A stretch of DNA of 64,000 nucleotides from a virus. The notes beneath the pieces were generated by a model. It did not search any database. It worked only from the letters and a program-made list of their open reading frames with translations, and was not told the origin of the DNA. The position numbers were made by a program, and so were the translations under genes. Shown here piece by piece: positions 1 to 64,000 of this stretch; the stretch's first letter is position 1, and every line of letters begins with the position of its first letter. The stretch spans positions 1 to 64,000 of the IMG/VR virus record IMGVR_UViG_3300025154_000086. The stretch is one strand, 5' to 3'.

Positions 1-132
1 TGTCGGTCTGGCTGCGTTGGAAAATGTACACTTTATAATTTGTTGGTAACGTTGTAGGTAACGTCCAAAATACATCGAGTTCGCTGCCAAGCGGTGAAAC
101 AGTAACTTCAAGTGATGTTAAAGGTGTAATCA
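1..132 (-). CDS. N-terminal part of a putative FN3-like structural protein (partial)
   Basis: This frame starts with an ATG at 132 and is still open at the window edge, so only the first 44 residues are visible. They read like the first strands of a fibronectin-III/Ig-like beta domain: alternating hydrophobics, a LDVFW strand and a YKVYIFQRS strand. Such domains decorate tail fibres, baseplates and capsid proteins. It is the most distal gene of the minus-strand order, separated by about 150 bp of repeat sequence from the small helix-turn-helix gene upstream. The function is inference from a short fragment; a tail or baseplate protein is the likeliest reading. Confidence 0.5.
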
Positions 133-282
133 TGTTGATGCTAATACAGAGATAAATACTTTTGATTAAATACAGCGAATATTTAAGTATTTACCTTCTC
201 TCCGAAGGGTTGAAATTTGAAGATTGTTTAAAATAGAAATCCCCTCTCCTTTGTAAGGAGAGGGGTAGGGGTGAGGTTGGTT
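133..282. repeat. Intergenic region with host-type hairpin repeat (family E)
   Basis: No gene here. Positions about 195-222 carry the segment with core TCCGAAGGGTTGAAATTTGA. It is followed at 240-275 by a GC-rich hairpin (CCCCTCTCC / GGAGAGGGG) and a GGGGTGAGG tail. The same composite recurs at 13326-13402 and, diverged, at 33550-33622. Such elements are common in bacterial chromosomes. Here it lies directly after the stop of the gene at 283-525 and could also act as a 3' end hairpin. Confidence 0.75.
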
Positions 283-525
283 TTACTTAGTCTCTTTTAC
301 AAATGTGAATTTGTCTATCTTCGTTGTCTCAAGCTCCCCGCTTTCAATTCTTTGGTACACACTGCGCCGTGTTTTAAGATTGGCTTTTTTCATATACTCT
401 TGAATTGAATACCATTTCCCCGCCGGGAGTTTCCCCCGTTGGTGAATTAGCTCCAATACCTCAAAGTCTTTATGCACAAACTCCGCCGGAATTGTTTTTG
501 CTATTTTTTCGTGTATGGTTGTCAT
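283..525 (-). CDS. Small helix-turn-helix DNA-binding protein
   Basis: 80 residues. The segment KWYSIQEYMKKANLKTRRSV followed by YQRIESGELETTKI has the layout of an excisionase/MerR-type winged helix-turn-helix: helix, turn, recognition helix, then a short wing rich in E, K and T. It would bind DNA as a small regulator or architectural factor. It is the last complete gene of the unit that starts at the operator-containing promoter at 2629-2658, so it may regulate that promoter, though nothing in the sequence proves this. The ribosome binding site is weak (A-rich with AAAAAAG). Confidence 0.6.
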   Translation of the reverse strand: MTTIHEKIAKTIPAEFVHKDFEVLELIHQRGKLPAGKWYSIQEYMKKANLKTRRSVYQRIESGELETTKIDKFTFVKETK

Positions 526-555
526 GTCTTTTTTCGCTTATTAATATTCCCAAAA

Positions 556-1233
556 TTAATTAAATTTCCCTTGATAGCCCAAAAAACTATGACAATGTAT
601 CTCTATATTATTGTCGTTTGTTTCATAAACCCGCCAGCCCGATGGACTTTCTAAAATATCTATCAAAAGAGCTTCAGATGAAGCACTTAAACCGATTTCA
701 CAATTTACGGCAGCATCGTATGCGTAATCATCAGTATAATGTCCTGTACACTTTATGCCATTGATTTGACCGTTTGCCAGTGCTCTGTAAAGATGCGATA
801 GCGTCCATTTCTTTGGTTTTTCTGGCAGTGGTTTCAATTTTGGAACGTTGAACGGAGAATAAATTCTAATCCCTTCGCTAAGATGCTTTGATACCGAAAA
901 CTTTATCCCGGCGATTTCAATCTGTTGATCTTCCAAATATCCCCTGAAGTTTTTCTGAAAGTCTAAACTATCAAATAATGAAACAAGAGCGTCTAAATCT
1001 GCTTGAATTGCGTTTGTGATCGAAGTATTTCCAAACCGATCAACTAATCTGATTGAATAACCAGTACAAACTGCGCCGCGTTCCATTGCGTTTGAAACTT
1101 TTGTAATCGAAATATTGTCGCGGTATTGATGGAATTTTAACTGTGATCGCTTTACAAAAATATCTTCGTAACTATTTGCCCAATCATAAAAATTCTCCCG
1201 ATTAATTGTCTCTATAATTTTGTAGTTTTTCAT
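556..1233 (-). CDS. Hypothetical protein, 225 aa
   Basis: I do not recognise a family. The protein is soluble and of mixed alpha/beta character, without signal peptide or membrane segment. The start follows GAGG-TATAAA-ATG. The same spacing and sequence (TAGAGGTATAAAATG) precedes the short gene at 1617, so translation in this small operon seems uniformly set. The start lies immediately after the stop of the 69-residue gene at 1235-1444. It belongs to the promoter/operator-controlled unit 283-2595. Probably an accessory phage gene. Confidence 0.7.
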   Translation of the reverse strand: MKNYKIIETINRENFYDWANSYEDIFVKRSQLKFHQYRDNISITKVSNAMERGAVCTGYSIRLVDRFGNTSITNAIQADLDALVSLFDSLDFQKNFRGYLEDQQIEIAGIKFSVSKHLSEGIRIYSPFNVPKLKPLPEKPKKWTLSHLYRALANGQINGIKCTGHYTDDYAYDAAVNCEIGLSASSEALLIDILESPSGWRVYETNDNNIEIHCHSFLGYQGKFN

Positions 1234-1234
1234 T

Positions 1235-1444
1235 TTATACCTCTATTCCTCTATATTTTAATTCTCGTTTTATCCTTTGGCACATTTCAATTAGGGTTAC
1301 CTTACAAAATGTTGTTAGGCATCGTGTCGCCTCCAACTTAGTTACATGAAAAAATCTGCGCAAATCTTGGTTATCATACAATGACCATTCTTTTCTGCTA
1401 AATCTAATTTTATCTCCATAATTAACTTTATTAGCGTAACTCAT
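1235..1444 (-). CDS. Small hypothetical protein, 69 aa
   Basis: 69 residues, basic, no recognised domain. Its ATG overlaps the stop of the preceding 58-residue gene in an ATGA arrangement, and its TAG stop is part of the ribosome binding site of the following gene (TAGAGG). Such tight packing is typical of translationally coupled phage operons. A residue pattern rich in R, F and W suggests a small nucleic-acid-associated or host-interacting protein, but no function can be assigned. Confidence 0.55.
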   Translation of the reverse strand: MSYANKVNYGDKIRFSRKEWSLYDNQDLRRFFHVTKLEATRCLTTFCKVTLIEMCQRIKRELKYRGIEV

Positions 1445-1617
1445 TTCTGTCCCCTTTCATTAACCGGTATTATTAATGTTGCAAGGGCTGTTTTTATCAA
1501 CCAATCCTTTGCCTCTTTAAGCGAAGGAAACGACTGATAAATCTTATTGATCTTTTCGTCTTTCAACATTTCGTTGGCTCTTTCAATTACTACTTGGGTC
1601 ATTTCGGCTTGTGCCAT
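1441..1617 (-). CDS. Small hypothetical protein, 58 aa
   Basis: Short open frame starting MAQAEMTQVVIERANEML and ending IIPVNERGQK. The ATG at 1617 lies 1 bp after the stop of the gene at 1619-2077 and has a GAGGTATAAA ribosome binding site. The TGA stop at 1441-1443 overlaps the next ATG. It is predicted mostly helical. The coupled start and stop are the main evidence that it is a real gene. No family recognised. Confidence 0.6.
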   Translation of the reverse strand: MAQAEMTQVVIERANEMLKDEKINKIYQSFPSLKEAKDWLIKTALATLIIPVNERGQK

Positions 1618-1618
1618 T

Positions 1619-2077
1619 TTATACCTCTAAATAAGACAAATTAAAATCTTCATTGTCATTCATTCTCATCCCCGAAAACCCGCAGTCTAAACGCCCGGTC
1701 TTCTCTTCGATTTCTGGTATCCAGTCCCATCTCAACCAAGTTTCTTTTCTCCCTTTGTGGAATTCTGTATAAACCTTCGTACCGGAAAAAACTCTCATCA
1801 TTGGCACATCTTGATAATCATAATGGAACAAGCCGCCGAGACGGGTTACGTTGATCCGTTTCCCCTCTAATTCTTTGTGCAGTGGTAAATCTGCTAAGTA
1901 AATTATTGTTGTAGGGTTAATTAGTTCTACGTTGACACATTTTTGCATATTATCAAAATCACTGCTCCCAATGTTGAAATATTTGTTTAGAAAATATTCC
2001 TTAGCCCCCTCAAGGTCTTCATTAATACAAGTTGTGATAGTTTCTCCGTTTGCGTATGTACATTTTACGGTAATCAT
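1619..2077 (-). CDS. Hypothetical protein, 152 aa
   Basis: 152 residues, soluble, beta-rich in appearance, no recognised motif. The start has a good GGAG-TTATAAA-ATG signal and overlaps the end of the 173-residue gene upstream by 4 bp (ATGA). It sits second in the operon transcribed from the promoter at 2629-2658. The N-terminus (MITVKCTYANGETITTCI) resembles small beta-sheet phage proteins, but I can give no function. Confidence 0.65.
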   Translation of the reverse strand: MITVKCTYANGETITTCINEDLEGAKEYFLNKYFNIGSSDFDNMQKCVNVELINPTTIIYLADLPLHKELEGKRINVTRLGGLFHYDYQDVPMMRVFSGTKVYTEFHKGRKETWLRWDWIPEIEEKTGRLDCGFSGMRMNDNEDFNLSYLEV

Positions 2078-2595
2078 TTTATAACTCCTTCCCTTAAATC
2101 AATGTTATTTTCTCTGCAATAGCTCACCATCAAATTTATACTCAGTTCAATTAGCTTTTTCCGGTTGTCCATATCCCAAAGGTTATCCGGATCAATCTTT
2201 GTAAGAGGTCTCATAGCTTCTAACAAAGCATTCTTCGCTTGTCGCTCTAAATTTTCAGCTACTAACAAAGGACAAAAATCATCACGTTTAACTTTTAACC
2301 CGGCTTTTTCTCTTTCTATTTTGCACTCGTTCCAAAAAGTGTTAAAATCTTCTTTACTCATCTGATAGGATTCTTTCGGATCGAGAATAACTCTTTCCTC
2401 CGCTTCACGCCCAAGTTTCGTAAGCAATTCTACTTCTCTTCTGTTGGTAAACTGATGTTTCTCCAATATCGCTTTTTGATAACCGTCAACTATTGGTTTA
2501 ATTGTTTGAACGAAGGCTTTTGCCATAAGTAGGGCTTTTGTTGCAGTTATCATTTCCGGCGTTGGGTTAAATTTGGGTTTGTTTTCGCTTTTCAT
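2074..2595 (-). CDS. Hypothetical protein, 173 aa, first gene of the operator-controlled unit
   Basis: I choose the ATG at 2595 (MKSENKPKFNP) because it has an AAGGA ribosome binding site. The upstream extension of the frame runs through the promoter and operator palindrome and is probably untranslated. The protein is helical, charged and about 173 residues, with no recognised domain. It is the first gene after a strong terminator (2708-2742) and a sigma70-like promoter containing a 20-bp palindrome, so it heads a separately regulated transcription unit. A regulator, host-takeover protein or nucleic-acid-associated protein are all possible. Confidence 0.65.
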   Translation of the reverse strand: MKSENKPKFNPTPEMITATKALLMAKAFVQTIKPIVDGYQKAILEKHQFTNRREVELLTKLGREAEERVILDPKESYQMSKEDFNTFWNECKIEREKAGLKVKRDDFCPLLVAENLERQAKNALLEAMRPLTKIDPDNLWDMDNRKKLIELSINLMVSYCRENNIDLREGVIK

Positions 2596-2628
2596 TTGAG
2601 GTTCCTTTTTTGTTTTTCTTTCACTTGC

Positions 2629-2658
2629 AATATACAAACGTTTGTATATCAAAGTCAA
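2629..2658 (-). promoter_or_regulatory. Sigma70-like promoter with palindromic operator
   Basis: On the minus strand a TTGACT -35 box (2653-2658) and a TATATT -10 box (2629-2634) are 18 bp apart. The spacer is almost filled by the perfect 20-bp palindrome ATATACAAACGTTTGTATAT (2630-2649), so a dimeric repressor bound there would block RNA polymerase. It directly follows a terminator and precedes the unit 283-2595. Confidence 0.75.
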
Positions 2659-2707
2659 GTCTTTTTCAAAAAAAGTTTAAATTATTTTCACTTTTTTTGC
2701 AAACTGT

Positions 2708-2742
2708 TTAAAAAGAAAAATCCCGCTCTTTGCAGCGGGATT
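2708..2742 (-). terminator. Rho-independent terminator
   Basis: Read on the minus strand, AATCCCGCT and AGCGGGATT form a perfect 9-bp stem around a 6-nt loop, followed by a T-rich tract. It lies 70 bp after the stop of the gene at 2813-3862 and ends the long virion-module transcript. Confidence 0.85.
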
Positions 2743-2812
2743 CCAGGAACTATTCAAAGGAGCTCGTTAAATACGGGTGTATTTATTTAAGCAGTACAAA
2801 CTTACTAATTCT

Positions 2813-3862
2813 TTAACTTTGGTTAAATGCCGAAATTGTGGTACTCAAATCTTTTTTCGCCGCTTCCCCCAACATCATCATTACCGGCTGTTCTATCCGT
2901 TCTTTCGTCTCTTTTAAAATAAACATTCCGCTTAATCCCGGATGTATCCAACCCTCACTACCTTCTTTCATAATTCTAAAAGTAAAATATGCGCTTGAGT
3001 TCCTCATGTTCTCCGTTTCATTGTGCGGCTTAAAAATAAACTTACCGAAATTAAATCTGTTTACAGTCGGATTGGTTTGGAATCTCACCATGCCTTCATA
3101 GATGTTGCTCTTATGCGGCGGGGAAACTACCTTAAACTTTTCGCCTGTAGTTTTATCGGAGATAGTATATTCCTTTGGCTCCGATCTAAGCAATGGTTGT
3201 TCGGTATTCTTAATTTTATCTCCCCATGCGTACATTGTTCGCTGTACACGTTCGGGATTATTTCTCCTCATCAATTCTGCATCGGCTTGGTCCCGCGCTC
3301 CCTTTATGCTTCCCTCGCTAAACATTTTAACAGCTACGGAATGCCTCATATTCTTTGCACCGGTTCTTGTCTCATCCAAAGAATATTTTACCTTTCCCAT
3401 AATTACTTCACGCTGGTAAACCGGCGCTTTGTCGTAAACTTCTTTAGGCATCGCTCTCATACTTGTTGTCCCCGGTGTGCCGTGCTGAAAAGGAATAACC
3501 AAATATTTTTTACCGTCTTTTCCTATCCTTACTTTTGGCGAAGTATCAAGAGCTTTCTTCATGTCAAAACTTTCATAACCTTCTTCCAGGGCTTTTGCAT
3601 GTGGGCTGGTGTGAATGATCTTGTAATGAAGTCTATCACTCTGGTAAGGATATTTCGCTCCTGAAACAATTCCGTTTGCATATCCCCCTTGCGAATGTTT
3701 GAACTTACTTGCCGCAACGTTTAACCACGTCTGTGTTGCCAAATCTCCCGCGGCTTCAACTGCTTGCGGCAATTCCGCTTCCTTGCCTAATTGCTGTTCA
3801 ATGTGGTTTATCAGTTCATATATCTTGCTGTAATCGATGTCGTAAACAATTTGGTAACTCAT
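2813..3862 (-). CDS. Putative head-tail/tail completion protein (HK97 gp10/Mu gpG-like), 349 aa
   Basis: The N-terminal half has features of the HK97-gp10/virion-morphogenesis group. A helical start (IYELINHIEQQLG) is followed by a hydrophilic region with YPYQSDRLHYKI and a H-A-K-A-L-E-E-G segment resembling the A-x-x-L-E-x-G signature of that group. It is longer than classic family members (about 140 aa), so the C-terminal 200 residues are an extension of unknown role. Its position after the capsid and neck genes fits a tail-terminator or connector role. A copy of the 30-bp promoter-like element lies just upstream at 3877-3906. Family assignment is inference from layout and motif similarity. 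Confidence 0.5.
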   Translation of the reverse strand: MSYQIVYDIDYSKIYELINHIEQQLGKEAELPQAVEAAGDLATQTWLNVAASKFKHSQGGYANGIVSGAKYPYQSDRLHYKIIHTSPHAKALEEGYESFDMKKALDTSPKVRIGKDGKKYLVIPFQHGTPGTTSMRAMPKEVYDKAPVYQREVIMGKVKYSLDETRTGAKNMRHSVAVKMFSEGSIKGARDQADAELMRRNNPERVQRTMYAWGDKIKNTEQPLLRSEPKEYTISDKTTGEKFKVVSPPHKSNIYEGMVRFQTNPTVNRFNFGKFIFKPHNETENMRNSSAYFTFRIMKEGSEGWIHPGLSGMFILKETKERIEQPVMMMLGEAAKKDLSTTISAFNQS

Positions 3863-3876
3863 GCTGTTTCTTTAAA

Positions 3877-3906
3877 CTTAACTTATAAGTTAACTCTTAT
3901 ATTAAG
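3877..3906 (-). promoter_or_regulatory. 30-bp bipartite promoter-like element, copy 1
   Basis: Minus strand CTTAAT, 18 bp, GTTAAG. The right half and following TTTAAA match copy 39242-39271 (GTTAAGTTTGAA). It lies 14 bp before the ATG of the 349-residue gene. It is one of six good copies with exactly 18-bp spacing. Confidence 0.5.
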
Positions 3907-3920
3907 TTTCTCGTCCTGTA

Positions 3921-6900
3921 TTACTCGGATTTCTTTTTATTAAATTCTTTTCCAAATGCTTTTATTGCCGGTTTCTTCTCTGTCTTTTCTTCCACAATAT
4001 TCTTTGTCGGGTTCACAACCTGTTCAATGTCGTTTTCTTCACCGGAAAGGTTGCTAAACTTACTGCCGAATTGAAATTGATATTTCTGTTCTCCTCCCGG
4101 TGTTAGGTTCATATTCTCATCAATCAATCCGTGCATCTTCAGCATACCTAAAGCAAAAAAATCTTGTTCCGGATCAATCTCTCTGTCTATTCCTTGTTCC
4201 TTAAATCCAAGCATTAACTTTAACTTTTCGCTTGTTGGTAACTCTTGCGTATTTCCGCTTTCGGCTGGTTGGGGTTCTGTTTCGAGGGCTTTCAATAATT
4301 TTCTCCTTTGATATTTTAAATATAAGGATTTCCCCATTTGCTTCAAACCAAATTTCTTAAATTCTTCGTGAAGTTCCGGGTGCAGTATTTTTTCTTGCCC
4401 GTCATTTTTTATATAAAATAATTTTGCCCCTTGCCCTAATGGTGCGCTGTTATCGTAAACACTAAAATTATCAAAGTTATCCTTCAGTTGAAAAAATGCC
4501 TTGTGTGTGGGATAATCACCAAACAATTTCTTATACAGATCAGCGCCTATGCTTCTGCCGCCGCTTTCCCCTCTTGCTTTGTCTCGCTCAATTCCCTTCT
4601 CAATCGGTAAATGAATAAATGCAGCGTTCGCTTGAAAAGTATCGCTGTTAACCATGTAAAGAAGATCGTTTAAATTCTCCGTTCCCTTCATCGTAACGTC
4701 ATAAATTACATCTTTCTTTTCGCGTATAGCCTCACGGACCAAATGCTTTGCAATATTTGAACTTTCCTCATGCAATTCCCAAGGCTTTAAGTCAACATCA
4801 ATTTTAGATATTCCCCTCTCCTCAGCTAACATATATTTTATGCTGTCGGGATCTATCAAAACTTTATTTTTATAAAACTCTCCTCCAAGCGTTGTGCTCT
4901 TTCCGCTGCCCGGCAAACCGCCCGTAACCCACATTTGCCCCAAACCTTCTCCGGCTTTGTTAAACAGTTGTTTCTTAATCGTGTTAAACTCCGGCACCGC
5001 TTCCGCTTCTATCTTTAACCCTAAACTCATTTCCGTTTCTCTTAACGGATTTGGTTTCTTCGCGCACTCATCAAATGCTTTGGCGTACTCGCCGGTTGCA
5101 AACTGCAACTCCTTAAGCAAAGGATCGTTTTCACCCTTGCTTATCGTTACCCTTGTAAAGAAATTTTCTTTACCCTTTATATTATCCAGCCCGTTACTAT
5201 CTATTTCATATCCCTTCTTTTTCAATTGAGCAATTACCGCCTTTGCCTTAGCAGTACTTTTTACCTCAACCGCGCCAATTAATGCCGAGTAAATTTCCGG
5301 CTTATCATCCTTTGTAGCGTTTCTTTTTATTTCCTTAAACATTACATCTGATTTTTTAATTATCCTATCTCTTACGCTAAAATCTATTCCTTCGGCTTCT
5401 GCTGCATTTTCAATATCACCGAAAAACCAATCCTTTTGCCCGTTTGCCAACCTTTCGTAACTATCGGCTTTTTTCTGCCATTCGTTAAAATTCCGCATCT
5501 TCTCTAAGTTTCGTGCATGTTTGGCGTTCTCTTCCGCTTTTTCCATCTCTACCGGTTTGTTGGGTATTTTGCTTTTCTCTTTCGTCGATATTAAAATATT
5601 CCTATCGGCAAACTTAAAACTTATCCCATCTTCCGTTTGTACAACTGCCTGGTTCTTTGGTATAGATACAAGCGAATCAAACCCATTTGCCTCTTTTAAG
5701 AACAAAGAATAATTACCTTCACTGTTCTCATTCACAAGCTGTAACGCTCCCTCACCTAACAAATTCCCTTCGTTATCCTTTAGCAATACACTATTGCCAA
5801 TTTTATTCTGCAATAACTCAAATGCATTGGCCGGAGCTATTATCTTCCCTCCGCTTTGCTTTCCTTCTGCCGACTGCTGACTGCTGACTGCCGATTGTCC
5901 ACTGCCTACTGCCGATTGATCCTTGCTCGCCAATTTCCAATGCGCACCCTTGCCGGACTTATCCCGTGTTAGCCTTAACGTGCCTCCGCGTCCTTCTTTC
6001 GTCTGCCCTTCCTTTTGATATGGCTGCGCTCCAAACATTGATATCTGCTTACCAAAGGCTTTGAATAAATTTTTGAAGATGCTTTTATTTGAATCGCTGA
6101 TATCTTTTGGCAATAAATCTTTTATTTCTTCGTTAATCTCTTTTATTTTTTGCTGCAATTCATCTTCCCTTCTAAAACTTAATTGTTTCGTTTTATGATA
6201 TCCTCTCATATTTGTGCCAAACCCAATATTGGAAACCTTCTTGTGATTTTTAAGCTTCTCTGAATAAAGTCTGTCCTCAAGACCTTCCTTACGTTTTTTC
6301 AACTTTGATAGTTTTATCTCGTTTTCAGAATTGGCTTTCTGATAAGCTGAATATCTAATCTCCCCACCTCCTTTTACAGAAATAAACGGCTCTCCGTCTT
6401 GATATTTCCCGATTTTAAATTCTTGTTCAGGATATTGTTTCTTAAACCAATCAGCAAATGGTTGATATGTCCCTTCGACTAAAATATTTTTTGTCTTTTC
6501 GCCATAACTTTCTAAATCTTTTTTTAAAGATGCAGTGAAAGGTAATTCACTTATAAGTGAAGTTTCCTTTCCCAACTCCGGATAATCCCTCAACACTTCC
6601 GGCGGCACGGGTTTGCCTTCTTTTATTGCTTGCTGAACGTGTCCCTTGTGGTTCTGGTTTGATGTGAAATTTCTCCCATATATTTTTTCAATATCGTCCT
6701 TCATCTTTACTATATTAGAAAAATCCATCCCTTTTGTATTTTTAACTTCATCCCATAATGGCTGAAATATTTTATTGTATTCTGTTTTAGTAAATTCCCA
6801 AGGTTGTTTAGTAACCAAATCCGGCTCGCTCTGAACCGGATTCTTTACTGTTTCGATACTTGATCGATCAGCTATTTTTTTTTCATATTCTGCATTTTGG

Positions 6901-7643
6901 TGAAGCGCAATTCTCTCTATTTCATCTACATGAAATTCAGCTATTGCCCTATCCGTTTCTTCTTTATCTTTTTTACGTCCTTCTTTATACGCCGCTCTTT
7001 GTTTGTTATAATAGTCCTTCAGTTTCTTTTCGTTCTGCGCTCGGTCGTCACCCAATTTCAACTCAGTTTTAAGAAACTCATTAGGAAACTTATGAAGCAT
7101 AACATTTGTAAAGAAAATATCATACGTCTTACTTATTTGCACGGTATTTATAAGCTCTTGTGAGTAATCAACTTTTTTACTCAAATATTCCTTCGCCCAA
7201 TGCGAATTTTTATAAGGTTCAATTACTGCATCCGGTATCTCTTTCCCCTCTCGAATGGCATTTTTAATAATAACTTTGTGCTGTTCGTTAGAAATTGCAA
7301 TATCCTCCAAATCATTCGGGTCTTTAAATTTTTTAACTTCAGCTATTGGTCCTCTGAACATCTTTTGTGCATATTCATCTTGTGTTTGTTCATACGCTTC
7401 CTTAAATAAACCTTTGTTCTCTCTAACGTTTTGATTGTTCAGAGTTGTTTTCTTTTCACCTTGCACTTGCCCCTTTCCACTTGCTTCCTCATCCGCGTTC
7501 TTCCAACGCAACTTTCCGCCGTTTGTAATTTCAAGTCTTCGCTTATCCCCCGGCGCAAATTCCTTTTCCGCTCCGGCAAACATATCTATCTGGTTGGGGT
7601 TGTTACCAATTTTTATCGATTTTCCAAAAAGTGTGATTATCAT
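3921..7643 (-). CDS. Polyvalent phage protein with zeta-toxin/PezT-like kinase domain, 1240 aa
   Basis: Giant multidomain protein. Residues 1-60 match the short N-terminal module (FGKSIK, DMFAGAEK, GGKLRW) that reappears around residue 540-580. Two copies of the H-x3-I/V-x2-AI-x-EGK-x-I/VP motif occur near residues 100-125 and 340-360. Near residue 910 there is a Walker A, GGLPGSGKSTT, followed by IDPDSIKYML, an E-R-D-x-A-R-G segment and RSIGADLY. These are features of the zeta/PezT P-loop kinase family, which phosphorylates UDP-sugars. Linkers are low-complexity. Domain sets like this define the phage polyvalent proteins described by Iyer and Aravind, thought to be packaged and injected. It lies between neck and tail genes and overlaps the preceding gene by 4 bp. 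Virion packaging is inference. Confidence 0.75.
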   Translation of the reverse strand: MIITLFGKSIKIGNNPNQIDMFAGAEKEFAPGDKRRLEITNGGKLRWKNADEEASGKGQVQGEKKTTLNNQNVRENKGLFKEAYEQTQDEYAQKMFRGPIAEVKKFKDPNDLEDIAISNEQHKVIIKNAIREGKEIPDAVIEPYKNSHWAKEYLSKKVDYSQELINTVQISKTYDIFFTNVMLHKFPNEFLKTELKLGDDRAQNEKKLKDYYNKQRAAYKEGRKKDKEETDRAIAEFHVDEIERIALHQNAEYEKKIADRSSIETVKNPVQSEPDLVTKQPWEFTKTEYNKIFQPLWDEVKNTKGMDFSNIVKMKDDIEKIYGRNFTSNQNHKGHVQQAIKEGKPVPPEVLRDYPELGKETSLISELPFTASLKKDLESYGEKTKNILVEGTYQPFADWFKKQYPEQEFKIGKYQDGEPFISVKGGGEIRYSAYQKANSENEIKLSKLKKRKEGLEDRLYSEKLKNHKKVSNIGFGTNMRGYHKTKQLSFRREDELQQKIKEINEEIKDLLPKDISDSNKSIFKNLFKAFGKQISMFGAQPYQKEGQTKEGRGGTLRLTRDKSGKGAHWKLASKDQSAVGSGQSAVSSQQSAEGKQSGGKIIAPANAFELLQNKIGNSVLLKDNEGNLLGEGALQLVNENSEGNYSLFLKEANGFDSLVSIPKNQAVVQTEDGISFKFADRNILISTKEKSKIPNKPVEMEKAEENAKHARNLEKMRNFNEWQKKADSYERLANGQKDWFFGDIENAAEAEGIDFSVRDRIIKKSDVMFKEIKRNATKDDKPEIYSALIGAVEVKSTAKAKAVIAQLKKKGYEIDSNGLDNIKGKENFFTRVTISKGENDPLLKELQFATGEYAKAFDECAKKPNPLRETEMSLGLKIEAEAVPEFNTIKKQLFNKAGEGLGQMWVTGGLPGSGKSTTLGGEFYKNKVLIDPDSIKYMLAEERGISKIDVDLKPWELHEESSNIAKHLVREAIREKKDVIYDVTMKGTENLNDLLYMVNSDTFQANAAFIHLPIEKGIERDKARGESGGRSIGADLYKKLFGDYPTHKAFFQLKDNFDNFSVYDNSAPLGQGAKLFYIKNDGQEKILHPELHEEFKKFGLKQMGKSLYLKYQRRKLLKALETEPQPAESGNTQELPTSEKLKLMLGFKEQGIDREIDPEQDFFALGMLKMHGLIDENMNLTPGGEQKYQFQFGSKFSNLSGEENDIEQVVNPTKNIVEEKTEKKPAIKAFGKEFNKKKSE

Positions 7644-8431
7644 GTATAAATCTCCTGTTGCGTTTCTACCGTGTCAAGATTATTCTCAACCGGACTAACA
7701 AATCTCCTAAGCACGGTTAGCATCTTTTTCGGTAGTCTGTTTTCATCCGTTCCCCTATCGCTTCCCGCATCTTCCCATACTTTAAATTGTTGCTTCGCGA
7801 TGAATTCTACCGTGTAACTTTCACCCGTTGCCGGTCCTTTGCCGGTTGCCCAAACAACCGCCATTAATTTACCCACAATATCCGCTTTATCTCTAACCTC
7901 TCCCGTTGGTACGCCGTTTTCATCGGTAAGCGGCAAACCGTCATCACCAAGTAACGTTTTATAGTCGTCTTCAATTATGGTATAATCGGCTGCGTCATAT
8001 TTTGTGTTATTACGGTATATGCCAATTACTTCTGTAATATCAAAAGCGTAAATAAAATCACGAGTTCCGCGCTTCAGTATATCCGTATCGCGCCTGGTTT
8101 TATTATCGCAAACCAAAATATCGCCGTGTGTAATAACTGAGTAAGCTCTCTGTTCGGCTCCGCTTAAATTCAATCTTGGTATGGTAAACGTTGCGCCTCC
8201 GTCATAAATAACCCCGTTCGGCGTATTTAGATATTTGTATGATATCGCCGTTCTTATTGCAATTATCGTTTCCGGTGCGCCGTAATAATAACCCTGGTTG
8301 CAAGTATGGTTTAACAAAGGCACACCGTTATTTTCACCTATACAACTGCACAACGTACCCGGGTAATGCTTTACCGTTTGCCCGAATCGTCTCAAACTCC
8401 GTACAATATTTTCATCAATAATTTTTAACAA
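7640..8431 (-). CDS. Putative neck/head-tail connector protein, 263 aa
   Basis: The frame begins with TTG at 8431. The ribosome binding site is supplied by a family A repeat (TTAGGAATTAGGAATTG), an unusual source. The N-terminal 30 residues are helical and a Cys-x-Cys and a further Cys lie at about 28-45. The rest is beta-rich with YTVEFIAKQQFKVWEDAG. I do not recognise the family with certainty. Its position between the capsid-neck genes and a putative tail completion gene suggests a head-closure or connector protein. The next gene overlaps it by 4 bp. Confidence 0.5.
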   Translation of the reverse strand: MLKIIDENIVRSLRRFGQTVKHYPGTLCSCIGENNGVPLLNHTCNQGYYYGAPETIIAIRTAISYKYLNTPNGVIYDGGATFTIPRLNLSGAEQRAYSVITHGDILVCDNKTRRDTDILKRGTRDFIYAFDITEVIGIYRNNTKYDAADYTIIEDDYKTLLGDDGLPLTDENGVPTGEVRDKADIVGKLMAVVWATGKGPATGESYTVEFIAKQQFKVWEDAGSDRGTDENRLPKKMLTVLRRFVSPVENNLDTVETQQEIYT

Positions 8432-8460
8432 TTCCTAATTCCTAATTCTCAATTCCTAAT
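8432..8460. repeat. Family A repeat (CCTAATTCCTAATT)
   Basis: Tandem-like CCTAATT units between the stop of the 358-residue gene and the TTG start of the next. Other copies: 13577-13603, 22872-22905, 50616-50645, 59140-59175. On the sense strand it reads AATTAGGAATTAGG and provides AGGA as ribosome binding sequence here. Confidence 0.85.
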
Positions 8461-9536
8461 TACCCGATCACTGCGTTAAAATTCTTCCCGTACTTCTGCC
8501 TCAAACTATTTAAGTAACTCGTTTCATCCTGTTTCAGTTCAGTAATTACCTTTGCTACACCGGAACTAATGCTGCTTGCAACTCCGTCTATGCTTTCACT
8601 TTCACTAATTACCCTTGCCGCCGGATCTACGTGATGGACCAAACTAAGAAACGCTCTCCGGCAAACTGCCTGCCTAATCCCCTCAACCTCAAACGGGTCT
8701 GCGCCTGCATAAACTAACCCCGTTTTGTACGTTACCTCAAAAAAGTTTGGTATCCGTTCAAGCGCTCCGCCGGTTAATACGGATAAACCTAACGCGCTTA
8801 AACTGCCCAACAACAACGTGTAAAGTCCGGCTGTGCCTCCGGTCGGTAAAGGTAAAAATTCAATAATACCCGTCATACGGTCAAAAGTAAATAGATCAAC
8901 GCCAATACCCATTAACTCGGTATTACCGTATTTTATCTTTACACTTGTTAAATCATTTATCGGCGGGTTATAGACTTGAATCTGCCAAAGATTCATGCTG
9001 AACTTTTCAAAATAATTATCGCGGTTTTCGGTTTTTGTCCGTTCGGTAAAATAAATTTCACATTGCTTTTCAAGCGCGTCTTGTGCGCTCTTTAAGTAAC
9101 TTCTCAATCCCGCCCTATCCTCTGAAAAAGCCGTTATCGCCTGCTCATACGCCGGGTCTAACCTGCTCGATGATGCAAGAACGTAATCGATAAAAAATTG
9201 TACGGGTACAATCTCAGCCTCTGTTGTAATTATTCCGGCAACCGCTTCCAACTTTGCGTCTTCCGGGTAATATTTGTTCTGTACGCTCGCGTCTGTTGCA
9301 TAAAAGAAGAGCCGGACATATTGTTCCGGCTCATCCGAGGCTACAGTTACGGCTGCTTCATAGAGAGATGAAGTTGCGTTGTAGGAAAGTGCTAAATCTT
9401 TAATATCTGCCGCTGAAGAGTTTTTAATCACCGAACCGTCTTCACCAATCATTGTTAGGTAAACACTTTTTCCGCTGCCTAATAATGTTTGATCAAGGGT
9501 TATAAGTTGTGAAATCCCTTTTTTTATTGTCTTCAT
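8460..9536 (-). CDS. Putative structural (neck/head-tail adaptor) protein, 358 aa
   Basis: The N-terminal part (about residues 1-110) looks like an all-beta domain. The middle (about 130-190) contains the DPAYEQAITAF segment and a charged helix ending in EIYF. The C-terminal part (about 270-330) is helical, with IRQAVCRRAFLSLVHH and a S/E-rich stretch. The middle and end resemble head-tail adaptor proteins that bind the portal, but with an extra N-terminal domain. It is encoded just after the capsid gene cluster. The stop TAA is the first base triplet of a family A repeat. Functional call is by position and architecture only. Confidence 0.45.
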   Translation of the reverse strand: MKTIKKGISQLITLDQTLLGSGKSVYLTMIGEDGSVIKNSSAADIKDLALSYNATSSLYEAAVTVASDEPEQYVRLFFYATDASVQNKYYPEDAKLEAVAGIITTEAEIVPVQFFIDYVLASSSRLDPAYEQAITAFSEDRAGLRSYLKSAQDALEKQCEIYFTERTKTENRDNYFEKFSMNLWQIQVYNPPINDLTSVKIKYGNTELMGIGVDLFTFDRMTGIIEFLPLPTGGTAGLYTLLLGSLSALGLSVLTGGALERIPNFFEVTYKTGLVYAGADPFEVEGIRQAVCRRAFLSLVHHVDPAARVISESESIDGVASSISSGVAKVITELKQDETSYLNSLRQKYGKNFNAVIG

Positions 9537-9545
9537 TGCACATCT

Positions 9546-9905
9546 CTACTTCTCTTCTGCCGGTTCTTCCGTCTCAACGGTTTTCTGTTTAAATTTTAAT
9601 ACTGCTGAAATTATTTGTATACCTCCGTAAGCAATTAATATGCTTTCCGGGATGTTGGGAAATTTACTGTTCTTTATGGTTAGGTAAATTACTAATCCCC
9701 AAAAAGAAGCATTGGCAATAAGCGTTTCCAAAAGAAATCTAAAACGTGTACTGCTCCAAAAGCCATCCTTCTCAGAGAGCATCGTGTCTAACCGTTTAAG
9801 TAATTTTTCTCTGTATGGAGGAGTTAGAATAAAGAATAACAACGCTCCAAATGCCGTTAATAAAAAAACAGCGGCAAGATAAATCAATACCTCTATTATT
9901 AACAT
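9546..9905 (-). CDS. Small membrane protein, possible holin, 119 aa
   Basis: About three hydrophobic segments are visible: residues 4-28, 64-80 and 88-104. A charged stretch (YREKLLKRLDTMLSEKDG) lies between the first two, and the tail is acidic and polar (ETEEPAEEK). Size and layout suit a class I/II holin or another small inner-membrane phage protein. The gene starts 4 bp after the preceding stop, inside the capsid-neck cluster. Other candidate lysis membrane proteins are at 29334-29783 and 29797-30192; no endolysin was recognised in the window, so the holin role is uncertain. Confidence 0.5.
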   Translation of the reverse strand: MLIIEVLIYLAAVFLLTAFGALLFFILTPPYREKLLKRLDTMLSEKDGFWSSTRFRFLLETLIANASFWGLVIYLTIKNSKFPNIPESILIAYGGIQIISAVLKFKQKTVETEEPAEEK

Positions 9906-9909
9906 TTAC

Positions 9910-10323
9910 CTACCCTTTTTCGTCAATTTCTGAATGACGTAACCACATCAATACATCTGCTTTATTTTTCTTGTAAATAAAACCTTTGCCGTTTACAATT
10001 TTGGTATCAAATTCTTTCAGTTCATCTTCGGTTTTATCTTCATCTTTCTCCCCTTCACCCTGCTCTTGCTCTTGATCTGTGCCTTTTCCTTCGCTCTCGT
10101 GATCTTCACTTTCTACTTTCTCAGCCGAAGGCTGATCCGCCTCGGGCGGAAACTTTCCACTTTCAACTGTAACAAAATCCGGGTGATCGATCAATTCGCT
10201 CTCTTGCTCAAAAGTCAATTCCTCAATTATATTGCCATCTTCATCTAAGTGAAGTTTGCCCGCACTGTTAACGGATGTTGGTACATTTAACGTTAAATTT
10301 TTAAGGTATGTATGCTTAATCAT
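9910..10323 (-). CDS. Acidic low-complexity protein downstream of capsid gene, 137 aa
   Basis: N-terminal about 55 residues are ordered (LNVPTSV, EELTFEQESELIDHPDFV). Residues 56-105 are highly acidic low complexity (EQEQGEGEKDEDKTEDEL), followed by an ordered lysine-rich end. Part of the coding sequence (about 10095-10150) is made of host-type repeats: the CTTTCTACTTTC-like family and the AGCCGAAGGCTGATCCGCC hairpin. These are read in frame as GKFPPEADQPSAEKVES. It may be a head-completion or capsid-accessory protein. Start follows AGAGG. Confidence 0.55.
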   Translation of the reverse strand: MIKHTYLKNLTLNVPTSVNSAGKLHLDEDGNIIEELTFEQESELIDHPDFVTVESGKFPPEADQPSAEKVESEDHESEGKGTDQEQEQGEGEKDEDKTEDELKEFDTKIVNGKGFIYKKNKADVLMWLRHSEIDEKG

Positions 10324-10349
10324 TTTTAGCCTCTGATGTGTTTTAATTT

Positions 10350-10384
10350 ATCCCCCTCCGCCGCATAAAACGGAAGAGGGGAAT
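10350..10384 (-). terminator. Imperfect GC-rich hairpin after the capsid gene
   Basis: CCCCTCTTCCG and CGGAGGGGG arms with small bulges around a TTTTATGCGG loop, 25 bp after the capsid stop. The tail is A/T-rich but lacks a clean T run, so it may only attenuate or protect the 3' end. Confidence 0.4.
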
Positions 10385-10409
10385 AGAAATTTATTTGTTT
10401 GTTAATCCG

Positions 10410-11843
10410 TTAGGACCAAGCAGTAGAACCCGCGTTCTTTATCATCACCATTTTGTTTGGCGCTGCTAGAATCGGAACTGCCCATAACTTCTGCATCCAA
10501 CGTTTGGAATCATCAATTCTTGCTAATTCCATTTTTGTCATTGGCAGTAATTGTCTGAAATCGAGCACTTGTTCAAAGTCCCAATCCCATAAGAAAATAT
10601 TGGTTGCTCCCGGTATCCATTCACCGTTATCGATCTTTGCTTCGGCTGCTGTAAACGAAGTCAAATATCTGTAACTTGTAATTGCGGTAGCGGATGAAAG
10701 TTTACGGTAAATATCAAAACTTGTTGCTTCTTGTCCCGAAGGTGAACCGTTATCGGTTAAGGTAAAAGTACAACGTTTGGAAGCTGCAACAACGTTTGTT
10801 TTAACTTCAAATGCTGCGCCTGAACCGTATCTATTAACCGGAACAAATGCGTAATCATAAGTTGCCGCGTCAAGCAAGGTAGCACTATCTGAATCAACTG
10901 AAATAGTTGCAGTACTTGAGTTCAATGTTGCCGGTGCTTTGCTGTTTGTTGCGGCAAATACTGTCATTGTGCTGTTGGTCTTAGGATACTCTGCGCCTAT
11001 GTAATTCTGACCTTTGTACTTCAATAAAATATCTGTTTCAATATTTCCTTTTCCGTTTCCAAGTTCAAATCTTTTTGCGCTCGCAATAAGATCACGGGCT
11101 TCGGAGCTTCCTACCACAAATCTTCTACCGGCTAACAATTCATCGGTATAATACTGAAAATCTTTTGCGCTCATCCAGCATTTTACGTTATTTGGATTCC
11201 CCCAGTTATCGGCAATAATTTGTACCGATTCGTTTAAGGTTTCCGGTCTAACTCGTTTACCACGCAAATCAATAGTGTTTTGGGTTACACTTTTTGCTTT
11301 GGTCTTAAACTGTTTGTAATAACCATTCCATTCGTAAGGATTACGGGCAGCATCACCATAAATAAGTTTACTGTCGGCGGTTTTCATTATTGCAAGTGCT
11401 TTCGCTCTTGTAACAAGCGCTTCATTGTTGGTATTACTCTTTACCATTAATGCCTGTAATGGTACTTTACCAACTGTTCCGATGTATTTCACCTGCTCAA
11501 ATTCTCTTCGGATATCTTCATCGTATTCATCCGGTAATCCGCCTTCAGAATAAAAATTAGCGTCTCCTACTTCATTCATGGTTACAAATTCCTCAACAGT
11601 GCTGGAAGCCTTTCCTTTTCGGATTGCTCTAAAAAATGCCGGGGATGATTCGTTTAGGGTAAGCCATTTTACAACCGGGGCAAGGCTCTCAAGTCTTGTG
11701 GCTCCAAATCCGGTTTGATCCGTTGTCCCCATCGCATAACCAACCTCAAGAGCTTTGGCTAAGTCCTGGAGTTCTTTTACTGTTGATGCGCCGCCGAAAC
11801 TTGATCCGTTTCCGGCTAATTCGCCAAACATTAAATCGTCCAT
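10410..11843 (-). CDS. Major capsid protein (HK97-fold type), 477 aa
   Basis: Called from length, position directly after the protease-scaffold gene, and sequence character. An N-terminal segment with GYAMGTTDQTGFGATRLES is followed by STVEEFVTMNEVGDANFYSEGG, typical of large-phage capsid proteins. Long mixed alpha/beta domains follow, and near residues 300-400 there is a beta-rich insertion with YDYAFVPVNRYG and SFDIYRK that looks like an Ig/FN3-like surface domain. The QTGFGATR segment also occurs in the protease-scaffold protein and may mark a processing site. A 30-bp promoter-like element lies 30 bp upstream, so capsid can be transcribed independently. Confidence 0.8.
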   Translation of the reverse strand: MDDLMFGELAGNGSSFGGASTVKELQDLAKALEVGYAMGTTDQTGFGATRLESLAPVVKWLTLNESSPAFFRAIRKGKASSTVEEFVTMNEVGDANFYSEGGLPDEYDEDIRREFEQVKYIGTVGKVPLQALMVKSNTNNEALVTRAKALAIMKTADSKLIYGDAARNPYEWNGYYKQFKTKAKSVTQNTIDLRGKRVRPETLNESVQIIADNWGNPNNVKCWMSAKDFQYYTDELLAGRRFVVGSSEARDLIASAKRFELGNGKGNIETDILLKYKGQNYIGAEYPKTNSTMTVFAATNSKAPATLNSSTATISVDSDSATLLDAATYDYAFVPVNRYGSGAAFEVKTNVVAASKRCTFTLTDNGSPSGQEATSFDIYRKLSSATAITSYRYLTSFTAAEAKIDNGEWIPGATNIFLWDWDFEQVLDFRQLLPMTKMELARIDDSKRWMQKLWAVPILAAPNKMVMIKNAGSTAWS

Positions 11844-11873
11844 TTTATTTACTCCAATTTTATATTATTAAAA

Positions 11874-11903
11874 GTTACTTGTTAATTTTTCTTATATATT
11901 AAC
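11874..11903 (-). promoter_or_regulatory. 30-bp bipartite promoter-like element, copy 2 (capsid gene)
   Basis: Minus strand GTTAAT, 18 bp, AGTAAC, ending 30 bp before the capsid ATG and starting just after the stop of the protease gene. The region also contains an overlapping inverted repeat GTTAAT/ATTAAC (11881-11903). Confidence 0.55.
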
Positions 11904-11906
11904 TTT

Positions 11907-13283
11907 TTACTTGAACATGTCAACAGCTTTTGATTTCACCAACTGTTCAACCGATTCCGGCAATGTTGCCTGTGTACCGCCTGCGCTAAAGTCAACAAGA
12001 ACAATTTCGTCAACAGATTTTTCTGCAACTAATTTTTCAAGCACTTTAACTTTCTGCGCTTTATTAAGCTCTGCGCCTGTTCCAACGTTCTTGTTGTTTT
12101 CAACCCAATTAATGTTGTCCGTCAACAAATTTCCGCCGGAGCTTTTTCTTAGTTTAGAAACTAAGGTTATAAGTCCCATCCGTTGATCCTCAACTTGGTT
12201 ATTCACCAAATCAAGAGATTTTACCAAATGCTCATCACCGCTAACTTGATTCAATTGTCCTTCGGCTAAAAGAACAATAGATTTTGCCAACAGATCAACT
12301 TTTTGATTAATTGCATCCAACGCTTTCAATGCATTCAAAGAAATTTCTGAGGATTTTTCAAGATATTCGGAAATATCTGCCTCTTCTCCGCCTTTGTTCA
12401 TCAGCGCGATTGATTTTTGCAAACTCTTTTCCTGCGCTTTAATATCAACTTCAAACTCTATTTCAGAGATTGATTTCGCCGTATCAAGTGATTTTTGAAG
12501 AGATAATTTCGCCGTGCCCAATGATTTTGCAGCGGTTTCAAAACTTTCGTTCATCTCTCCCTTTTGTTTCGTCTCAAAACTGTCAGCTTCTGCCTTTGCC
12601 TGTTCCGGGGTCATGCCTTTGGCTAAACATTTTTTGTAGATATCATTCTTCGTTTCCATTTTTGTAACTCCATTTAGTTTAATGTTATGATCTATTGATT
12701 CTTTTCTTGTCGCTCCAAATCCGGTTTGTTCTCCCGGATTGTTGCCGTATCCTACTTCTAAACTTTTCACCAACGTTGCAAACGTTTCTCTGTTTCTTGG
12801 CTTGGTTGTAAACACTACATTCACAACTCTTGCCGATACAACTCCGTCTTTACTCTTCGATAAATATTCTCCCTCAACACTCCATCCCGCTTTTTGCATT
12901 GCGTTAGGATGCCGTTTATTGAATTCATCCATGTGCTGTAATAAAGTAACTGTGCTTTTTGCAAGTTTTTGCTGTTGTGTTAATTTTTCATCCGGCAATT
13001 CCGGGTCAAACCCAACAAGTTCTCCTTCAAAGTTCCAAGATTTTCCGCTCTTCCCTAACTTAGTCGGAAAGCCGATAAAACAATGCGGCTCCGGGATATC
13101 CTTATGTTCATATTTAATTTTGCCAAAACCGGAAGTGAAATAACTCCAATCAATACTTTTCATTATTTCATTATCAGTATCCCGGTTCTCTGTAGAAATA
13201 GTTCCACCTACCTTAAAAGGCTCGGTTTTACTTCCGCTTTTTACCAAATACGCCGGGGCAAAAAATTCAAACTTGTTATACAA
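11907..13283 (-). CDS. Capsid maturation protease fused to scaffold, 458 aa
   Basis: Residues about 1-175 resemble phage prohead serine proteases of the XkdF type. A beta-rich domain carries a conserved YEHKD (candidate catalytic His, about residue 56) and, near 135, the GWSVEGEY motif with the candidate nucleophile Ser. Residues about 190-458 are strongly helical and K/E-rich, as in scaffold regions fused to such proteases. At about residue 180 the peptide LEVGY...EQTGFGATRKES repeats a peptide near the capsid N-terminus. The start appears to be TTG at 13283 (no ATG nearby keeps the domain intact). It precedes the capsid gene by 63 bp. Catalytic residues are inferred by motif, not alignment. 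Confidence 0.75.
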   Translation of the reverse strand: MYNKFEFFAPAYLVKSGSKTEPFKVGGTISTENRDTDNEIMKSIDWSYFTSGFGKIKYEHKDIPEPHCFIGFPTKLGKSGKSWNFEGELVGFDPELPDEKLTQQQKLAKSTVTLLQHMDEFNKRHPNAMQKAGWSVEGEYLSKSKDGVVSARVVNVVFTTKPRNRETFATLVKSLEVGYGNNPGEQTGFGATRKESIDHNIKLNGVTKMETKNDIYKKCLAKGMTPEQAKAEADSFETKQKGEMNESFETAAKSLGTAKLSLQKSLDTAKSISEIEFEVDIKAQEKSLQKSIALMNKGGEEADISEYLEKSSEISLNALKALDAINQKVDLLAKSIVLLAEGQLNQVSGDEHLVKSLDLVNNQVEDQRMGLITLVSKLRKSSGGNLLTDNINWVENNKNVGTGAELNKAQKVKVLEKLVAEKSVDEIVLVDFSAGGTQATLPESVEQLVKSKAVDMFK

Positions 13284-13586
13284 AATTGTTTACTCTTTTT
13301 TTTATTGCATATTTAAGGAATGCGTTTCTCTCCGAAGGGTTGAAATTTGAAGAAATATAATTCCTCCCCTTTCAAAAAGGGGAGGTTAGGTGGGGTTTGC
13401 TTTAAAAACCAAGAACCTCCAAAGCTTTCAAACTCCGGAGGCTCACAAAAACAAACGTAGATTATGTAAAATATTATGTAAGAAAAATATGTAACCCCAA
13501 AACCTTACACTTTATATTAATTTTGTCATTTCGCTTTACAAATAAATTTTCTGATAATTTCGGCTATTCCCTCAACATCCTAATTC
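13284..13586. repeat. Intergenic region: host-type repeat and weak terminator-like hairpin
   Basis: No gene seen. At 13326-13353 the TCCGAAGGGTTGAAATTTGA repeat recurs, with the CCTCCCC/GGGGAGG hairpin and its GGTGGGGTTTG tail to 13402. At about 13418-13455 AGCCTCC/GGAGGTT arms followed by TTGGTTTTT on the minus strand could be a weak terminator. From 13450 to 13560 is A/T-rich sequence without clear features. A family A repeat (13577-13603) overlaps the stop of the next gene. Confidence 0.6.
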
Positions 13587-13603
13587 CTAATTCCTAATTG
13601 ATA
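13577..13603. repeat. Family A repeat overlapping a stop codon
   Basis: Three CCTAATT units. On the sense strand the last codons ATT AGG AAT TAG of the 160-residue gene (ending SIRN) come from the repeat, as they also do for the SbcC-like gene (ending IIRN at 50633). Confidence 0.85.
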
Positions 13604-14069
13604 AAAGTTCTTCCCCCGTTAATTCCTGATATCTCCAAACAAAACCGTAAGTCGCCCTACCATTCCCTAATCTACAGTTTGCCCGTATCTGACTTGCGCT
13701 ATAGCCTAATTCTTTCTCTATTTCCGTCCCGCTGTTCCATTTTTTTATCAACTTACCTTTAATTGAGTATTGATAAATCGGTTTCTTTACCCTACACGCT
13801 TTCCCGATAATATTATAGATAGTACCTTCGCTTACTTTTTCAATCACCGCAATTTCACGTACACTCATTTGAGCGTATTTGCCCTCGCGTAAGTCCTTTA
13901 TCAATAGCCTATGGTAAATCTCCGCCGCCGGGAAATTCTTCACATCTATTTTATTCGCCAATTTCCGGTGGAACCGATAAACATCTTTTAACACCTCATC
14001 CCCATGTAGATCGGAAAACTCTTTTATTAATTCTTCTAAAATTTCATTGTCCACATCACAAATTTCCAT
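13587..14069 (-). CDS. HTH protein with C-terminal NUMOD1-like domain, 160 aa
   Basis: Residues about 78-95 (MSVREIAVIEKVSEGTIYNI) form a helix-turn-helix. From about 103 the segment IYQYSIKGKLIKKWNSGTEI, then an LGYS..QI..NCR core, then YGFVWRY matches the NUMOD1 pattern. NUMOD1 is a small DNA-binding module usually found next to homing-endonuclease catalytic domains. No GIY-YIG or HNH domain is present, so this is probably a DNA-binding regulator derived from such modules. The last four residues and the stop are encoded by a family A repeat. It lies between a giant polyvalent gene group and the protease-scaffold gene. Confidence 0.6.
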   Translation of the reverse strand: MEICDVDNEILEELIKEFSDLHGDEVLKDVYRFHRKLANKIDVKNFPAAEIYHRLLIKDLREGKYAQMSVREIAVIEKVSEGTIYNIIGKACRVKKPIYQYSIKGKLIKKWNSGTEIEKELGYSASQIRANCRLGNGRATYGFVWRYQELTGEELLSIRN

Positions 14070-14138
14070 TACTATTCCTACGTTTTAGATTTGTGTATCC
14101 CGTGAACAAACTCCTTTGATTATGGCGTAATTACGCCG

Positions 14139-14417
14139 CTAATTTATTCCGTCGTTTTGCCCTCTCATAATAAATTCAGATTTATGATCAAATACGGTTT
14201 TTATTCCGTCAAACATTTTATAATAATATTCTTCTCTTTTGTCATCAAACTTAAATTCGCCGGTTAATCTCCATTTCCTAACCAAATCAGCCATCCAAAG
14301 AAGATATTCCTCTAACCTATCAGCTCCATCTGGGGAGTCTCTAACTATAAGATTAATACCTGTCCATATCTTTACTAAATGTTTTCCAAACATTTCATCA
14401 GATCGTTCTTTATCCAT
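14139..14417 (-). CDS. Hypothetical protein, 92 aa
   Basis: Mostly helical, charged, no recognised family. A strong ribosome binding site (AAAGGAG) precedes the ATG at 14417. It sits between the 124-residue gene and the NUMOD1-like gene. The 14119-14140 region contains the palindrome GGCGTAATTACGCC next to its stop, perhaps a 3' hairpin. No function can be assigned. Confidence 0.6.
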   Translation of the reverse strand: MDKERSDEMFGKHLVKIWTGINLIVRDSPDGADRLEEYLLWMADLVRKWRLTGEFKFDDKREEYYYKMFDGIKTVFDHKSEFIMRGQNDGIN

Positions 14418-14440
14418 TTTTTAGCTCCTTTGTTTATTAA

Positions 14441-14815
14441 TTATTCTCTTCCAAAATGTTCGTTCTGATCAATGCTCTCATTTGGAATATATGCGTAATC
14501 ATCCCCATCATTATCAACATAATGAACATCGCCGTTATTTGCGTACTGCCGTTCCCGCGCGTTCATATAATTAATTGCATTCACATAGTCCTGCTCTTCA
14601 TCTCCCGAAGAAACTTTCTCTCTAATTTCTTCGTTAAAGTTCTCAAACTTTTCTTGCAGCTTGTTCTCATATTGCTGCAATAATTTTGGTTCGTGCTTTT
14701 TTAATATCGGGTAAAGCACTTCCCAATATGGACCGGTCAACTTAAAGTTTCCCGTTCCATCTTCCGTTTGTATCCATGTGTTAAGTAATTGCTTAACTTT
14801 CTCTCTTAGTTCCAT
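14441..14815 (-). CDS. Hypothetical protein, 124 aa, coupled to the SNF2 polyvalent gene
   Basis: Starts at 14815, overlapping the stop of the 2175-residue gene by 1 bp, so the two are probably translationally coupled. N-terminal half: helical segments with a GPYWEVLYPIL stretch. C-terminal half: acidic and asparagine-rich, probably disordered. Its coupling to the giant gene suggests a partner, chaperone or packaging helper for that protein, which is inference from arrangement only. Confidence 0.55.
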   Translation of the reverse strand: MELREKVKQLLNTWIQTEDGTGNFKLTGPYWEVLYPILKKHEPKLLQQYENKLQEKFENFNEEIREKVSSGDEEQDYVNAINYMNARERQYANNGDVHYVDNDGDDYAYIPNESIDQNEHFGRE

Positions 14816-17800
14816 TATGCCGCAACTCCTCTCATTTTATTTGTAAGTATATCCTCTAATAAATCTTTGTTATCACTTTTTATTTCATCAATCGCCCTGG
14901 CTCTATCAATAGCCTCGGCAGTAATTAAACTCGGATTGAACCTATACTCTCCGCCGTCTTCCTTTATGTGGTAATTATCAAAAAACTCTGCCCTTAACGC
15001 ATGGCTAAAATCAGTTTGCTCGTTCCAAGCCTTACCTTGCATAATTCTTTTATAAGTATAATCACTCATATACCCTTTTTCAAACAACCGCTTTAATTCT
15101 TGTTTATACTTTGCGCCGGTTGTATGGATGGCAATACTTGTTTCAGTTGCTTCACCATTTAACCGTTTGATCTCTTTCTTAATTGCGTTTTCGTAATTCT
15201 CACCATAAATAGAAGTTGCAAAATTCTTATACTTCCTAAATTGATAATAACCCTCTCCCCAATTTTGCTTTGGTTTATTCGTTTTGATCAACTCATTAAG
15301 TATCTTTGGAAATTCCGGCTTCTCCTGTGGAAAAATTATTTTCCCTCCTTCGCTTGTAATTTCATACTTTGCATTTTCATAAACTGCTACCTTAAAATCA
15401 CCGTCCATAGTTTGATACAATACTTCATCGGTATTGTTAAGTTTATCAAGCAATTTAACTTTATTTGCTTGCAAAATTTCCTTTGGCATTTTGCTTATAA
15501 AGTTAATTCCAATTTCTTCATTATCATCAATAATTTTCTTAAACATTCCGCCTAAATCCAAATCGGTTTCTTTATACAATGCGCTAAATTCTTTATCTAA
15601 CTCCTTTGCACTTAGTGCGCGAGTACCTACCATATCACCTTGCGCACCGGCTTTATACGTTCTTATCTTCACTCTCTGGGTAGATGGCGCGTAATCTTCA
15701 ACAACATAAAACTCTCCGCTTTTACCTTCTAAAATACCACCTACCGGAATTACTTTATTTATCCCCGGTAAAATTACCGGAGTTCTGTCATAGTCAAGTT
15801 TCCCCTTATGCTCAAAATTTGCCCCGATAAGTTTTTCCGTCAAACTTCTTTCTTCCTGCTCCATCATCTGATATTGCTTTGAAGTCTTCTCTTCCATTCC
15901 GGCTTTTTTCCTTTTTACTTCATACAATCTATCAAACTGTTTATAGTTCGATTGCCGTTGCTGCTCTGCAAGTGCATCTTGTAATTTTTTATTTCTGAAT
16001 GCCAATAACGCTTTTGCCTGTTCCGGATTATCGGCTAACTCAATCATCATCTCATCCGCTTCTAGCTGAACCTCGTCATCCCAACGGCTCGTTTCACCTT
16101 TTAAGAACTTATCAACCATTCCCGCCTTATCCATAATTTTGGTATTCATAAATCCGTCAATACTTCCTTTCGTCAAGTAGTAATGCGTATTTACACTGTC
16201 TAATGGATTCCCTTGCCGTATCCCTCTTCCGTTCCCTTGCTCTATCTGTAAATGGTTCCAAGCCGGTTGCAAGTGGTGAATATCGCTTGTCATATAGTTA
16301 AAATTTAATCCCTCTCCCATAGTTGCATAATTACCAATTACAACCTTATACTTTCCATTGTTGTAATCTTTGCTTATCTGTAATCTTTTGCTCGAGCTGC
16401 TAACCGTTTTTCCGTTTACAATTATTATTTCGTTCTCCGGGATACCCGATTTTATCAAATCATTTTTAATCTTATCGTGTAAAGCTGTGTTGATGGCGAA
16501 AATAATTTGTTTGCCTCCACTCTTATGTATTGATAATGCATTCTCATTCAACTGCGCGAACTTCTTTAAATCACTATGCTGTTTAACCAAATCATTGTCA
16601 ACCTTTTTAGAAAATTCACTGCTCTTTTCCTGATACCAGGGCAAATCACTCGTTGCTTTTATCAAATCTTGCTGCACCTTAAAAAAGTGATCGTCCATTG
16701 GTGTATCGTCCGGACCAATCCATTTATTCAACTCAATATATTTAGGCAAGTATTCATCATTAAAATAATTCAATACTTTAGTAGCTTCATCTTGATTAAT
16801 TAATCCTTTACCTACTTTTTCCTGTAACTTATCAGCATTAAAATCCCACGTCTTATTATCCTTATCATATACACGGCTGCTTAACATCCATAACCTTAAC
16901 TTGCAATGCTTCACTATTTCTTTTTGCCCTTCATTCAGATCACTCAGCACATTCGCCGCTTTCTCTTTCGGGAACTTTATATTTGCCTTTACACTTTCAA
17001 CATCATCCTTTGTCTTATAATCAACAAACCTAAAGAAAGTATTTCTTAATGCCTCAGCCGATTTCCATCCCGAAAATTTATTCTTTACAATAACTCTTCC
17101 GTCTGCATTTGTAGTTGGAATGTTATCAATATCTGCAAACCTTGCAACAAAGTCATCCATGTTTTGAACTTTTAATTTTTCGAGTTCTTTCTCCGCAAAC
17201 GGCACCATCATGTTAAAAACTTCTAAAGGCGAATTACTTATCGGTGTTGCCGTCAAACCATAATAGCCCATATCATTATTCTGCCCGCGTATGATCTTGC
17301 TTGCAAATAAATTGTGCATTGCCCTTTGAGATGTGCTGCTATTCACTCCGCTAATTTCACTTTCCATTGGAACTAATAAGTTTTTCGTGTCGTGGCATTC
17401 ATCTCTCACCAACATATCAATACCCAAATTATCAAGATACACTCCCCCCATTGGATCGGGTATGTTCATCATTTCGGAAAGATTCTTTAACAAAGTATCT
17501 CTTTTCTTTTTCACACTTTTTACCTGTTTGCTATCCTTATCGGCAAAGTCTGATAACCGGCTTCCTTCCGGGTAATACTTATCCATCAATTCGTTAAGCA
17601 TGTTCTTCTTAGTTTCCGGTGAAAAGTCAATTGTACCGAACAAATCACGGCTCATTAAAATCATGTCAAAATCTTCATTTGCTGCACGTTGCAATTTCAA
17701 TTCTTTCTCTTCACGGCTTTCTTCAATCCAAGCGCCGGTAGAATCTTTTTTGTAACCAACTAACAAATAATTTACCCCTTGCGTCCACTTCTCAATTTCC

Positions 17801-20800
17801 GCAACCCAATTTAACAACACCGATTTCGGAGAAACTATACACGGCTTATTTGCCCTTCCCGTCTCTTTACTCAACAAAGTTAAAGTTAATGCTTCAAGGG
17901 TTTTTCCTAAACCCACACCATGCGCTATCATACCTTTGCCGGATTCATACATCCGTCTTACAGTTGCCCATGTATGCCCGCCCGCCTTATCTCTTCCGCT
18001 AATATCTTTTCCGCTTGCATCTTTACCAACTACTCTATCATAAGCAAAATGCTTTATTCCCTCTATCGGTTTTTCGTCATACGTTTTTTGTGTGTATGAA
18101 TTAAACAGCCTATTATAAGTATCTGCAATTTTATCAGCTTCTTCACTATCGGATAAATACTGCTTAAAATCTGTTTCAAGCTGTAAGACTTGTTCTTTTT
18201 TGGCTATTCCTTCCTCAGTCCGCAACGCCGGTAAACCTAACCCATTCATCTTATTTAAAATCATAAACAATAAAGGATGCTCATCTTTATTAAAGAGATC
18301 CCGCAATTCTTTCTTTACACTTGTTGATTTTCCCTCTTTCGTAATATCTGCATAACTTAAATATAATTTTGCCGAACTCTCATCAACCGGAAGAATAAAT
18401 CCGCTCTTTTCATCTTTGCGTAATTCACCTAAGAAATGCGCCCCTATCTTTTCTTCCAAATATTTGTTCAAAATTCCAATATCGTAAATAGTCCCTGCAT
18501 CGCTTAACATTATCGGCAGTTGCTTTATCTCCCTTATGTTCGCTCTCGTCTTCGCCTCAATTATCTGATCTTCTAACTTTCGCATTTTTTGCGCGTTAAG
18601 TTCTTTTTCTTTATCGCTTAACTTTTCGTTCTTGGATTCCTTCTTCAGTTCTGTCCGTTGCTTTTCCCAGGCGTCTATTTTTTCATAAATGTAACCGTAA
18701 AGGACTTCCTCTTTCGGTTTATAATTTCCCTCTTCATCAAAATAAATTTCATCGCTGTATGCAAGCTCTCTTTCAATATCTCCATCCCCTTCATACTCGC
18801 CTCGTATCGTTTGATAATCCGTAGGAAAATTATTTGCAAAAAGAAATCCGATCACCGAAACAATATCGTTCCGGTCCACCGTTCCTATTTCGCTCTTCGT
18901 TTGATAAACTTTATAAAAAGACAGCGGATCATCAAACATCTTGATAGTGTTCCCGTTCTTATCATAGCTACCTGCTAAATCCAAGAGTGGCGCGTTTCCG
19001 CTGCTTCTAAAAAATTTATTCAACTTCAAATTATCAATTGGGTGTCCGTACTTTTCAATAAAATCCTTCAGTAATATTTTCAGTTTCCCCGCTTCCATTT
19101 GCGCCTCTTCAGCGGATAATCTTCCGTCTTGCAACTCTTTTCTGAAATCCTTTACTGCTAAACCAAGAATAACTCCCTTTGTTAAATATTCGGTCTGAAA
19201 ATCATTCTTGCCGTTGTATCCATCCAGCTCATTAACTATCCTTGTTTGTCCGAACAGTTTAAGTTGGTCCTTATTCAATCCGTACAAATAACCGATATCC
19301 TCACTCTTAATTCTCCATTCATCCCAACTCTTAATACCAAGCTTTTGTACATCTTCCGGTAAATTCTGTAATACTATTTCCTGATCTTTTAATCTTTCCC
19401 ATCTATGATTTTTATTAAGAATATAAGTTCTTCCGTTTAATATCTTTACATCTCCCGGCTCAAGTTCTTTTTCCAACTCACCATACTTGCTAACATCAAT
19501 ACCTAAACTACTGTAATCCCTTGCATCATGGTTTAATAATTCACCGACTTTTTCCAAATCTTCCTTTGTAACATCTCCCTTCCAGATCTTCATTCCGAAC
19601 ATTCCGCTCGTTTCCGTACCTAACGCAAACTCCGGATTATTCTTAAAGAAATTTCCCGAAACAAAATCTGCATCCAAAACCATATCATCATAAGCCTCAC
19701 CAAGTTTTTCCTTTGGTAGATTACTTAAATGCTCTATCACTTCCGGCGGTCTTTTCTTAAAGAAAACTATATCTGTGGTTACTGCTGCGTCTGCATGTTT
19801 AAAGGCTCCGGTTGGTACTCTTATCGCTCCAAGGAATTCCCCTTTTTTGTTTATCTCTCCCCGCCATTGATTAAGTTGATTATCCATTATAGATGTTGGA
19901 ACAATCATTGCCATTATTCCCCCCGGTTTCAACATATCCAAACCTCTATCAATAAAATATTGCTCGTGGAATTTTATATCACTCTTCTCCCTATCATCCA
20001 TCGCGCTCAATCCTCTTTTACCAAACGGACAATTCCCAACAATAGCGTCATATTCTCCCCCTTCTAAATCCGCTCCCATGTTTTCATAGTCTTTAATAAA
20101 CTGCTCGAAGCTCTGTATCCTTATATCGTGCTCGTTGCCGTGTAAAATCTGCCCGATGCGTCCGCTCGTTTCTTCAATTTCAATTCCGGTAACAAGCGCT
20201 TTCTCCGGTGCGGTCTCAATAAAAATCCCCGTTCCCATTGATGGCTCTAAAACATTTCCTCCCTTAAAACCTAACTTCCCTATCATATCCCAAATAAATT
20301 CCGCTTCATCCTTACGTGTGTAAAACTCATTAAGAGAAATATCCTCAATAGTATCGCCCAACAATCCGCCGCGCCCGGTGTACTGCGCCAAAAGCTCTAC
20401 ATCCTCAGCGCTCATCTCATCGTTTTTCTTTGTCTTTAATAACTCCTCAACCCTGGCGTTTATCTCTTTCCGGTTCTTCTTCCCCTTAACAACTTTAATT
20501 TCCGCCTTCGGCTCTTTTCTCTCTTCTTTTGGCTGATTGAAAAGATCGTCCTTTGTTTCCGGCTGCTCTTTTGGTTTTATCGGTTCCGCTTTTGGTGGTC
20601 TGCTTTCCGCCCTATTGCCTACTGCCGACTGCCGACTGCCGACCGTTACCTTCTTATCAAACAACGATAATTCTTTCGGTTTACTCTCCTCCTTATCCGC
20701 ACGGAACAACCGCTTTACAAGAGGATTCTTGTTACTCCGCCTCACCTCGTAAGTGTGCCCGTCCTTCTGCTTTGTTTGTCCTTCGATAACTTCATTCTCA

Positions 20801-21342
20801 AACATTCCCAACTGCGTACCGAACGCTTTTAACATTACCCCAAACGCTTTAAGCAATTTCGGTTTATCTAACGTTGCTAACGCTTTTTTCTTAAACTCAT
20901 CAAAACTTATTTCTTTCATGCTGCCAAAAAACTTTGGACTGTCATACTGCTTCAAATATGCAGTCTTCGCTTCTTCGGCAGTGTCAAAACCCAACATACA
21001 TTTTTGCTCATCAAACTTTCCGGTTAACGGATTATTCTGATCAACAATAAAAACTTTTTCACTCTCTCTGTTATCGCCTATATAACAATCGATCTTCTCA
21101 CCGTCCGAAACACTTTCCGTCCGCCTTATGTAACCATAAGGGGCGTGCATGAACGTTTCCCACTTTGTCCCATCATCATTCACCCCGCGCCGTATGCTTC
21201 CCTTTTTATTTTCTATAGCAATATCAAGCCCTTTAAAATAAATTCTATCCTGAAGCTTAAAAGTCTTTCCCGCCTTTAACTTATCGTCAAGATTTTCAAC
21301 AATTACTTTACTCTTTGCTATTGTAATTCCAAATATTTTCAT
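14815..21342 (-). CDS. Giant polyvalent protein: pyrophosphatase-like, DNA methylase and SNF2 helicase domains (DarB-like), 2175 aa
   Basis: Domain order: residues about 25-160, an InPase-type domain seen in phage polyvalent proteins (GYIRRTESVSDGEKIDCYIGD). Residues 160-290, a low-complexity linker with GACTGCC-type repeats. Residues about 310-560, an N6-adenine methylase with motif I EPSMGTGIF (about 364) and motif IV GNCPFG (about 437). Then a superfamily II SNF2-type helicase with Walker A HGVGLGKTLE (about 1140), DECH box (about 1315) and motif VI QGNGRGIRQG (about 1704). The tail resembles other phage methylase-helicase giants. P1 DarB and its relatives have this methylase-helicase order, are packaged in the head and protect injected DNA from restriction. 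The same role is likely here. Motif IV is unusual: Cys replaces the first Pro of NPPF. Confidence 0.85.
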   Translation of the reverse strand: MKIFGITIAKSKVIVENLDDKLKAGKTFKLQDRIYFKGLDIAIENKKGSIRRGVNDDGTKWETFMHAPYGYIRRTESVSDGEKIDCYIGDNRESEKVFIVDQNNPLTGKFDEQKCMLGFDTAEEAKTAYLKQYDSPKFFGSMKEISFDEFKKKALATLDKPKLLKAFGVMLKAFGTQLGMFENEVIEGQTKQKDGHTYEVRRSNKNPLVKRLFRADKEESKPKELSLFDKKVTVGSRQSAVGNRAESRPPKAEPIKPKEQPETKDDLFNQPKEERKEPKAEIKVVKGKKNRKEINARVEELLKTKKNDEMSAEDVELLAQYTGRGGLLGDTIEDISLNEFYTRKDEAEFIWDMIGKLGFKGGNVLEPSMGTGIFIETAPEKALVTGIEIEETSGRIGQILHGNEHDIRIQSFEQFIKDYENMGADLEGGEYDAIVGNCPFGKRGLSAMDDREKSDIKFHEQYFIDRGLDMLKPGGIMAMIVPTSIMDNQLNQWRGEINKKGEFLGAIRVPTGAFKHADAAVTTDIVFFKKRPPEVIEHLSNLPKEKLGEAYDDMVLDADFVSGNFFKNNPEFALGTETSGMFGMKIWKGDVTKEDLEKVGELLNHDARDYSSLGIDVSKYGELEKELEPGDVKILNGRTYILNKNHRWERLKDQEIVLQNLPEDVQKLGIKSWDEWRIKSEDIGYLYGLNKDQLKLFGQTRIVNELDGYNGKNDFQTEYLTKGVILGLAVKDFRKELQDGRLSAEEAQMEAGKLKILLKDFIEKYGHPIDNLKLNKFFRSSGNAPLLDLAGSYDKNGNTIKMFDDPLSFYKVYQTKSEIGTVDRNDIVSVIGFLFANNFPTDYQTIRGEYEGDGDIERELAYSDEIYFDEEGNYKPKEEVLYGYIYEKIDAWEKQRTELKKESKNEKLSDKEKELNAQKMRKLEDQIIEAKTRANIREIKQLPIMLSDAGTIYDIGILNKYLEEKIGAHFLGELRKDEKSGFILPVDESSAKLYLSYADITKEGKSTSVKKELRDLFNKDEHPLLFMILNKMNGLGLPALRTEEGIAKKEQVLQLETDFKQYLSDSEEADKIADTYNRLFNSYTQKTYDEKPIEGIKHFAYDRVVGKDASGKDISGRDKAGGHTWATVRRMYESGKGMIAHGVGLGKTLEALTLTLLSKETGRANKPCIVSPKSVLLNWVAEIEKWTQGVNYLLVGYKKDSTGAWIEESREEKELKLQRAANEDFDMILMSRDLFGTIDFSPETKKNMLNELMDKYYPEGSRLSDFADKDSKQVKSVKKKRDTLLKNLSEMMNIPDPMGGVYLDNLGIDMLVRDECHDTKNLLVPMESEISGVNSSTSQRAMHNLFASKIIRGQNNDMGYYGLTATPISNSPLEVFNMMVPFAEKELEKLKVQNMDDFVARFADIDNIPTTNADGRVIVKNKFSGWKSAEALRNTFFRFVDYKTKDDVESVKANIKFPKEKAANVLSDLNEGQKEIVKHCKLRLWMLSSRVYDKDNKTWDFNADKLQEKVGKGLINQDEATKVLNYFNDEYLPKYIELNKWIGPDDTPMDDHFFKVQQDLIKATSDLPWYQEKSSEFSKKVDNDLVKQHSDLKKFAQLNENALSIHKSGGKQIIFAINTALHDKIKNDLIKSGIPENEIIIVNGKTVSSSSKRLQISKDYNNGKYKVVIGNYATMGEGLNFNYMTSDIHHLQPAWNHLQIEQGNGRGIRQGNPLDSVNTHYYLTKGSIDGFMNTKIMDKAGMVDKFLKGETSRWDDEVQLEADEMMIELADNPEQAKALLAFRNKKLQDALAEQQRQSNYKQFDRLYEVKRKKAGMEEKTSKQYQMMEQEERSLTEKLIGANFEHKGKLDYDRTPVILPGINKVIPVGGILEGKSGEFYVVEDYAPSTQRVKIRTYKAGAQGDMVGTRALSAKELDKEFSALYKETDLDLGGMFKKIIDDNEEIGINFISKMPKEILQANKVKLLDKLNNTDEVLYQTMDGDFKVAVYENAKYEITSEGGKIIFPQEKPEFPKILNELIKTNKPKQNWGEGYYQFRKYKNFATSIYGENYENAIKKEIKRLNGEATETSIAIHTTGAKYKQELKRLFEKGYMSDYTYKRIMQGKAWNEQTDFSHALRAEFFDNYHIKEDGGEYRFNPSLITAEAIDRARAIDEIKSDNKDLLEDILTNKMRGVAA
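20603..20645. repeat. GACTGCC short repeat inside coding sequence
   Basis: Tandem CTGCCGACTGCCGACTGCC in the linker of the 2175-residue gene. The same short repeat lies in the linkers of the other two giant genes (5866-5935 and 28705-28742), translated each time as Q/S/A/V-rich peptides. Confidence 0.8.
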
Positions 21343-22415
21343 TACGCCGCCTCGGTCTTGATGAATAAATTAAATTGATCTTCATTCCCGGCAACTTCTT
21401 TTTTCTCTCTATTTATCCAGTAACTAAACCTAGCTTCACCTATGGTTATCCATGCCTCTTCCAACTCACAACCCTCATAATTTGTAAACCCCGCTAAGTA
21501 TCCTCCTATCACTTCGGAAAAGGTTCCGGCAAAAGGATAAAGTATTTTCTGTTCGTTCGGTGTCTTGAACAGAGATAAAATTCTTTTGTTTAATGCAATT
21601 GGCTTTAATGTGGGATGATTATTTTTAACGGTTGAAATTCTATTCATCCCGATGTGAGATTGCAAATATTCAGTCTCGCCGTTTCGCTCTGCCTGTTGCG
21701 CTCCTCCGCTTCGTGCCATTAAACTATCTTCCAACTCATTCAGTCCGCCGTTGCGCTCTGCCTTACTTACTTTTGGATAGTAAAAATAAATATCATGCTC
21801 TTCTTCATCATATTCACACTTGTGTAAAATTTTACTGCATCCGCCGGTATCTGAAATTCCGTTTGGTAAGTCTGTTTTATCTTGCCCCATTGCACTTAGA
21901 AATTGTACCGAACCGTTTTTGCGTACATAGTCCCCTTTCCCTTTTTGCAATTCTCCACTTTGTCTATCCAATACTGCACACGGGCAATTAGGATTAGTAT
22001 GTATCTGCCCGCTTCCTTTATCATTATAATTACTTGGTGCTTGCGGTTTATCCCCATTAAACATTGATGTTTCTTTGTTCTGATACTCTTTCCCGCTGTA
22101 ACTATATGGCTGTGCCTCATTTTTTTTAATTACTACTTCATCACAAATGCACTCAATAAAAGTTTGCGCCGGGTAACGGCCGGGAGGATTGTAATTCTTT
22201 TGCTCAATCATTGAAAAATCGCCGTTTGGCATATCCCATTTATTCATAAAATCTACGGCTTTTTTATAATCCGGTTTTCCATCCTTCCGTATAATAACTT
22301 CACTCCCTAACGCATACGGCGGATCTTGGAATAATATATCAGCGTAGCAATCTGGTTTTTGTTTCAGAAAACATAAACTATCACAACACTGTATTTTGTT
22401 TTGTTGACTTTTCAT
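21342..22415 (-). CDS. DNA methyltransferase with internally shortened catalytic region, 357 aa
   Basis: I prefer the ATG at 22415 (MKSQQNKIQCCDSL) over the one two codons upstream. DPPYALGSEV (about residues 31-39) is the catalytic DPPY motif. GRYPAQTF, GGCSKILHKC, the NNHPTLKPI segment and YPFAGTFSEVIGG (the SAM-binding FxGxG-type motif, near the end) match beta-class phage methylases. Between DPPY and GRYPAQTF there are only about 40 residues, where relatives I recall carry a much longer segment. The enzyme may therefore be internally deleted or a divergent short form. It overlaps the PD-(D/E)XK nuclease gene start region by 35 bp, as in a restriction-modification pair. Activity is uncertain. 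Confidence 0.7.
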   Translation of the reverse strand: MKSQQNKIQCCDSLCFLKQKPDCYADILFQDPPYALGSEVIIRKDGKPDYKKAVDFMNKWDMPNGDFSMIEQKNYNPPGRYPAQTFIECICDEVVIKKNEAQPYSYSGKEYQNKETSMFNGDKPQAPSNYNDKGSGQIHTNPNCPCAVLDRQSGELQKGKGDYVRKNGSVQFLSAMGQDKTDLPNGISDTGGCSKILHKCEYDEEEHDIYFYYPKVSKAERNGGLNELEDSLMARSGGAQQAERNGETEYLQSHIGMNRISTVKNNHPTLKPIALNKRILSLFKTPNEQKILYPFAGTFSEVIGGYLAGFTNYEGCELEEAWITIGEARFSYWINREKKEVAGNEDQFNLFIKTEAA

Positions 22416-22875
22416 AATCAATTAAAAATCTTTCAAAAGTTATTTCATCCAAATAAGAGGCTCTCTTCCCCTTTTGCTGGTATTTCTCCCTTTGTCTGCA
22501 ATCCCTAACCAATACGGTTCTATTCATCTTTTCTCTAAAAAACATATACCCGACTTGTCTTACATCTAAAACTGCTAATGCAAATCCATCAAATTCTTTT
22601 GGGTCATATTGCCTTTTCCCACCTTTCCCCGCTCTTCTTATACCGAACTGATATACGGGCGTAACGTATCTTTGTTGGAGTATTCTTGGTCTTTGTGTCG
22701 CCTTAACTTGTAACTTTATCAACCGACCATTATAATCAACAACTATATCATAATTTATTCCTTGGTCAGTCAAAAAGCACTTAAATCCCTTTGAGATTAA
22801 GTCCACCATTACAAGATATTCACCGGCTCTACCAACATTTAATTCATTTGATTGATTTTCTATTCTGCCGTTCAT
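22381..22875 (-). CDS. PD-(D/E)XK nuclease-like protein, 164 aa
   Basis: The N-terminal half matches the PD-(D/E)XK endonuclease group: E-Y-L-V-M-V-D-L near residue 20, then INYDIVVDYNGRLIKLQVKA (about 42-62), with Asp and the Q-V-K catalytic pattern. The start ATG lies directly at the edge of a family A repeat, whose AGGA supplies the ribosome binding site. The gene overlaps the methyltransferase gene downstream, so the pair may form a compact restriction-modification unit or a repair/recombination nuclease set. No target-recognition domain is evident. Confidence 0.7.
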   Translation of the reverse strand: MNGRIENQSNELNVGRAGEYLVMVDLISKGFKCFLTDQGINYDIVVDYNGRLIKLQVKATQRPRILQQRYVTPVYQFGIRRAGKGGKRQYDPKEFDGFALAVLDVRQVGYMFFREKMNRTVLVRDCRQREKYQQKGKRASYLDEITFERFLIDYEKSTKQNTVL

Positions 22876-22905
22876 TCCTAATTCCTAATTGACAATTCGT
22901 AATTA
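22872..22905. repeat. Family A repeat at a gene start
   Basis: CCTAATTCCTAATTGACAAT next to the ATG at 22875. An almost identical arrangement with an ATG at its edge is found at 59140-59175. Confidence 0.85.
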
Positions 22906-22942
22906 AAAAAAGTGGTTAGTCACACATTACTACTAACCACTT
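22904..22942 (-). terminator. Rho-independent terminator after decoration gene
   Basis: On the minus strand AAGTGGTTAGT and ACTAACCACTT form a perfect 11-bp stem with an 11-nt loop, followed by six or more T. It lies 18 bp after the stop of the 154-residue gene. Confidence 0.9.
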
Positions 22943-22959
22943 ACAATCGAACTAATGAA

Positions 22960-23424
22960 CTAAACAGTTGGTTTCCAAATGAACTGAAGCTTGCCTGTTA
23001 ACGGAGTAGTAATTGTTGCAGTAGGATTAACTATTCTAAGAATAAGTTTTGTCCCGGCCGCTATTACAACCTCAGCCGCATCAAGCGTTAAAGTCGCAAC
23101 ATCGCCAACCGCCGCGCCTGCTAAAACAATTGCACCGCTAACGCCAACAATGTCGGTGCCCGCTAACAATTTTACTTCCGGTTCGTTGCTTGTACCGGTA
23201 TTAACAGCAGTGGTGATGAACTTTGCCTCAAGTATTTCTAACTTGCACGGCGCTACAAAGATGTGCTCGTTTGTAGTTACGCCCGTTGCGCCCGCTGCCA
23301 ATGCGGCCGAAACGTTTACATAAGGAAGATTCTGCAAAAGGTCTAACGCTTTTACAGTGTCTCCTTGATTCATAAAGTCCTTTGCTAAAACTTGAGCATT
23401 GGTTAATAGGGGGAATTGTGCCAT
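22960..23424 (-). CDS. Putative capsid decoration/head fibre protein, 154 aa
   Basis: Ala/Thr/Val-rich beta protein starting MAQFPLLTNAQVLAKDFMNQ, with repeated hydrophobic strands (IVGVSGAIVLAGAAVGDVA). It looks like a small exposed virion protein. The gene stands alone between a 30-bp promoter-like element (23460-23489) and a perfect terminator (22904-22942), with a strong AAAAGGAG ribosome binding site. That layout is expected for a highly expressed structural component. It lies away from the capsid gene, interleaved with the giant genes. Decoration or fibre role is inference from expression layout and composition. Confidence 0.5.
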   Translation of the reverse strand: MAQFPLLTNAQVLAKDFMNQGDTVKALDLLQNLPYVNVSAALAAGATGVTTNEHIFVAPCKLEILEAKFITTAVNTGTSNEPEVKLLAGTDIVGVSGAIVLAGAAVGDVATLTLDAAEVVIAAGTKLILRIVNPTATITTPLTGKLQFIWKPTV

Positions 23425-23459
23425 GGTCTTTCTCCTTTTAGAGTTTTGTTGTTTGTTAT

Positions 23460-23489
23460 GTTAATTCATATAAATTCTTATATGTTAAC
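23460..23489 (-). promoter_or_regulatory. 30-bp bipartite promoter-like element, copy 3 (decoration gene)
   Basis: Minus strand GTTAAC, 18 bp, ATTAAC, 35 bp before the ATG at 23424. Perfect half-sites and a gene bounded by its own terminator make this the clearest copy. Confidence 0.65.
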
Positions 23490-23509
23490 TTAAATATTCT
23501 TTCTTCCTT

Positions 23510-23818
23510 TTACAATAAAAAAGTTTCATCCCTCTTCTTTTTCTTCAAAATTATTTTCCTCGTTATCTTTGTGCCCTTCGTTATGGTTGCATCCGTTCCA
23601 TCAATATCAACACCATAATCTTCTTTAATTATTCTTTTTAATTGTTCGGTTAAGCCTTGTAATGGTGTAAAAACAATATCATTCTCCTGCCCCTCTATTG
23701 GTTCTGTATGCGGATTCCCCTCTATGATACTTTTGGGGATCTTATTTGGAAATGCTTTGCAAGTTAACCCTACAGCATTTTTCCCGTGTTCACAACAAGC
23801 GCAAATTGGAAGATACAT
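23510..23818 (-). CDS. Small Cys-containing protein coupled to giant gene, 102 aa
   Basis: Starts MYLPICACCEHGKNAVGLTC, followed by KAFPNKIP and a GNPHTEPIEGQ segment. This C-x-x-C ... C-x-A-F-P-x-x-I-P pattern is a small conserved family I recall from phage and bacterial genomes near MuF-type structural genes, of unknown function. Its start overlaps the stop of the 1834-residue gene by 1 bp. The Cys set could bind zinc. A lysine-rich tail ends the protein. Confidence 0.6.
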   Translation of the reverse strand: MYLPICACCEHGKNAVGLTCKAFPNKIPKSIIEGNPHTEPIEGQENDIVFTPLQGLTEQLKRIIKEDYGVDIDGTDATITKGTKITRKIILKKKKRDETFLL

Positions 23819-26800
23819 TACTTCTCCTTCTGTTTATTATAAAATTCCATGAGTATTCTCTTAGTTATCTCATTGCCTTGCCCCGCATAATCAATTATAA
23901 ATGCACAAGCCTCCTCATCCATTTTATTGTTCTCAGCATATTTACAAATTAAGTGTGCATCTTCACTCGCCGTTCCTTCTTTTGAAATTTTATTAATATA
24001 ATCGGTATCATAATTTATGTGTTGTAAAATATGGGCGAACTCATGCGTTATGATTATTTTTACCGGTGTCAATCCAACTTTGGGTAAAAATCCAAACTCT
24101 ATTTGTTGTTTTATCCTTACTTCGAAATCTGATTTGTTCCGAAACTTTCCGGCATCAAGATATAATGTTAGCCCCTCATCTTCCATCCTTTTTACAAATG
24201 CTATTGGACTTTTCCCCGTGCCGGGGATTGATATAGAAAACGCCTTTATAGTAATCTTTTCTTTAATTTTATCTACACCATACATTTCGCAAAGTTTGTT
24301 GAAAGCTGATACAACTTCACTTGCCAACTCTTTATCAATTTCTTTAATGCTCGGGTGAATAAAATTCTCCGTCTCCGTTTGCGGCACTTGCTTTTTGTTT
24401 TTCTCTTCACTACTTTTCGTCTGTGCTTCGGCACGTTTATCACTGCCTAAGTCATCCGCTCCGCTTTTGGCGTTCGGCTCTGTCTTAAGCAATTGTGGTT
24501 TGCTTTCATTTGTAGCTGATGTTTCCGAGGAAACATCAGCTTTTTTTTCTTCTATCTTCTCATTAATAAAGTCTATAATTTCTTCCGCCGTTGCATCTTC
24601 ATCAAAATGATATTCGTTAGGTATTTCATTTTCGGATCGACCAAACCGCTTATACGTTGGGTCTTGGTTGGCAATAACAATAGACAAACCTGGTCTGTCC
24701 CCATCTCCACCAATACTATAATAGTTCCCCGTATGATTAGCAATTCTTAATCTCATAAATTCTATTGTATCCCCTTCTGTATCAAACTTTATTGGGACGT
24801 CAACATATTTCCCGCCGAACTTATTTTGTACATCACTTAATATTTCTTCCGTTGTTTCATTAATTGGCTTTATAGTTCTGCTATCAATAACGTTTCCCCC
24901 TCTGTTTTCATCATATTCAACAAAATTCGCCACACTTTTCTTGTCGGGGAATTTTTCTTCAAATTCATCTTGTGATAACGTCTCATATAGTTCTTGGAAC
25001 TCTTTCAATTTCGCTTTATCAAAAGTTGGTTTATGCTCGTAGAGGTTTACATCCTGTTCTCTGTTTTCAAATCCTTCAACTCTATCACTATCGTCCAATT
25101 CTTTTAGTGCTTCCATTTTATCGTATCCCCAGTAATTTATTTCTGGATTTCCGTTTTCATCCGTCCAATTTTGCACTTCGTAAATCGGGAAATTTAATTG
25201 TTCAATTACATCTTTAACTTCATCATAAAATAATGGTTCGTCGCTTTTATCAAAATCGGATGGACGCGGCTTCCTTTTTGTTTTCGTAGCTATAACAGCC
25301 CTTATCGATGGATCATTTTGCAACCCAAGTTCAACTCGTTTTTTATAAAGAGCAGAGTTTTTTGTTTTTGAATTAATCTCTCCTTTTGACTGTTTATCTT
25401 CTAATTCTTTCTTGAATTTATTATAAAGTTCTTGTTTGTTCTCACCCCCTTGTTTTTTGTCATTTGTTGTTTGTGTTTTGCTCTCTACGGCTTGCCATCT
25501 CTTCACCGCCGGGTTCTTCTTACTTGGCGCTAAAACATTCTTTGCCATGTCCATAGATTTCATAAAAACTTTTTTACCAAATATAAACATTTTTCTACTA
25601 ATCGATTTCAACACATGCTGCGAATTATATTCTCTTTCTAAATCCGGGTATTTATCTAGAACTTCTTTGGGAATTTTATGCCCAACCTTAATCGCATCTC
25701 GTATTTGTTGTTTATATGCCTCTTCGGTATTTACTCCGTTTTGATATTTGGGTTTAAATATCCTTGCAAATGCCGCTTCCGGAGGAAGCCCGCCTGAAAA
25801 CATATCCCCTTCCATGCTTAACTTATATTTACGGATAAAATCACTTATTACGTTTTTCTTTTCCTTCTTTCCGTTTTCCTTCGTTACTTCTCTTATCGGG
25901 TCTGCTAATAGATCAAATAAAGCCAATTCTTCCTTACTCCCCTTCAACGGTTCAAATGCGTCATTGGCGGCTTGCTTAACAAAATCATCCGGCGATTTAA
26001 AATTATCCTTAACCGCTTCATACTTCGCCAACATCTTTACCGCTTCCTGCAAGTGAGGAACAAGATCACCCGCTTTCCCCTTCAGCGCAAAAATATCACC
26101 AAGACTTTTAACCGTTCCCGCTCTTGCCGCTTCCGGTATCTTCTCAAAATGCTGGCTGCTCTCTCCCAATACCGATTGCGTAAGTATCTGCTTAACCTTT
26201 TCTTTGTGCCCCGCATCCATCTTTCCGCTCTTCGGGTCAATATACAAGTGCGCTTCATTCTCCGGGATAATTTTCTTCTTCAATAACTCACCTACTACAT
26301 CCGGTCCGATCTCATCCAAATACTGGTTAAGCGATTCATGGTTACCCTTGGTAAACATATCGGCTAAATTATTTATCGTTGCGTCATCAATCCTCGTTGC
26401 CTTTCCCTTTGCTGCTTCCCGTTCCTCTGTAGCAAGCATTTGAGAAGTATTGCTTATCGCTCCTAATCGTTGCGCTTCCTTTTTATCAACATTCGTTCGC
26501 CTTACCAATACCGGCTGTTTCATCTTCTCAACATCATCGCGGCTAAAACCATACTTTTCAGCGTTCTTTAAAAGATCACTTCGGTATTTCTCACTTTTAT
26601 TATTTAATGCGATAGATAAATTATTCTCTGCAAAATCTCCATTCGCATATTCACTAACAAATTTTGATTCATCTGCACTTAATTTTCCCTCTTTAACAAG
26701 AACATCACTTCTACCCCCTCCAAGATTATTTTTGGCATATTTTATAGCGGATTCTTGCGTATCTTCTCTATGCGGCATTATCCGCTTCATCAAATCGAAA

Positions 26801-29322
26801 ATTTTCTTATCCGCATCTTTTGCACTTAAATTTTGTTTTTTCTCACTTCCGTTTTTATTCCCCATTTGTCCATAATGAAGTTGCACCCCCAATGCTCGCC
26901 CGTTCCCCGCAATTACGTTATAATCTTCGTCAACAATAGGTGCGCCGTCCTGGGCGGTCTTACTGTCGCTTAAAAAGTCAAAATTCGGATTCGTTGCTAT
27001 CTTATTTATTTGTGCTATACTTTGCGGGGTGCTGCGGTCTCTATTCTGCGCGTCTGATATTGTGTAATCTTTGTTCGGCGTTCCATCCGTTTTATGCGAT
27101 GCAATTATTTCATCAGCTTCAACTATCTCATAACTTCCGCTCGTTACATCCTTATCATCGTTACCAAAATAAATCTTCACCGGGTCTAAATTACTTATAA
27201 TTCCCTTACTCTCTTTTGTCGGCTCAAACAAACCTTTCCCGTTAATCGTTTTCAACTCATCAAACGTTATACTTTTTTCATCTCCCCCTTCATGGTAGAA
27301 AACTTTATCTTTTGAAATATCCGTAATAGGTAAACGCTTTTCTCCCAACTGTAATTTCTTAACAGGTCCATCAATTGAAGTCTGCCAGCTCATCTTTTCC
27401 GGTTTAAACTCACTCTTTATCCTAAACGTTCTTCCTCCCGCTTCAATTTCTTTGCTCGCGTGAAATCTATTTGCCCCAATTTCAAAACCCCGCTCCTTAT
27501 GCAACTTTTCAAAATCGGCAAAATCTTTTGTCCCTAAAACTTCCTTATTCTTTTTATCCCTTTCAGATTGCAATTCGGTTAATCGTTTCTTCTCCTCTTC
27601 GCTTTGCAAAGGCTCATCTTTTCTTCGCGTCCATCTGCTCGGTCTGCTTCCTCCCCGCTTCTCAAATCTTGCCCGTTCCTCTTCCGTATATTCCGGCTTA
27701 AAACTAAATGTTCGCGCCGGTTCTCTTACCGTTTCAATTCCATTCACCCCTCCCGATCTTTCAACTATAACATTCTTTCTCTCTTCGTCTCTTTGTTGTT
27801 TCAAATCATTATTATAATCTTTGTGAGAAAGGAACAATCCCCGTTCCTTGGTTTCTGCGTCTTCCAAACTGTACCCGTCATCCGTAATATCCCTAATTTT
27901 GTACTTCTTCCCCATAAAGTTCATAGTATAATCTTCTTTTCCGTCAACCATAAAACTAATATTCTGATCCTCCGGGTTGTAATTCCATCTTACCGTTCTA
28001 AGTCCGTTTTCTGTTTCAACGCGCTTTACCATTTCAAGATCGTTCTTTCGTCCAAATCCCGTTTTCTGTGCCGCGCTAACAAAATCTTTATACCCCGGCT
28101 GCTCTTCATAACTGATATTGTAATTATCCGCTCCTCCTTGACCTACTCTTCGCTCTGCTTCACCCTGGTAAACATCGCTATACTTGTTTAATCTGCCCTC
28201 TCCTCCGCCTTTGGCGGATTGCGGTTCGTATTTCTCCAACTGCTTTTCAAGATTGATCACCTTCAGCTTATTATCTGCCGTGTTTATTAATGCCGCTTTG
28301 CCCGTTATCCTCAATATCTTTGCATCATTCCCCTCATACTGTATCGTGTCTCCTTCCTTCATCAGTTGATGCTGCTTAACCTTTTCAACATGCTCTTTCT
28401 TGTTGATCACTTTCATTTCCCCGCCAAAATTTACCGCAAGCATATTTGTTGTGGTTTCCGTTATCCGGCCAAGTTTATTATCTTGTCTAACTACATCACC
28501 TACCTTAAAATCTTCTAACTGATAATCCGCGCTGCCTTTCGCGCTTTCTCCTTCAACAGATTTTCCGGCTTCATCTCTCCATTCCTTTTTACCGGAAGGA
28601 AGTTCATACAGATAAATATATCCGTCTCCATTCTTCGCCGGTTTACGTTCAAGATATTTGTGGTTTGGCTTCATTCCTCCCTTTGCGTTCCATGCCGTTC
28701 CACCTCCTGCTGACTGCCCACTGCTGACTGCCGACTGATTAATATTAAACACTTTCGGAGTTTTAAAAGCTACCGCAACTCCCTTAAACAAAAGTCTTTT
28801 TGAAATTGTTAAATTCGTTTCTGTAATTCCTTTTAACATCAACGTATTATTGAAAATCCCTTTTCCTTCAACCTTCGCCTCAACCTCTTTTCCGTTTATC
28901 GTTTTAATAAAGGTAACTATCTTTCCCTTTCTCAATACTCTGTCCGGATCAGTTAATACATCCCTAATAATTTCTCTCTCACTCTTCACCAATACTTTCC
29001 CGGCAATCGTTTCAAACTTCCCCGATACTTTCATCTCTTCTTTATCTTCCGGCACCGCTTCGTGTTGGTCCAAACTCTTTAACAAAACATTATTTAGCTC
29101 TTCCCTTTTTAACCTTTTAAGCTCACTCCCCTTTTTAAGAATTACAAAATTCTTCGAATAATCCACAACCTTTCCAAAATTTGTGTTCATTCCCTTTTTT
29201 ACACAATTTACCGGTTTACTATTCAGTAAATGCCCTGCATCATCGCGCGTAACAATGCAGTTACACTCAATAGACTTAGTAACAAATCCCCCCTCATAAT
29301 CCGGTAATTTATATAAAAACAT
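23818..29322 (-). CDS. Giant polyvalent protein with DdrB/ParB-like domain and C-terminal HExxH metallopeptidase, 1834 aa
   Basis: Residues about 1-200: beta-rich N-terminal module. Near 205-260: HKYLERKPAKNGDGYIYLYE, a common polyvalent linker module. Near 770-1000: a ParB-superfamily DdrB-like domain (TAQDGAPIVDEDYNVIAGNG, about 790, then TSQMLATEEREAAKGKATRI). Near 1200: the IRDAIKVGHKIPKEVLDKYP motif shared with the 1240-residue protein. Near 1759: HEFAHILQH, the zincin metal-binding motif, in a C-terminal metallopeptidase domain. The combination fits the polyvalent proteins of phages and conjugative elements (P1 DdrB is an example), which protect incoming DNA. It follows the portal-MuF genes, consistent with packaging. 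Packaging and protease targets are inference. Confidence 0.8.
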   Translation of the reverse strand: MFLYKLPDYEGGFVTKSIECNCIVTRDDAGHLLNSKPVNCVKKGMNTNFGKVVDYSKNFVILKKGSELKRLKREELNNVLLKSLDQHEAVPEDKEEMKVSGKFETIAGKVLVKSEREIIRDVLTDPDRVLRKGKIVTFIKTINGKEVEAKVEGKGIFNNTLMLKGITETNLTISKRLLFKGVAVAFKTPKVFNINQSAVSSGQSAGGGTAWNAKGGMKPNHKYLERKPAKNGDGYIYLYELPSGKKEWRDEAGKSVEGESAKGSADYQLEDFKVGDVVRQDNKLGRITETTTNMLAVNFGGEMKVINKKEHVEKVKQHQLMKEGDTIQYEGNDAKILRITGKAALINTADNKLKVINLEKQLEKYEPQSAKGGGEGRLNKYSDVYQGEAERRVGQGGADNYNISYEEQPGYKDFVSAAQKTGFGRKNDLEMVKRVETENGLRTVRWNYNPEDQNISFMVDGKEDYTMNFMGKKYKIRDITDDGYSLEDAETKERGLFLSHKDYNNDLKQQRDEERKNVIVERSGGVNGIETVREPARTFSFKPEYTEEERARFEKRGGSRPSRWTRRKDEPLQSEEEKKRLTELQSERDKKNKEVLGTKDFADFEKLHKERGFEIGANRFHASKEIEAGGRTFRIKSEFKPEKMSWQTSIDGPVKKLQLGEKRLPITDISKDKVFYHEGGDEKSITFDELKTINGKGLFEPTKESKGIISNLDPVKIYFGNDDKDVTSGSYEIVEADEIIASHKTDGTPNKDYTISDAQNRDRSTPQSIAQINKIATNPNFDFLSDSKTAQDGAPIVDEDYNVIAGNGRALGVQLHYGQMGNKNGSEKKQNLSAKDADKKIFDLMKRIMPHREDTQESAIKYAKNNLGGGRSDVLVKEGKLSADESKFVSEYANGDFAENNLSIALNNKSEKYRSDLLKNAEKYGFSRDDVEKMKQPVLVRRTNVDKKEAQRLGAISNTSQMLATEEREAAKGKATRIDDATINNLADMFTKGNHESLNQYLDEIGPDVVGELLKKKIIPENEAHLYIDPKSGKMDAGHKEKVKQILTQSVLGESSQHFEKIPEAARAGTVKSLGDIFALKGKAGDLVPHLQEAVKMLAKYEAVKDNFKSPDDFVKQAANDAFEPLKGSKEELALFDLLADPIREVTKENGKKEKKNVISDFIRKYKLSMEGDMFSGGLPPEAAFARIFKPKYQNGVNTEEAYKQQIRDAIKVGHKIPKEVLDKYPDLEREYNSQHVLKSISRKMFIFGKKVFMKSMDMAKNVLAPSKKNPAVKRWQAVESKTQTTNDKKQGGENKQELYNKFKKELEDKQSKGEINSKTKNSALYKKRVELGLQNDPSIRAVIATKTKRKPRPSDFDKSDEPLFYDEVKDVIEQLNFPIYEVQNWTDENGNPEINYWGYDKMEALKELDDSDRVEGFENREQDVNLYEHKPTFDKAKLKEFQELYETLSQDEFEEKFPDKKSVANFVEYDENRGGNVIDSRTIKPINETTEEILSDVQNKFGGKYVDVPIKFDTEGDTIEFMRLRIANHTGNYYSIGGDGDRPGLSIVIANQDPTYKRFGRSENEIPNEYHFDEDATAEEIIDFINEKIEEKKADVSSETSATNESKPQLLKTEPNAKSGADDLGSDKRAEAQTKSSEEKNKKQVPQTETENFIHPSIKEIDKELASEVVSAFNKLCEMYGVDKIKEKITIKAFSISIPGTGKSPIAFVKRMEDEGLTLYLDAGKFRNKSDFEVRIKQQIEFGFLPKVGLTPVKIIITHEFAHILQHINYDTDYINKISKEGTASEDAHLICKYAENNKMDEEACAFIIDYAGQGNEITKRILMEFYNKQKEK
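24514..24548 (+). other. Perfect hairpin with T run, antisense inside the 1834-residue gene
   Basis: On the plus strand AGCTGATGTTTCC and GGAAACATCAGCT form a 13-bp perfect stem with a 2-nt centre, followed by eight T. It has the exact shape of a rho-independent terminator for plus-strand transcription, yet lies inside a minus-strand gene where no plus-strand gene is seen. It encodes an S/E/T-rich linker on the sense strand. Confidence 0.7.
28705..28742. repeat. GACTGCC short repeat inside coding sequence
   Basis: CTGCTGACTGCCCACTGCTG-type repeat in the linker of the 1834-residue gene, translated as a Q-S-A-V-S-S-G-Q-S-A peptide; related copies at 5866-5935 and 20603-20645. Confidence 0.8.
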
Positions 29323-29333
29323 TCTTCTATTTC

Positions 29334-29783
29334 CTAATTCTTTGTAATATTTTGGATTTTTTGCGCTAACTCATGCTGCCCTATCAACACTAAGATAATC
29401 GATACAATAACTCCCGCTAAAATTATTATCGGCAATAATTTTGAACTCCACCAATTCAACTTGCCTATCCCGCTCTTAAACCCGCTATCCATATGGTCTG
29501 TAAGCTCTTCCCTAATTTTTTTTATTTCCGCCTTAAAACTTTCTTCCATCGCTTTTGTTTTCTTCACTCCATTGTCATAAAGTACCTGAAATAAATCCTT
29601 CCTCTTCCATCCTACCTCTTTGCCGTCACTCCCGCCGTTTACAATGTAAATAAGATCAAATGAATCAAGTTTTTTCATAATCATATTGTGACTGTTCCTA
29701 ATCTCTTCCTTAAACTCGTTGTAATCCGCTTTAAAGAATTCATTGTTAAATTCTTTTGTAAGTTCGTCTTTTCCATCCGCCAT
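29334..29783 (-). CDS. Helical protein with one C-terminal membrane segment, 149 aa
   Basis: Residues 1-105 are charged helices with likely coiled-coil character. Residues about 113-140 (LLPIIILAGVIVSIILVLIG) form one strong membrane segment, and a short polar tail follows. Such single-anchor coiled-coil proteins in phages include spanin-like and holin/antiholin-like proteins and superinfection factors. It is next to another membrane protein (29797-30192), so the pair may form a lysis or membrane module between the MuF gene and the giant gene. No endolysin is seen nearby. Confidence 0.6.
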   Translation of the reverse strand: MADGKDELTKEFNNEFFKADYNEFKEEIRNSHNMIMKKLDSFDLIYIVNGGSDGKEVGWKRKDLFQVLYDNGVKKTKAMEESFKAEIKKIREELTDHMDSGFKSGIGKLNWWSSKLLPIIILAGVIVSIILVLIGQHELAQKIQNITKN

Positions 29784-29796
29784 TGCTTTGTTCCTT

Positions 29797-30192
29797 TCAT
29801 AAAAACAATAAAATAATAAGTGAAGTGATTAGTAAACCGATCTTTAAAACCGGATGAGCAAAAACATCAAATGCGCTCGCGCTCTGTCCGCTTATAAAAA
29901 AGATATTCTTATTTCGCGCAATGTTTATCGACCCGTCATAAGCTATCCAAAAAACTGAGGCTATTAAGAAAACCACCTTAACAGCCTCGCCTATGCCAAT
30001 CAAATAGAACGATAGGCAAAAACCAAACACTATTGCAAATATCCTCTCAAACAGTTGGAACCAATGCCAGAGCTTACTCAAAAACTTATCCCGCAAAATA
30101 TCCGTTACCACGTAACGTTCTGCATATTCAAAACTTTCTGCCAAAGAAGCAAACAACACAAACAACAAACCTGTTATAATTGCCGGTATCAT
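29797..30192 (-). CDS. Multi-pass membrane protein, 131 aa
   Basis: Hydrophobic segments at about residues 2-18, 50-68, 70-88 and 113-131 indicate four membrane passes with short loops, one containing the YERYVVTDILRDKF-like charged stretch. It starts ATGA-overlapped with the preceding 55-residue basic gene. It could be a holin, but four passes and this length also fit general phage membrane proteins. Adjacent to the single-anchor protein at 29334-29783. Confidence 0.6.
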   Translation of the reverse strand: MIPAIITGLLFVLFASLAESFEYAERYVVTDILRDKFLSKLWHWFQLFERIFAIVFGFCLSFYLIGIGEAVKVVFLIASVFWIAYDGSINIARNKNIFFISGQSASAFDVFAHPVLKIGLLITSLIILLFL

Positions 30193-30356
30193 TTCTTTTT
30201 TCCCTTTCCCTTAATCGTTTGCGTCCCGTTCTTTACCTTTTTAACAATCCTCTTTCTCGGTTCATGCTTCTCAATTACAACCGGCTTAACTTCTTTACCG
30301 ATATTCGGAAACAACCCCTTAAAAAACACTTTTATTTTATTCATTAATTTGTTCAT
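30189..30356 (-). CDS. Small basic protein, 55 aa
   Basis: Starts MNKLMNKIKVFFKGLFPNIG and ends in a Lys-rich tail (KGKGKKK). The start has AAAGGAAAA as ribosome binding site, and the TGA stop overlaps the ATG of the membrane protein gene. The amphipathic N-terminus and very basic tail suggest membrane or nucleic-acid binding. Gene order puts it between the MuF-like gene and two membrane protein genes. Confidence 0.6.
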   Translation of the reverse strand: MNKLMNKIKVFFKGLFPNIGKEVKPVVIEKHEPRKRIVKKVKNGTQTIKGKGKKK

Positions 30357-30382
30357 AACGTTTTCCTTTCCACTTGCTACTT

Positions 30383-31432
30383 TTAACTAATGTTCTCTTC
30401 ATGCCATTTTTCCCAAGCATCTTCATCCTCAACCCTCAGCCTTATTTGGTTGTTGCTATCAACCCATTGAAACTTAGGATTAAAATGCACCCATCTGCAT
30501 CTGCAATTTGGATGATCTGGAATCGCTGGCATTGAAAATTCATGATGTTCTTTATCGCGCAAATTATCTTCTTTGTTCCCTCTGTGCTTATCAATACGTT
30601 TTCGATTGCTCGTACTCCGACCAAAATTATTCTTCCCCGCCCAAACTTCCGTTTCCCAAACATGCGCCCATTTCTCATATTCATCCCCTTTCATGTTGCT
30701 GTAATCCGGCGGCGCGTTCTTCCTTACTTTGTACACCTGCCCGTTGATCACTTCCGTACAATGTCCGCAAGCGTCCGGCATGCTCATTCCAACAACGTAA
30801 TCACCTTCCGGTATCATCGATAAATAACCATTTGCAAAAATCGAATTCGCTTCGGTTATACATACTCTTTTCCAATTCCGGTTTAACTCCCCAACATCAT
30901 CCTTGCTCAGCTCACGGAGTTTTGTAATTAAGTCCTTTGCATCTCCATTTCTCTTAACATTTTCAACAAGCACCTCACGTACCGTCTGGATGGTGCTTTG
31001 CGTTGTGTTCGTCATCAGCACGGCGCTTTCCTCTACCGCCTGCTGTAATGCCATTGCCTCCTCAATACTAAGTCCGTACTGCTTTGCCGCATCAGTTACA
31101 TATTTTGGTAAGCTGCTTAAATTTCCAAGTTTAAAAATTTGTCCGGTTAAATCAGTATGCGCTAAATATCTCCCCATCACATACGCGCGTAAAAGCCAAA
31201 CCTTAGCCTCATTTATTCTTGTATTAAAAAAGGTGTTGATAAAAGAATCAACTTGCTGTAACTCCTCGGTTGTAAAAGTTGCCCGTGCGTCAAGGTTATA
31301 GTTCTTCTTCAGAAATGATGTTAGCTCTTTATAAAATTCATCGGGTGAAATAACCTCTTCAAAAAGAATTTGCTCAATCATTCCTAATTCTTTTAAATGC
31401 AGAATTTTTCCGTCAAGCGGCGAAATTAACAT
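30383..31432 (-). CDS. MuF-like head morphogenesis protein, 349 aa
   Basis: The C-terminal half has the Mu gpF/SPP1 gp7 minor-head signature: CITEANSIFANGYLSM, then DACGHCTEVINGQVYKV, and finally IPDHPNCRCRWVHFNP, with the conserved HPNCRCR. The N-terminal half is helical. These proteins are injected or structural minor head components bound near the portal. The gene directly follows the portal gene and a 96-residue gene, the classical portal-MuF order. No extra toxin domain is visible at its C-terminus. Confidence 0.8.
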   Translation of the reverse strand: MLISPLDGKILHLKELGMIEQILFEEVISPDEFYKELTSFLKKNYNLDARATFTTEELQQVDSFINTFFNTRINEAKVWLLRAYVMGRYLAHTDLTGQIFKLGNLSSLPKYVTDAAKQYGLSIEEAMALQQAVEESAVLMTNTTQSTIQTVREVLVENVKRNGDAKDLITKLRELSKDDVGELNRNWKRVCITEANSIFANGYLSMIPEGDYVVGMSMPDACGHCTEVINGQVYKVRKNAPPDYSNMKGDEYEKWAHVWETEVWAGKNNFGRSTSNRKRIDKHRGNKEDNLRDKEHHEFSMPAIPDHPNCRCRWVHFNPKFQWVDSNNQIRLRVEDEDAWEKWHEENIS

Positions 31433-31722
31433 TACTCAACTCCTCCCAAATATCCTTCGGCTTCGCGTAATATCCATTCTACTTCACTTGCATTTATCCC
31501 GGTTTTATCCGAAACTTTCTTAACCATTTTAAGATATTTTTCTTCCGATATCGTTTCTCTCTTCACCTCTCGCTCTGCTCCCGTTCCTTCCTCTTTCTTT
31601 ATCGTTGCAATTATCGGCTGCCCAAACACACAGTTAGAATAATGAAAATTATTCACCGTTCCCTTTGTTTCAATCCCCTCTACTTCTAAAACAGTCTGCC
31701 CCCAAATTTTAATTTTTATCAT
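31432..31722 (-). CDS. Hypothetical protein between portal and MuF genes, 96 aa
   Basis: The N-terminal third is beta-like (IKIWGQTVLEVEGI), the rest is helical and charged, with a GINASEVEWILREAEGYLG end typical of a C-terminal helical pair. It overlaps the portal gene by 4 bp (ATGA) and touches the MuF gene by 1 bp. Co-translation with portal suggests a portal- or procapsid-associated role. Not recognised by family. Confidence 0.55.
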   Translation of the reverse strand: MIKIKIWGQTVLEVEGIETKGTVNNFHYSNCVFGQPIIATIKKEEGTGAEREVKRETISEEKYLKMVKKVSDKTGINASEVEWILREAEGYLGGVE

Positions 31723-33506
31723 TGCTGCAATTCCTTATCGATCTCGACATTACTTGCACCTTTGTATTTTTCAATCAACGCTTTATCATCATCCGTTAAT
31801 TCTCCATCTCCGTTCTGTTCTCCTTCTGCGCCCGGTTCTGCTCCCGGTTGTCCTGGCATTCCGCCCATTTGTTGCTGCTGCTCTGCCGTTTGCTTTTGCG
31901 CAAAAGATTGCATCTTAAACTGTACTGCCGCTCTTATTATCTCACTATTCACTCCGGGAATGTCAAAAAGATTCGTCTCCTCATCAATCATTAAAGTGTA
32001 TTTCTCTTTATCCTCTTCAGCCAAAACATCATTAAAACTTTTAAAAGTCTGTAAGTTCAACTTTGTTATTTCTTGCTTTAACTTCTTATCCTCAATCTCA
32101 AATCCGGCAAAATCAAGTTCAACCTTCATTTGCGTCAACTGCTGAAAGAGGTTCAATCCGTACTTGTCCGTAACGTTAAGTGAATCCTTTAAGTGAGTAA
32201 GAAAAGTCCTTTCACCCATATCCCTATTTTCGTTTACAACGCCGTCCGCACTCTTCTCCCCTATACTTTGCGGTCTTATTGCGTCACTGTGTGCGCCTAA
32301 ACTTACTTCACGCGGATCTGTTCCACTCAACCGGCAAAAAATGGAAAACAAAAGTGTAATCCAAAGATGGTATTCCATTTCGCGACTGTTCCCGCCTATG
32401 CCTACCCACTTACCGTCCCCTTTCTCACTGTTCAAACCCATTATCGGAAATCGGTTCGGTGCGGTTCCGCCCATGTAGGCGCTCATTACCTTTTTCAATT
32501 TCTCTAACTGCAACGCTCCAATGCCGCCGCCTGTAAACAACACAAACCCTTTTGGTAATTTGTTGTTCATAAAATTACTTGCGTTCATCTTCAGCGCGTT
32601 AATAATGTAAGTTAGAATGGTGATCGATTGTTCAACTATCCCGTAACCCCTTTGTGCAAACCTAAAATCACTCCTGGTAAAAAAGTGAAACTTTCTTACG
32701 TTGTAATCCGTTGCCGCTCCTAACCGGCGGTTATTGTAATGCAACACATAATCCGGTTCAACGTTTTCCTCGTCAAGAAAAGCTCGTTTACCCGTTACCA
32801 TTTCTTCCCAATTCTCCATGTACGGTGTCATAAAATCATCGCCCAACCTCCAATCCGGGTGTATCCTCGTTTTCTTAAGCACCGGTTTATAAATAATAGG
32901 GTCTTGTAAGTGTATAGCTATCGGATCGCCCACCCCATCACGCCGTATCTCACAAGTAATGTCATCTAAATCAAACCAATCCTCATAGGCGTTACCGATA
33001 AATTTTGCAAAATTTGCACCTCTATCGTTTGCCGGGTAAAAGAAGTTCTTAAAAATCTTGTCTTCCCAAAATCTTAACCTTAGCTTTTCATCCTTTGTCG
33101 GTGCGTAATCGGGATCGCTAAAAATTAGTTTTGCGCCTCTTTGTATCCCGTCTGATTTTGGCACTCTTCCGTATTGCGCTAAACCAAGTCTGCGCTGGTT
33201 CTTTATCAACCTTCCCGCTTCCGTACTGCCTGCACGTCTTAGTACACGGTAAGGCACATCACTATTTTCCCAATTGATTATCTTCTGCTGTCCGCTGTAT
33301 TCAAAAGTAAACCCCTCAATCTCTTGTAACACTGAATTCATCTCCTCCGCAAGAGGAAGAACAATTCCTCCCGATTTCCCTTGCTCGCTCAAACGTTTTT
33401 GAAGCGGTTCATCCATCAGCATATCGTCTAACAATTCCTCCGTACTTAGTACATGTTCTTCGGCATCTGTGGGATTTTTTGCGCTTTGATCTAAAAATAC
33501 GTTCAT
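31719..33506 (-). CDS. Portal protein, 595 aa
   Basis: Dodecameric portal at the capsid vertex through which DNA is packaged. The long middle region contains QRGYGIVEQSITILTYIINA, then ASNFMNNKLPKGFVLFTGG, and FCRLSGTDPREVSLGAHSDA. These segments are characteristic of phage portals (stem and wing regions with the long helix before the Asn-Lys-Leu-Pro-Lys-Gly turn). The C-terminus is Gln/Gly/Pro-rich and acidic. Length is within the usual range. It precedes the 96-residue and MuF genes. A copy of the 30-bp element overlaps its start codon (33501-33530). Confidence 0.85.
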   Translation of the reverse strand: MNVFLDQSAKNPTDAEEHVLSTEELLDDMLMDEPLQKRLSEQGKSGGIVLPLAEEMNSVLQEIEGFTFEYSGQQKIINWENSDVPYRVLRRAGSTEAGRLIKNQRRLGLAQYGRVPKSDGIQRGAKLIFSDPDYAPTKDEKLRLRFWEDKIFKNFFYPANDRGANFAKFIGNAYEDWFDLDDITCEIRRDGVGDPIAIHLQDPIIYKPVLKKTRIHPDWRLGDDFMTPYMENWEEMVTGKRAFLDEENVEPDYVLHYNNRRLGAATDYNVRKFHFFTRSDFRFAQRGYGIVEQSITILTYIINALKMNASNFMNNKLPKGFVLFTGGGIGALQLEKLKKVMSAYMGGTAPNRFPIMGLNSEKGDGKWVGIGGNSREMEYHLWITLLFSIFCRLSGTDPREVSLGAHSDAIRPQSIGEKSADGVVNENRDMGERTFLTHLKDSLNVTDKYGLNLFQQLTQMKVELDFAGFEIEDKKLKQEITKLNLQTFKSFNDVLAEEDKEKYTLMIDEETNLFDIPGVNSEIIRAAVQFKMQSFAQKQTAEQQQQMGGMPGQPGAEPGAEGEQNGDGELTDDDKALIEKYKGASNVEIDKELQQ

Positions 33507-33530
33507 TGGTATGAGTTCCTATATATTAAC
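33501..33530 (-). promoter_or_regulatory. 30-bp bipartite element, weaker copy at portal start
   Basis: Minus strand GTTAAT, 18 bp, ATGAAC. The right half is the portal start codon itself, so this copy is either coincidental or serves a downstream start. The left half and following ATATAGG match the capsid and decoration copies. Confidence 0.3.
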
Positions 33531-33546
33531 AATTCGATTTACTTAT

Positions 33547-33622
33547 TTATTTATTCTCCGAAGGGTTGAAAATTCAACTTTCCTTCTCCTTCCCCTTGGC
33601 AAGGGGAAGGGTAGGGATGAGG
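33547..33622. repeat. Family E host-type repeat extending into a coding region
   Basis: CTCCGAAGGGTTGAAAATTC followed by the hairpin CCTTCCCCTTG/CAAGGGGAAGG and GGGATGAGG tail. The last 16 or so residues of the gene at 33574-33894 (IPTLPLAKGKEKES) are encoded by this element. Confidence 0.8.
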
Positions 33623-33894
33623 TTGTCTCTCTGTTGAATTTCCTTAATCACAGCCTTTGCCGCTTCAATTCCTTCTTCCTCAAGCCATCCCAAATCAAGT
33701 GTTACACCATAGTCGTACCAACCTTTACTACCCCATTTTTGCAGTAAATACCAAGCGCGTTTATAGTGGATAAAGAAATCTTCTTCGTTAATAATATCTC
33801 TTGGTGATTTATACTCGTCACGACAATTATTGTTTTCATCTCTCGAACCTTCGAGAAACACCCGTATCAAAAACATTTTCTCATCTTCTCTCAT
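33574..33894 (-). CDS. Hypothetical protein with repeat-derived C-terminus, 106 aa
   Basis: Residues 1-88 form a compact helical protein (RAWYLLQKWGSKGWYDYGVT) of unknown family. Residues 89-106 are translated from a family E intergenic repeat, so the original stop was probably lost when the element inserted, or the gene has always run into it. First of a run of small genes at 33.6-36.9 kb in reverse gene order, i.e. the last transcribed before the portal gene. Confidence 0.55.
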   Translation of the reverse strand: MREDEKMFLIRVFLEGSRDENNNCRDEYKSPRDIINEEDFFIHYKRAWYLLQKWGSKGWYDYGVTLDLGWLEEEGIEAAKAVIKEIQQRDNLIPTLPLAKGKEKES

Positions 33895-33906
33895 AATTCT
33901 TCCTTC

Positions 33907-34203
33907 TCAGTAATCAATATTTTGTTTTAAAGATTCAATGTACTGTCCATGCACTTGTTCCATCGTTGGAAGCTTTTCTAAAACGAGATATTCATCATAA
34001 GTGCATTCTTCAATGTCATCCCAAGTATCGCCGTCTTTATCTGTCCACGCTAAATAATAATATGTACTTTCTTCATCGTGTTCAGTTTCGGGAGGTTCTC
34101 CGGGTTCCCAAACGAACTTCCAAAGATTGTATTCGCCGTTGTATCTTGTTAAGAATACGCAAGCGTAATTTGGTTTTTCTTTTTGCCATAACAGATTTTC
34201 CAT
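33907..34203 (-). CDS. Hypothetical acidic protein, 98 aa
   Basis: Tryptophan- and acid-rich protein (YYLAWTDKDGDTWDDIEECT). It has some flavour of small DUF551-like phage proteins, which share W and D/G clusters, but I cannot place it securely. Good ribosome binding site (AAAGGAG) before the ATG at 34203. Part of the small-gene cluster between the methylase block and the portal gene. Confidence 0.55.
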   Translation of the reverse strand: MENLLWQKEKPNYACVFLTRYNGEYNLWKFVWEPGEPPETEHDEESTYYYLAWTDKDGDTWDDIEECTYDEYLVLEKLPTMEQVHGQYIESLKQNIDY

Positions 34204-34227
34204 ATTGTTCTCCTTTGAGATTTAGTT

Positions 34228-34533
34228 TTAATATAATTCTTCACTTATCAATGTCGGTTTATCATCATGCAACATTCCGCTAAACAACTGCCCTTCCCGT
34301 TTTGCTATTTGGTAAGCTTCCTTACGATTAACAAAAATATCCGTAGAAGTTAAAAACCCCTGAACATGATCAACCGCGTTCCATTTCTCTCCGCTTAACA
34401 TAAACACGGTAAAATAGCAGTTATGATGCCGTCTTCCTGTAACCACAATCCCGGTCTCAATATTCTTTGGTTGATGTTCATACTTTTTCCCATCCTTAAA
34501 ATGTATAGCCGCGCAAATAATAAATTCTCTCAT
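34228..34533 (-). CDS. Conserved small phage protein, 101 aa
   Basis: The end of the protein has the pattern QGFLTSTDIFVNRKEAYQIA, then REGQ, and ends SEELY. I recall this signature (F-V-x-R-x-E-A ... G-Q ... S-E-D-L-Y) in a small protein family found in many phages and prophages, of unknown role. The N-terminus begins with an IICAAIHF strand. One base separates it from the 100-residue gene upstream. Confidence 0.65.
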   Translation of the reverse strand: MREFIICAAIHFKDGKKYEHQPKNIETGIVVTGRRHHNCYFTVFMLSGEKWNAVDHVQGFLTSTDIFVNRKEAYQIAKREGQLFSGMLHDDKPTLISEELY

Positions 34534-34836
34534 TTACTCAAGCCCTAATTCTTTCAAGTTTACAAACGATCCACCCCGCGCAAATTCATCTGCTATCTGT
34601 TGCTGCTTCCACCCCGCATAATCCTCTTCACAAAAGCTGCGAAACTCCACCATTTCTTCAATATCAACCTCTATCTTGTACATCTCCAAAAAGAAGCGGA
34701 TATAATTTCTCTCATGTGGCGGTAATTTGTTTTCTTGCAGATGCTTCTTTATCACAAAGAATTTTGCTACGGTTTCATCCGTTAATTCTTCTTTCCCTTC
34801 TTCCAAGACATTTAATTCTTCTCCGTTTACTTTCAT
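34534..34836 (-). CDS. Hypothetical protein, 100 aa
   Basis: Helical, charged, 100 residues, with no motif recognised. Contains KKHLQENKLPPHERNYIRFF and a C-terminal AGWKQQQIADEFARGG. It ends one base before the conserved 101-residue gene starts. The ribosome binding site is AAAGGATG. Nothing more can be said. Confidence 0.55.
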   Translation of the reverse strand: MKVNGEELNVLEEGKEELTDETVAKFFVIKKHLQENKLPPHERNYIRFFLEMYKIEVDIEEMVEFRSFCEEDYAGWKQQQIADEFARGGSFVNLKELGLE

Positions 34837-34848
34837 TACTTCATCCTT

Positions 34849-35046
34849 TCAATTGCAAATTATTCCTATTACAATAGGGATAATTTTCATCAGCCATAAC
34901 TTTGTTGATGTTAAATGATAATTATTACAATATGGGCATCGATAAATTCTTCTGTTAAACTTTTCAGCATCCCGTAAAGCCGACTTGAAATATTTATAAG
35001 CCCTTTTCTTCGTACACATCCTCTTTTTTACTCTTCCTTTTCCCAT
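34849..35046 (-). CDS. Small zinc-ribbon-like protein, 65 aa
   Basis: The CPYCNNYHLT motif (about residues 37-46), preceded by a basic helix (KKRAYKYFKSALRDAEKF), is a recurring signature of small phage proteins with C-P-Y-C-x-x-(W/Y)-H-L-T. It probably binds metal together with other residues or as a half-site. The tail is short and hydrophobic. Its start overlaps the end of the previous gene by 19 bp. Confidence 0.6.
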   Translation of the reverse strand: MGKGRVKKRMCTKKRAYKYFKSALRDAEKFNRRIYRCPYCNNYHLTSTKLWLMKIIPIVIGIICN

Positions 35047-35225
35047 TCCCGCACCAAAATCTTTTCATAACCTTCAGGATGCTTTCCCAAATATTTCTCC
35101 GCTTGCTTCTCTGTAAACGTTCTTCCATACCTCGCTTGCGTTGTATGCCCTAACGATGCTACATAAAACCCGTTCCTTGCATCCCGCAACAAATAAATTA
35201 TTTCTTCTTTTTTTTTCTTTTTCAT
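35028..35225 (-). CDS. Hypothetical protein, 65 aa
   Basis: Small, basic, with a YVASLGHTTQARYGRTFTEK stretch and KYLGKHPEGYEKILVREWE. It resembles short phage proteins that may adopt a beta-hairpin plus helix fold; no family recognised. Overlaps both neighbours (4 bp and 19 bp), supporting real expression. Confidence 0.55.
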   Translation of the reverse strand: MKKKKKEEIIYLLRDARNGFYVASLGHTTQARYGRTFTEKQAEKYLGKHPEGYEKILVREWEKEE

Positions 35226-35611
35226 TGTTCACTTTCATTTTTCTTATTTATTGTTACTATCCCCATTAAACTTTTGGTCTGTGGATCATATTTCAATTCT
35301 GTTTCGCCAATAATTTTGTCACCATCAACAGACCTCAATGGAATTTTTCGTCCATCTGCTTTTCTTAATGATTCCTCGGTATACATCCTACCGTTTTTAT
35401 CAACTTGATTAGCTTCATTACAAACAACATGTGCGTAAATAACTTTTTTCGGGTGTCTATAAACCTTATCCTCAAAGTCATTCAATTTATTACACACATC
35501 TACCACTTCATCTGAGTTTAATGCTCTAAAAGTATGGTTTTCCAATACTCCAACAACCCATTGGTCTTTTCCTATTAAAACTGCGTTGTACATTTCATTT
35601 TTCACTTTCAT
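35222..35611 (-). CDS. Hypothetical protein, 129 aa
   Basis: Mixed alpha/beta, containing VDKNGRMYTEESLRKADGRK, then IPLRSVDGDKIIGE and ELKYDPQTKSLMGIVTIN. Segments such as N-G-R-x-Y and a later beta-hairpin recall phage putative prohead-protease-like or DUF-type small domains, but catalytic residues are not evident. Overlaps the gene upstream by 17 bp and downstream by 4 bp. Confidence 0.55.
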   Translation of the reverse strand: MKVKNEMYNAVLIGKDQWVVGVLENHTFRALNSDEVVDVCNKLNDFEDKVYRHPKKVIYAHVVCNEANQVDKNGRMYTEESLRKADGRKIPLRSVDGDKIIGETELKYDPQTKSLMGIVTINKKNESEQ

Positions 35612-35819
35612 TTAAGATGATATAATCATAATCGTATTTATATTTTATCCCCGCTTTCTTGAACATTTGCTCTAAATCAATAGGGCATAAACAATACTCA
35701 TCCTTCACCTCACTATTCTCATAACCGTTACAAAGAATTAACGGCACGTCCGGGAATTCTTTTTTCAACTCCCCCACCGTTCCGATTACTTCATCCTCCT
35801 TATAAACTATTACACACAT
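35595..35819 (-). CDS. Hypothetical protein, 74 aa
   Basis: Small alpha/beta protein (MCVIVYKEDEVIGTVGELKK ... YDYDYIILNE), acidic, with two Cys in the middle. A short phage protein of unknown function in the small-gene cluster; ribosome binding site GAAAGGAAA. Confidence 0.5.
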   Translation of the reverse strand: MCVIVYKEDEVIGTVGELKKEFPDVPLILCNGYENSEVKDEYCLCPIDLEQMFKKAGIKYKYDYDYIILNESEK

Positions 35820-35863
35820 CTTACTTTCCTTTCAACTTTATACTTTATACTTGCTACTTTCAA

Positions 35864-36349
35864 CTAAAGAGTTTCTTCTTTCCACTTCTTCAGCGCCGAT
35901 ACTTCCCGCGTTAAGCCCTCAATCTTCTTTACCAACTCACCTTCGTTTATGTTCCTTGGCATGGTAGATTTTAAGTAACTCAACTGCGTTATTACCGATT
36001 TCTGTATCTCAATTATGTTTTGGTTCAACCGGTGAACAAAACTGTAAATCCTTGTGTAAACCGCTATCTCTCCCCCCATTACCTCCTTAAACAAAGTCGC
36101 GCTTATCTGATCCTTTTTTGCCTTGTTCGCTTCCTTGTCTCCGTAATCTCCCTTACTGTAATTCAGCAGATATTCCGCGTCCGCCTCCATCTTCGGCAAA
36201 CGGGCAAGGTAAGTAACCAACACACTAAGATAAGTGCTCATAGCGTCTCCGTTCTCGTTATCATATCCACTCGCCAAACCCTCAGCTATGTCTATGGCTT
36301 CCTCTAAAATCTTTTCCGCGTCTATGCTTTTTAATTTCTCTTTTCCCAT
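35864..36349 (-). CDS. Hypothetical helical protein, 161 aa
   Basis: Almost entirely helical, with a C-terminal heptad-like region (NINEGELVKKIEGLTREVSA), so a short coiled coil is likely. An MSTYLSVLVTYLARLP helix is hydrophobic but amphipathic rather than membrane-spanning. The gene overlaps the 89-residue gene upstream by 19 bp. The function is unknown; perhaps a virion-assembly or DNA-associated factor. Confidence 0.6.
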   Translation of the reverse strand: MGKEKLKSIDAEKILEEAIDIAEGLASGYDNENGDAMSTYLSVLVTYLARLPKMEADAEYLLNYSKGDYGDKEANKAKKDQISATLFKEVMGGEIAVYTRIYSFVHRLNQNIIEIQKSVITQLSYLKSTMPRNINEGELVKKIEGLTREVSALKKWKEETL

Positions 36350-36600
36350 TTGTTCATCACTATTTTTCTGATTGTTTCAAAAGTTAAATATTTATATTCC
36401 TCGCGCTGTATTTTGTCTATGCGCTCGGAGGATGACATTTTCTCCGTACCGTTTTTCAATTCTTCGTACCGTTTCTTTATTATTACGTCCCTTACCCTTA
36501 ACGGATTTAACAACCCATCTTTCATCAATAGTTCGTACTGCTCATCCGTTATTATCTCACCCAACGGATTTGTTACTTTGCTCATCACTTTGCTCATCAC
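36331..36600 (-). CDS. Hypothetical protein with repeated N-terminus, 89 aa
   Basis: The first ten residues (MMSKVMSKVT) come from a short tandem repeat (GATGAGCAAAGT) which in the overlapping upstream gene, in another frame, encodes its SDEQSDEQS tail. The body is helical and basic. The true start may be any of the two or three Met residues. No family recognised. Confidence 0.5.
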   Translation of the reverse strand: MMSKVMSKVTNPLGEIITDEQYELLMKDGLLNPLRVRDVIIKKRYEELKNGTEKMSSSERIDKIQREEYKYLTFETIRKIVMNKWEKRN

Positions 36601-36910
36601 TTAGCTCCTTTTTTAGTTGATTAATTTGTTTCTTCAGTTTAACCACGTACATTATTAAATTTCTTATCGCTCCCGGTATCTGCTCAATCAGCCAATCACG
36701 GTTCGTTTGGTTTTTATTGTGCTCTTCCGGTCTTACCGCTACACCTAATAAATCCGTGCTCTTCATCCCTACCGTACTCGTAAATACATGATGGAATTCG
36801 CTTCCGGGTATTTGCTCTCTCACCAAATCCTTAAACTCCTCATCCCGCTGCGGATTCTGTAACGCTACATTCTTTATCCGCAAAAACAATATGTCGCCGT
36901 CACTTTTCAA
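36557..36910 (-). CDS. HNH-like small phage protein, 117 aa
   Basis: Contains EFHHVFTSTVGMKSTDLLGV followed by a distant H in PEEH. This H-H ... G-x-K-S-x-D ... H layout is reminiscent of small phage HNH/Ref-type nucleases that keep H-H-x-x-G-x-x-x-x-x-K. Zinc-binding Cys residues are absent, so the call is weak. The C-terminal repeat SDEQSDEQSN comes from a 12-bp tandem. It overlaps the neighbours on both sides. Confidence 0.4.
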   Translation of the reverse strand: MKSDGDILFLRIKNVALQNPQRDEEFKDLVREQIPGSEFHHVFTSTVGMKSTDLLGVAVRPEEHNKNQTNRDWLIEQIPGAIRNLIMYVVKLKKQINQLKKELSDEQSDEQSNKSVG

Positions 36911-37349
36911 TTAGCCTCCTAATATCATCGGCTATTCTGTACTCATAATTCTTTTCCTTCGTAACGTCCACCGTAAACCGTAATAACGTCCACCCTTCCA
37001 TTGCTGCAAGAGTATATTTCTTACAATCGTTCGCATAACCTTTCCCTCGCGTATGTCTGCCGTTCGTGTACGTGCCTCCCTCATACTCAATTGCAATGTG
37101 ATGAGCTGGTAATGCTGCATCAAACCGGAAACGGCGGTCTCTCAAAAACTTATATTCCCTTGTTGCTTTAAACCCAAGTGCGCTCAAAGCCGAAACAATT
37201 TTCCCTATAACATCTTCCCCTTTCTTTTTCTTAATCATAATCTTATTCTTAATCGTACTCTCTTCACTTGTCACTTGCATCTTTCCACTTGCAACTTTCC
37301 TTTCCACTTGCCTCACCGCCGCCTCCGTCCAGCCCGTAAATCTTCCCAT
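36900..37349 (-). CDS. PD-(D/E)XK-like nuclease, 149 aa
   Basis: From about residue 60 the sequence FRFDAALPAHHIAIEYEGGT followed by Y-T-N-G-R-H-T-R-G-K-G-Y shows a D ... E-x-E/G pattern and a basic helix. That resembles VRR-NUC/Vsr-type restriction-fold nucleases used in phage recombination or mismatch repair. Residues 25-45 (STIKNKIMIK) are encoded by a 34-bp repeat that also makes the C-terminus of the ParB-like gene at 63257, so that stretch is probably recent. Its stop and start overlap neighbours; it follows the two DNA methyltransferases. Confidence 0.55.
   Translation of the reverse strand: MGRFTGWTEAAVRQVERKVASGKMQVTSEESTIKNKIMIKKKKGEDVIGKIVSALSALGFKATREYKFLRDRRFRFDAALPAHHIAIEYEGGTYTNGRHTRGKGYANDCKKYTLAAMEGWTLLRFTVDVTKEKNYEYRIADDIRRLIEK
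37228..37261. repeat. Family D 34-bp repeat, copy 1 (inside coding sequence)
   Basis: TCTTAATCATAATCTTATTC plus 14 further bases is identical at 63261-63294. Both copies are translated, as STIKNKIMIK on the sense strand. Confidence 0.9.
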
Positions 37350-39118
37350 TACGCTGCCTCCTCTTCTTGCTGATCGAAAAGGTTTTGCATAAACGGCGCT
37401 AATCTTTTCTCCGCAATCTTTATGTAATCTTCGTTTAACTCTATCCCGATAAAATTTCTTCCACCCCTCAATGCAACCAAGCCCGTTGTTCCGGCACCAA
37501 AGAAAGGATCAAGCACTATCGCCGGTTTTACTTTCTCTGTTTTACACTTGCAAGTTTTCTTCCATCCGATTGTTTTGGTTTTTCTTAACTGTCCGTGCTC
37601 GTGAACGTAATTTATGTACGCTTTTTGCGATTGAATATCGCCCGGATATAGCGCTTCCGCTTCCACTCTGCTCTCATCTCTTTCCACTACTATGGTTTGT
37701 TCTCTCATAAATGCGTTAAGCTGCTGCCCGTGAGATTCATCAGCGTACTTTGTGTTATACATCCGTTCCCCTTGCCGGAAGGTTGGCAACCTTCCGGCAG
37801 TCGAATTTTCCGTGTCATATTTTGTTGCGCTTTCGGCTCGTTGCACATTTCCGCTATTAGGCTGTACCTCCGGCATATTGCTAAATTTGCTCACTCTCGT
37901 TTTATATTGTTTCTCAGCGTTTTCCCCCTCGCTCTGCCTTCGGCTTTCTTTCTCCAATATCCTTTCATAAGGCTTTCCGCACTCCGCACAAACTCCATGC
38001 TCACTCGTTCCGGCAAGTATGCAAGGTTCAACCAACTTTTGAGGAAATGTAGCAAAATGCGCCTCTGCAAACGGCGTTGTGGTTACTTCCCAAACCGAAC
38101 GTTTATTACGCCCCGAAGGATCACCAACTCCTCGTTTTTGCCCGATATTGGTGTTCATGTTGGCTTTGTATAACGGGTCGTCGGAGTTAAGCGTCTTTCC
38201 TCCAATTCTGTCTTTCTGCTCAGACATCTTTTTCAAATCGCTTAATCCACTCTCCGGTTCTTCCCTTATCGCTTCAGCATCGTAATAATACTTTTGGCTT
38301 TTCGTTAGTAAGAAAAGATACTCATGCGCTTTGGTCGGTCTGTCTGTTACGCTCTCGGGCATCGGATTCTTTTTGCTCCAAATTATATCGCTCCTCAACC
38401 ACCAGCCGTCTTGCTGTAAAGCTAATGCAACTCTCCACGGTATGCCTATCAAATCTTTTGGTTTTAGGATGGTGTGTTTCTTTGCGGTGTGCCCTTTGGT
38501 TGTACCGTAACTGTCGGTTTTGCGTCCAAAGTTTTCAGTTTCCTCTGTGTGCCCGTTTGCGTTCCCGCTTCCCCAATAACTATCGCCAAGGTTAAGCCAT
38601 GCCGTTCCGTCCTTCCGCAATACTCTTTTTATTTCACGAAAGATTTGTACAACATGTTCTATGTAAAGCTCCGGCGTTGGCTCAAGTCCAAGTTCCCCTT
38701 TCCATGCGCCGCACTTAATGCAAAAACCACTCGTGACAATCAGCTCTGTAATATGTCCTTCGGTAAGCTTTTTACTTTTTGAACTCCCCCTATATAAATA
38801 TCTATCTTGGTCAATCCATTCGTGTTCGGCACAACTAACACCTTTTGCCCAATTCTCTTTTGCTTTTTGCCCGGGTGTATCTCTTAACGTGCTTTTGCTG
38901 CTGCATCCTCCTAAATTATGCTTCTTTTCCCCTTCATAAAATTCATGTTCGCCGCATGCAGTGTACCCTTCCGGTTTCCATATCTGCGGCTCTGTCCCGT
39001 AATTTCTAACTCCATAATAAGGCGGCGAAGTTATCATGCAGTGTACCCTTCCGGTTTCCATATCTTTCAGCCTTTCGAGTACATTCCCTTGTAATATTAT
39101 ATTTCTCAATACTTGCAT
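37349..39118 (-). CDS. DNA N4/N6 methyltransferase, 589 aa
   Basis: Beta-class methyltransferase acting on cytosine-N4 or adenine-N6. TSPPYYG (about residues 30-36) is the catalytic motif, SHRL-type middle regions carry the target segment, and DPFFGAGTTGLVAL (about 536) near the end is the SAM-binding motif. The order catalytic-then-SAM defines the class. It contains YACGEHEF and C-x-x-C pairs, as in many phage relatives. The ATG at 39118 (MQVLRN) is preferred; a TTG at 39130 is in frame too. A 31-bp direct duplication lies in its first 60 codons, and a palindromic CCGGAAGGTTGGCAACC repeat lies at 37770-37803. It probably protects phage DNA from restriction. Confidence 0.8.
   Translation of the reverse strand: MQVLRNIILQGNVLERLKDMETGRVHCMITSPPYYGVRNYGTEPQIWKPEGYTACGEHEFYEGEKKHNLGGCSSKSTLRDTPGQKAKENWAKGVSCAEHEWIDQDRYLYRGSSKSKKLTEGHITELIVTSGFCIKCGAWKGELGLEPTPELYIEHVVQIFREIKRVLRKDGTAWLNLGDSYWGSGNANGHTEETENFGRKTDSYGTTKGHTAKKHTILKPKDLIGIPWRVALALQQDGWWLRSDIIWSKKNPMPESVTDRPTKAHEYLFLLTKSQKYYYDAEAIREEPESGLSDLKKMSEQKDRIGGKTLNSDDPLYKANMNTNIGQKRGVGDPSGRNKRSVWEVTTTPFAEAHFATFPQKLVEPCILAGTSEHGVCAECGKPYERILEKESRRQSEGENAEKQYKTRVSKFSNMPEVQPNSGNVQRAESATKYDTENSTAGRLPTFRQGERMYNTKYADESHGQQLNAFMREQTIVVERDESRVEAEALYPGDIQSQKAYINYVHEHGQLRKTKTIGWKKTCKCKTEKVKPAIVLDPFFGAGTTGLVALRGGRNFIGIELNEDYIKIAEKRLAPFMQNLFDQQEEEAA
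38955..39065. repeat. 31-bp direct duplication inside methyltransferase gene
   Basis: The segment starting CATGCAGTGTACCCTTCCGG (31 bp) is present at 38955-38985 and again, identical, at 39035-39065, exactly 80 bp apart. As 80 is not a multiple of three the copies are read in different frames. Confidence 0.9.
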
Positions 39119-39249
39119 CCTTTGGGACAAATAGCTTTGCCGCTTTGCGTATAATTAACAACTGTAAAACACTTAGGACAAAAGCCAAACAAATGGCAAA
39201 CCTTTGTGTAGTAGTATTTAATTTTATATTTCAGTTTCAAACTTAACAT
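39106..39249 (-). CDS. Small zinc-ribbon protein, 47 aa
   Basis: Open frame with FCPKCFTV and, near the end, CPKGCKY: two C-x2-C / C-x3-C clusters 15 residues apart, as in zinc ribbons. The first residues, MLSLKLKYKIKYYYTKVCHL, are basic and A/T-rich. The start overlaps the 30-bp element at 39242-39271, so the real start may be later or the element may be used by the methyltransferase gene, whose ATG it overlaps by 13 bp. Conserved Cys spacing is the evidence for a real gene. Confidence 0.5.
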   Translation of the reverse strand: MLSLKLKYKIKYYYTKVCHLFGFCPKCFTVVNYTQSGKAICPKGCKY

Positions 39250-39271
39250 ATATTTTATTTTGTGTATTAAC
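39242..39271 (-). promoter_or_regulatory. 30-bp bipartite promoter-like element, copy 4 (methyltransferase block)
   Basis: Minus strand GTTAAT, 18 bp, GTTAAG followed by TTTGAA. The left half overlaps the stop of the C5 methyltransferase gene, as copy 53510-53539 overlaps the helicase stop. Confidence 0.5.
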
Positions 39272-40685
39272 ATTTATAATTTTCTTCTATACTTTTTATC
39301 ACTTTATAAATTATTTGCGCTATCTTCGGCACAATAGCGTTACCTAATCCTTTAAGTCTGTCCACCCGATGGGATACCCCATCATCCACTCTACAAAAGC
39401 GGGTTGCAACTTCATACCAGGATTCTTCCCAATCGCTGTTAAATCCTTTTGGTTCTGAGATTGATAAAATTTTCCCGCCGTTTCCTCGTTGTCGTGCGGG
39501 CGTGGGGTTGTGGGAGTTGGTAGAAGTGCATCCTTGTATTTCGGTCTCTTCGAACTGTGGTATTTCGCTTGCACAAAATCTTCCATTGTTACCATACCGC
39601 TTGTTATGGTTGGAATCAATGCTATCGTTGTATTCAGTTCCGACTTCATCGAAAATCTTTTCGTGTCCGGATTCGTGTCCGCACCCTTGTAATCCCTTGC
39701 TTGCGGTGTGGGAAGCATCTTTATCGCTAAACTTAACGGCGGCGTTGATACTTTCCCTTCCTTCTGTCTCTTCGTCCAACGTTCCTCGTTTTCGTCCGTC
39801 ATTTTCCCTGCTCTTGGCGTTGGTAATAAAAATTCCTCTATTACTTTCGCAAGTGTCGGGTTCCCCGCTGCAAAAGTTGTCGCTTGATCCGGTCTTCCCG
39901 CCTTCGGAGTTGACAACATCTTTGTCGGAAAACCTTGCATCATCTCTTGCGCTAAACTTCCCGAATCCCCGCTCTTTGGGTTCTTCTTTCCGCTCTTTGG
40001 GTTCTTCTTTCCGCTCTTTGCCACCGCATCGAAACTGCTCGGCGTTTTTAACATCATTTTGCCAAAATGGTTTATTTGATTCCTCAATTTGTAGTGTGCG
40101 TTCGCTCCCGGTCGTATCTCCATTATCCCCCCTTCCGTTTCCACCGTTGAAGGAGTTTTTAGCATAAGCGATAATCCAAACTCTGTTTCTTTTATGCGGG
40201 GCATTAACGGCTGAAGCTGGAATAATAAACGATTGTACCGAGTAACCTTCACCTTCCAATTGTGTACAAATCTCCTCGAAATATTCTCCGTCATGGATAC
40301 TAAGGATTCCACCAACATTCTCCGCAACAATCCACTTTGGTCTTGTTTCTCTAATAACTCTAAGCATCTGGGGGAATAAGGCTCTGTCATCTTCACTGCC
40401 TTTTCTTTTCCCGGCGATGCTGAAAGGCTGGCAAGGGAATCCGCCCGTAAGAATAAATTCAATTGTTCCGTTGTATTTGCCATATCTTCTCTCAATTTCC
40501 TTTAAGATAATTTCTTTTGTTAATGTTTTTATGTCGCCGTTTATTAACACTTCGGGAAAGTTTTTTGCTAAAACCTTTTGGCAGTATTTATCAATTTCGC
40601 AAAAGAGAAGCGTTTCTATCCCTTCTCTTTCAGCCGCTAAACTAAATCCGCCGATGCCGGAAAACAAATCAATTAAAACAAGCAT
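39267..40685 (-). CDS. dcm: C5 DNA cytosine methyltransferase, 472 aa
   Basis: 5-methylcytosine transferase. DLFSGIGGFS (residues 6-15) is the SAM motif, GGFPCQPFS (81-89) holds the catalytic Cys, AENVGG (about 122) is motif VI, and RVDRLKGLGNAIVPKIA (about 450) is motif X. The start is taken at the ATG at 40685, 2 bp after the preceding stop. The upstream in-frame extension belongs to that neighbour. The middle (about 190-400) is hydrophilic and low in structure, and is overlapped by a second long reading frame (39344-40483). A 21-bp tandem repeat lies at 39970-40020. It is followed by the N4/N6 methyltransferase. Confidence 0.9.
   Translation of the reverse strand: MLVLIDLFSGIGGFSLAAEREGIETLLFCEIDKYCQKVLAKNFPEVLINGDIKTLTKEIILKEIERRYGKYNGTIEFILTGGFPCQPFSIAGKRKGSEDDRALFPQMLRVIRETRPKWIVAENVGGILSIHDGEYFEEICTQLEGEGYSVQSFIIPASAVNAPHKRNRVWIIAYAKNSFNGGNGRGDNGDTTGSERTLQIEESNKPFWQNDVKNAEQFRCGGKERKEEPKERKEEPKERGFGKFSARDDARFSDKDVVNSEGGKTGSSDNFCSGEPDTCESNRGIFITNAKSRENDGRKRGTLDEETEGRESINAAVKFSDKDASHTASKGLQGCGHESGHEKIFDEVGTEYNDSIDSNHNKRYGNNGRFCASEIPQFEETEIQGCTSTNSHNPTPARQRGNGGKILSISEPKGFNSDWEESWYEVATRFCRVDDGVSHRVDRLKGLGNAIVPKIAQIIYKVIKSIEENYKC
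39344..40483 (-). CDS. Overlapping second reading frame inside the methyltransferase gene, 379 aa
   Basis: This frame lies wholly within the C5 methyltransferase gene, shifted by one base, and stays open for 379 codons. Its protein is not a random shadow. It has a start-proximal part (SASPGKEKAVKMTEPYSPRC), three LPTP-type segments (LLPTPRAG, MLPTPQARDYKG, LLPTPTTP) and the ending PAFVEWMMGYPIGWTDL. I recall that LPTP...F-V-E-W-(L/M)-M-G-(Y/F)-P-x-G-W-T pattern as a widespread phage protein or C-terminal methyltransferase segment. The MMGYPIGWT part resembles methyltransferase motif IX. So both frames look conserved. The alternatives are a genuine overlapping gene, or an ancestral single frame split by frameshifting. 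Start taken at ATG 40483. Confidence 0.65.
   Translation of the reverse strand: MANTTEQLNLFLRADSLASLSASPGKEKAVKMTEPYSPRCLELLEKQDQSGLLRRMLVESLVSMTENISRRFVHNWKVKVTRYNRLLFQLQPLMPRIKETEFGLSLMLKTPSTVETEGGIMEIRPGANAHYKLRNQINHFGKMMLKTPSSFDAVAKSGKKNPKSGKKNPKSGDSGSLAQEMMQGFPTKMLSTPKAGRPDQATTFAAGNPTLAKVIEEFLLPTPRAGKMTDENEERWTKRQKEGKVSTPPLSLAIKMLPTPQARDYKGADTNPDTKRFSMKSELNTTIALIPTITSGMVTMEDFVQAKYHSSKRPKYKDALLPTPTTPRPHDNEETAGKFYQSQNQKDLTAIGKNPGMKLQPAFVEWMMGYPIGWTDLKD
39970..40020. repeat. 21-bp tandem repeat, 2.4 copies, in dual-coding region
   Basis: Unit CGCTCTTTGGGTTCTTCTTT plus one base. It is a multiple of three and stays open in both frames: it gives KERKEEP-type repeats in the methyltransferase frame and KSGKKNP repeats in the overlapping frame. 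Confidence 0.9.
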
Positions 40686-40686
40686 A

Positions 40687-41025
40687 TTAACTCGCCCATC
40701 CATACGCCAACGCAACTATGTCATGCCGTAAGGGGATTTCATACTTCTTCTCAAAATCAGATTTCTTTCTCCACCCTCTTTTTGCATTATCCTTTTTATG
40801 CTGCGCTTCATCATTTTCCCTAAAACACTTTTTACAGATAAATCCCTTCCTATCAATTCCCCCTCCGCATTGTTTACAGTTCTTCACCTTCAACAATCGG
40901 TGAGCGCACCCGCATTCACAACAGCAATGTGTTACCGCTTTGTTTGGAGAAGTTACCTCGTTATTACACGGCGGATATTCACAAATCCGCTTCTCTCTCA
41001 TCTTAATTTGTCCGTTAATAATCAT
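40687..41025 (-). CDS. Zinc-finger-like protein, 112 aa
   Basis: Three Cys clusters: CEYPPC near 16, HCCCECGC near 34, and KNCKQCGGGIDRKGFICKKC near 50, then a basic helical tail. At least two zinc sites are likely, one shaped like a treble-clef or HNH-associated finger. It overlaps the end of the large terminase gene by 11 bp and precedes the C5 methyltransferase gene by 1 bp. HNH nucleases often sit beside terminases and aid packaging, but no H-N-H triad is clear here. The call is DNA-associated zinc protein. Confidence 0.55.
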   Translation of the reverse strand: MIINGQIKMREKRICEYPPCNNEVTSPNKAVTHCCCECGCAHRLLKVKNCKQCGGGIDRKGFICKKCFRENDEAQHKKDNAKRGWRKKSDFEKKYEIPLRHDIVALAYGWAS

Positions 41026-43039
41026 AAATCTCCCTTACATACTCTGCTAACTTTATTGTTCGCCGCAAATCAAGATTCATCTTTTCCGCAATCATCTTCA
41101 GCATCTTATCCGGTTCAACTTCTTCCCTTAACAAGTCGCTCTTAATATTCATAAATTGCTCCGCAAGTTCCCTTAACTTCGCTTCGCTTAATCCGTCAAT
41201 TCCATCTGCCATACCTGCTACTCCTTGCGTTTCAAGCGCCATAATATCGTGGTTTAATATTGCTACAACATCCTGCACATCTTTGCTGGAAGAAACCGGA
41301 TGATCAATTTTATTCCCAAGGTTTAACAACCTTTCCCCTTCGCTTACCCATAAACCGGAAGGAGAAATTTTCTTCATCAATATTTGCAGCTTGTGTGTTT
41401 CTTCCGTGTCATCGCAAATTGCAAGATTGTTATTCCAAACATTCCACCTTACCATTTCGTAAAGCTTAACTTGCTGTTTGTTGCTAAAATTATAAGTGTT
41501 GGCATCCTTCCCCTTCGCCTCAAGCTCCTGCCTAAGCTTTTCATTCTGGAAGTGATCACTGTTTGCCGTTTTTATATTTGGGAATGCTTTTAAAAATATC
41601 GAAAGGATATCGCCTATCTTCAAATAATCAACCGGACAACCGGGAGAGGGTTCAATAACTACAAGTACATCTATTACCGGCTTTTTGTTCGTAAGGATAA
41701 CTTCGGTTTCAGCGTCTAAGAATAATTCCATTCTCTTTACGTCAATCGTTTCGCCGTAACCTACGCCAACAATAAACCTATCCTTCGTTTTACCCGCGTC
41801 ATAAGCAAGGCATCTTTCACGCTTGTCTCCCACAATATTTATCACTTCAATGCTTGAAACTGTTTTTGTTTGTCCGTTCTCTAATTTTCGATACACTTTA
41901 GTTTGCTTGTAATGTATCTTGTTTTTAATCGCCGGATCAACAGCTTCTTTTAGTTTAAAAGAATAAGGCTGGTAAAAATTATCCTTGCTTATCGGCTTTA
42001 CACAACCGAACCGGCAATTTGCACGTAAGGGATTTGTCCTAAACTCCTTTTCAAACATCGCCTCGGTTCTTGCCGGGTTAAAATCCCAAGTTGTTGCTTT
42101 CATTCCGTACATATCGGGATTCTTTAGGGTTCCGCTCTCATCAAGTTCTTGCGATAGCTCAAACCGGTAGTTCGTTAAGTCGAAATCCGTTTCATTCGGA
42201 TAAGCCCATTCCATTGTTTTCCCAACGTTACCGGGAAAACTTGCCTTTGTATTTCCTAAAAGAAGTTCTAACAATCCCTCTGCCTGTGCATACGTTACTT
42301 TTGTTTCAGCGCGTGAAAGTTCGTCTGCATAGCCCCTAAGCATGTGTATGCCTTCCGGCGCTTGCTTGCTGCTGTTAAAAGATAAAAGCCTTATGCTTCC
42401 GCCTCCGCTCTTTTTTGTCGGGAAAATAATTTCTTTCTTTTTCAGATCTCCAAACTGCTCTCTAAGGTCCAACCCCGCAAACTTCTCAAACCAATTTTCT
42501 CCGGTTTTAGGGTCTTTTGTTAGTTTTAACACGTTCTTAACACTCTCAAAAAAAGCGTGTTTAGCCTGCAGTTCATTAACAACACTAACATTCACCAGAT
42601 CGAATGTCTTCTCCGGAGGATAGGGCACAAGCGAACCGGTTATCTCTCCAAAGTATTCGTGCGGTTTCTCTAAACAACTTATCCGATAGGTTGCGTAAGC
42701 AATATCACCCTCAGCCCAATAGTTTTTCCCTCCCTTCATCCCAACAAGCAAAACGATCTCGTGAAACTTCTTATCCCAAATAGCCGGATCATTCCCCCAA
42801 ACAGCAAGATAAGCATCTCGCTGAAGTTTGCCCGGTTCTCTGCCTAAGAATTCTCTTAGGAAAGAAATCACGTCTGCAACATCGCCAACATCGCGCCGGT
42901 ATATTGCGTTCTTACTCGTTTGTATCGATAATGTGTACTTCCGTTGGTTGTCCTGATTCCTCCACCTTCTCTTCGTTCTTGGCGAATAACTCTCTAACCA
43001 CGGGGTTAATTTCGATTGCTCTTGTTCTAAGTCTAACAT
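41015..43039 (-). CDS. terL: Terminase large subunit (ATPase and nuclease), 674 aa
   Basis: DNA-packaging motor. EIVLLVGMKGGKNYWAEG (about residues 94-110) is the deviant Walker A typical of terminases. GYADELSRAET (about 238) supplies the Walker B Asp-Glu. From about 410, CLAYDAGKTKDRFIVGVGYG starts the RNase H-like nuclease with its Asp, and DVQDVVAILNHD near the end holds the last acidic pair. The N-terminus overlaps the small terminase gene by 128 bp. No better start lies inside because ATG, GTG or TTG codons are missing in the following 40 codons. It precedes the zinc protein and methyltransferase genes. Confidence 0.85.
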   Translation of the reverse strand: MLDLEQEQSKLTPWLESYSPRTKRRWRNQDNQRKYTLSIQTSKNAIYRRDVGDVADVISFLREFLGREPGKLQRDAYLAVWGNDPAIWDKKFHEIVLLVGMKGGKNYWAEGDIAYATYRISCLEKPHEYFGEITGSLVPYPPEKTFDLVNVSVVNELQAKHAFFESVKNVLKLTKDPKTGENWFEKFAGLDLREQFGDLKKKEIIFPTKKSGGGSIRLLSFNSSKQAPEGIHMLRGYADELSRAETKVTYAQAEGLLELLLGNTKASFPGNVGKTMEWAYPNETDFDLTNYRFELSQELDESGTLKNPDMYGMKATTWDFNPARTEAMFEKEFRTNPLRANCRFGCVKPISKDNFYQPYSFKLKEAVDPAIKNKIHYKQTKVYRKLENGQTKTVSSIEVINIVGDKRERCLAYDAGKTKDRFIVGVGYGETIDVKRMELFLDAETEVILTNKKPVIDVLVVIEPSPGCPVDYLKIGDILSIFLKAFPNIKTANSDHFQNEKLRQELEAKGKDANTYNFSNKQQVKLYEMVRWNVWNNNLAICDDTEETHKLQILMKKISPSGLWVSEGERLLNLGNKIDHPVSSSKDVQDVVAILNHDIMALETQGVAGMADGIDGLSEAKLRELAEQFMNIKSDLLREEVEPDKMLKMIAEKMNLDLRRTIKLAEYVREIYDY

Positions 43040-43688
43040 AACTATCGTCTGATAATACTTCCATTGCTAAAAACAGTGTGTCTAAAACTTCCTTTACTTG
43101 GGTCAACCCCTTAGCTACAATCTCTAACTCAACAAATGCCTTAAACTGATTTCTTAACTCCGCAATTGCCTTTATCCTAAGCGAATCTCTTGCATAAAAG
43201 TTTCCGGCTTCGGCTATTGCAAGTCCAATACGTTTATTGAGTGCATCCTTTTCTTTTTGCAACTCAATCATTCCGGCTTCTGTACTTACCTCCGTACTTG
43301 CATCCAAGAATTGGTCAACCTTTTTATTCAACTCTTGCAGCTCACTTACAACATTTTCGCTTTTCTCTTTCTGCTCACCCTGTATCCCCTCAAGATTAAC
43401 AATGCTGTACCTCATCCCCGCCAAAATATCGATTACGTTGTTTACAATTATTTCACTCTTGTTCGTTATGGCAATAGCGTTGGCGGTAATGCTAAGTTTG
43501 TTTTTGTGCGCTTGCTTCATTGGTCTGGACCTGCGCGTCTTTTTCCCTTTCGCTTCGTCAATGTACTCGGCTTTTATCCTTGCAATCTTGGAAGTGCTCT
43601 TGAAGCCGTATTTTTCCATTATTTCACGAAAGGGAGTGTGCTTTTTAATAAGCTCAACTATCTCTTGGTCGAATTCTTTTGTCCGCAT
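42912..43688 (-). CDS. Putative terminase small subunit, 258 aa
   Basis: Residues about 1-35 (IVELIKKHTPFREIMEKYGF) form a helix-turn-helix like those of small terminases, followed by a basic segment (KGKKTRRSRPMKQAHKNKL) and long helices (about 60-230) with coiled-coil character suited to oligomerisation. Position immediately upstream of, and overlapping, the large terminase gene supports DNA recognition for packaging. The C-terminal acidic tail (EEKVEESGQPTE) would contact the large subunit. Family assignment is by position and architecture. Confidence 0.65.
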   Translation of the reverse strand: MRTKEFDQEIVELIKKHTPFREIMEKYGFKSTSKIARIKAEYIDEAKGKKTRRSRPMKQAHKNKLSITANAIAITNKSEIIVNNVIDILAGMRYSIVNLEGIQGEQKEKSENVVSELQELNKKVDQFLDASTEVSTEAGMIELQKEKDALNKRIGLAIAEAGNFYARDSLRIKAIAELRNQFKAFVELEIVAKGLTQVKEVLDTLFLAMEVLSDDSYVRLRTRAIEINPVVRELFAKNEEKVEESGQPTEVHIIDTNE

Positions 43689-43707
43689 AGGTATAGACCG
43701 TTCTTAT

Positions 43708-44544
43708 CTACTGTTCTTTTTGTTCTGATTTTTCGGACTGTTCTGCAACGTCTGTTCTACCCGCATCATTTAAGGGGAAAATGTTAGTCTGTTCTGGTTT
43801 TTCTTCGCTGTTCTGCTCTTCTTGCGGCGCGTTCTCTTTTTGGTAAAAAGGAGCTACTGAGGAAATTATTGATCTGAAACAAATCATATCAATCTCAGCA
43901 TGATAGAGAATGTCTCTTTGCGGCACATAGCTAATTAACAGCCTGCTTGCATTTGTTCCAATGTGATCAATAATGCTGATATTTTTCTTCCCATTTGTAA
44001 GTGTTGTATGCTTCTTCAAAAACACCCGCGCAAAATCAAATACCGGTTTATCTTCCGACTTCTCAAAACCGGGATCAAGCGAAATCTTTTCAAAATTATA
44101 TTCAAACGTATCTGCTACAGTCCCGTCAACCATTAACAGAAACCGCATAACATTAACGTTATCCCAATTACATTCAAACATGATCTTCTTACATTGTAAA
44201 ACGTTAATAACAAGCCCCTTGGCTGTAAATATTAACGGCATTGTGGCTTTTCTGCCGATGTGATTAAGTTGTTGCGATAAGTTCCCCATCACTTGTATTA
44301 TCCCTAGTTGCGCCCCCTCATCCTTTGTTGCCGCAACTCCACCGATGAAATAATTTGTCTCTAACTGACGTTGTTCAATTTGTTCAAGTCGCAATACTAA
44401 CTCATCAAATCGGCTTAGTAGCATCGAACTCAACGCTGAAGCCCAACTGTTTTGTTTCTCAACAATCTTTTCACGCGCTGAATTGATCGCATTAGTAATC
44501 GGTGAAAAAATAAATGCCAAGATTGAAATGAGTAACTTTTTCAT
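43708..44544 (-). CDS. Hypothetical protein with hydrophobic N-terminus, 278 aa
   Basis: Residues 3-18 (KLLISILAFIFSPITNAI) are a short hydrophobic segment that could be a signal peptide or membrane anchor. Residues 20-90 are helical, residues 100-225 are beta-rich, and the C-terminal 50 residues are Glu/Gln-rich (PQEEQNSEEKPEQT) and probably disordered. It lies between SSB and the small terminase gene. I do not recognise it. A virion or host-membrane role is possible. Confidence 0.55.
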   Translation of the reverse strand: MKKLLISILAFIFSPITNAINSAREKIVEKQNSWASALSSMLLSRFDELVLRLEQIEQRQLETNYFIGGVAATKDEGAQLGIIQVMGNLSQQLNHIGRKATMPLIFTAKGLVINVLQCKKIMFECNWDNVNVMRFLLMVDGTVADTFEYNFEKISLDPGFEKSEDKPVFDFARVFLKKHTTLTNGKKNISIIDHIGTNASRLLISYVPQRDILYHAEIDMICFRSIISSVAPFYQKENAPQEEQNSEEKPEQTNIFPLNDAGRTDVAEQSEKSEQKEQ

Positions 44545-44588
44545 AGTACGTTCCTTTGTATTTTGTTGATTGAATTCTGTTATTTTTT

Positions 44589-45005
44589 TTAAAATGGAAG
44601 GTCTTCTTCCGTTCCTGGTTGTAATTCTCCGTGCTCTTCTTCATGTTGGTTTTGTCCGCTGCTTTCGTTTTGCGCCTCACCTTTCCGGTCCACAGGAATA
44701 ACTTGTTTTGCTATTACTTTAGTATTGTAGTGAGTTACTCCATCTTTCTCATATTTATCTGTTCGCATTTCTCCCGTAACTAAAACCTTTGCCCCTTTTT
44801 TTAATCTATCCTTCAAATAGTCTGAAGGATTCCAAAAAGTAATGTTGTGCCAGTCGGTTTCTTTTTTCCACTCTCCGGCTTTATCCTTCCAATTTCTTTC
44901 CGTTGCTACGCTAAACGATGTAACGGTGTTTGATCCTGCCGTTCTTGTTTCACAATCCTTCCCCAACGTTCCTAAAAGTGTTACCTGGTTTAATGTAAAT
45001 GACAT
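44589..45005 (-). CDS. ssb: Single-stranded DNA-binding protein, 138 aa
   Basis: OB-fold SSB: LNQVTLLGTLGKDCETR at the start, FSVATERNW, WHNITFWN (aromatic ssDNA contacts) and GAKVLVTGEMRTDKYEKDG, then a Gln/Glu-rich flexible tail ending DLPF. That acidic tip binds partner proteins, as in E. coli SSB (DDDIPF). Length is slightly below the usual 150-180. Strong AAAGGAG ribosome binding site. It belongs to the replication group just upstream of the terminase block, after the 109- and 223-residue genes. Confidence 0.9.
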   Translation of the reverse strand: MSFTLNQVTLLGTLGKDCETRTAGSNTVTSFSVATERNWKDKAGEWKKETDWHNITFWNPSDYLKDRLKKGAKVLVTGEMRTDKYEKDGVTHYNTKVIAKQVIPVDRKGEAQNESSGQNQHEEEHGELQPGTEEDLPF

Positions 45006-45023
45006 GAGTTCTTCTCCTTTGCG

Positions 45024-45353
45024 TTAAATGATATAATTGCTTATTTGATAATGTACCTTCTTCGCCGTGCCTTCGTTTGTTGTTACCTCAAACTCTAATT
45101 TCCCGGTAAAATTTGGGCGGAATCTCCCCGTCATTAGCAAAACTTTTATTATTTTTGATTCGTAAAAATGGCGTTTGTTTACCCCTATGTCTTCGTTGTT
45201 TGCCTCAATCCTTTTCAACTCTCCCCGTCTCCATCTCGTTACAATCTTTGTTATTACCTCCCCTTGAGTTTTCCCATTGTCAGTCAATTCTGTAAATATT
45301 TTTCCTATTTCTTCAATGTCAAATTTCGGCTTCGTTCTTTTTCGCTTCTCCAT
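45024..45353 (-). CDS. Hypothetical protein, 109 aa
   Basis: N-terminal part is Lys/Arg-rich, with an IGKIFTELTDNGKTQGEVIT stretch. The C-terminal half reads like beta strands (GKLEFEVTTNEGTAKKVHYQ), perhaps a small OB- or SH3-like fold that could complement SSB, whose gene follows after 18 bp. Ribosome binding site AAAGG; a 30-bp promoter-like element (45369-45398) lies just upstream. No family recognised. Confidence 0.55.
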   Translation of the reverse strand: MEKRKRTKPKFDIEEIGKIFTELTDNGKTQGEVITKIVTRWRRGELKRIEANNEDIGVNKRHFYESKIIKVLLMTGRFRPNFTGKLEFEVTTNEGTAKKVHYQISNYII

Positions 45354-45368
45354 CCTTTGTAGCTCCTT

Positions 45369-45398
45369 GTTAATTTATTGAAAATCCTATATAGCAAC
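45369..45398 (-). promoter_or_regulatory. 30-bp bipartite promoter-like element, degenerate copy
   Basis: Minus strand GTTGCT, 18 bp, ATTAAC, ending 15 bp before the ATG at 45353. The left half differs in two positions from GTTAAT but the spacing is exact, and the following ATATAGG matches other copies. Confidence 0.4.
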
Positions 45399-45416
45399 TT
45401 ATTTTAATTAATTTAA

Positions 45417-46088
45417 TTATGCAATAATTATTTTGTAAAAGTTCGCAACATACTCAGCGATGTGCTTCTCCGCTGCCAACATTGCCTCGTTTTCGCTGTT
45501 TGCCATAATATCACTTTGTAAACTTTCATCTCCTTTGTTATTCGGGAGCTTTACAACATATTTTATTTTTTCAAGATGAACGGCTTTTATAATAATCGCT
45601 ATCGTCATATCGTTTATTCTGCCTATCCTCATCCATCTTCCAAACTTATCATCAGCTTCGGTTGTGCTGTAACGTTTCTCCCAAACAATACCGGCAATGT
45701 TGTTCTGCCGTTTACCGAGTTGGTAGGCTTGGGTTAATTGTTCGTCAAATTGCTTTTGGTCGTTTTCAATAATATCGTTTATAGCTTTACTATAATGAAT
45801 TTTACACCACGTTGTCACGTAATCTTTAAACCATTCTTTATTGGCTTTAAATTTTGGTTCCGTAGATGTAAAAACCTTTACCAAATTATCCTCATAATAT
45901 TTAATAACACTCAACAAATCAGCGGTGGTGGCATTGTGCATCGTTGCAATTTCAAGCTCGTTTGTCTCTGTGTTAAATACTCGTATTCCGTAATCATGGA
46001 ACATTCCCTGCATTTCCCCAACTGTCAGAGGTGTTTTTCCCGCTTCCTCTTTCACTTGCTTCCGGTTAAATACTTTTTCTAAGTTCAT
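45417..46088 (-). CDS. Hypothetical protein, 223 aa
   Basis: N-terminus helical with KVFNRKQVKEEAGKTPLTVG, middle with WFKDYVTTWCKIHYSKAIND, then beta-rich (YVVKLPNNKGDES) and a C-terminal helix. No recognised domain. It overlaps the DUF4373-like replication gene by 4 bp, so it is probably part of the replication initiation group, perhaps a loader or partner. That is inference from gene order. Confidence 0.55.
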   Translation of the reverse strand: MNLEKVFNRKQVKEEAGKTPLTVGEMQGMFHDYGIRVFNTETNELEIATMHNATTADLLSVIKYYEDNLVKVFTSTEPKFKANKEWFKDYVTTWCKIHYSKAINDIIENDQKQFDEQLTQAYQLGKRQNNIAGIVWEKRYSTTEADDKFGRWMRIGRINDMTIAIIIKAVHLEKIKYVVKLPNNKGDESLQSDIMANSENEAMLAAEKHIAEYVANFYKIIIA

Positions 46089-47107
46089 ACCTTTTTCTCC
46101 GTTATGCTTTTTGAATTAATTATATCCTTCAAAATTGAACTGAAATTTTCCTCTCCCGGCGGTCCTTTGCCGTCACTCTGCAACATCTTTTCCGCCTCAG
46201 CTTTTTCTTTTCCCTTATCCAACTCTGCCAATTCTTCACGGTAAATGATTATCGCATCCTTAATTTTCCCCTCAATTCGTGAGAAAATATAAGCAAAGTT
46301 TTTCTTCTCCGACGGATTCCCTTTGTATTCTCCAAATACAACTAATGCTATTTTATAACACCGGTCTCGTGGAAGAACACTCTGAAAAATTATGTTAAAT
46401 AGCCTCGTTCTAATCGATTTTGTTATTTCCAATTCCCAACAGTAATGTCCTATTATGTCACTTAATGCGGCTTGTAAAAAGTAAGGATCGTCAAAATTTG
46501 AAAACGTAAAAAAGTAAGGAGTTTCTTCCGTTTTTGTTTTCTCTTCTTTACTTTTGTTTTCTATAGTTTTCTTTACTTTACTTTGTGTACTAAACTCTGG
46601 TGTAATTCCCGTGTTAATGGTGGTTCCCTCCGGTATTACTCCGGTGGTAATTGGGGTTTCCTCTGGAAATAACTCAAATGTTGTAACTTTCGGTGTTTCC
46701 TCTTCGTCAATCAAATTATATTCATGACTAATAACACTATGTTTCCGCTTTGCATCGGCACAAATTTTAAGATACCTTTTTTGTATTCCTCTCCCGGTTA
46801 AAACCTTGTACTTGTCAAATAACTCTTTACTAAAAAAATCTCTTTTCAATAATTCTGTTATAACCCCGTCAACAATTTCACTCAAATTATCACATCCCGG
46901 CGCTCTCAATTTACTTACAAACAAAACCTTAACATCTTCGTCCCATTTCGTTAAATATCCGTTTCGGTAAATACGTTCGAGCAATCTTGCTGTAATTGCC
47001 TCCCCGATCAATCCGTACTTAGCTGGGATAAATTCAGTTTTCTCATCTTCATAAAAGTCAACGTTATATGGGAAATAACTTATCCCTACTTTTGTCGGAC
47101 GCGCCAT
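46085..47107 (-). CDS. DUF4373/Lin1244-like (DnaD-type) replication protein, 340 aa
   Basis: The N-terminal 110 residues (MARPTKVGISYFPYNVDFYE, then LIGEAITARLLERIYRNGYL) match the Lin1244/Lin1753-like (DUF4373) domain. It begins with A-R-P-x-K-x-G-x-x-Y-F-P and is common in phage replication initiators of Bacteroidota and Firmicutes. A hydrophilic Thr/Lys-rich linker (residues 150-200) precedes a helical C-terminal domain (about 205-300), as in DnaD-type proteins that recruit the helicase loader. No DNA polymerase or replicative helicase was seen in the window, so the phage may use host replication enzymes recruited by this protein. Confidence 0.75.
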   Translation of the reverse strand: MARPTKVGISYFPYNVDFYEDEKTEFIPAKYGLIGEAITARLLERIYRNGYLTKWDEDVKVLFVSKLRAPGCDNLSEIVDGVITELLKRDFFSKELFDKYKVLTGRGIQKRYLKICADAKRKHSVISHEYNLIDEEETPKVTTFELFPEETPITTGVIPEGTTINTGITPEFSTQSKVKKTIENKSKEEKTKTEETPYFFTFSNFDDPYFLQAALSDIIGHYCWELEITKSIRTRLFNIIFQSVLPRDRCYKIALVVFGEYKGNPSEKKNFAYIFSRIEGKIKDAIIIYREELAELDKGKEKAEAEKMLQSDGKGPPGEENFSSILKDIINSKSITEKKV

Positions 47108-47120
47108 AATAAAGCCTTTG

Positions 47121-47474
47121 TTAATTTAATTTTACTTGATAATGGACCAACACCGCGCCCCCATCATTCCAAAGAAACGAACCGCGTCCTAAACCTGTGT
47201 ACAGTTCAAGTTTCCGTTCGCCGTTCTGTATTTCGATGCCGTATTTAATCTTACTTGAGGTCAAGTGATCAACCGCCTGCGTAAATGTCAACTTTTTTTC
47301 AACAATTACATTCGCCGAATGGAAAAGAATATCTCTCTTTTTCCTTCTTTCTTCCAAAAGCCCAATAATCCATGCAATCATATTTTTCCTCTTTGGTTTA
47401 ATTAGTTTAACACTCATTGCATTCATCGCCGCCACAAATCCAATTGGCTTCATCTCTTCCATTTTTATTTCCAT
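47121..47474 (-). CDS. Hypothetical protein, 117 aa
   Basis: Residues 1-60 include a basic helical stretch (KPKRKNMIAWIIGLLEERRK). Residues 70-117 are beta-like (GIEIQNGERKLELYTGLGRG ... AVLVHYQVKLN). Not recognised. It follows the 202-residue gene by 1 bp and precedes the replication gene by 13 bp. Confidence 0.55.
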   Translation of the reverse strand: MEIKMEEMKPIGFVAAMNAMSVKLIKPKRKNMIAWIIGLLEERRKKRDILFHSANVIVEKKLTFTQAVDHLTSSKIKYGIEIQNGERKLELYTGLGRGSFLWNDGGAVLVHYQVKLN

Positions 47475-47475
47475 T

Positions 47476-48084
47476 TTAAGCGCCTTCCTTAAATTTTAGT
47501 GATGAAATAAATTCAAACATCATTTCCATTTCCGGGTTTCGCCAAGCTGCGTTCAAATATGTTAGCTGCATTGGTTCTTCATCTGCATAATGATGTTTAT
47601 TCTCTTTAATATGCCGCAAACATGCTTTCTCCGTAAAAAAACAATTATCGTAACTAACTATTTCCTGGTATTCAATTTCTTCATATTCAATTTTGTCCTC
47701 CTCTTCCTCATCTTGATCTTGATCTTGATCTTCAAAATCTTGGTCTTCTTCTTCAAACTTCTCTTTCCAAACCGGTCCTCCATCTCGATATTTCAATTCT
47801 TCTTCTTCAGCATTAAGTTGTAGGCTAAGTTGATTTTTGTCGCTTTTCTCTTTTTCTGTTTCCTTTTCTGGTTCTTCCGGTTTTTCATCGTAAATCTCAT
47901 CACTGTTTGGATCAATGTAGGCAATCCCGTCACCTTGCTGCAAATCTTTTCCGTAAACTCTATCAGTCCTTTTCACCTGGAAGAAATAAGGTTTTGCGGT
48001 CGTCCTATTATCCTGTGTGTTAATTTCATTCTGCAAGTTCTTTAAGAACTCATACTGCTTTTCCGTAACCTCAATTAACGGCAT
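47476..48084 (-). CDS. Conserved phage protein with acidic low-complexity middle, 202 aa
   Basis: N-terminal 60 residues: a helix ending in YEFLKNLQNEINTQD and beta segments. Middle (about 70-140): Glu/Asp/Gln-rich, including DQDQDQDEEEEDK encoded by a CAAGAT hexanucleotide repeat. C-terminal: NCFFTEKACLRHIKENKHHY followed by NAAWRNPEMEMM. I recall a C-F-x-T-E-x-A-C-x-x-H-I ... A-W-R-N-P-E-M-E signature from several phages, of unknown function. The Cys and His there could bind zinc. Confidence 0.6.
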   Translation of the reverse strand: MPLIEVTEKQYEFLKNLQNEINTQDNRTTAKPYFFQVKRTDRVYGKDLQQGDGIAYIDPNSDEIYDEKPEEPEKETEKEKSDKNQLSLQLNAEEEELKYRDGGPVWKEKFEEEDQDFEDQDQDQDEEEEDKIEYEEIEYQEIVSYDNCFFTEKACLRHIKENKHHYADEEPMQLTYLNAAWRNPEMEMMFEFISSLKFKEGA

Positions 48085-48085
48085 A

Positions 48086-48577
48086 CTATTTCTCCTTTGA
48101 ATTTGTTTTAATTTTCAACTTCATTTCAGCTATACGCTCATCTGAAGTATCTTTGTTGAATAAAAGATAATCACTTAAAATATTAGCTAACGTTTCGTTT
48201 ATTAACTCCTTATTTCTCTCCAAATGTTTTCTAAATTTTTTTGATAATTCTTTATTTACTTTGCCCCCATCTTTTATTATTTCAAAACCATAATTTTTAT
48301 AATTTGTAACGATTTCCCTCATATCGACAAAACTCTCTTGTCGCCAATACACCTTCCACCGGTTCCGGTAATTGCCGGTTCCTTCGCATTCGCTTTCACC
48401 CGGTTTCTCTATCTTTGCTATCACCGCTTGCGCAATTAACTTTTTGTTGTAATAAAAGAAAATTGTGTCTCCAACTTTCGCCTTAACCGGCCAAATAAAA
48501 GCCCAAAACTCCCAACTATCTTCCGGCGGCTCTTCCCAAAAATGCCCTATTACTGCATCTGAAACGTTAATTTTCAT
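48086..48577 (-). CDS. EVE/PUA-like domain protein, 163 aa
   Basis: Residues 1-95 resemble the EVE/ASCH PUA-like fold: a WAFIWPVKAKVGDTIFFYY segment, then IAQAVIAKIEKPG and RWKVYWRQESFV, with alternating strands and the W-P...G-D...Y signature. Such domains bind modified bases in RNA or DNA. The C-terminal 65 residues are helical and basic. The gene overlaps the Gp37/Gp68 gene by 11 bp, and an ASCH gene is close by (49647-50264), so a base-modification or modified-base sensing cluster is plausible. Confidence 0.6.
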   Translation of the reverse strand: MKINVSDAVIGHFWEEPPEDSWEFWAFIWPVKAKVGDTIFFYYNKKLIAQAVIAKIEKPGESECEGTGNYRNRWKVYWRQESFVDMREIVTNYKNYGFEIIKDGGKVNKELSKKFRKHLERNKELINETLANILSDYLLFNKDTSDERIAEMKLKIKTNSKEK

Positions 48578-49451
48578 TCTTTACCTCTTTTGGAAATTCA
48601 TTGTGTTCTACTCCGTCTAATAATCGCCCGGCTTTTTTCTTACCATACCATACATAATTATCAAAACTATATCCGTTAGGGATTGTTAATTGTTTATATT
48701 TTTTAGATGTTTTTTTATTAAATAATTCCAAAAATATTTTCGGTTCTAATAAATCTTCATGTATCCATTCTCCCCACTGCTTAAAAAAGAAAGGCACGTT
48801 TGCTGCTTTACATTGATCTCTTAAACTGCGTACCCAATCCGGATGCATGGGTCGCGCGTTTGGTCCGCTCTCACCTCCGCAAATAACCCAATCAATTCCG
48901 TGTAGCCAAAGTTTCCTTATTGGAGAATTATTCCCATCCTGGTATGCACCCCATTCATAGTTAAGATCAATTGCTCCCAACATCGGTTCTACGCTTAAAA
49001 ACCTAACTGCCGCCGGTGTTTGTAACAATAAAGGAATCCTTTCCTTTGCCGTTTGTTGATTTTCTACAGAAACGCCAAGCCAAAGGTTTTTCAATAATGG
49101 AATTCTTGGTCTGACAAACCAATTCATTCTATCCGCTCTTTTTGTTAATATTTGGAAAATATGTTGTGGGCATTGCAACATTATCTCAAATACTTGTTGT
49201 ACAAAATCAAACGACACACTTTCGTGAAACAGATCACTCATAGAATTAACAAAAATCTTTGCTGGTTTCTTCCAATGCAAAGGCTGTGTTAATCTCTCTT
49301 CGTGGCATTGTACATCGGTAAATTTCCTTTCTCCCCAAAACCTTTTCGCAATGGTTTCAGCATAACAATTTTTGCACCCTTGCGAAACCTTCGCGCATCC
49401 CGTAACCGGGTTCCAAACTTTGTCAGTCCATTGTATTTTTGTGTCTGCCAT
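48567..49451 (-). CDS. Phage Gp37/Gp68 family protein (DUF5131), 294 aa
   Basis: Starts TKIQWTDKVWNPVTGCAKVS followed by QGCKNCYAE, the hallmark of the Gp37/Gp68 family. The C-x3-C-x2-C layout of this motif suggests radical-SAM-like Fe-S chemistry. VCGGESGPNARPMHPDWVRS and NVPFFFKQWGEW further match the family. Function is unproven; proposals include modification of nucleotides. Length is close to the usual 250-300. It lies upstream of the EVE-like gene and downstream of a 57-residue gene and the ASCH gene. Confidence 0.85.
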   Translation of the reverse strand: MADTKIQWTDKVWNPVTGCAKVSQGCKNCYAETIAKRFWGERKFTDVQCHEERLTQPLHWKKPAKIFVNSMSDLFHESVSFDFVQQVFEIMLQCPQHIFQILTKRADRMNWFVRPRIPLLKNLWLGVSVENQQTAKERIPLLLQTPAAVRFLSVEPMLGAIDLNYEWGAYQDGNNSPIRKLWLHGIDWVICGGESGPNARPMHPDWVRSLRDQCKAANVPFFFKQWGEWIHEDLLEPKIFLELFNKKTSKKYKQLTIPNGYSFDNYVWYGKKKAGRLLDGVEHNEFPKEVKNEN

Positions 49452-49460
49452 ACTGCTCCT

Positions 49461-49634
49461 TTATTTACTTTCTGCTAATATTTCTAAATGGTTATACTTC
49501 CACTGGGGAACGAAACGGTTTTCCTTCAAATCCTCCTTTACCGATGCTATCAACTGCTTTTCCCATTCTGTTAAACCCTTCTTTATTTCGGCTTTCTTCA
49601 AATTGTCTTCGATAAATTTCTTCCGTAAATCCAT
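49461..49634 (-). CDS. Small hypothetical protein, 57 aa
   Basis: Open frame starting MDLRKKFIEDNLKKAEIKKG and ending HLEILAESK, placed between the ASCH and Gp37/Gp68 genes. The frame fills the otherwise empty gap of 195 bp. The ribosome binding site is weak, so confidence is moderate. Highly charged and helical, no recognised family. Confidence 0.5.
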   Translation of the reverse strand: MDLRKKFIEDNLKKAEIKKGLTEWEKQLIASVKEDLKENRFVPQWKYNHLEILAESK

Positions 49635-49646
49635 TTTGTCACCACT

Positions 49647-50264
49647 TTAGTTAATTCTTTTAAATTCTATTTTCCAAACCCAAGGATTCTTCTCCCAAGA
49701 TTCTTTTCCGTTAATCTTTATCCACAACTCTTCATAACTGCTAAATGCGCTTAAGCAATATTGCTTGCTTTTGGTGTTACTGTAATCCAGATATTTCCCG
49801 TCTATTCCTTCAATCCCTTCCGCTTTTGCATCTTCTTCGCTAATGTTATCTAATCTCTCAACTCGTATATTAACTATTTCAAGCTGTATCCGTGAAGCAT
49901 TTCGAGGCATAAAAATAGACGGTTTCCATTTTGCTTTTGCACCAACCGGCACAAACAAATCATCAGCCTTGTAATAAATTTTACCGAAAAAATCTTTCCC
50001 GAAAGTTTCCCTTACCCAAAGCTGATCACCGGCTTTGCCGTAAGGACAAAAGACGGATTTACTTTCTCCTTCCCAAGTATCGTATTGAAAAGGTTTCCAT
50101 TCTTCTTTGTAAATTTGATCCCAATCCAACACCGGTGAATTTTTCATAAACGTTATTCCATTCTCATCCGGCTGCGGTTTAACAATTCTTCGCGTCTGCG
50201 TTTTTCTCCCTTCTAAAATCGCTTTCACCATTTCGCCGCTAAATAATATTGGATGTTCTTTCAT
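49647..50264 (-). CDS. ASCH-domain phage protein, 205 aa
   Basis: Starts with KEHPILFSGEMVKAILEGRK followed by TQTRR, the classical start of phage ASCH proteins (I-L-F-x-G-x-M-V-x-A-I-L-x-G-x-K-T-Q-T-R-R). Further conserved blocks include the DQLWVRE segment, YKADD, PSIFMPRNASRI and WVWKIEFKRI. ASCH is a PUA-like RNA/DNA-binding fold, and bacterial family members act on modified nucleosides (YqfB hydrolyses N4-acetylcytidine). The role in phages is unknown; it co-occurs often with Gp37/Gp68 genes, as here. Confidence 0.85.
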   Translation of the reverse strand: MKEHPILFSGEMVKAILEGRKTQTRRIVKPQPDENGITFMKNSPVLDWDQIYKEEWKPFQYDTWEGESKSVFCPYGKAGDQLWVRETFGKDFFGKIYYKADDLFVPVGAKAKWKPSIFMPRNASRIQLEIVNIRVERLDNISEEDAKAEGIEGIDGKYLDYSNTKSKQYCLSAFSSYEELWIKINGKESWEKNPWVWKIEFKRIN

Positions 50265-50449
50265 TTAGTTTCCTTTGCGAATTCTGGGTAAACTATCCCC
50301 TTTTTTAAGATATAAGACTTTCTATGTAATACTATTTTTGTTCCACAATCCATGCATTCCCATATTTTACTTTTTCTTTGTCCATAAAAAGTACACGTTC
50401 CTAGCAAAACAAATCTTAGATTACTGTGTCCACAAAAAGACTTTTTCAT
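50261..50449 (-). CDS. Small Cys protein, 62 aa
   Basis: One C-x-x-C pair near the middle (CMDCGTKIVLHRKSY) and further Cys (FCGHS, GTCTF) suggest a metal site. Overlaps the ASCH gene by 4 bp and its start is overlapped by the stop of the preceding small gene. Possibly a zinc ribbon; no family recognised. Confidence 0.55.
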   Translation of the reverse strand: MKKSFCGHSNLRFVLLGTCTFYGQRKSKIWECMDCGTKIVLHRKSYILKKGIVYPEFAKETK

Positions 50450-50565
50450 TTCTTATCCCCTTCTGAATAATCTTTTGGTACATATACTGCTACTGTTTTA
50501 TTGTTGTTGACTTCGTGCAAAAGTTTTACTTCACCATTAAACGATGCGTTAGCAAATATCATTGT
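50446..50565 (-). CDS. Small hypothetical protein, 39 aa
   Basis: I take the ATG at 50565 (MIFANASFNGEVKLLHEVNN) rather than a TTG at 50628, because the upstream part is read from a family A repeat. The protein has two short strands (VKLLHEV, TVAVYVP). Its stop overlaps the next ATG (ATGA). Support is modest. Confidence 0.4.
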   Translation of the reverse strand, partial: TMIFANASFNGEVKLLHEVNNNKTVAVYVPKDYSEGDKK

Positions 50566-50615
50566 ATTTTTAAGTCGCTCGTTGTAATTCGTGCTCTTTT
50601 TTATTCCAATTTTAT

Positions 50616-50645
50616 TCCTAATTCTCAACTTTCTAATTCCTAATT
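50616..50645. repeat. Family A repeat overlapping the SbcC-like stop
   Basis: CCTAATTCTC...TTCCTAATT; the last residues IIRN and the TAG of the 914-residue gene come from it. Confidence 0.85.
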
Positions 50646-53377
50646 ATCTCAAAATATCCATCATACAGCTCAATTCGTTGGTTAATTTGTTCTATCAACT
50701 CCGGGCGGTGAGTTATAACTATCGTATTGTAAACCCCGCTTCGTTTATGCGCTTCTTCAATCACCTTAAAATAACGTTGTGCATTTTTTAAACTCAATGG
50801 TCCATCGCTCTCATCCAAATAGCCTGTATCGGCTTTTATTGCTCCCTGTGTCCTCTTAAAATGAGCAATTGCAAGTTGTAGTGCCGTTTCAACTTCAACT
50901 TTCTCCCCGCCGCTTTTGTACATGATGTTACAAATTCCATCTTCATCCAAAACTTTTATTTTGAAAACTTCTATCTGCTTTTTCTTATCCTTGGTAAAAG
51001 TTGTGGTTTCAAAAACTATTCGAAATTTGTTTTCGTAGTGGCTCAAAGATTCATTTGTTAACCTCGATATTTCAGAACCGGAGATTTCCAACTTAAGAAC
51101 CGGAATTCCAGTCTTTGACATACTTTCTCTTATAATCCCCCATTGCTTTATTTCCTCCTCAATAAACAATCTTTCCCCATTCTTGCTGTTTATCTGATCT
51201 TCCAAAAACTGCTTTCTCACCAATTTTTCATTAAGTTCAACAACCTCTATTTGGAGATCGTTTATTTTTTTATCCGATTCTTTAAGTAAAATTTCCGCTT
51301 CTTCAAGTTCTTCCCTTTTTGCCCGTAAAGTTAGTTCGCAATGTATCTTCGCCGGTTTTAGCGTCTCATCAAGTTTTAATTTGTTTGCAGCTAAATCTTT
51401 ATTCAAATTTTCTTTCTTCTCATCATACTTAGCCGTTGCGCTATTTCTCTTCTCCAAAAAGAAATTTAAGATCGTACCCTTTTCTTTTTCCAATAACTGT
51501 TTATAGGTAAGTATTTGATTTTCAACATCTTGTAAGTTATTTGTTAGCCTTTCTTGTATGTTAACAACTCTTTCTTGCAAATGCTTAATATTGTTGCGTT
51601 TATCTTCACTTGTCTGATTAATGTTCTTAATTTCACTTTCCCATAACTCGGCGTTCTTTTCTGCTTCAGCAAGTTCTTTATCAAGCGCTTCCCAATTGGT
51701 TTTTGCAAGTTCGGCTAACTTTCCCGCAACTTCCTTTATTTTCACACGCAATACGTTCACGTCTTCATTTATCAATGCTATTTGATCGGTAAAATTCTCT
51801 TTGATCTCTTTCTCTTTGGCTTTTATTTCCTCATCAGCCTCATCCAAAAACTTTTCAGTGTTTTCAATTTCCCAAAATATTGCATCGCGCTCTTCTTCCT
51901 TACCGACTATTTTAGCATCATAATCATTCTCAACATCTTTCAGCGTATCCTTGCTTTCCATCGCTCTTGTAAGGAACATACAACCCCGTCCTACAACTTC
52001 GCTGCATGGCACTTTATCAATTGTTGAGATTTCTTCCTTTAACCGGTCTAATCCGGTTTTTTTTAATTCCTCTAAAGATGCAATTAACTCATTTACCGTA
52101 GTAAGTTGATGATCTTTCTGAGATTTGACTTTATCCGTATTTGCGTAACTTTCGCGCAAAACTTGTAAAAGTTTTTCTTCCCCTTCTTTCCTCTCTTGCA
52201 ATTTTCCTATTTCTAAAAGATGTTCTTTCTCTTTTGCAAGCAATTCTGCGGCTTCTTCGCTCCGTTTTTTCTTTTCGTCAAGATTTAACGCTATCGTTCC
52301 CCGGTTCCCGAGTATCGTCTTACTCCGGGTTATCTTCGTCTCAAAATATATTTTTTGAATTTCATTATTTTTAATTTCTTCTTCATAATCAAAATTCTGC
52401 TGAGTGATTCCCGTTTTCTCTTTCTCTGCTTCTTCATTAAGATAGTTCTTCTTTGTGTCAAGTTCCTTAATGTGTTTATCAAATTCATTCGAAGTGTTGA
52501 ATGTGTTTATCTCCGCCATTTTCTGCCCTTCAATTTCCTGAAGTTCAAGTTCTTTTTTCTCGTCAAGGAATTCAACATCTTCCACAAGTTCGTTTATCTT
52601 TACAGTAATTTCTTCTTGCTGTTCAATTTTAAGATTAAGTTCTGCTATGCGAATATTGCAGTTCTCTATTTCTTCCCTAACCAACTTTATTTTCGCTTCG
52701 GTATCTTTTTTAGATGAAGTTGTTTCTTCCCGCTCATAAATCTTCTTTTCGATATCCTCTTTTGAAGTATTGCACTCTGTTTTTTCTTCAGTAAGGGTTT
52801 TTAGTTCACGTTCCAAAACTTCTAATTTATTTTGCTCTTTTTGAAGATACTTTTTTGAAAGTTCTTCGCGTGGACTGTATTCGTTAATACCAAGGATCTC
52901 ATAAAATAATTTGCGGAGGTCTCCTTCTTGTAAAGAAAATATTCCCTTGCTTGCCTGCGCTGCAAAAACAGAAGTAAAAAATAATTTTTGTGAACCGAAA
53001 AGTTTAGTCACTTCTCTATCATAACTTCCTTTCAGTCCGTCATTCAAAGCCAAACCGTCTCTGTAAAGATATGCTTCGCTTTTTCCGGTAAGCGCGTCAA
53101 TCATCAGCTTTGATTCGTAAATGTTTTCGTCAAATGAAAATTTTAGTATGCGGTATGAGTTTTTTAATTCGAAGTGTTCTTCTAACGTTCCTGGTTTGCT
53201 GGGGAGTTCTCTGTACGGTTGTGAATTGTCTATGATCGTTGTTTTGCCGTAGCCGTTGTCTCCGGTTATGGCTATTAATCCCGGTCCAAATTGGCTAAAA
53301 TCAATTTCAATTTCTTCTAACCCTAATTTTTTCCGTATGCCAATGGCACCGCGTAATTTTAATGAAAGTAATCTCAT
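50633..53377 (-). CDS. SbcC/Rad50-like ATPase, 914 aa
   Basis: SMC-type ATPase of the recombination nuclease. The N-terminal lobe has Walker A TGDNGYGKTT (residues 38-47). About 170-800 is a very long coiled coil broken at about residue 457 by PCSEVVGRGCMF, the position of the zinc hook. The hook here is C-x7-C rather than the usual C-x2-C, so metal binding is uncertain. The C-terminal lobe carries the ABC signature KSGGEKVEVETALQL (about 822), Walker B YLDESDGPLS (about 855) and VITHRPELIE. Length matches bacterial SbcC and T4 gp46-type proteins. It has a 145-bp structured leader and follows the helicase gene. Confidence 0.9.
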   Translation of the reverse strand: MRLLSLKLRGAIGIRKKLGLEEIEIDFSQFGPGLIAITGDNGYGKTTIIDNSQPYRELPSKPGTLEEHFELKNSYRILKFSFDENIYESKLMIDALTGKSEAYLYRDGLALNDGLKGSYDREVTKLFGSQKLFFTSVFAAQASKGIFSLQEGDLRKLFYEILGINEYSPREELSKKYLQKEQNKLEVLERELKTLTEEKTECNTSKEDIEKKIYEREETTSSKKDTEAKIKLVREEIENCNIRIAELNLKIEQQEEITVKINELVEDVEFLDEKKELELQEIEGQKMAEINTFNTSNEFDKHIKELDTKKNYLNEEAEKEKTGITQQNFDYEEEIKNNEIQKIYFETKITRSKTILGNRGTIALNLDEKKKRSEEAAELLAKEKEHLLEIGKLQERKEGEEKLLQVLRESYANTDKVKSQKDHQLTTVNELIASLEELKKTGLDRLKEEISTIDKVPCSEVVGRGCMFLTRAMESKDTLKDVENDYDAKIVGKEEERDAIFWEIENTEKFLDEADEEIKAKEKEIKENFTDQIALINEDVNVLRVKIKEVAGKLAELAKTNWEALDKELAEAEKNAELWESEIKNINQTSEDKRNNIKHLQERVVNIQERLTNNLQDVENQILTYKQLLEKEKGTILNFFLEKRNSATAKYDEKKENLNKDLAANKLKLDETLKPAKIHCELTLRAKREELEEAEILLKESDKKINDLQIEVVELNEKLVRKQFLEDQINSKNGERLFIEEEIKQWGIIRESMSKTGIPVLKLEISGSEISRLTNESLSHYENKFRIVFETTTFTKDKKKQIEVFKIKVLDEDGICNIMYKSGGEKVEVETALQLAIAHFKRTQGAIKADTGYLDESDGPLSLKNAQRYFKVIEEAHKRSGVYNTIVITHRPELIEQINQRIELYDGYFEIIRN

Positions 53378-53500
53378 CTTAGAACTCCTTTGAAATAAAA
53401 ATGAACGGCAGTTTGCACATTAAGAGATTGAGCTTTAATGCGAGGGAAGTCAAACTGCCGTTGGGAAAAATTTTTATTTTGCTCAATCTCTGTCTCAAAC
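53378..53500 (-). ncRNA. Structured 5' leader of the SbcC-like gene (candidate cis-regulatory RNA)
   Basis: On the minus-strand transcript: segment S1 (53491-53481), 19 nt, arm ACGGCAGTTTG (53461-53451), an inner stem CATTAA/TTAATG, arm CAAACTGCCGT (53415-53405), then the AAAGGAG ribosome binding site. The inner loop (53433-53423) is exactly complementary to S1 over 11 nt, so hairpin and upstream pairing compete or form a pseudoknot. The same architecture with different sequence occurs at 61441-61560. Confidence 0.65.
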
Positions 53501-53509
53501 TTAAAAAAT

Positions 53510-53539
53510 GTTATTTTATAAAACAATACATACATTAAC
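53510..53539 (-). promoter_or_regulatory. 30-bp bipartite promoter-like element, copy 5 (SbcC leader)
   Basis: Minus strand GTTAAT, 18 bp, AATAAC. The left half overlaps the helicase stop. It shares GTTAATGTAT and TTTTATAA with the copy at 61578-61607. Confidence 0.6.
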
Positions 53540-55157
53540 TTTTTTGCAAATTATTTTGTAGCCATCTTCGCCTCCGCATTAACTCCGGATAAGTTTCAAG
53601 CTCAATACTCCTTCCCCCAATTTTTATCCAGTCCTTATGCCCTATTTGCCAATCCACAGTGCCGTTTCCTCTATTCTTGGCATAAACCATAGCTAAATCA
53701 TTTATCTCTTTCCTAAGCGTCTTTATCTTCTCAAATACCGGTATCTCCGCTTCAGTGGGCTGCTGTACTACGCTCTGTGCTATCTGTGCGGCTTTTGCTT
53801 TTGGCAAACCAAACATTGTGGAAATCTTATCCGTAAAATTTGTTTTTATCTCCATCGTGCCGGTTACTTCTGCTGAAATTACTTTGAAATCCTTTTGCTC
53901 CTTCTCTCTCGGTTCAATTTCTTTTCCGAACAAATCTTTATCATATTTCTCTTTGGCAGTATTAAGCGCATGATCTCTTTCCTGTTCAATTTCTCTGGCA
54001 AATCTTACCAGCTCGTGCCGCTTAGGAATGTACAAATATGCGTCCTGACTTTTAAGATGTGCCAATACTCTTATAAACCTTCCCGTAACCTGTCTGAAGA
54101 ATAATTCGCTCTCTACATTTGTTGCATAAACCCCAACACGCAAACGAGGGATGTCAACCCCTTCCGAAACCATTTTAACGCTAATCAACCATTTATCTTT
54201 TCTTCGCTTGTACTCCTTAATATGTTTGCTCGCATTCTTATCGTCACTCACCGCTATTACCGGAGATTCGCCGATAAGTTCGAATATCATCTTCTTAATT
54301 CTCGCCGCATGCTCTTGATCGATCGCCAAGACCAATCCTCCCGCATCCGGGTGACTGCCTCTCCTTATTTCATTTAATTTTTTATCAGCGTCAAGAAAGA
54401 ATTGCTTCATAAACTCACCGAACGGATCTAATGCGGTTCTTAATCTTTCACTTTCTCTTGCCTGATTGATCTGCTCTTCAAAATTATGCTTATAAGTCAC
54501 TCCGTCCGTCTGCCAAGTCATTATTCCATCATAAGCTGGAAAGTATATCGCCCTGCAAACATTATCCTCAACTGCTTGCTGGTAGGAATAAACATAATCC
54601 GAAACACTAACATCATTTACATATTTCACAAAAGGGATAGGATTATTATCTCTTCTAAATGGCGTTCCACTTAATGCTAATCTAAAAAAAGCATTCTCAA
54701 AAGCCGTTCTTAGTGCATCTCCCCATGTTTTACTTTCCCCCGCATGATGGATTTCATCCAATATTACCAAGGTACTTGTGCTATCAGTAAAATGTTTATG
54801 AATATCCGCGTCCATACCAAGTTGCGCATAGGTAAGCACAACTCCGTGGTAGTCGCTTCCTTCTTTTCCAATACGGTTCTCCACCATTGGGTCAAGATCA
54901 ATTCCGTAAAGATGCGCGTCTTCAGCCCATTGCTTTTTTAAGTGCTCTGTTGGAACCACCGCAACAATTCTTTTTATGTAGTGCATAAAATAGAGTTTGT
55001 GTGCAAACCGCAAAGCCGTTCGGGTTTTACCGGATGCCGGCGTTGCTACAAGCAAAGCATCCTGCTCTTTGGCTTTCACTTTTCGTATTACTATTTCGTT
55101 GGCGTCCTGCTGCCAATCACGCAGCGGATATTCCCAAGGAATTAATGATCTTGGCAT
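53535..55157 (-). CDS. Superfamily II DNA helicase, 540 aa
   Basis: Walker A VATPASGKTRTALR (about 37-50), motif II LDEIHHAG (about 137), motif III SGTPFRR (about 164) and, in the C-terminal lobe, SVKMVSEGVDIPRLRVGV and RQVTGRFIRV (motif VI, about 357). These define a ResIII/XPB-UvsW-type helicase. Such phage enzymes process replication and recombination forks. It lies between a ribbon-helix-helix gene (overlapping neighbourhood) and the SbcC-like gene, consistent with a recombination operon. Confidence 0.85.
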   Translation of the reverse strand: MPRSLIPWEYPLRDWQQDANEIVIRKVKAKEQDALLVATPASGKTRTALRFAHKLYFMHYIKRIVAVVPTEHLKKQWAEDAHLYGIDLDPMVENRIGKEGSDYHGVVLTYAQLGMDADIHKHFTDSTSTLVILDEIHHAGESKTWGDALRTAFENAFFRLALSGTPFRRDNNPIPFVKYVNDVSVSDYVYSYQQAVEDNVCRAIYFPAYDGIMTWQTDGVTYKHNFEEQINQARESERLRTALDPFGEFMKQFFLDADKKLNEIRRGSHPDAGGLVLAIDQEHAARIKKMIFELIGESPVIAVSDDKNASKHIKEYKRRKDKWLISVKMVSEGVDIPRLRVGVYATNVESELFFRQVTGRFIRVLAHLKSQDAYLYIPKRHELVRFAREIEQERDHALNTAKEKYDKDLFGKEIEPREKEQKDFKVISAEVTGTMEIKTNFTDKISTMFGLPKAKAAQIAQSVVQQPTEAEIPVFEKIKTLRKEINDLAMVYAKNRGNGTVDWQIGHKDWIKIGGRSIELETYPELMRRRRWLQNNLQKS

Positions 55158-55430
55158 TTAGTTATCTTTTTTACTTTCTGTCCGATTAAGAAAATCTTCA
55201 ACATCTTCTTTTTGTTCCAATAATTTTTTTGTTAAGAAAAAATCTTCTAAAATATCTCTTGCAACTTTAGATGGATTTTGGTTTAACTCTTTAGCTAAAG
55301 ATTCAAGAACGTTGTTAAGTTCAGAATCAATTCTAATTTGTAAAGTTTTACCTTTTTCTTGTAATACAGAAGTTTGTATTACGCAATCGTTTTGCCTCTT
55401 ATGTTTACCGTAATAACGAGTAAATTCCAA
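55158..55430 (-). CDS. Ribbon-helix-helix (CopG-type) regulator, 90 aa
   Basis: KTLQIRIDSELNNVLESLAK followed by ELNQNPSKVARDILEDFF is the ribbon-helix-helix fold: a beta strand of R-x-D, then two helices (about residues 30-68). It would bind operators as a dimer. It stops one base before the helicase gene starts and may control this recombination block. No toxin partner is visible next to it. Confidence 0.7.
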   Translation of the reverse strand: MEFTRYYGKHKRQNDCVIQTSVLQEKGKTLQIRIDSELNNVLESLAKELNQNPSKVARDILEDFFLTKKLLEQKEDVEDFLNRTESKKDN

Positions 55431-55459
55431 TCTTTTTCTCCTTGCGGGTTAAGTATTAG

Positions 55460-55777
55460 TTAGCCAGCATTTTTGCTCAGTTCTCTTTTCTTATCACAAC
55501 CAAACGGTTTACCCGCAATGGTTGTAATTACTCTACAAGTTGGGCAAGGTCTTGCACTCCAATTGTGCGGGTCTTCGTACAATAAGTCTATTAAAACCTC
55601 AATCAATTTTTCATATTGTCCGCAAAAATCATGGCTAACTCGCGGCTCTTGCTGAATTGCTAACTGATTTGCATATTGTTCCATTGCCGTCAACGCATCG
55701 TTATATCGCACAGAATCTTTTAGTTCTGCATGGATTCTCCCAACAATGTCACACAATATTTGTTCTTTAGTTTTCAT
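55460..55777 (-). CDS. Small Cys-containing protein, 105 aa
   Basis: I choose the ATG at 55777 (MKTKEQILCDIVGR), which has AAAGGAAAT as ribosome binding site. Features: helical N-terminus, then CPTC in RPCPTCRVITTIAGKPFGC near the end, a zinc-knuckle-like group. Similar proteins occur in phages with the R-P-C-P-T-C pattern. It follows the attC-like half-site at 55805-55832. Confidence 0.6.
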   Translation of the reverse strand: MKTKEQILCDIVGRIHAELKDSVRYNDALTAMEQYANQLAIQQEPRVSHDFCGQYEKLIEVLIDLLYEDPHNWSARPCPTCRVITTIAGKPFGCDKKRELSKNAG

Positions 55778-55804
55778 AATATTTCCTTTCTTAATTAGTT
55801 TCCG

Positions 55805-55832
55805 CAATCAGCAAAGCCGCCACTACGTTATA
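55805..55832 (-). other. attC-like half site (site 3)
   Basis: Minus strand TTATAACGTAGTGGC directly at the stop of the 77-residue gene; it matches the left arms of sites 1 and 2 but the right arm with GTTAT is missing. It marks the end of the cassette cluster. Confidence 0.55.
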
Positions 55833-56061
55833 AATCTTTTTGGCTAACCTTTTTAAAGTGTTTCCATTTGGGGTTTTCAGTTAATAAAATTGGGTTTGCA
55901 TCAATTACATCTTGCAAGTCTGGGTGTCTATTTTTACAATTTCTATACATACAAAACCAGGGGGTTGATCCGCCATAATTCCCAGCATAATACAACCCCT
56001 TCCGTTTACACGAAGGGCAAACATATCGTTCAACGCTCCACCCAGTTTCAACACCTTTCAT
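55828..56061 (-). CDS. Cassette gene C: zinc-ribbon-like protein, 77 aa
   Basis: The start is set at the ATG at 56061 (MKGVETGWSVERYVCPSC), 23 bp from the putative recombination point. The frame upstream runs through the attC-like site. CPSCKRKGLYY and WFCMYRNCKN provide four Cys, a likely zinc ribbon. The TAA stop is part of the attC-like left arm TTATAAC. Content and packaging match integron cassette genes, which carry short, diverse unknown proteins. Confidence 0.65.
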   Translation of the reverse strand: MKGVETGWSVERYVCPSCKRKGLYYAGNYGGSTPWFCMYRNCKNRHPDLQDVIDANPILLTENPKWKHFKKVSQKDL

Positions 56062-56083
56062 ATGCCCGCCAAAAAATTTATAA

Positions 56084-56202
56084 CTCGCAATTCTAAAAGA
56101 CAAAAACTGTCTTTTATCGTTTCGGGTTTTGCTATTGTTTTAATTTGTTCCATTTAATTTATTCCTTCTTCGTTTTTGCTTTTAAGTTGCCACTACGTTA
56201 TT
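56084..56202 (-). other. attC-like site 2 (119 nt)
   Basis: Minus strand ATAACGTAGTGGCAACTTAA followed by AAGCAAAAAC, about 55 nt, then the complement GTTTTTGTCTTTTAGAATTG and CGAGTTATAAA. The arms pair imperfectly with an extra A (AAAAGCAAAAAC against AAAAGACAAAAAC), as extrahelical bases do in attC sites. The site starts at the stop of cassette B and ends 23 bp before the start of cassette C. Confidence 0.65.
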
Positions 56203-56515
56203 TTGATTTTTTGGCTAATATATATTTACTGTAGTTGGTATCACCAGTTTCGATGTTTTCAAGATTCCCAACATTATTCGTTTTCCACTTGCCTTTTTCT
56301 AAAAATACTCTGTCAAATCTGCCATGCCATTTGCCTGCTCTTTCTACTTCCGTCCCATCACTATATTTAGTGGGTAGGCAAATACAGCAAAGTTTCATCC
56401 CTTTCCTATCTTCAATTCCAGTCCAGTCATAATCGTTTGGTGTCCATTTAGCGGTCATCATTGTACACGCTGTATTCTCCACGCAACCACAATTATCACA
56501 TTGTATCAAACTCAT
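56198..56515 (-). CDS. Cassette gene B: Cys-rich protein, 105 aa
   Basis: Start taken at the ATG at 56515 (MSLIQCDNCGCVENTACTMM), 29 bp after the recombination point of site 1; the upstream frame lies in the attC-like site. QCDNCGC...ACT and KLCCICLP give two Cys groups for zinc, then KWHGRFDRVFLEKGKWKTNN. I have a faint memory of C-D-N-C-G-C ... W-H-G-R-F proteins in other phages. The stop TAA forms part of site 2. Confidence 0.65.
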   Translation of the reverse strand: MSLIQCDNCGCVENTACTMMTAKWTPNDYDWTGIEDRKGMKLCCICLPTKYSDGTEVERAGKWHGRFDRVFLEKGKWKTNNVGNLENIETGDTNYSKYILAKKSK

Positions 56516-56543
56516 GTCTAACTCCCGCCAAAAATCAAAATAA

Positions 56544-56657
56544 CTCACAACTCTAAAAGACTGCAAATCTGTTTTTGGCATTTTGTTATTTGATATTTTA
56601 TTAATTAAGTTCATTCTCTTTTATTCTTGGCAGCTTTTAAGTTGCAACTACGTTATA
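56544..56657 (-). other. attC-like site 1 (114 nt)
   Basis: Minus strand ATAACGTAGTTGCAACTTAA followed by AAGCTGC, about 50 nt, then GCAGTCTTTTAGAGTTGTGA and GTTAT. Complementary arms with a mismatch bubble and an extra A between AAAAG and CTGC. Compared with site 2 the inner arms covary (CTGC/GCAG against CAAAAAC/GTTTTTG) while outer arms are conserved. Confidence 0.65.
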
Positions 56658-56883
56658 AATCTTTTTTATCGGGAATTTGTTCCAGCAAGTATGGTGGCAT
56701 GTGGAATATCTTATCCTCACGCCGTATCAACCTAGTTAAATTGCTACCATCATCATAAACGCACCTTGCTACACCACGACTAATCTGTAATATTTTAATC
56801 GGTTTTTTATCATTGTCCAGTACGTTGTAAAATCTTTTTTTGAATATAAATTCTAAGAAAATGTTTATGTCAACTTTTCTCAT
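56653..56883 (-). CDS. Cassette gene A: hypothetical protein, 76 aa
   Basis: MRKVDINIFLEFIFKKRFYN ... DKKDL, 76 residues, no recognised domain, beta/alpha mixed. It begins 22 bp after the right boundary of site 0 and its TAA is in the left arm of site 1 (GATTTATAACG). An internal stretch (AAGATTTTACAACGTACTGG) resembles a degraded attC left arm, which may indicate an older fused cassette. Confidence 0.6.
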   Translation of the reverse strand: MRKVDINIFLEFIFKKRFYNVLDNDKKPIKILQISRGVARCVYDDGSNLTRLIRREDKIFHMPPYLLEQIPDKKDL

Positions 56884-56905
56884 ACAACCGCTAAAAAATT
56901 TATAA

Positions 56906-56995
56906 CTGCAAAGAGGTATGGTTTAATATGTTTAAGTTTATTGTCCATTAAAGTTGTTCCTAAAGCCGCTGCAAATAAGTTTCCACACTGTTATA
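56906..56995 (-). other. attC-like site 0 (90 nt)
   Basis: Minus strand GTATAAC at the stop of the 106-residue gene, ending CAGTTATAAA. Only the outer AAC/GTT and a few inner pairs (GGAAACTTAT against the right arm) match, so it is the weakest of the sites. Right boundary sequence TTATAAATTTTTT equals that of site 2. Confidence 0.5.
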
Positions 56996-57311
56996 CTTCA
57001 TCTTCATCCAATTCATCAAAATCTCCGTCATTATCAAATTCATCAAATATTTCGTCTGTTATATCCAATTGCTCCATTACTGCTTTAATGTTGCGCTTTT
57101 GTAAGTGTTTACCATCAATAATCTCTAAACCGATAATATATGCACGTTTAATAGCGTCATCCAGCTCATCCATTTCAACTTCAAAATAAGGTGTCTCGTC
57201 TACCAATCCTCCCCAGTGTATTACCTTAACTTCCCATCCATTCGTGCTGTAGTTCATTTCCAGATCGAAATATTCTTGTAAAAATTTTAAATGTCTTACA
57301 AATTCTTCCAT
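56991..57311 (-). CDS. Hypothetical acidic protein, 106 aa
   Basis: N-terminal two thirds ordered (VKVIHWGGLVDETPYFEVEM), ending in an acidic stretch (FDEFDNDGDFDELDEDEV). No family recognised. Its stop coincides with the left arm of attC-like site 0, so it could be the first cassette or the conserved phage gene next to which cassettes were inserted. Gene order places it between the SbcD-like gene and the cassettes. Confidence 0.55.
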   Translation of the reverse strand: MEEFVRHLKFLQEYFDLEMNYSTNGWEVKVIHWGGLVDETPYFEVEMDELDDAIKRAYIIGLEIIDGKHLQKRNIKAVMEQLDITDEIFDEFDNDGDFDELDEDEV

Positions 57312-57351
57312 CTTATTTCTCTTCCTTTTAACTTTCTACTTTCCACTAATT

Positions 57352-58608
57352 CTACAACTCTTCCGGCACTTCCACCGGCGCAATATTTTGCTCAATCAAC
57401 TCAATCTTTTCACGATAACTGCGTTTAAGTATTTTTTCATCGCCGTTTGTCTTAAACACTTCACCTCTTCCGGTAATTGTGCAATACTCGGTAAATTCTT
57501 CAGCTAAATTTTTTGCCTCCATTATTTTTACGCTGCGGCTTTCCCTCTGCACAGGAACAATGTCAGCCTCAAGAATGGCATCCGCCCCAAACCTTGCCTT
57601 TAACTCTTCCTTTTTTGCAGCGGTAATTTGATCTTGCAAATCTTCTTCAATCTTATACTTTATCTTTACCTCAGCATTCTCCGGCACTTCCTGGTTGATC
57701 ACAAACTCGCCGTTAATAAATTCCGCCGTTACATTTACCATTGGCCGGACTGTCTTAAACTTTATTTTCTCTGATGAAACTTTTACCCCTTCATCTGTCT
57801 GATCGAATTTGCTAACGATAAAATATTTCTGTTCCGTCTCCCCAAAATTGCAATTGTAAAGAGAGGAGGTGTAAAACATATCCGGCTCAAACTCCTGCCA
57901 ATTGTGAATATGACCAAATGCGTAAACATCGGCTTTGGCTTTCCGTAATGATAGAGGGGAAATTATTATATCTTGCCCGGTTAATGGTTGTCCTGTGCTT
58001 AATCTGCTTCCTCTTACGTTACCGTGGAAGGTAAAAGCTTTTGGACATTTATATCTATTGTTCGTTATTCCGAACATATCCATTAATCCGTCAAACACTT
58101 CTCCAAACTCTTTATTATTATCATCAATGCTCATGTCTCTAACGATCATTCCCTTTGTGGGATAAGGCATAAGGTTTACAATAAATTCCGGTTCTTCTTC
58201 ATAACCGGTTTCTTCATCACGCAAAATATCAACACCAAGTATATTACTAACGTGATCGTACAGCGCAAGCGAAACCGGGTATTCGTAAGCAAAAATGTTC
58301 TCCCTCAATTGATGGAGAAGACTAATACTCCCGGCGTAATCGTGGTTATTGTTACCCTTATTGATGATAATTGCTTTTACATGCTTTGCCAATTCTTTTA
58401 GATATTGGAAACCGTACTCAACACCGCTGTTTTCGCCGAAGTTTTGTTTTGTTTCCCAAAAATCTCCGCCATGAACTATGTAATCAACATGATTGTTTTT
58501 TACATATTCCACCATTTGGTCAAGCGATTCACACGCTTTCCTTTTTCTTTTCGGGTCTTTATCCAAATGCCAATCAGCGGTAAATAAACCTATAAGTTGA
58601 TTTTTCAT
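57352..58608 (-). CDS. SbcD/Mre11-like nuclease, 418 aa
   Basis: Metallophosphoesterase nuclease partner of SbcC. Motifs: TADWHLDKD (about residues 9-17, D-x-H), HGGDFWET (about 45-52), NKGNNNHDYAG (about 84-94), TFHGNVRG and GHIHNWQEF (about 230), the five blocks that hold the two metals. The C-terminal third (about 260-418) is the capping/partner-binding region. The enzyme trims DNA ends and hairpins during recombination; T4 gp47 is the phage counterpart. Here it is separated from the SbcC-like gene by the attC-like cassettes and a helicase gene. Confidence 0.9.
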   Translation of the reverse strand: MKNQLIGLFTADWHLDKDPKRKRKACESLDQMVEYVKNNHVDYIVHGGDFWETKQNFGENSGVEYGFQYLKELAKHVKAIIINKGNNNHDYAGSISLLHQLRENIFAYEYPVSLALYDHVSNILGVDILRDEETGYEEEPEFIVNLMPYPTKGMIVRDMSIDDNNKEFGEVFDGLMDMFGITNNRYKCPKAFTFHGNVRGSRLSTGQPLTGQDIIISPLSLRKAKADVYAFGHIHNWQEFEPDMFYTSSLYNCNFGETEQKYFIVSKFDQTDEGVKVSSEKIKFKTVRPMVNVTAEFINGEFVINQEVPENAEVKIKYKIEEDLQDQITAAKKEELKARFGADAILEADIVPVQRESRSVKIMEAKNLAEEFTEYCTITGRGEVFKTNGDEKILKRSYREKIELIEQNIAPVEVPEEL

Positions 58609-58985
58609 TTTATTCCCTCCGCCTTTGCAATTGCTTCGAGAATTTGTTGCCGGTCATGGCTCCAAAATCCTTCTTTCACTGCATATTTATCATAAACCAT
58701 TTTTAAAGTTTCAACCAGATTTGACATAAGCTCACTTTTTGATTTGCTTTGTTCCCCTCTTTTTATAACCGCGAATACTTCTTCCGCATATGGTTCGTCT
58801 TGGTTGATAGTTAAATATTGTGGGTAGAGTTCCGCCCCTCTTTTCCCCCTATTTAGTGCAACATATCCGCTAAGCTTTTTAATTGCCGATAGGGTTTGCT
58901 CATCAACATTTTTTAAATCTTTTATACTAAAGACAATAAATTTCATCTTATAGAATGGGTCTTCAATTATTCTATTTGAACTCAT
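58605..58985 (-). CDS. Hypothetical protein, 126 aa
   Basis: Begins MSSNRIIEDPFYKMKFIVFS, a strand-helix pattern, followed by YVALNRGKRGAELYPQYLTI and a helical end (SHDRQQILEAIAKAEG). Overlaps the SbcD-like gene start by 4 bp, so the two are coupled. Unknown, perhaps a nuclease accessory factor. Confidence 0.55.
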   Translation of the reverse strand: MSSNRIIEDPFYKMKFIVFSIKDLKNVDEQTLSAIKKLSGYVALNRGKRGAELYPQYLTINQDEPYAEEVFAVIKRGEQSKSKSELMSNLVETLKMVYDKYAVKEGFWSHDRQQILEAIAKAEGIK

Positions 58986-58997
58986 ACAAACTCCTTC

Positions 58998-59144
58998 TTA
59001 AAACATTTCCAATTGCTTTTTGTTATACTTTACTTTTTTCGCTCTAACTTTTTTGCCGTTCGCTTTGCCTTCGCAAACCGGACCAATTCCCTTTTCTACG
59101 CTTTTAGGATTCTTTAACTCTCTATTGCAAACCGAACATTTCAT
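58998..59144 (-). CDS. DUF6011-type zinc protein, 48 aa
   Basis: Starts MKCSVCNRELKNPKSVEKGI followed by GPVCEGK: the C-x2-C-x-R-x-L-x-x-P-x-S-x-x-x-G-I-G-P-V-C pattern of DUF6011, a very common small phage/actinobacterial zinc ribbon. The basic tail would contact nucleic acid. The ATG sits at the edge of a family A repeat, whose AGGA supplies the ribosome binding site. It lies between the annealing-protein gene and the recombination genes. Confidence 0.75.
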   Translation of the reverse strand: MKCSVCNRELKNPKSVEKGIGPVCEGKANGKKVRAKKVKYNKKQLEMF

Positions 59145-59175
59145 TCCTAATTCCTAATTGACAATTCCTAATTAT
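59140..59175. repeat. Family A repeat at a gene junction
   Basis: CCTAATTCCTAATTGACAAT plus TCCTAATT lies between the stop of the 358-residue gene and the ATG at 59144, and supplies the ribosome binding site for the latter. Confidence 0.85.
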
Positions 59176-60248
59176 GGAAGTTTCCACAGCATCTCAATAA
59201 ATTCGATCTGCTTCGCTACGGCGTAAGTATCGATGCTCGTTGCTTTGTTTTTCCGTTCAAACCTTTTCTTTGCAATCAAATCATTAATTACTTTCGTTCT
59301 CTCTTCTTGCGGTGAATCCTTAAACTGCTCCGCATAAAACTTCGCACGCTCATCTTTATCAACCATTCCGGGAGGGAAAAGTTTTTCGGCAGGGTTTTCA
59401 ACCTTATTTTCCGCTTCCTTCGGCTTTTCTTCTATCACTTTTGCATCCTCAATCTTTTCCGCTTTTGGCTTTTCCTCAAACATTGGAGCCGGAGTAGTTT
59501 GTCTGAATTCATTTTTTGTCTGTTCAATCTGCTGCGGATCTGCATACAGCATACCGGCAAGACCTAACTTTGCTCGAAGGTATTCATTCTCCAGATCAGG
59601 ATGTTTTGCCAGAATGTCCGCAATATCCTCAATTACACAAGGCACAAGGAACGGTTTATTAAGTTCCGCTTCTGTGTAAGTACCGCGTAACTTCGGCAAT
59701 GCCTTATTTATCGCTCTGTAAATGGCATTACTTTCGGCTAGCTGCCCCGCTTTTGCCCGGCGTTGGTTTATGCTATTCCAATCAATTTCACCGGCTTTGC
59801 GTTTTAATTTTCCCTTAGCATCAAATTTGTCACACTTCGCAGTGAATTTTTGAATATCCTCAGCATAATTGTATTCACCGCTTATTTCTCCTCGTTTTGT
59901 CGATCCGTCAATGTTCCGGTACGTCCACTGCACGTAATGTTTTACATTTGCAATCCTTCCGTCTCCATCATAAGTTTTTTCCGGGTTCCTTCCGCAAGAA
60001 ATTTGAATACCGGCGGCTACTGCTATTTCGTTCAACTTTGTTAATTTAAGCGCGTACCCACCCTCAACCCAATATGCGTCTCTCTCTTTTATTACGCTTA
60101 TCTTTTCAAAACCAAGTTTCAATTCCGGCTTTACAAAATTCAACATCTCCGGCACCAAGGGTATCATCACTTTTTCCACTTCTCGCAAGAAAACAGAAAG
60201 TTGGTTATTGTCCTGAATTACCGGTAAACTTTTATTAACGTCAGACAT
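59172..60248 (-). CDS. Putative single-strand annealing/recombination protein, 358 aa
   Basis: Residues 1-240 look like a DNA-binding annealing fold: YWVEGGYALKLTKLNEIAVA, then VQWTYRNIDGSTKRGEISGE, and a helical QRRAKAGQLAESNAIYRAIN. The A-E-S-x-A-x-x-R-A-x-x-x-x-L segment recalls that of RecT/Rad52-like annealing proteins. A low-complexity Lys/Glu/Pro tail follows (about 255-310), then a helical end. Its place upstream of SbcCD-like genes suits a Red/ERF-like role. Family assignment is tentative. Confidence 0.45.
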   Translation of the reverse strand: MSDVNKSLPVIQDNNQLSVFLREVEKVMIPLVPEMLNFVKPELKLGFEKISVIKERDAYWVEGGYALKLTKLNEIAVAAGIQISCGRNPEKTYDGDGRIANVKHYVQWTYRNIDGSTKRGEISGEYNYAEDIQKFTAKCDKFDAKGKLKRKAGEIDWNSINQRRAKAGQLAESNAIYRAINKALPKLRGTYTEAELNKPFLVPCVIEDIADILAKHPDLENEYLRAKLGLAGMLYADPQQIEQTKNEFRQTTPAPMFEEKPKAEKIEDAKVIEEKPKEAENKVENPAEKLFPPGMVDKDERAKFYAEQFKDSPQEERTKVINDLIAKKRFERKNKATSIDTYAVAKQIEFIEMLWKLP

Positions 60249-60588
60249 GTTCTACCTCTGCGGTTATCGGCATACTCAATTCACTCATCATGTATGCCTC
60301 GTTGTTTGATTGTGGATGATTTTTCTTCGTCTCTTCCTCTATCTCTTCTAAGCGGATTCCGTAAGATTCTCGATCTTCCTCACTTATATTTTCCCCTTTT
60401 AAATAGTTTGAAACTATCTCCCTATCAGCATTAAGTCTGCGGAGCCGTTTTAGCTTTGCCAATGCCTCCGTGCGTAATTTTTGGCACTCCAAGCAAGACG
60501 TACATTCCTTTACACCCGTTAATTTTGTGAACTCCTCACTGCCGCAAATCGGCTTATTGCTGCCATCATTTATGTGAACTTTTTCCAT
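60241..60588 (-). CDS. Small Cys-containing protein, 115 aa
   Basis: CGSEEF, then ECTSCLECQKLR give a C-x2-C-x2-C cluster in the first 40 residues, followed by long charged helices. A zinc- or Fe-S-binding N-terminus with a helical body is likely. Overlaps the annealing-protein gene by 8 bp. No family recognised. Confidence 0.55.
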   Translation of the reverse strand: MEKVHINDGSNKPICGSEEFTKLTGVKECTSCLECQKLRTEALAKLKRLRRLNADREIVSNYLKGENISEEDRESYGIRLEEIEEETKKNHPQSNNEAYMMSELSMPITAEVEHV

Positions 60589-60654
60589 TTGTTTGAACTC
60601 CTTTGAATTTAAATTTCTCAGCCAATGGCTGATCCGCCCTCTGGCGGATACTTT
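60589..60654. repeat. Host-type double hairpin repeat
   Basis: AGCCAATGGCTGATCCGCCC and TCTGGCGGAT, followed by CTTTTTACTTTTTACTTTCT. The same combination, diverged, lies inside the gene at 9910-10323, and the last residues (KVESKK) of the neighbouring 111-residue gene come from the CTTTTTACTTT part. Confidence 0.75.
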
Positions 60655-60990
60655 TTACTTTTTACTTTCTACTTTGAACTTCCCCGCCATCGTTATCCTT
60701 TTTACTCTTTCAATCAGATCATCATTTGCTCTCTTTTGTGCTTGATAACCTTCCGTTACTTTTGTTTTGTCTAACAATCCCAAAACTTCAAAAACATTGT
60801 ACATCGGCCGCTTGCTGCCCGGGTAATAACTCGGCTGAATAAGTTTAGGCACAAACTTTCGTCTAAAAACAGTGCTCTCTTTTAATCCAACAATATGTGC
60901 AGCTTCCAACTCGGAGACCGCAACGCGATTTCCGCCTTCCAACACCGTTGGCTTTTTCTTCCGTTTATCTTCCTTAACAACTTCCAACAT
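60655..60990 (-). CDS. Putative excisionase/MerR-like DNA-binding protein, 111 aa
   Basis: VAVSELEAAHIVGLKESTVF followed by RRKFVPKLIQPSYYPGSKRP is a MerR/excisionase-like winged helix: helix, turn, recognition helix and a P-x-Y-Y-P-G-S-K-R wing. It would act as a repressor or excision factor. The last residues are repeat-encoded. Overlaps the 150-residue gene by 17 bp; their products may act together. Confidence 0.6.
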   Translation of the reverse strand: MLEVVKEDKRKKKPTVLEGGNRVAVSELEAAHIVGLKESTVFRRKFVPKLIQPSYYPGSKRPMYNVFEVLGLLDKTKVTEGYQAQKRANDDLIERVKRITMAGKFKVESKK

Positions 60991-61426
60991 GTACCAATCC
61001 TTTTATATCATTTAGTAACGCTTCAATTAAAAAAGTTGATTTTATTTTATCGGTATAAGCTATCAGATCACCAATGCCCATTTTATTGCCGCTCTTATCG
61101 TAAGGATTAAACCAAGCCCTTAGCGCTTGTTCGCTTACGCATAACTTTCTTGCCAATTCTTCCCTAACTTCTTGCGCAGGTAAAAATGGATCGTTCTTTT
61201 CTACCCGTTTTTGAAAAGTTAATCCGTCAACCTCATCTTTTAGGTTCTTACAGAATCGCTGCAATACCATTTCAGATTTTGGTGTGTAACGTTCCCGTTT
61301 GTTCTCAACAAATATTCTGGTAAAACTATTTACCGGAACCCGTCCATGGGGTCTATCTTCCCTCGCTATTATAGCAAAGGAAATCCCGCGCGGGATTGTG
61401 TCGAAGATTGATATTAGATTATTCAC
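60974..61426 (-). CDS. Hypothetical protein with structured leader, 150 aa
   Basis: Start codon appears to be GTG at 61426, after AAAGGAGTTCAAG. Residues about 88-130 (PAQEVREELARKLCVSEQAL) look like a helix-turn-helix. The N-terminus (IFDTIPRGISFAIIAREDRP) is beta-like. The gene has the second structured leader (61441-61560) and its own 30-bp promoter-like element, unlike its neighbours, so its dosage seems to be controlled. Function unknown, probably DNA-binding. Confidence 0.6.
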   Translation of the reverse strand: MNNLISIFDTIPRGISFAIIAREDRPHGRVPVNSFTRIFVENKRERYTPKSEMVLQRFCKNLKDEVDGLTFQKRVEKNDPFLPAQEVREELARKLCVSEQALRAWFNPYDKSGNKMGIGDLIAYTDKIKSTFLIEALLNDIKGLVHVGSC

Positions 61427-61440
61427 CTTGAACTCCTTTG

Positions 61441-61560
61441 AGATAAATTAAAAAACCCTTGCTTTAGCGTGTGCAAATAATCGAGTTCTTTGGTAAGAAA
61501 TCCATTCACGTCCAAAACAAGGGTATTTATTTTCATTTGATTAAACTCTGATTATTTGCG
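61441..61560 (-). ncRNA. Structured 5' leader of the gene at 61426 (candidate cis-regulatory RNA)
   Basis: Minus-strand transcript: S1 (61560-61545), 19 nt, arm ACCCTTG (61525-61519), inner region, arm CAAGGGT (61462-61456) followed by TTTTTT, then AAAGGAG. The inner segment 61488-61474 is complementary to S1 over 15 bp with one bulged base. CGTG/CACG can pair between. The stem plus T run looks like a terminator, and S1 pairing would compete with it. Confidence 0.65.
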
Positions 61561-61577
61561 TATGTAATCTATAAAAG

Positions 61578-61607
61578 TTAATTTATAAAAGCAACTATAC
61601 ATTAACA
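61578..61607 (-). promoter_or_regulatory. 30-bp bipartite promoter-like element, copy 6 (leader gene)
   Basis: Minus strand GTTAAT, 18 bp, ATTAAC: half-sites are perfect inverted repeats. Shares GTTAATGTAT and TTTTATAA with copy 53510-53539; both precede structured leaders. Confidence 0.6.
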
Positions 61608-61628
61608 TTTTTATTTCCGGTCCTATTA

Positions 61629-62210
61629 TTATCTGTATATTATCGGTAATTTACCAATGTATTTATCTAGCTCTTCCTTGGTAGAACAGTTCATAAACCC
61701 GTTGAACAGCTCATCTTTCTTTAATTTTTTATGGATGATCTCCCAGCTTCGGGCTTCGTGAAATTTGTAGCCCAACCCTTCATACCCTTGCGCGTTGGAG
61801 ATTTTGTACGTTATCGCGATCGGTTCTTTCCCGGCTAAGGCATTGCTGTAAGGAATCGATTTCCCTATCTGCAATATCCCCGCATACTGCAATAGCCGCG
61901 TCATCTTGTTTGCTATCGGAGGAAGATTCCTGTTCCCTAACATTCGCATAGTTAAATATTTTTCGTCCGCGCTTCTTGCATGAATAAAGAACACCTTCTC
62001 GCTTTGCGCGTTCAAATTGTTTTTTAACTTTTCAATTTCATTCTGCTGTGAGTTTATTGTATCGGCTGTTTTTGCTTTAAACTCCTCTACATCCGCAACT
62101 GTCCGCTTCATTAATTCCCCTTGCAAACTGAATGCTAAATCCTTTAGCACGTTCATCGGCAAATTCGCTACATCTAACGCTGGCATTAATGCCATGTTAT
62201 CACCGTTCAT
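61629..62210 (-). CDS. Coiled-coil protein, possible antirepressor-like, 193 aa
   Basis: Residues 1-75 are helical with a coiled-coil (FKAKTADTINSQQNEIEKLK). Residues about 90-193 (LPPIANKMTRLLQYAGILQI ... YKFHEARSWEII) resemble the C-terminal KilA-C/antirepressor-like layout of a small winged helix followed by hydrophobic strands; the match is loose. Its start overlaps the stop of the ParB-like gene by 4 bp (ATGA), so the two are coupled. Confidence 0.5.
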   Translation of the reverse strand: MNGDNMALMPALDVANLPMNVLKDLAFSLQGELMKRTVADVEEFKAKTADTINSQQNEIEKLKNNLNAQSEKVFFIHARSADEKYLTMRMLGNRNLPPIANKMTRLLQYAGILQIGKSIPYSNALAGKEPIAITYKISNAQGYEGLGYKFHEARSWEIIHKKLKKDELFNGFMNCSTKEELDKYIGKLPIIYR

Positions 62211-63235
62211 AACTCATCTTCCTCTATTTGAAATTTCTGTCTCATCGCATAACTCCAGTCACTTATAACTTGTAGGATATGCTTTACTTCGTCTTTTACT
62301 ACTTTACTTGGTGATTCCGGCAAATACATTAACGTTGGTATCTGTAACATCTCATTCCCGATAAACCCCTTTGTTTTATCAATCCAACTGAAAATTTTTC
62401 CCATCTCCTTATACTCTTGCACGGCTTTGCTCTGGCGCTCTTTCAGTTTTTCAACTTCTTTGTGGAGGGATTCAAGTTCATCTTTCTTTTCTTTTACTTC
62501 CCTTAACCCTTTAAGCTCTGTCTCAGCTTTTGTTAATTCGCCCTTTAACTTCCGCAATTCCTCTTGCTTTTGTTCAAGCGCTTTTGTGGCTTCTTTGTCA
62601 TCCTTTTTCTTCATCAAATTTTGGATTGTTATGTCCTTACTCGATAGCTGTTCTTCTTTTTCCGCTAAACTTTCTTGCAGCTTTTTATAAGCGCCGTTTA
62701 TGCTCAGTTGGTTTTCATCAAGCGCTTTTATCAACTCCGGATCAGCGTTCTCAATCACTTTTTTTGCTTTGCGATATGTTTCTTTACCACCTAAACCAAT
62801 AGCAGTTGCAACTTTGTCATTCGTTCTTCCTTCTTCGTCTTCTCGATGTACCAATGTTGGCACATCGGGAGAATTCTTCAAATTCGCATCTTTTCTTTCT
62901 CTTGCCTTTTCCCGTTCAACCGCTTCAAGCCTTCGCGCTAAATCCATTCTTTCGGTAAATGAGAAGTTCTTCCGGTTTTCGTTCTCGCTAATTTCTATCA
63001 TCAGCCGGTGTTCGTAATCGCGTACTGTAAGCATCCTTACTTCCACTTGCATATATCCAAGCTGTTTCATTGCCATCATTCTTCTTTCGCCGGCAAGTAA
63101 AACCTTCTCCGGCGTAACAACCGGCGGATTGATCAAACCATTTACCAGGATATCCTCAGCTAATTCCGAAATATCCCCAAAATCTTTTCTTATTCTATCC
63201 TCGCGGATAATAACATCACCAATATTTACAAGCAT
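62207..63235 (-). CDS. ParB-like DNA-binding protein with coiled coil, 342 aa
   Basis: ParB N-terminal domain at residues 1-70: VIIREDRIRKDFGDISELAE, then GLINPPVV and LLAGERRMMAMKQLGY with the G-E-R-R CTP-binding box (49-52). Residues 75-170 hold the central helical DNA-binding part (MDLARRLEAVEREKA and ATAIGLGGKETYRK). About 190-290 is a long coiled coil (EKEEQLSSKDITIQNLMKKK). It probably binds specific DNA sites, for gene control or partition, like phage ParB/KorB-type regulators. No ParA is seen in the window. Confidence 0.8.
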   Translation of the reverse strand: MLVNIGDVIIREDRIRKDFGDISELAEDILVNGLINPPVVTPEKVLLAGERRMMAMKQLGYMQVEVRMLTVRDYEHRLMIEISENENRKNFSFTERMDLARRLEAVEREKARERKDANLKNSPDVPTLVHREDEEGRTNDKVATAIGLGGKETYRKAKKVIENADPELIKALDENQLSINGAYKKLQESLAEKEEQLSSKDITIQNLMKKKDDKEATKALEQKQEELRKLKGELTKAETELKGLREVKEKKDELESLHKEVEKLKERQSKAVQEYKEMGKIFSWIDKTKGFIGNEMLQIPTLMYLPESPSKVVKDEVKHILQVISDWSYAMRQKFQIEEDEL

Positions 63236-63256
63236 GTTTCTCTCTCAGTTTTTAGT

Positions 63257-63580
63257 TTAGTTCTTAATCATAATCTTATTCTTAATCGTACTCTTTGCGG
63301 TTTGGTAATTGCGATGGAACGTGTAAAAATTCTCCGGTCTAACCTTCGCCTCAACCACTCTAACAGCAATTAACGGCTCACCCAATAACATTACAGCCTT
63401 TAACCTTCTTTCCCCCGCCAACAGCACGTATTGCCCTTTTCTTGATTCAATTACATGTATAGGGTTGTGTAACCCTTCACTTTTAATATTCTTTGCAAGC
63501 GCGGGAATATCTCCGTAATTTTTTCTTACCTTTTCAAGAACCACAATGTTACTTGCTACGATGTGTTGAACGATCTCCAT
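63257..63580 (-). CDS. Second ParB-like N-terminal domain protein, 107 aa
   Basis: I choose ATG 63580 (MEIVQHIVASNIVV) because it has TAGGAGTTCAC before it. The frame continues upstream but runs through the previous gene. Residues 12-75 are a ParB N-terminal domain with KVRKNYGDIPALAKNIKSEG and VLLAGERRLKAVMLLG (G-E-R-R at 56-59). No DNA-binding or C-terminal part follows. The last 15 residues (STIKNKIMIKN) come from a 34-bp repeat. It may act as a partner or inhibitor of the adjacent ParB-like protein. Confidence 0.7.
   Translation of the reverse strand: MEIVQHIVASNIVVLEKVRKNYGDIPALAKNIKSEGLHNPIHVIESRKGQYVLLAGERRLKAVMLLGEPLIAVRVVEAKVRPENFYTFHRNYQTAKSTIKNKIMIKN
63261..63294. repeat. Family D 34-bp repeat, copy 2 (end of ParB-like gene)
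   Basis: Identical to 37228-37261 and starting TCTTAATCATAATCTTATTC; here it encodes the C-terminus STIKNKIMIKN. Confidence 0.9.
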
Positions 63581-63594
63581 GTGAACTCCTACTA

Positions 63595-63798
63595 CTAATT
63601 TGTTATTTGGTTCGCCTTTGGCGAATTGTCGTTTGTTTTTTGGTTCCCCCGGCATCTATTCCTTCTTGCAAACGGCCAGTGTCTAAAACACTTATCCGCA
63701 TCCGGTTTCCGTTCTATCACGTTTTGTTTGATCTTCTTTGTGCAACCCGGTTCCGTACATTGAACAGTAGAGAAAACTCTAAAATCTTGTTTGCTCAT
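63595..63798 (-). CDS. Small Cys protein, 67 aa
   Basis: Start set at ATG 63798 (MSKQDFRVFSTVQCTEPGCT), which has AAGGGAGAAGG before it. C-T-E-P-G-C plus a later C-F-R-H-W form a likely zinc site. Overlaps the ParB-like gene's possible upstream frame; its stop is 14 bp before the ParB-like ATG. The last residues are Asn/Lys-rich. No family recognised. Confidence 0.55.
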   Translation of the reverse strand: MSKQDFRVFSTVQCTEPGCTKKIKQNVIERKPDADKCFRHWPFARRNRCRGNQKTNDNSPKANQITN

Positions 63799-64000
63799 AA
63801 AACCTTCTCCCTTAAATAATTTACTCCTTGAATAATTCCAACAACAACAATGATAACGCAAAACAGCATACAGCAAGCAACTGCTATTCTTTCCGAAGTT
63901 GTACTTGGTCCTTTTCTGAATCGACAATCTTTAGCTTTGGCACAAACACGGCAGTCATAATGCATGGCAGCTTCATAACTCTCACATGCTTGCTCATCTT
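63795..64000 (-). CDS. Partial small Cys-rich membrane protein (C-terminal part)
   Basis: Only the last 68 residues are in the window. They show YDCRVCAKAKDCRFRKG, a Cys-rich cytosolic part, then a hydrophobic segment (VACCMLFCVIIVVVGIIQGV) and a short end. The TGA overlaps the next ATG (ATGA). Possibly an anchored zinc-ribbon protein. Start lies beyond the window edge. Confidence 0.55.
   Translation of the reverse strand, partial: DEQACESYEAAMHYDCRVCAKAKDCRFRKGPSTTSERIAVACCMLFCVIIVVVGIIQGVNYLREKVL

Follow-up and report, generated by a model that had tools for sequence, protein, structure and literature searches.

The region ahead of the minus-strand gene that starts at position 61426 raises the question of whether it encodes a structured RNA leader, whether this leader is of the same type as the one preceding the SbcC-like gene of the same phage, and what such a structure would do for the messages that carry it. 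The window, i.e., the whole stretch of 64,000 nt analysed here, comes from a 65.9-kb IMG/VR virus record, and its close relatives are G001 (93 kb), G002 (92 kb) and G003 (69 kb), the last matching G002 in the regions compared. The minus-strand genes concerned encode a ParB-like protein, a 193-aa protein, a 150-aa CII-like protein and, further downstream, SbcD, a helicase and SbcC; the proteins of the genes adjoining the leaders are 69–97% identical between the window phage and its relatives, and a search of bacterial genomes through the helicase returned no useful relatives. Elsewhere in the window, positions 14815–21342 encode a 2175-aa protein that matches methyltransferase/DarB-like antirestriction proteins as well as helicases, and the palindrome TTAACTTATAAGTTAA, located between two genes at 3878–3894, is also kept in G001, G002 and G004.

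Architecture of the leaders

The gene at this locus (60974–61426, minus strand) has a GTG start and encodes 150 aa with a weak match to CII-like activators (phrog_101, E = 8.1e-6). Its leader, hereafter leader 2 (61559–61427, minus strand, as are all leader features given below for the window), has the architecture of a long H-type pseudoknot, in which helix S1 is formed between the putative 5′ end of the transcript and the loop of hairpin S2. The 5′ strand of S1 (61543–61559) is composed of S1a (GCAAATAATC, 61559–61550), the bulged A61549 and S1b (GAGTTT, 61548–61543), and pairs with 61473–61488 within the hairpin loop, where GAACTC (61488–61483) is followed by GATTATTTGC (61482–61473); this helix, which was found de novo, comprises 16 bp with one bulge and has a duplex energy of −17.0 kcal/mol. 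S2 pairs 61512–61524 (ACCCTTGTTTTGG) with 61455–61467 (CTAAAGCAAGGGT) over 13 bp and is extended inwards, in the constrained fold, by the 4-bp helix P3 between CGTG (61507–61510) and CACG (61468–61471), the latter beginning one base past the S1 3′ strand. Along the transcript, the order is S1 5′ strand, an 18-nt loop, S2 5′ strand with P3, a second 18-nt loop, S1 3′ strand, one base, and the 3′ strands of P3 and S2. The pairing of 15 bp with a bulge proposed in the preliminary description thus exists, with its ends shifted by 1–2 nt and a length of 16 bp.

The SbcC-like gene (50633–53377; 914 aa; phrog_77, E = 2.3e-22) is preceded by a leader in which S1 is formed by 53481–53491 (AGAGATTGAGC), beginning at the predicted transcription start, and 53423–53433 (GCTCAATCTCT), and S2 by 53451–53462 (AACGGCAGTTTG) and 53404–53415 (CAAACTGCCGTT). 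Its first loop also has 18 nt, so the equal spacing between S1 and the hairpin claimed for the two leaders holds, although at 18 rather than 19 nt. The two sequences are unrelated (global alignment, z = 0.6) and share a matching fold, in agreement with the earlier view of two unrelated sequences with one geometry, and this view can be widened to a class of structured leader, of which three related phages carry at least four distinct members. The two additional members, G002:31736 (leader 3) and G002:85101 (leader 4), lie in the same genome, straight before two different HNH endonuclease genes (L003, 3357–4004; L044, 6015–6656). The SbcC leader (leader 1) is homologous to leader 3 (z = 5.5) and leader 2 to leader 4 (z = 14.8); across the two families, the sequences are not significantly similar (z = 0.6–2.4). 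The genes behind the four leaders, encoding SbcC, the CII-like protein and the two HNH proteins, are mutually unrelated. The energies of the S1 duplexes are uniform over the four leaders (−17.0, −16.3, −16.4 and −15.6 kcal/mol), and the distance from the end of the pseudoknot to the Shine-Dalgarno sequence is about 7–15 nt in all members. In leader 2, the Shine-Dalgarno-like AAAGGAG (61433–61439) lies 15 nt beyond S2 and 6 nt ahead of the GTG start; the site TCAAAGGAGTTC is present in the window in three exact copies and in five with one mismatch, against 0.26 expected. According to the predicted folds, this ribosome binding site is not sequestered, being included only in a weak 3-bp CUC/GAG hairpin in the minimum free energy structure and unpaired in the centroid.

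Regarding the coexistence of the helices, the energy of the nested fold with the S1 strands kept free, plus that of the S1 duplex and a pseudoknot penalty, was, in each of the five copies analysed, lower than or about equal to that of the best nested fold, in a crude estimate that omits S1b for leaders 2 and 4; the modelling thus suggests that both helices can form together, and loops of 15–18 nt spanning about 25–30 bp appear feasible but tight.

Chance, covariation and the promoter

The similarity between the two leaders had been described as hard to explain by chance, and this was borne out by a scan of both strands of four genomes for all A-B-A′-B′ arrangements of ungapped helices, each of −11 kcal/mol stacking or better and with bounded loops, which took no account of genes, promoters or annotation. 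The SbcC leader ranked first (summed helix energy −43.5), the leader of G002 and G003 at 31736/30234 came next (−41.8), the SbcC leader of G001 was fifth (−39.0), leader 2 was sixth (−36.1, S1b excluded) and G002:85101, which was also reached independently through its promoter, was seventh (−35.3). In 120 local dinucleotide shuffles, both strands included, values of −36 or lower appeared 0.10 times per genome and values of −42 or lower never.

Compensatory changes in relatives, on which the preliminary description had made its proposal depend, are present, with 13 both-side helix changes within the two homologous pairs and no break in the compared cores. Between leaders 1 and 3, 23 base pairs could be compared, of which nine differ on both sides (four in S1 and five in S2), one differs on one side and none is broken; between leaders 2 and 4, the 8-pair core of S1a holds three both-side changes with none broken and S1b one more, whereas the last two pairs of S1a in leader 2 have no counterpart in leader 4 and the S2 core is invariant, hence uninformative on covariation. 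When the letters of the 3′ strands were redealt in 20,000 trials, canonical pairs never exceeded 22 of 31, compared with the 31 of 31 observed. The SbcC leader of G001 is a counter-example, since a C·C mismatch at its second S1 pair indicates that the terminal pairing is imperfectly kept in that phage. Overall, the fold of the leaders is clearly preserved by selection. That the pairing arose by chance, or was conserved on account of a short coding ORF within the leader, is extremely unlikely, the former being disfavoured by the shuffle counts and the covariation. A 37-codon ORF with the same ATGAAA start is found both in leader 2 (within 61543–61424) and in leader 4 (G002:85101–85230), as a coding origin would predict, but a length difference of 1 nt, in an alignment read by eye, shifts the frames of the second halves, so that these ORFs are probably non-coding, and leader 1 is devoid of such an ORF; the coding explanation was dropped on the difference in frame.

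The leaders are also characterized by what precedes them. The promoter-like GTTAATGTAT pointed out in the preliminary description does precede both leaders, although it makes up the left half of a motif of 30 bp and is not specific on its own, since one of its three exact copies in the window (62333–62324) sits inside the gene 62207–63235. The complete motif, GTTAAYRYA-N17-TAAC, is found at 61577–61606 (GTTAATGTATAGTTGCTTTTATAAATTAAC) for leader 2 and at 53510–53539 for the SbcC leader, with further copies in the window at 23489–23460 and 11903–11874, likewise on the minus strand, some copies being near-palindromic. This spacing accounts for 42 sites in seven related contigs, against 0–7 at each other spacing from 8 to 27, a count inflated by copies common to near-identical contigs and including some copies inside genes. 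The motif is often situated just upstream of a gene, with many sites in G001 and G002, and it is probably a phage promoter or operator. Another likely operator site in the window is the palindrome ATATACAAACGTTTGTATAT on the minus strand at approximately 2600–2690, inside a promoter-like TTGACT/TATATT sequence.

Within the promoter region of leader 2, a TTG of the −33/−35 element (61592–61594) and a −7/−10 box (61564–61571, TAGATTAC) can be recognized; the box aligns with TAAGTTTG, TAAATTTG and TATATTTC of the other leaders, and TTG and box are separated by 20 nt in every one of the five leader copies. The Bacteroidota consensus TAnnTTTG spans −12 to −5 in Flavobacterium (PMC9723704), and this box position would place the putative start at G61559, the fifth base past the box; a sigma-70 reading of the sequence (TTGYTT, 17 bp, TAnnTT) predicts the same start. 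S1 begins exactly at the predicted +1 in leaders 1, 2 and 4 and at −1 in leader 3. The arrangement TTG-N20-TAnnTTTG showed no genome-wide enrichment, and the promoter call therefore rests on the alignment of the leaders and on two similar promoters without the fold, G001:72652 and G005:38631, which are followed by short leaders. Among 25 TTG-N20-TAnnTT sites, five carry a 5′-end helix of −13 or better, namely the four leaders and one other.

The distribution of the leaders among the phages is irregular. At the CII-like locus of G001 and G002, there is a short intergenic region without the pseudoknot, indicating that leader 2 was either acquired by the phage of the window or lost from the others; leader 4, its closest relative, precedes an HNH gene at another locus of G002. 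In the SbcC locus of G002, the promoter is kept and is followed by a diverged leader, an inserted HNH gene and SbcC. The absence of leader 2 from its locus in two relatives is what would be expected of an exchangeable cassette, and these data suggest that promoter-leader units travel as such and are taken up by HNH genes.

Possible functions of the leader

The reading that we favour, with a probability of about 0.45, is that of a cis-acting 5′-terminal RNA pseudoknot that buries the 5′ end of the mRNA against decay. Transcription would begin at about 61559, and, as the RNA emerges, its first 17 nt (the S1 5′ strand) would pair with 61488–61473, S2 then closing around them if folding is co-transcriptional. 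The terminal nucleotide would be base-paired and would lie one base from the S2/P3 helix, at the S1/P3 junction, because the S1 3′ strand abuts P3. Devoid of a single-stranded 5′ end, the triphosphate terminus would be a poor substrate for RppH-type pyrophosphohydrolases and 5′-end-dependent ribonucleases, and the message could be longer-lived, while the Shine-Dalgarno sequence beyond S2 would remain largely free for ribosomes. The sequence might drift as long as both helices persist, and the promoter-leader unit could be swapped between genes, sometimes together with HNH endonuclease genes. RppH and RNase E require the 5′ end to be single-stranded, structure at this end makes mRNA more stable in E. 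coli, and RppH of B. subtilis requires at least two unpaired 5′ nucleotides (PMC3997798), which makes protection of the 5′ end the best explanation; it would also fit unrelated genes and an unconserved sequence better than a gene-specific switch, since unrelated downstream genes favour a generic effect over a gene-specific ligand. Against it stand the two promoters of the same type without a pseudoknot, the S1 mismatch in G001 and the negative enrichment result for TTG-N20-TAnnTTTG, and, as a simple 5′ hairpin could protect the end equally well, so elaborate a fold may serve something else.

One such alternative, which appears unlikely, is a protein-bound translational operator similar to that of T4 gene 32, in which a phage RNA-binding protein reads the shape of the pseudoknot and represses translation nearby. 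The short distance between pseudoknot and Shine-Dalgarno sequence would allow a bound protein to block 30S loading, a shape kept without sequence is to be expected with a shape-reading protein, and leader RNA structure is known to restrain stand-alone homing endonucleases of phages (mobE, with segB implicated; PMC3014915), HNH genes following two of the four leaders; nevertheless, self-regulation by one product cannot cover four unrelated target genes, the two leader families lack significant similarity (z = 0.6–2.4), and in leader 2 the Shine-Dalgarno sequence is involved, at most, in the weak hairpin mentioned above. Improbable, in turn, is the transcription attenuator, where S2 and a run of T would terminate transcription and S1 would prevent it under some condition. 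The hairpin had been considered terminator-like by virtue of its TTTTTT, and six T do follow S2 in leader 2 (61455–61450); yet GTTATTATTGGAG takes their place in the homologous leader 4, in the SbcC leader the run is offset and in the remaining member of the four it is short, a terminator scan of 61300–61700 found none, and the S2 stem encloses about 44 nt, so that the combination of a G+C-rich stem, a short loop and a T-run kept in homologues is absent from leader 2. The blocking of the terminator by S1 that had been proposed is also disfavoured, since S1 pairs with the loop and not with an arm of S2, and the two helices are not in direct competition. The terminator was rejected on conservation and on the scan. 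The phage HK022 put sites exemplify a further kind of element, an antiterminator RNA whose structured 5′ end attaches to the polymerase during transcription and carries it through the terminators of long operons. Structured RNA at the predicted start of phage transcripts entering multi-gene operons would suit such a role, which is nonetheless very improbable here in view of the lack of the sequence conservation required for contact with a polymerase, the presence of the leaders before HNH genes too, the two similar promoters devoid of the structure, and the lack of an Rfam match at the gathering level.

Relation to known systems and biological meaning

Among described structures, the T4-type gene 32 mRNA pseudoknot comes closest, being a phage pseudoknot ahead of a ribosome site whose shape is kept while its sequence diverges (PMC3014915, PMC535899), and having a homing endonuclease gene (segG) as a neighbour. 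In T4, the folded part is about 28 nt and is followed by UUAAA repeats bound by gp32, whereas the leaders described here have helices of 11–16 bp, span about 90–105 nt, begin at the predicted +1 and precede unrelated genes, the downstream products (phrog_101, phrog_77 and two HNH endonucleases) including no single-stranded-DNA-binding protein. A 2010 review considered the T4 gene 32 pseudoknot as possibly the only viral example in translational autoregulation (PMC3014915). With the 5′-terminal stabilising stem-loops of the ompA and papA type, the leaders would share a paired transcript end, expected to hinder RppH and 5′-end-dependent decay (PMC3997798), but those are local hairpins, while here the pairing partner of the putative 5′ end is the loop of a hairpin further downstream. 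The hairpins of I-TevI, mobE and segB resemble two of the four cases, in which a structured leader precedes a stand-alone HNH gene; they sequester ribosome sites, whereas the Shine-Dalgarno sequence of leader 2 is outside any stable helix in the predicted folds, and the fold described here also precedes SbcC and the CII-like gene. The STAXI motif (RF01728) is likewise a pseudoknot near DNA-manipulating genes (PMC2864571), although it occurs as two or three tandem repeats and the present leaders have one copy each.

In Rfam 15, no match was obtained at the gathering score for the whole window, and a relaxed threshold yielded for the four leaders only sub-threshold matches to unrelated families (25.4 bits at most); a nucleotide search with two leaders against named phages gave short, weak AT-rich matches only. 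Pattern scans of the viral collection with the promoter and with the hairpin of leaders 2 and 4 revealed no further leaders, L154 and L155 being unrelated. In a pseudoknot scan around 80 HNH relatives, the best scores came from a few loci, none among those listed being behind the phage promoter, and L058, the HNH relative of highest identity (57%), carries the 30-bp motif without the pseudoknot. In the open-access literature searched, no description of this leader arrangement was found.

RNA families are usually recognized by a conserved sequence together with a conserved structure. In these leaders, the sequence is nearly free while geometry, position and helix stability are kept, and consequently sequence-based and covariance-model searches can miss them. 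On the basis of four distinct sequences, which form two homologous pairs and come from three genomes, they may tentatively be regarded as a previously undescribed class of phage 5′-UTR element, defined by a start-site-anchored pseudoknot of near-invariant geometry and almost free sequence, carried on a mobile promoter-leader cassette that also accompanies HNH genes, and burying the mRNA 5′ end. Similar leaders may be common in phages and, if the 5′ end is truly buried, they would represent a phage strategy for stabilising chosen messages, as well as a compact, sequence-programmable mRNA stabiliser for laboratory use.
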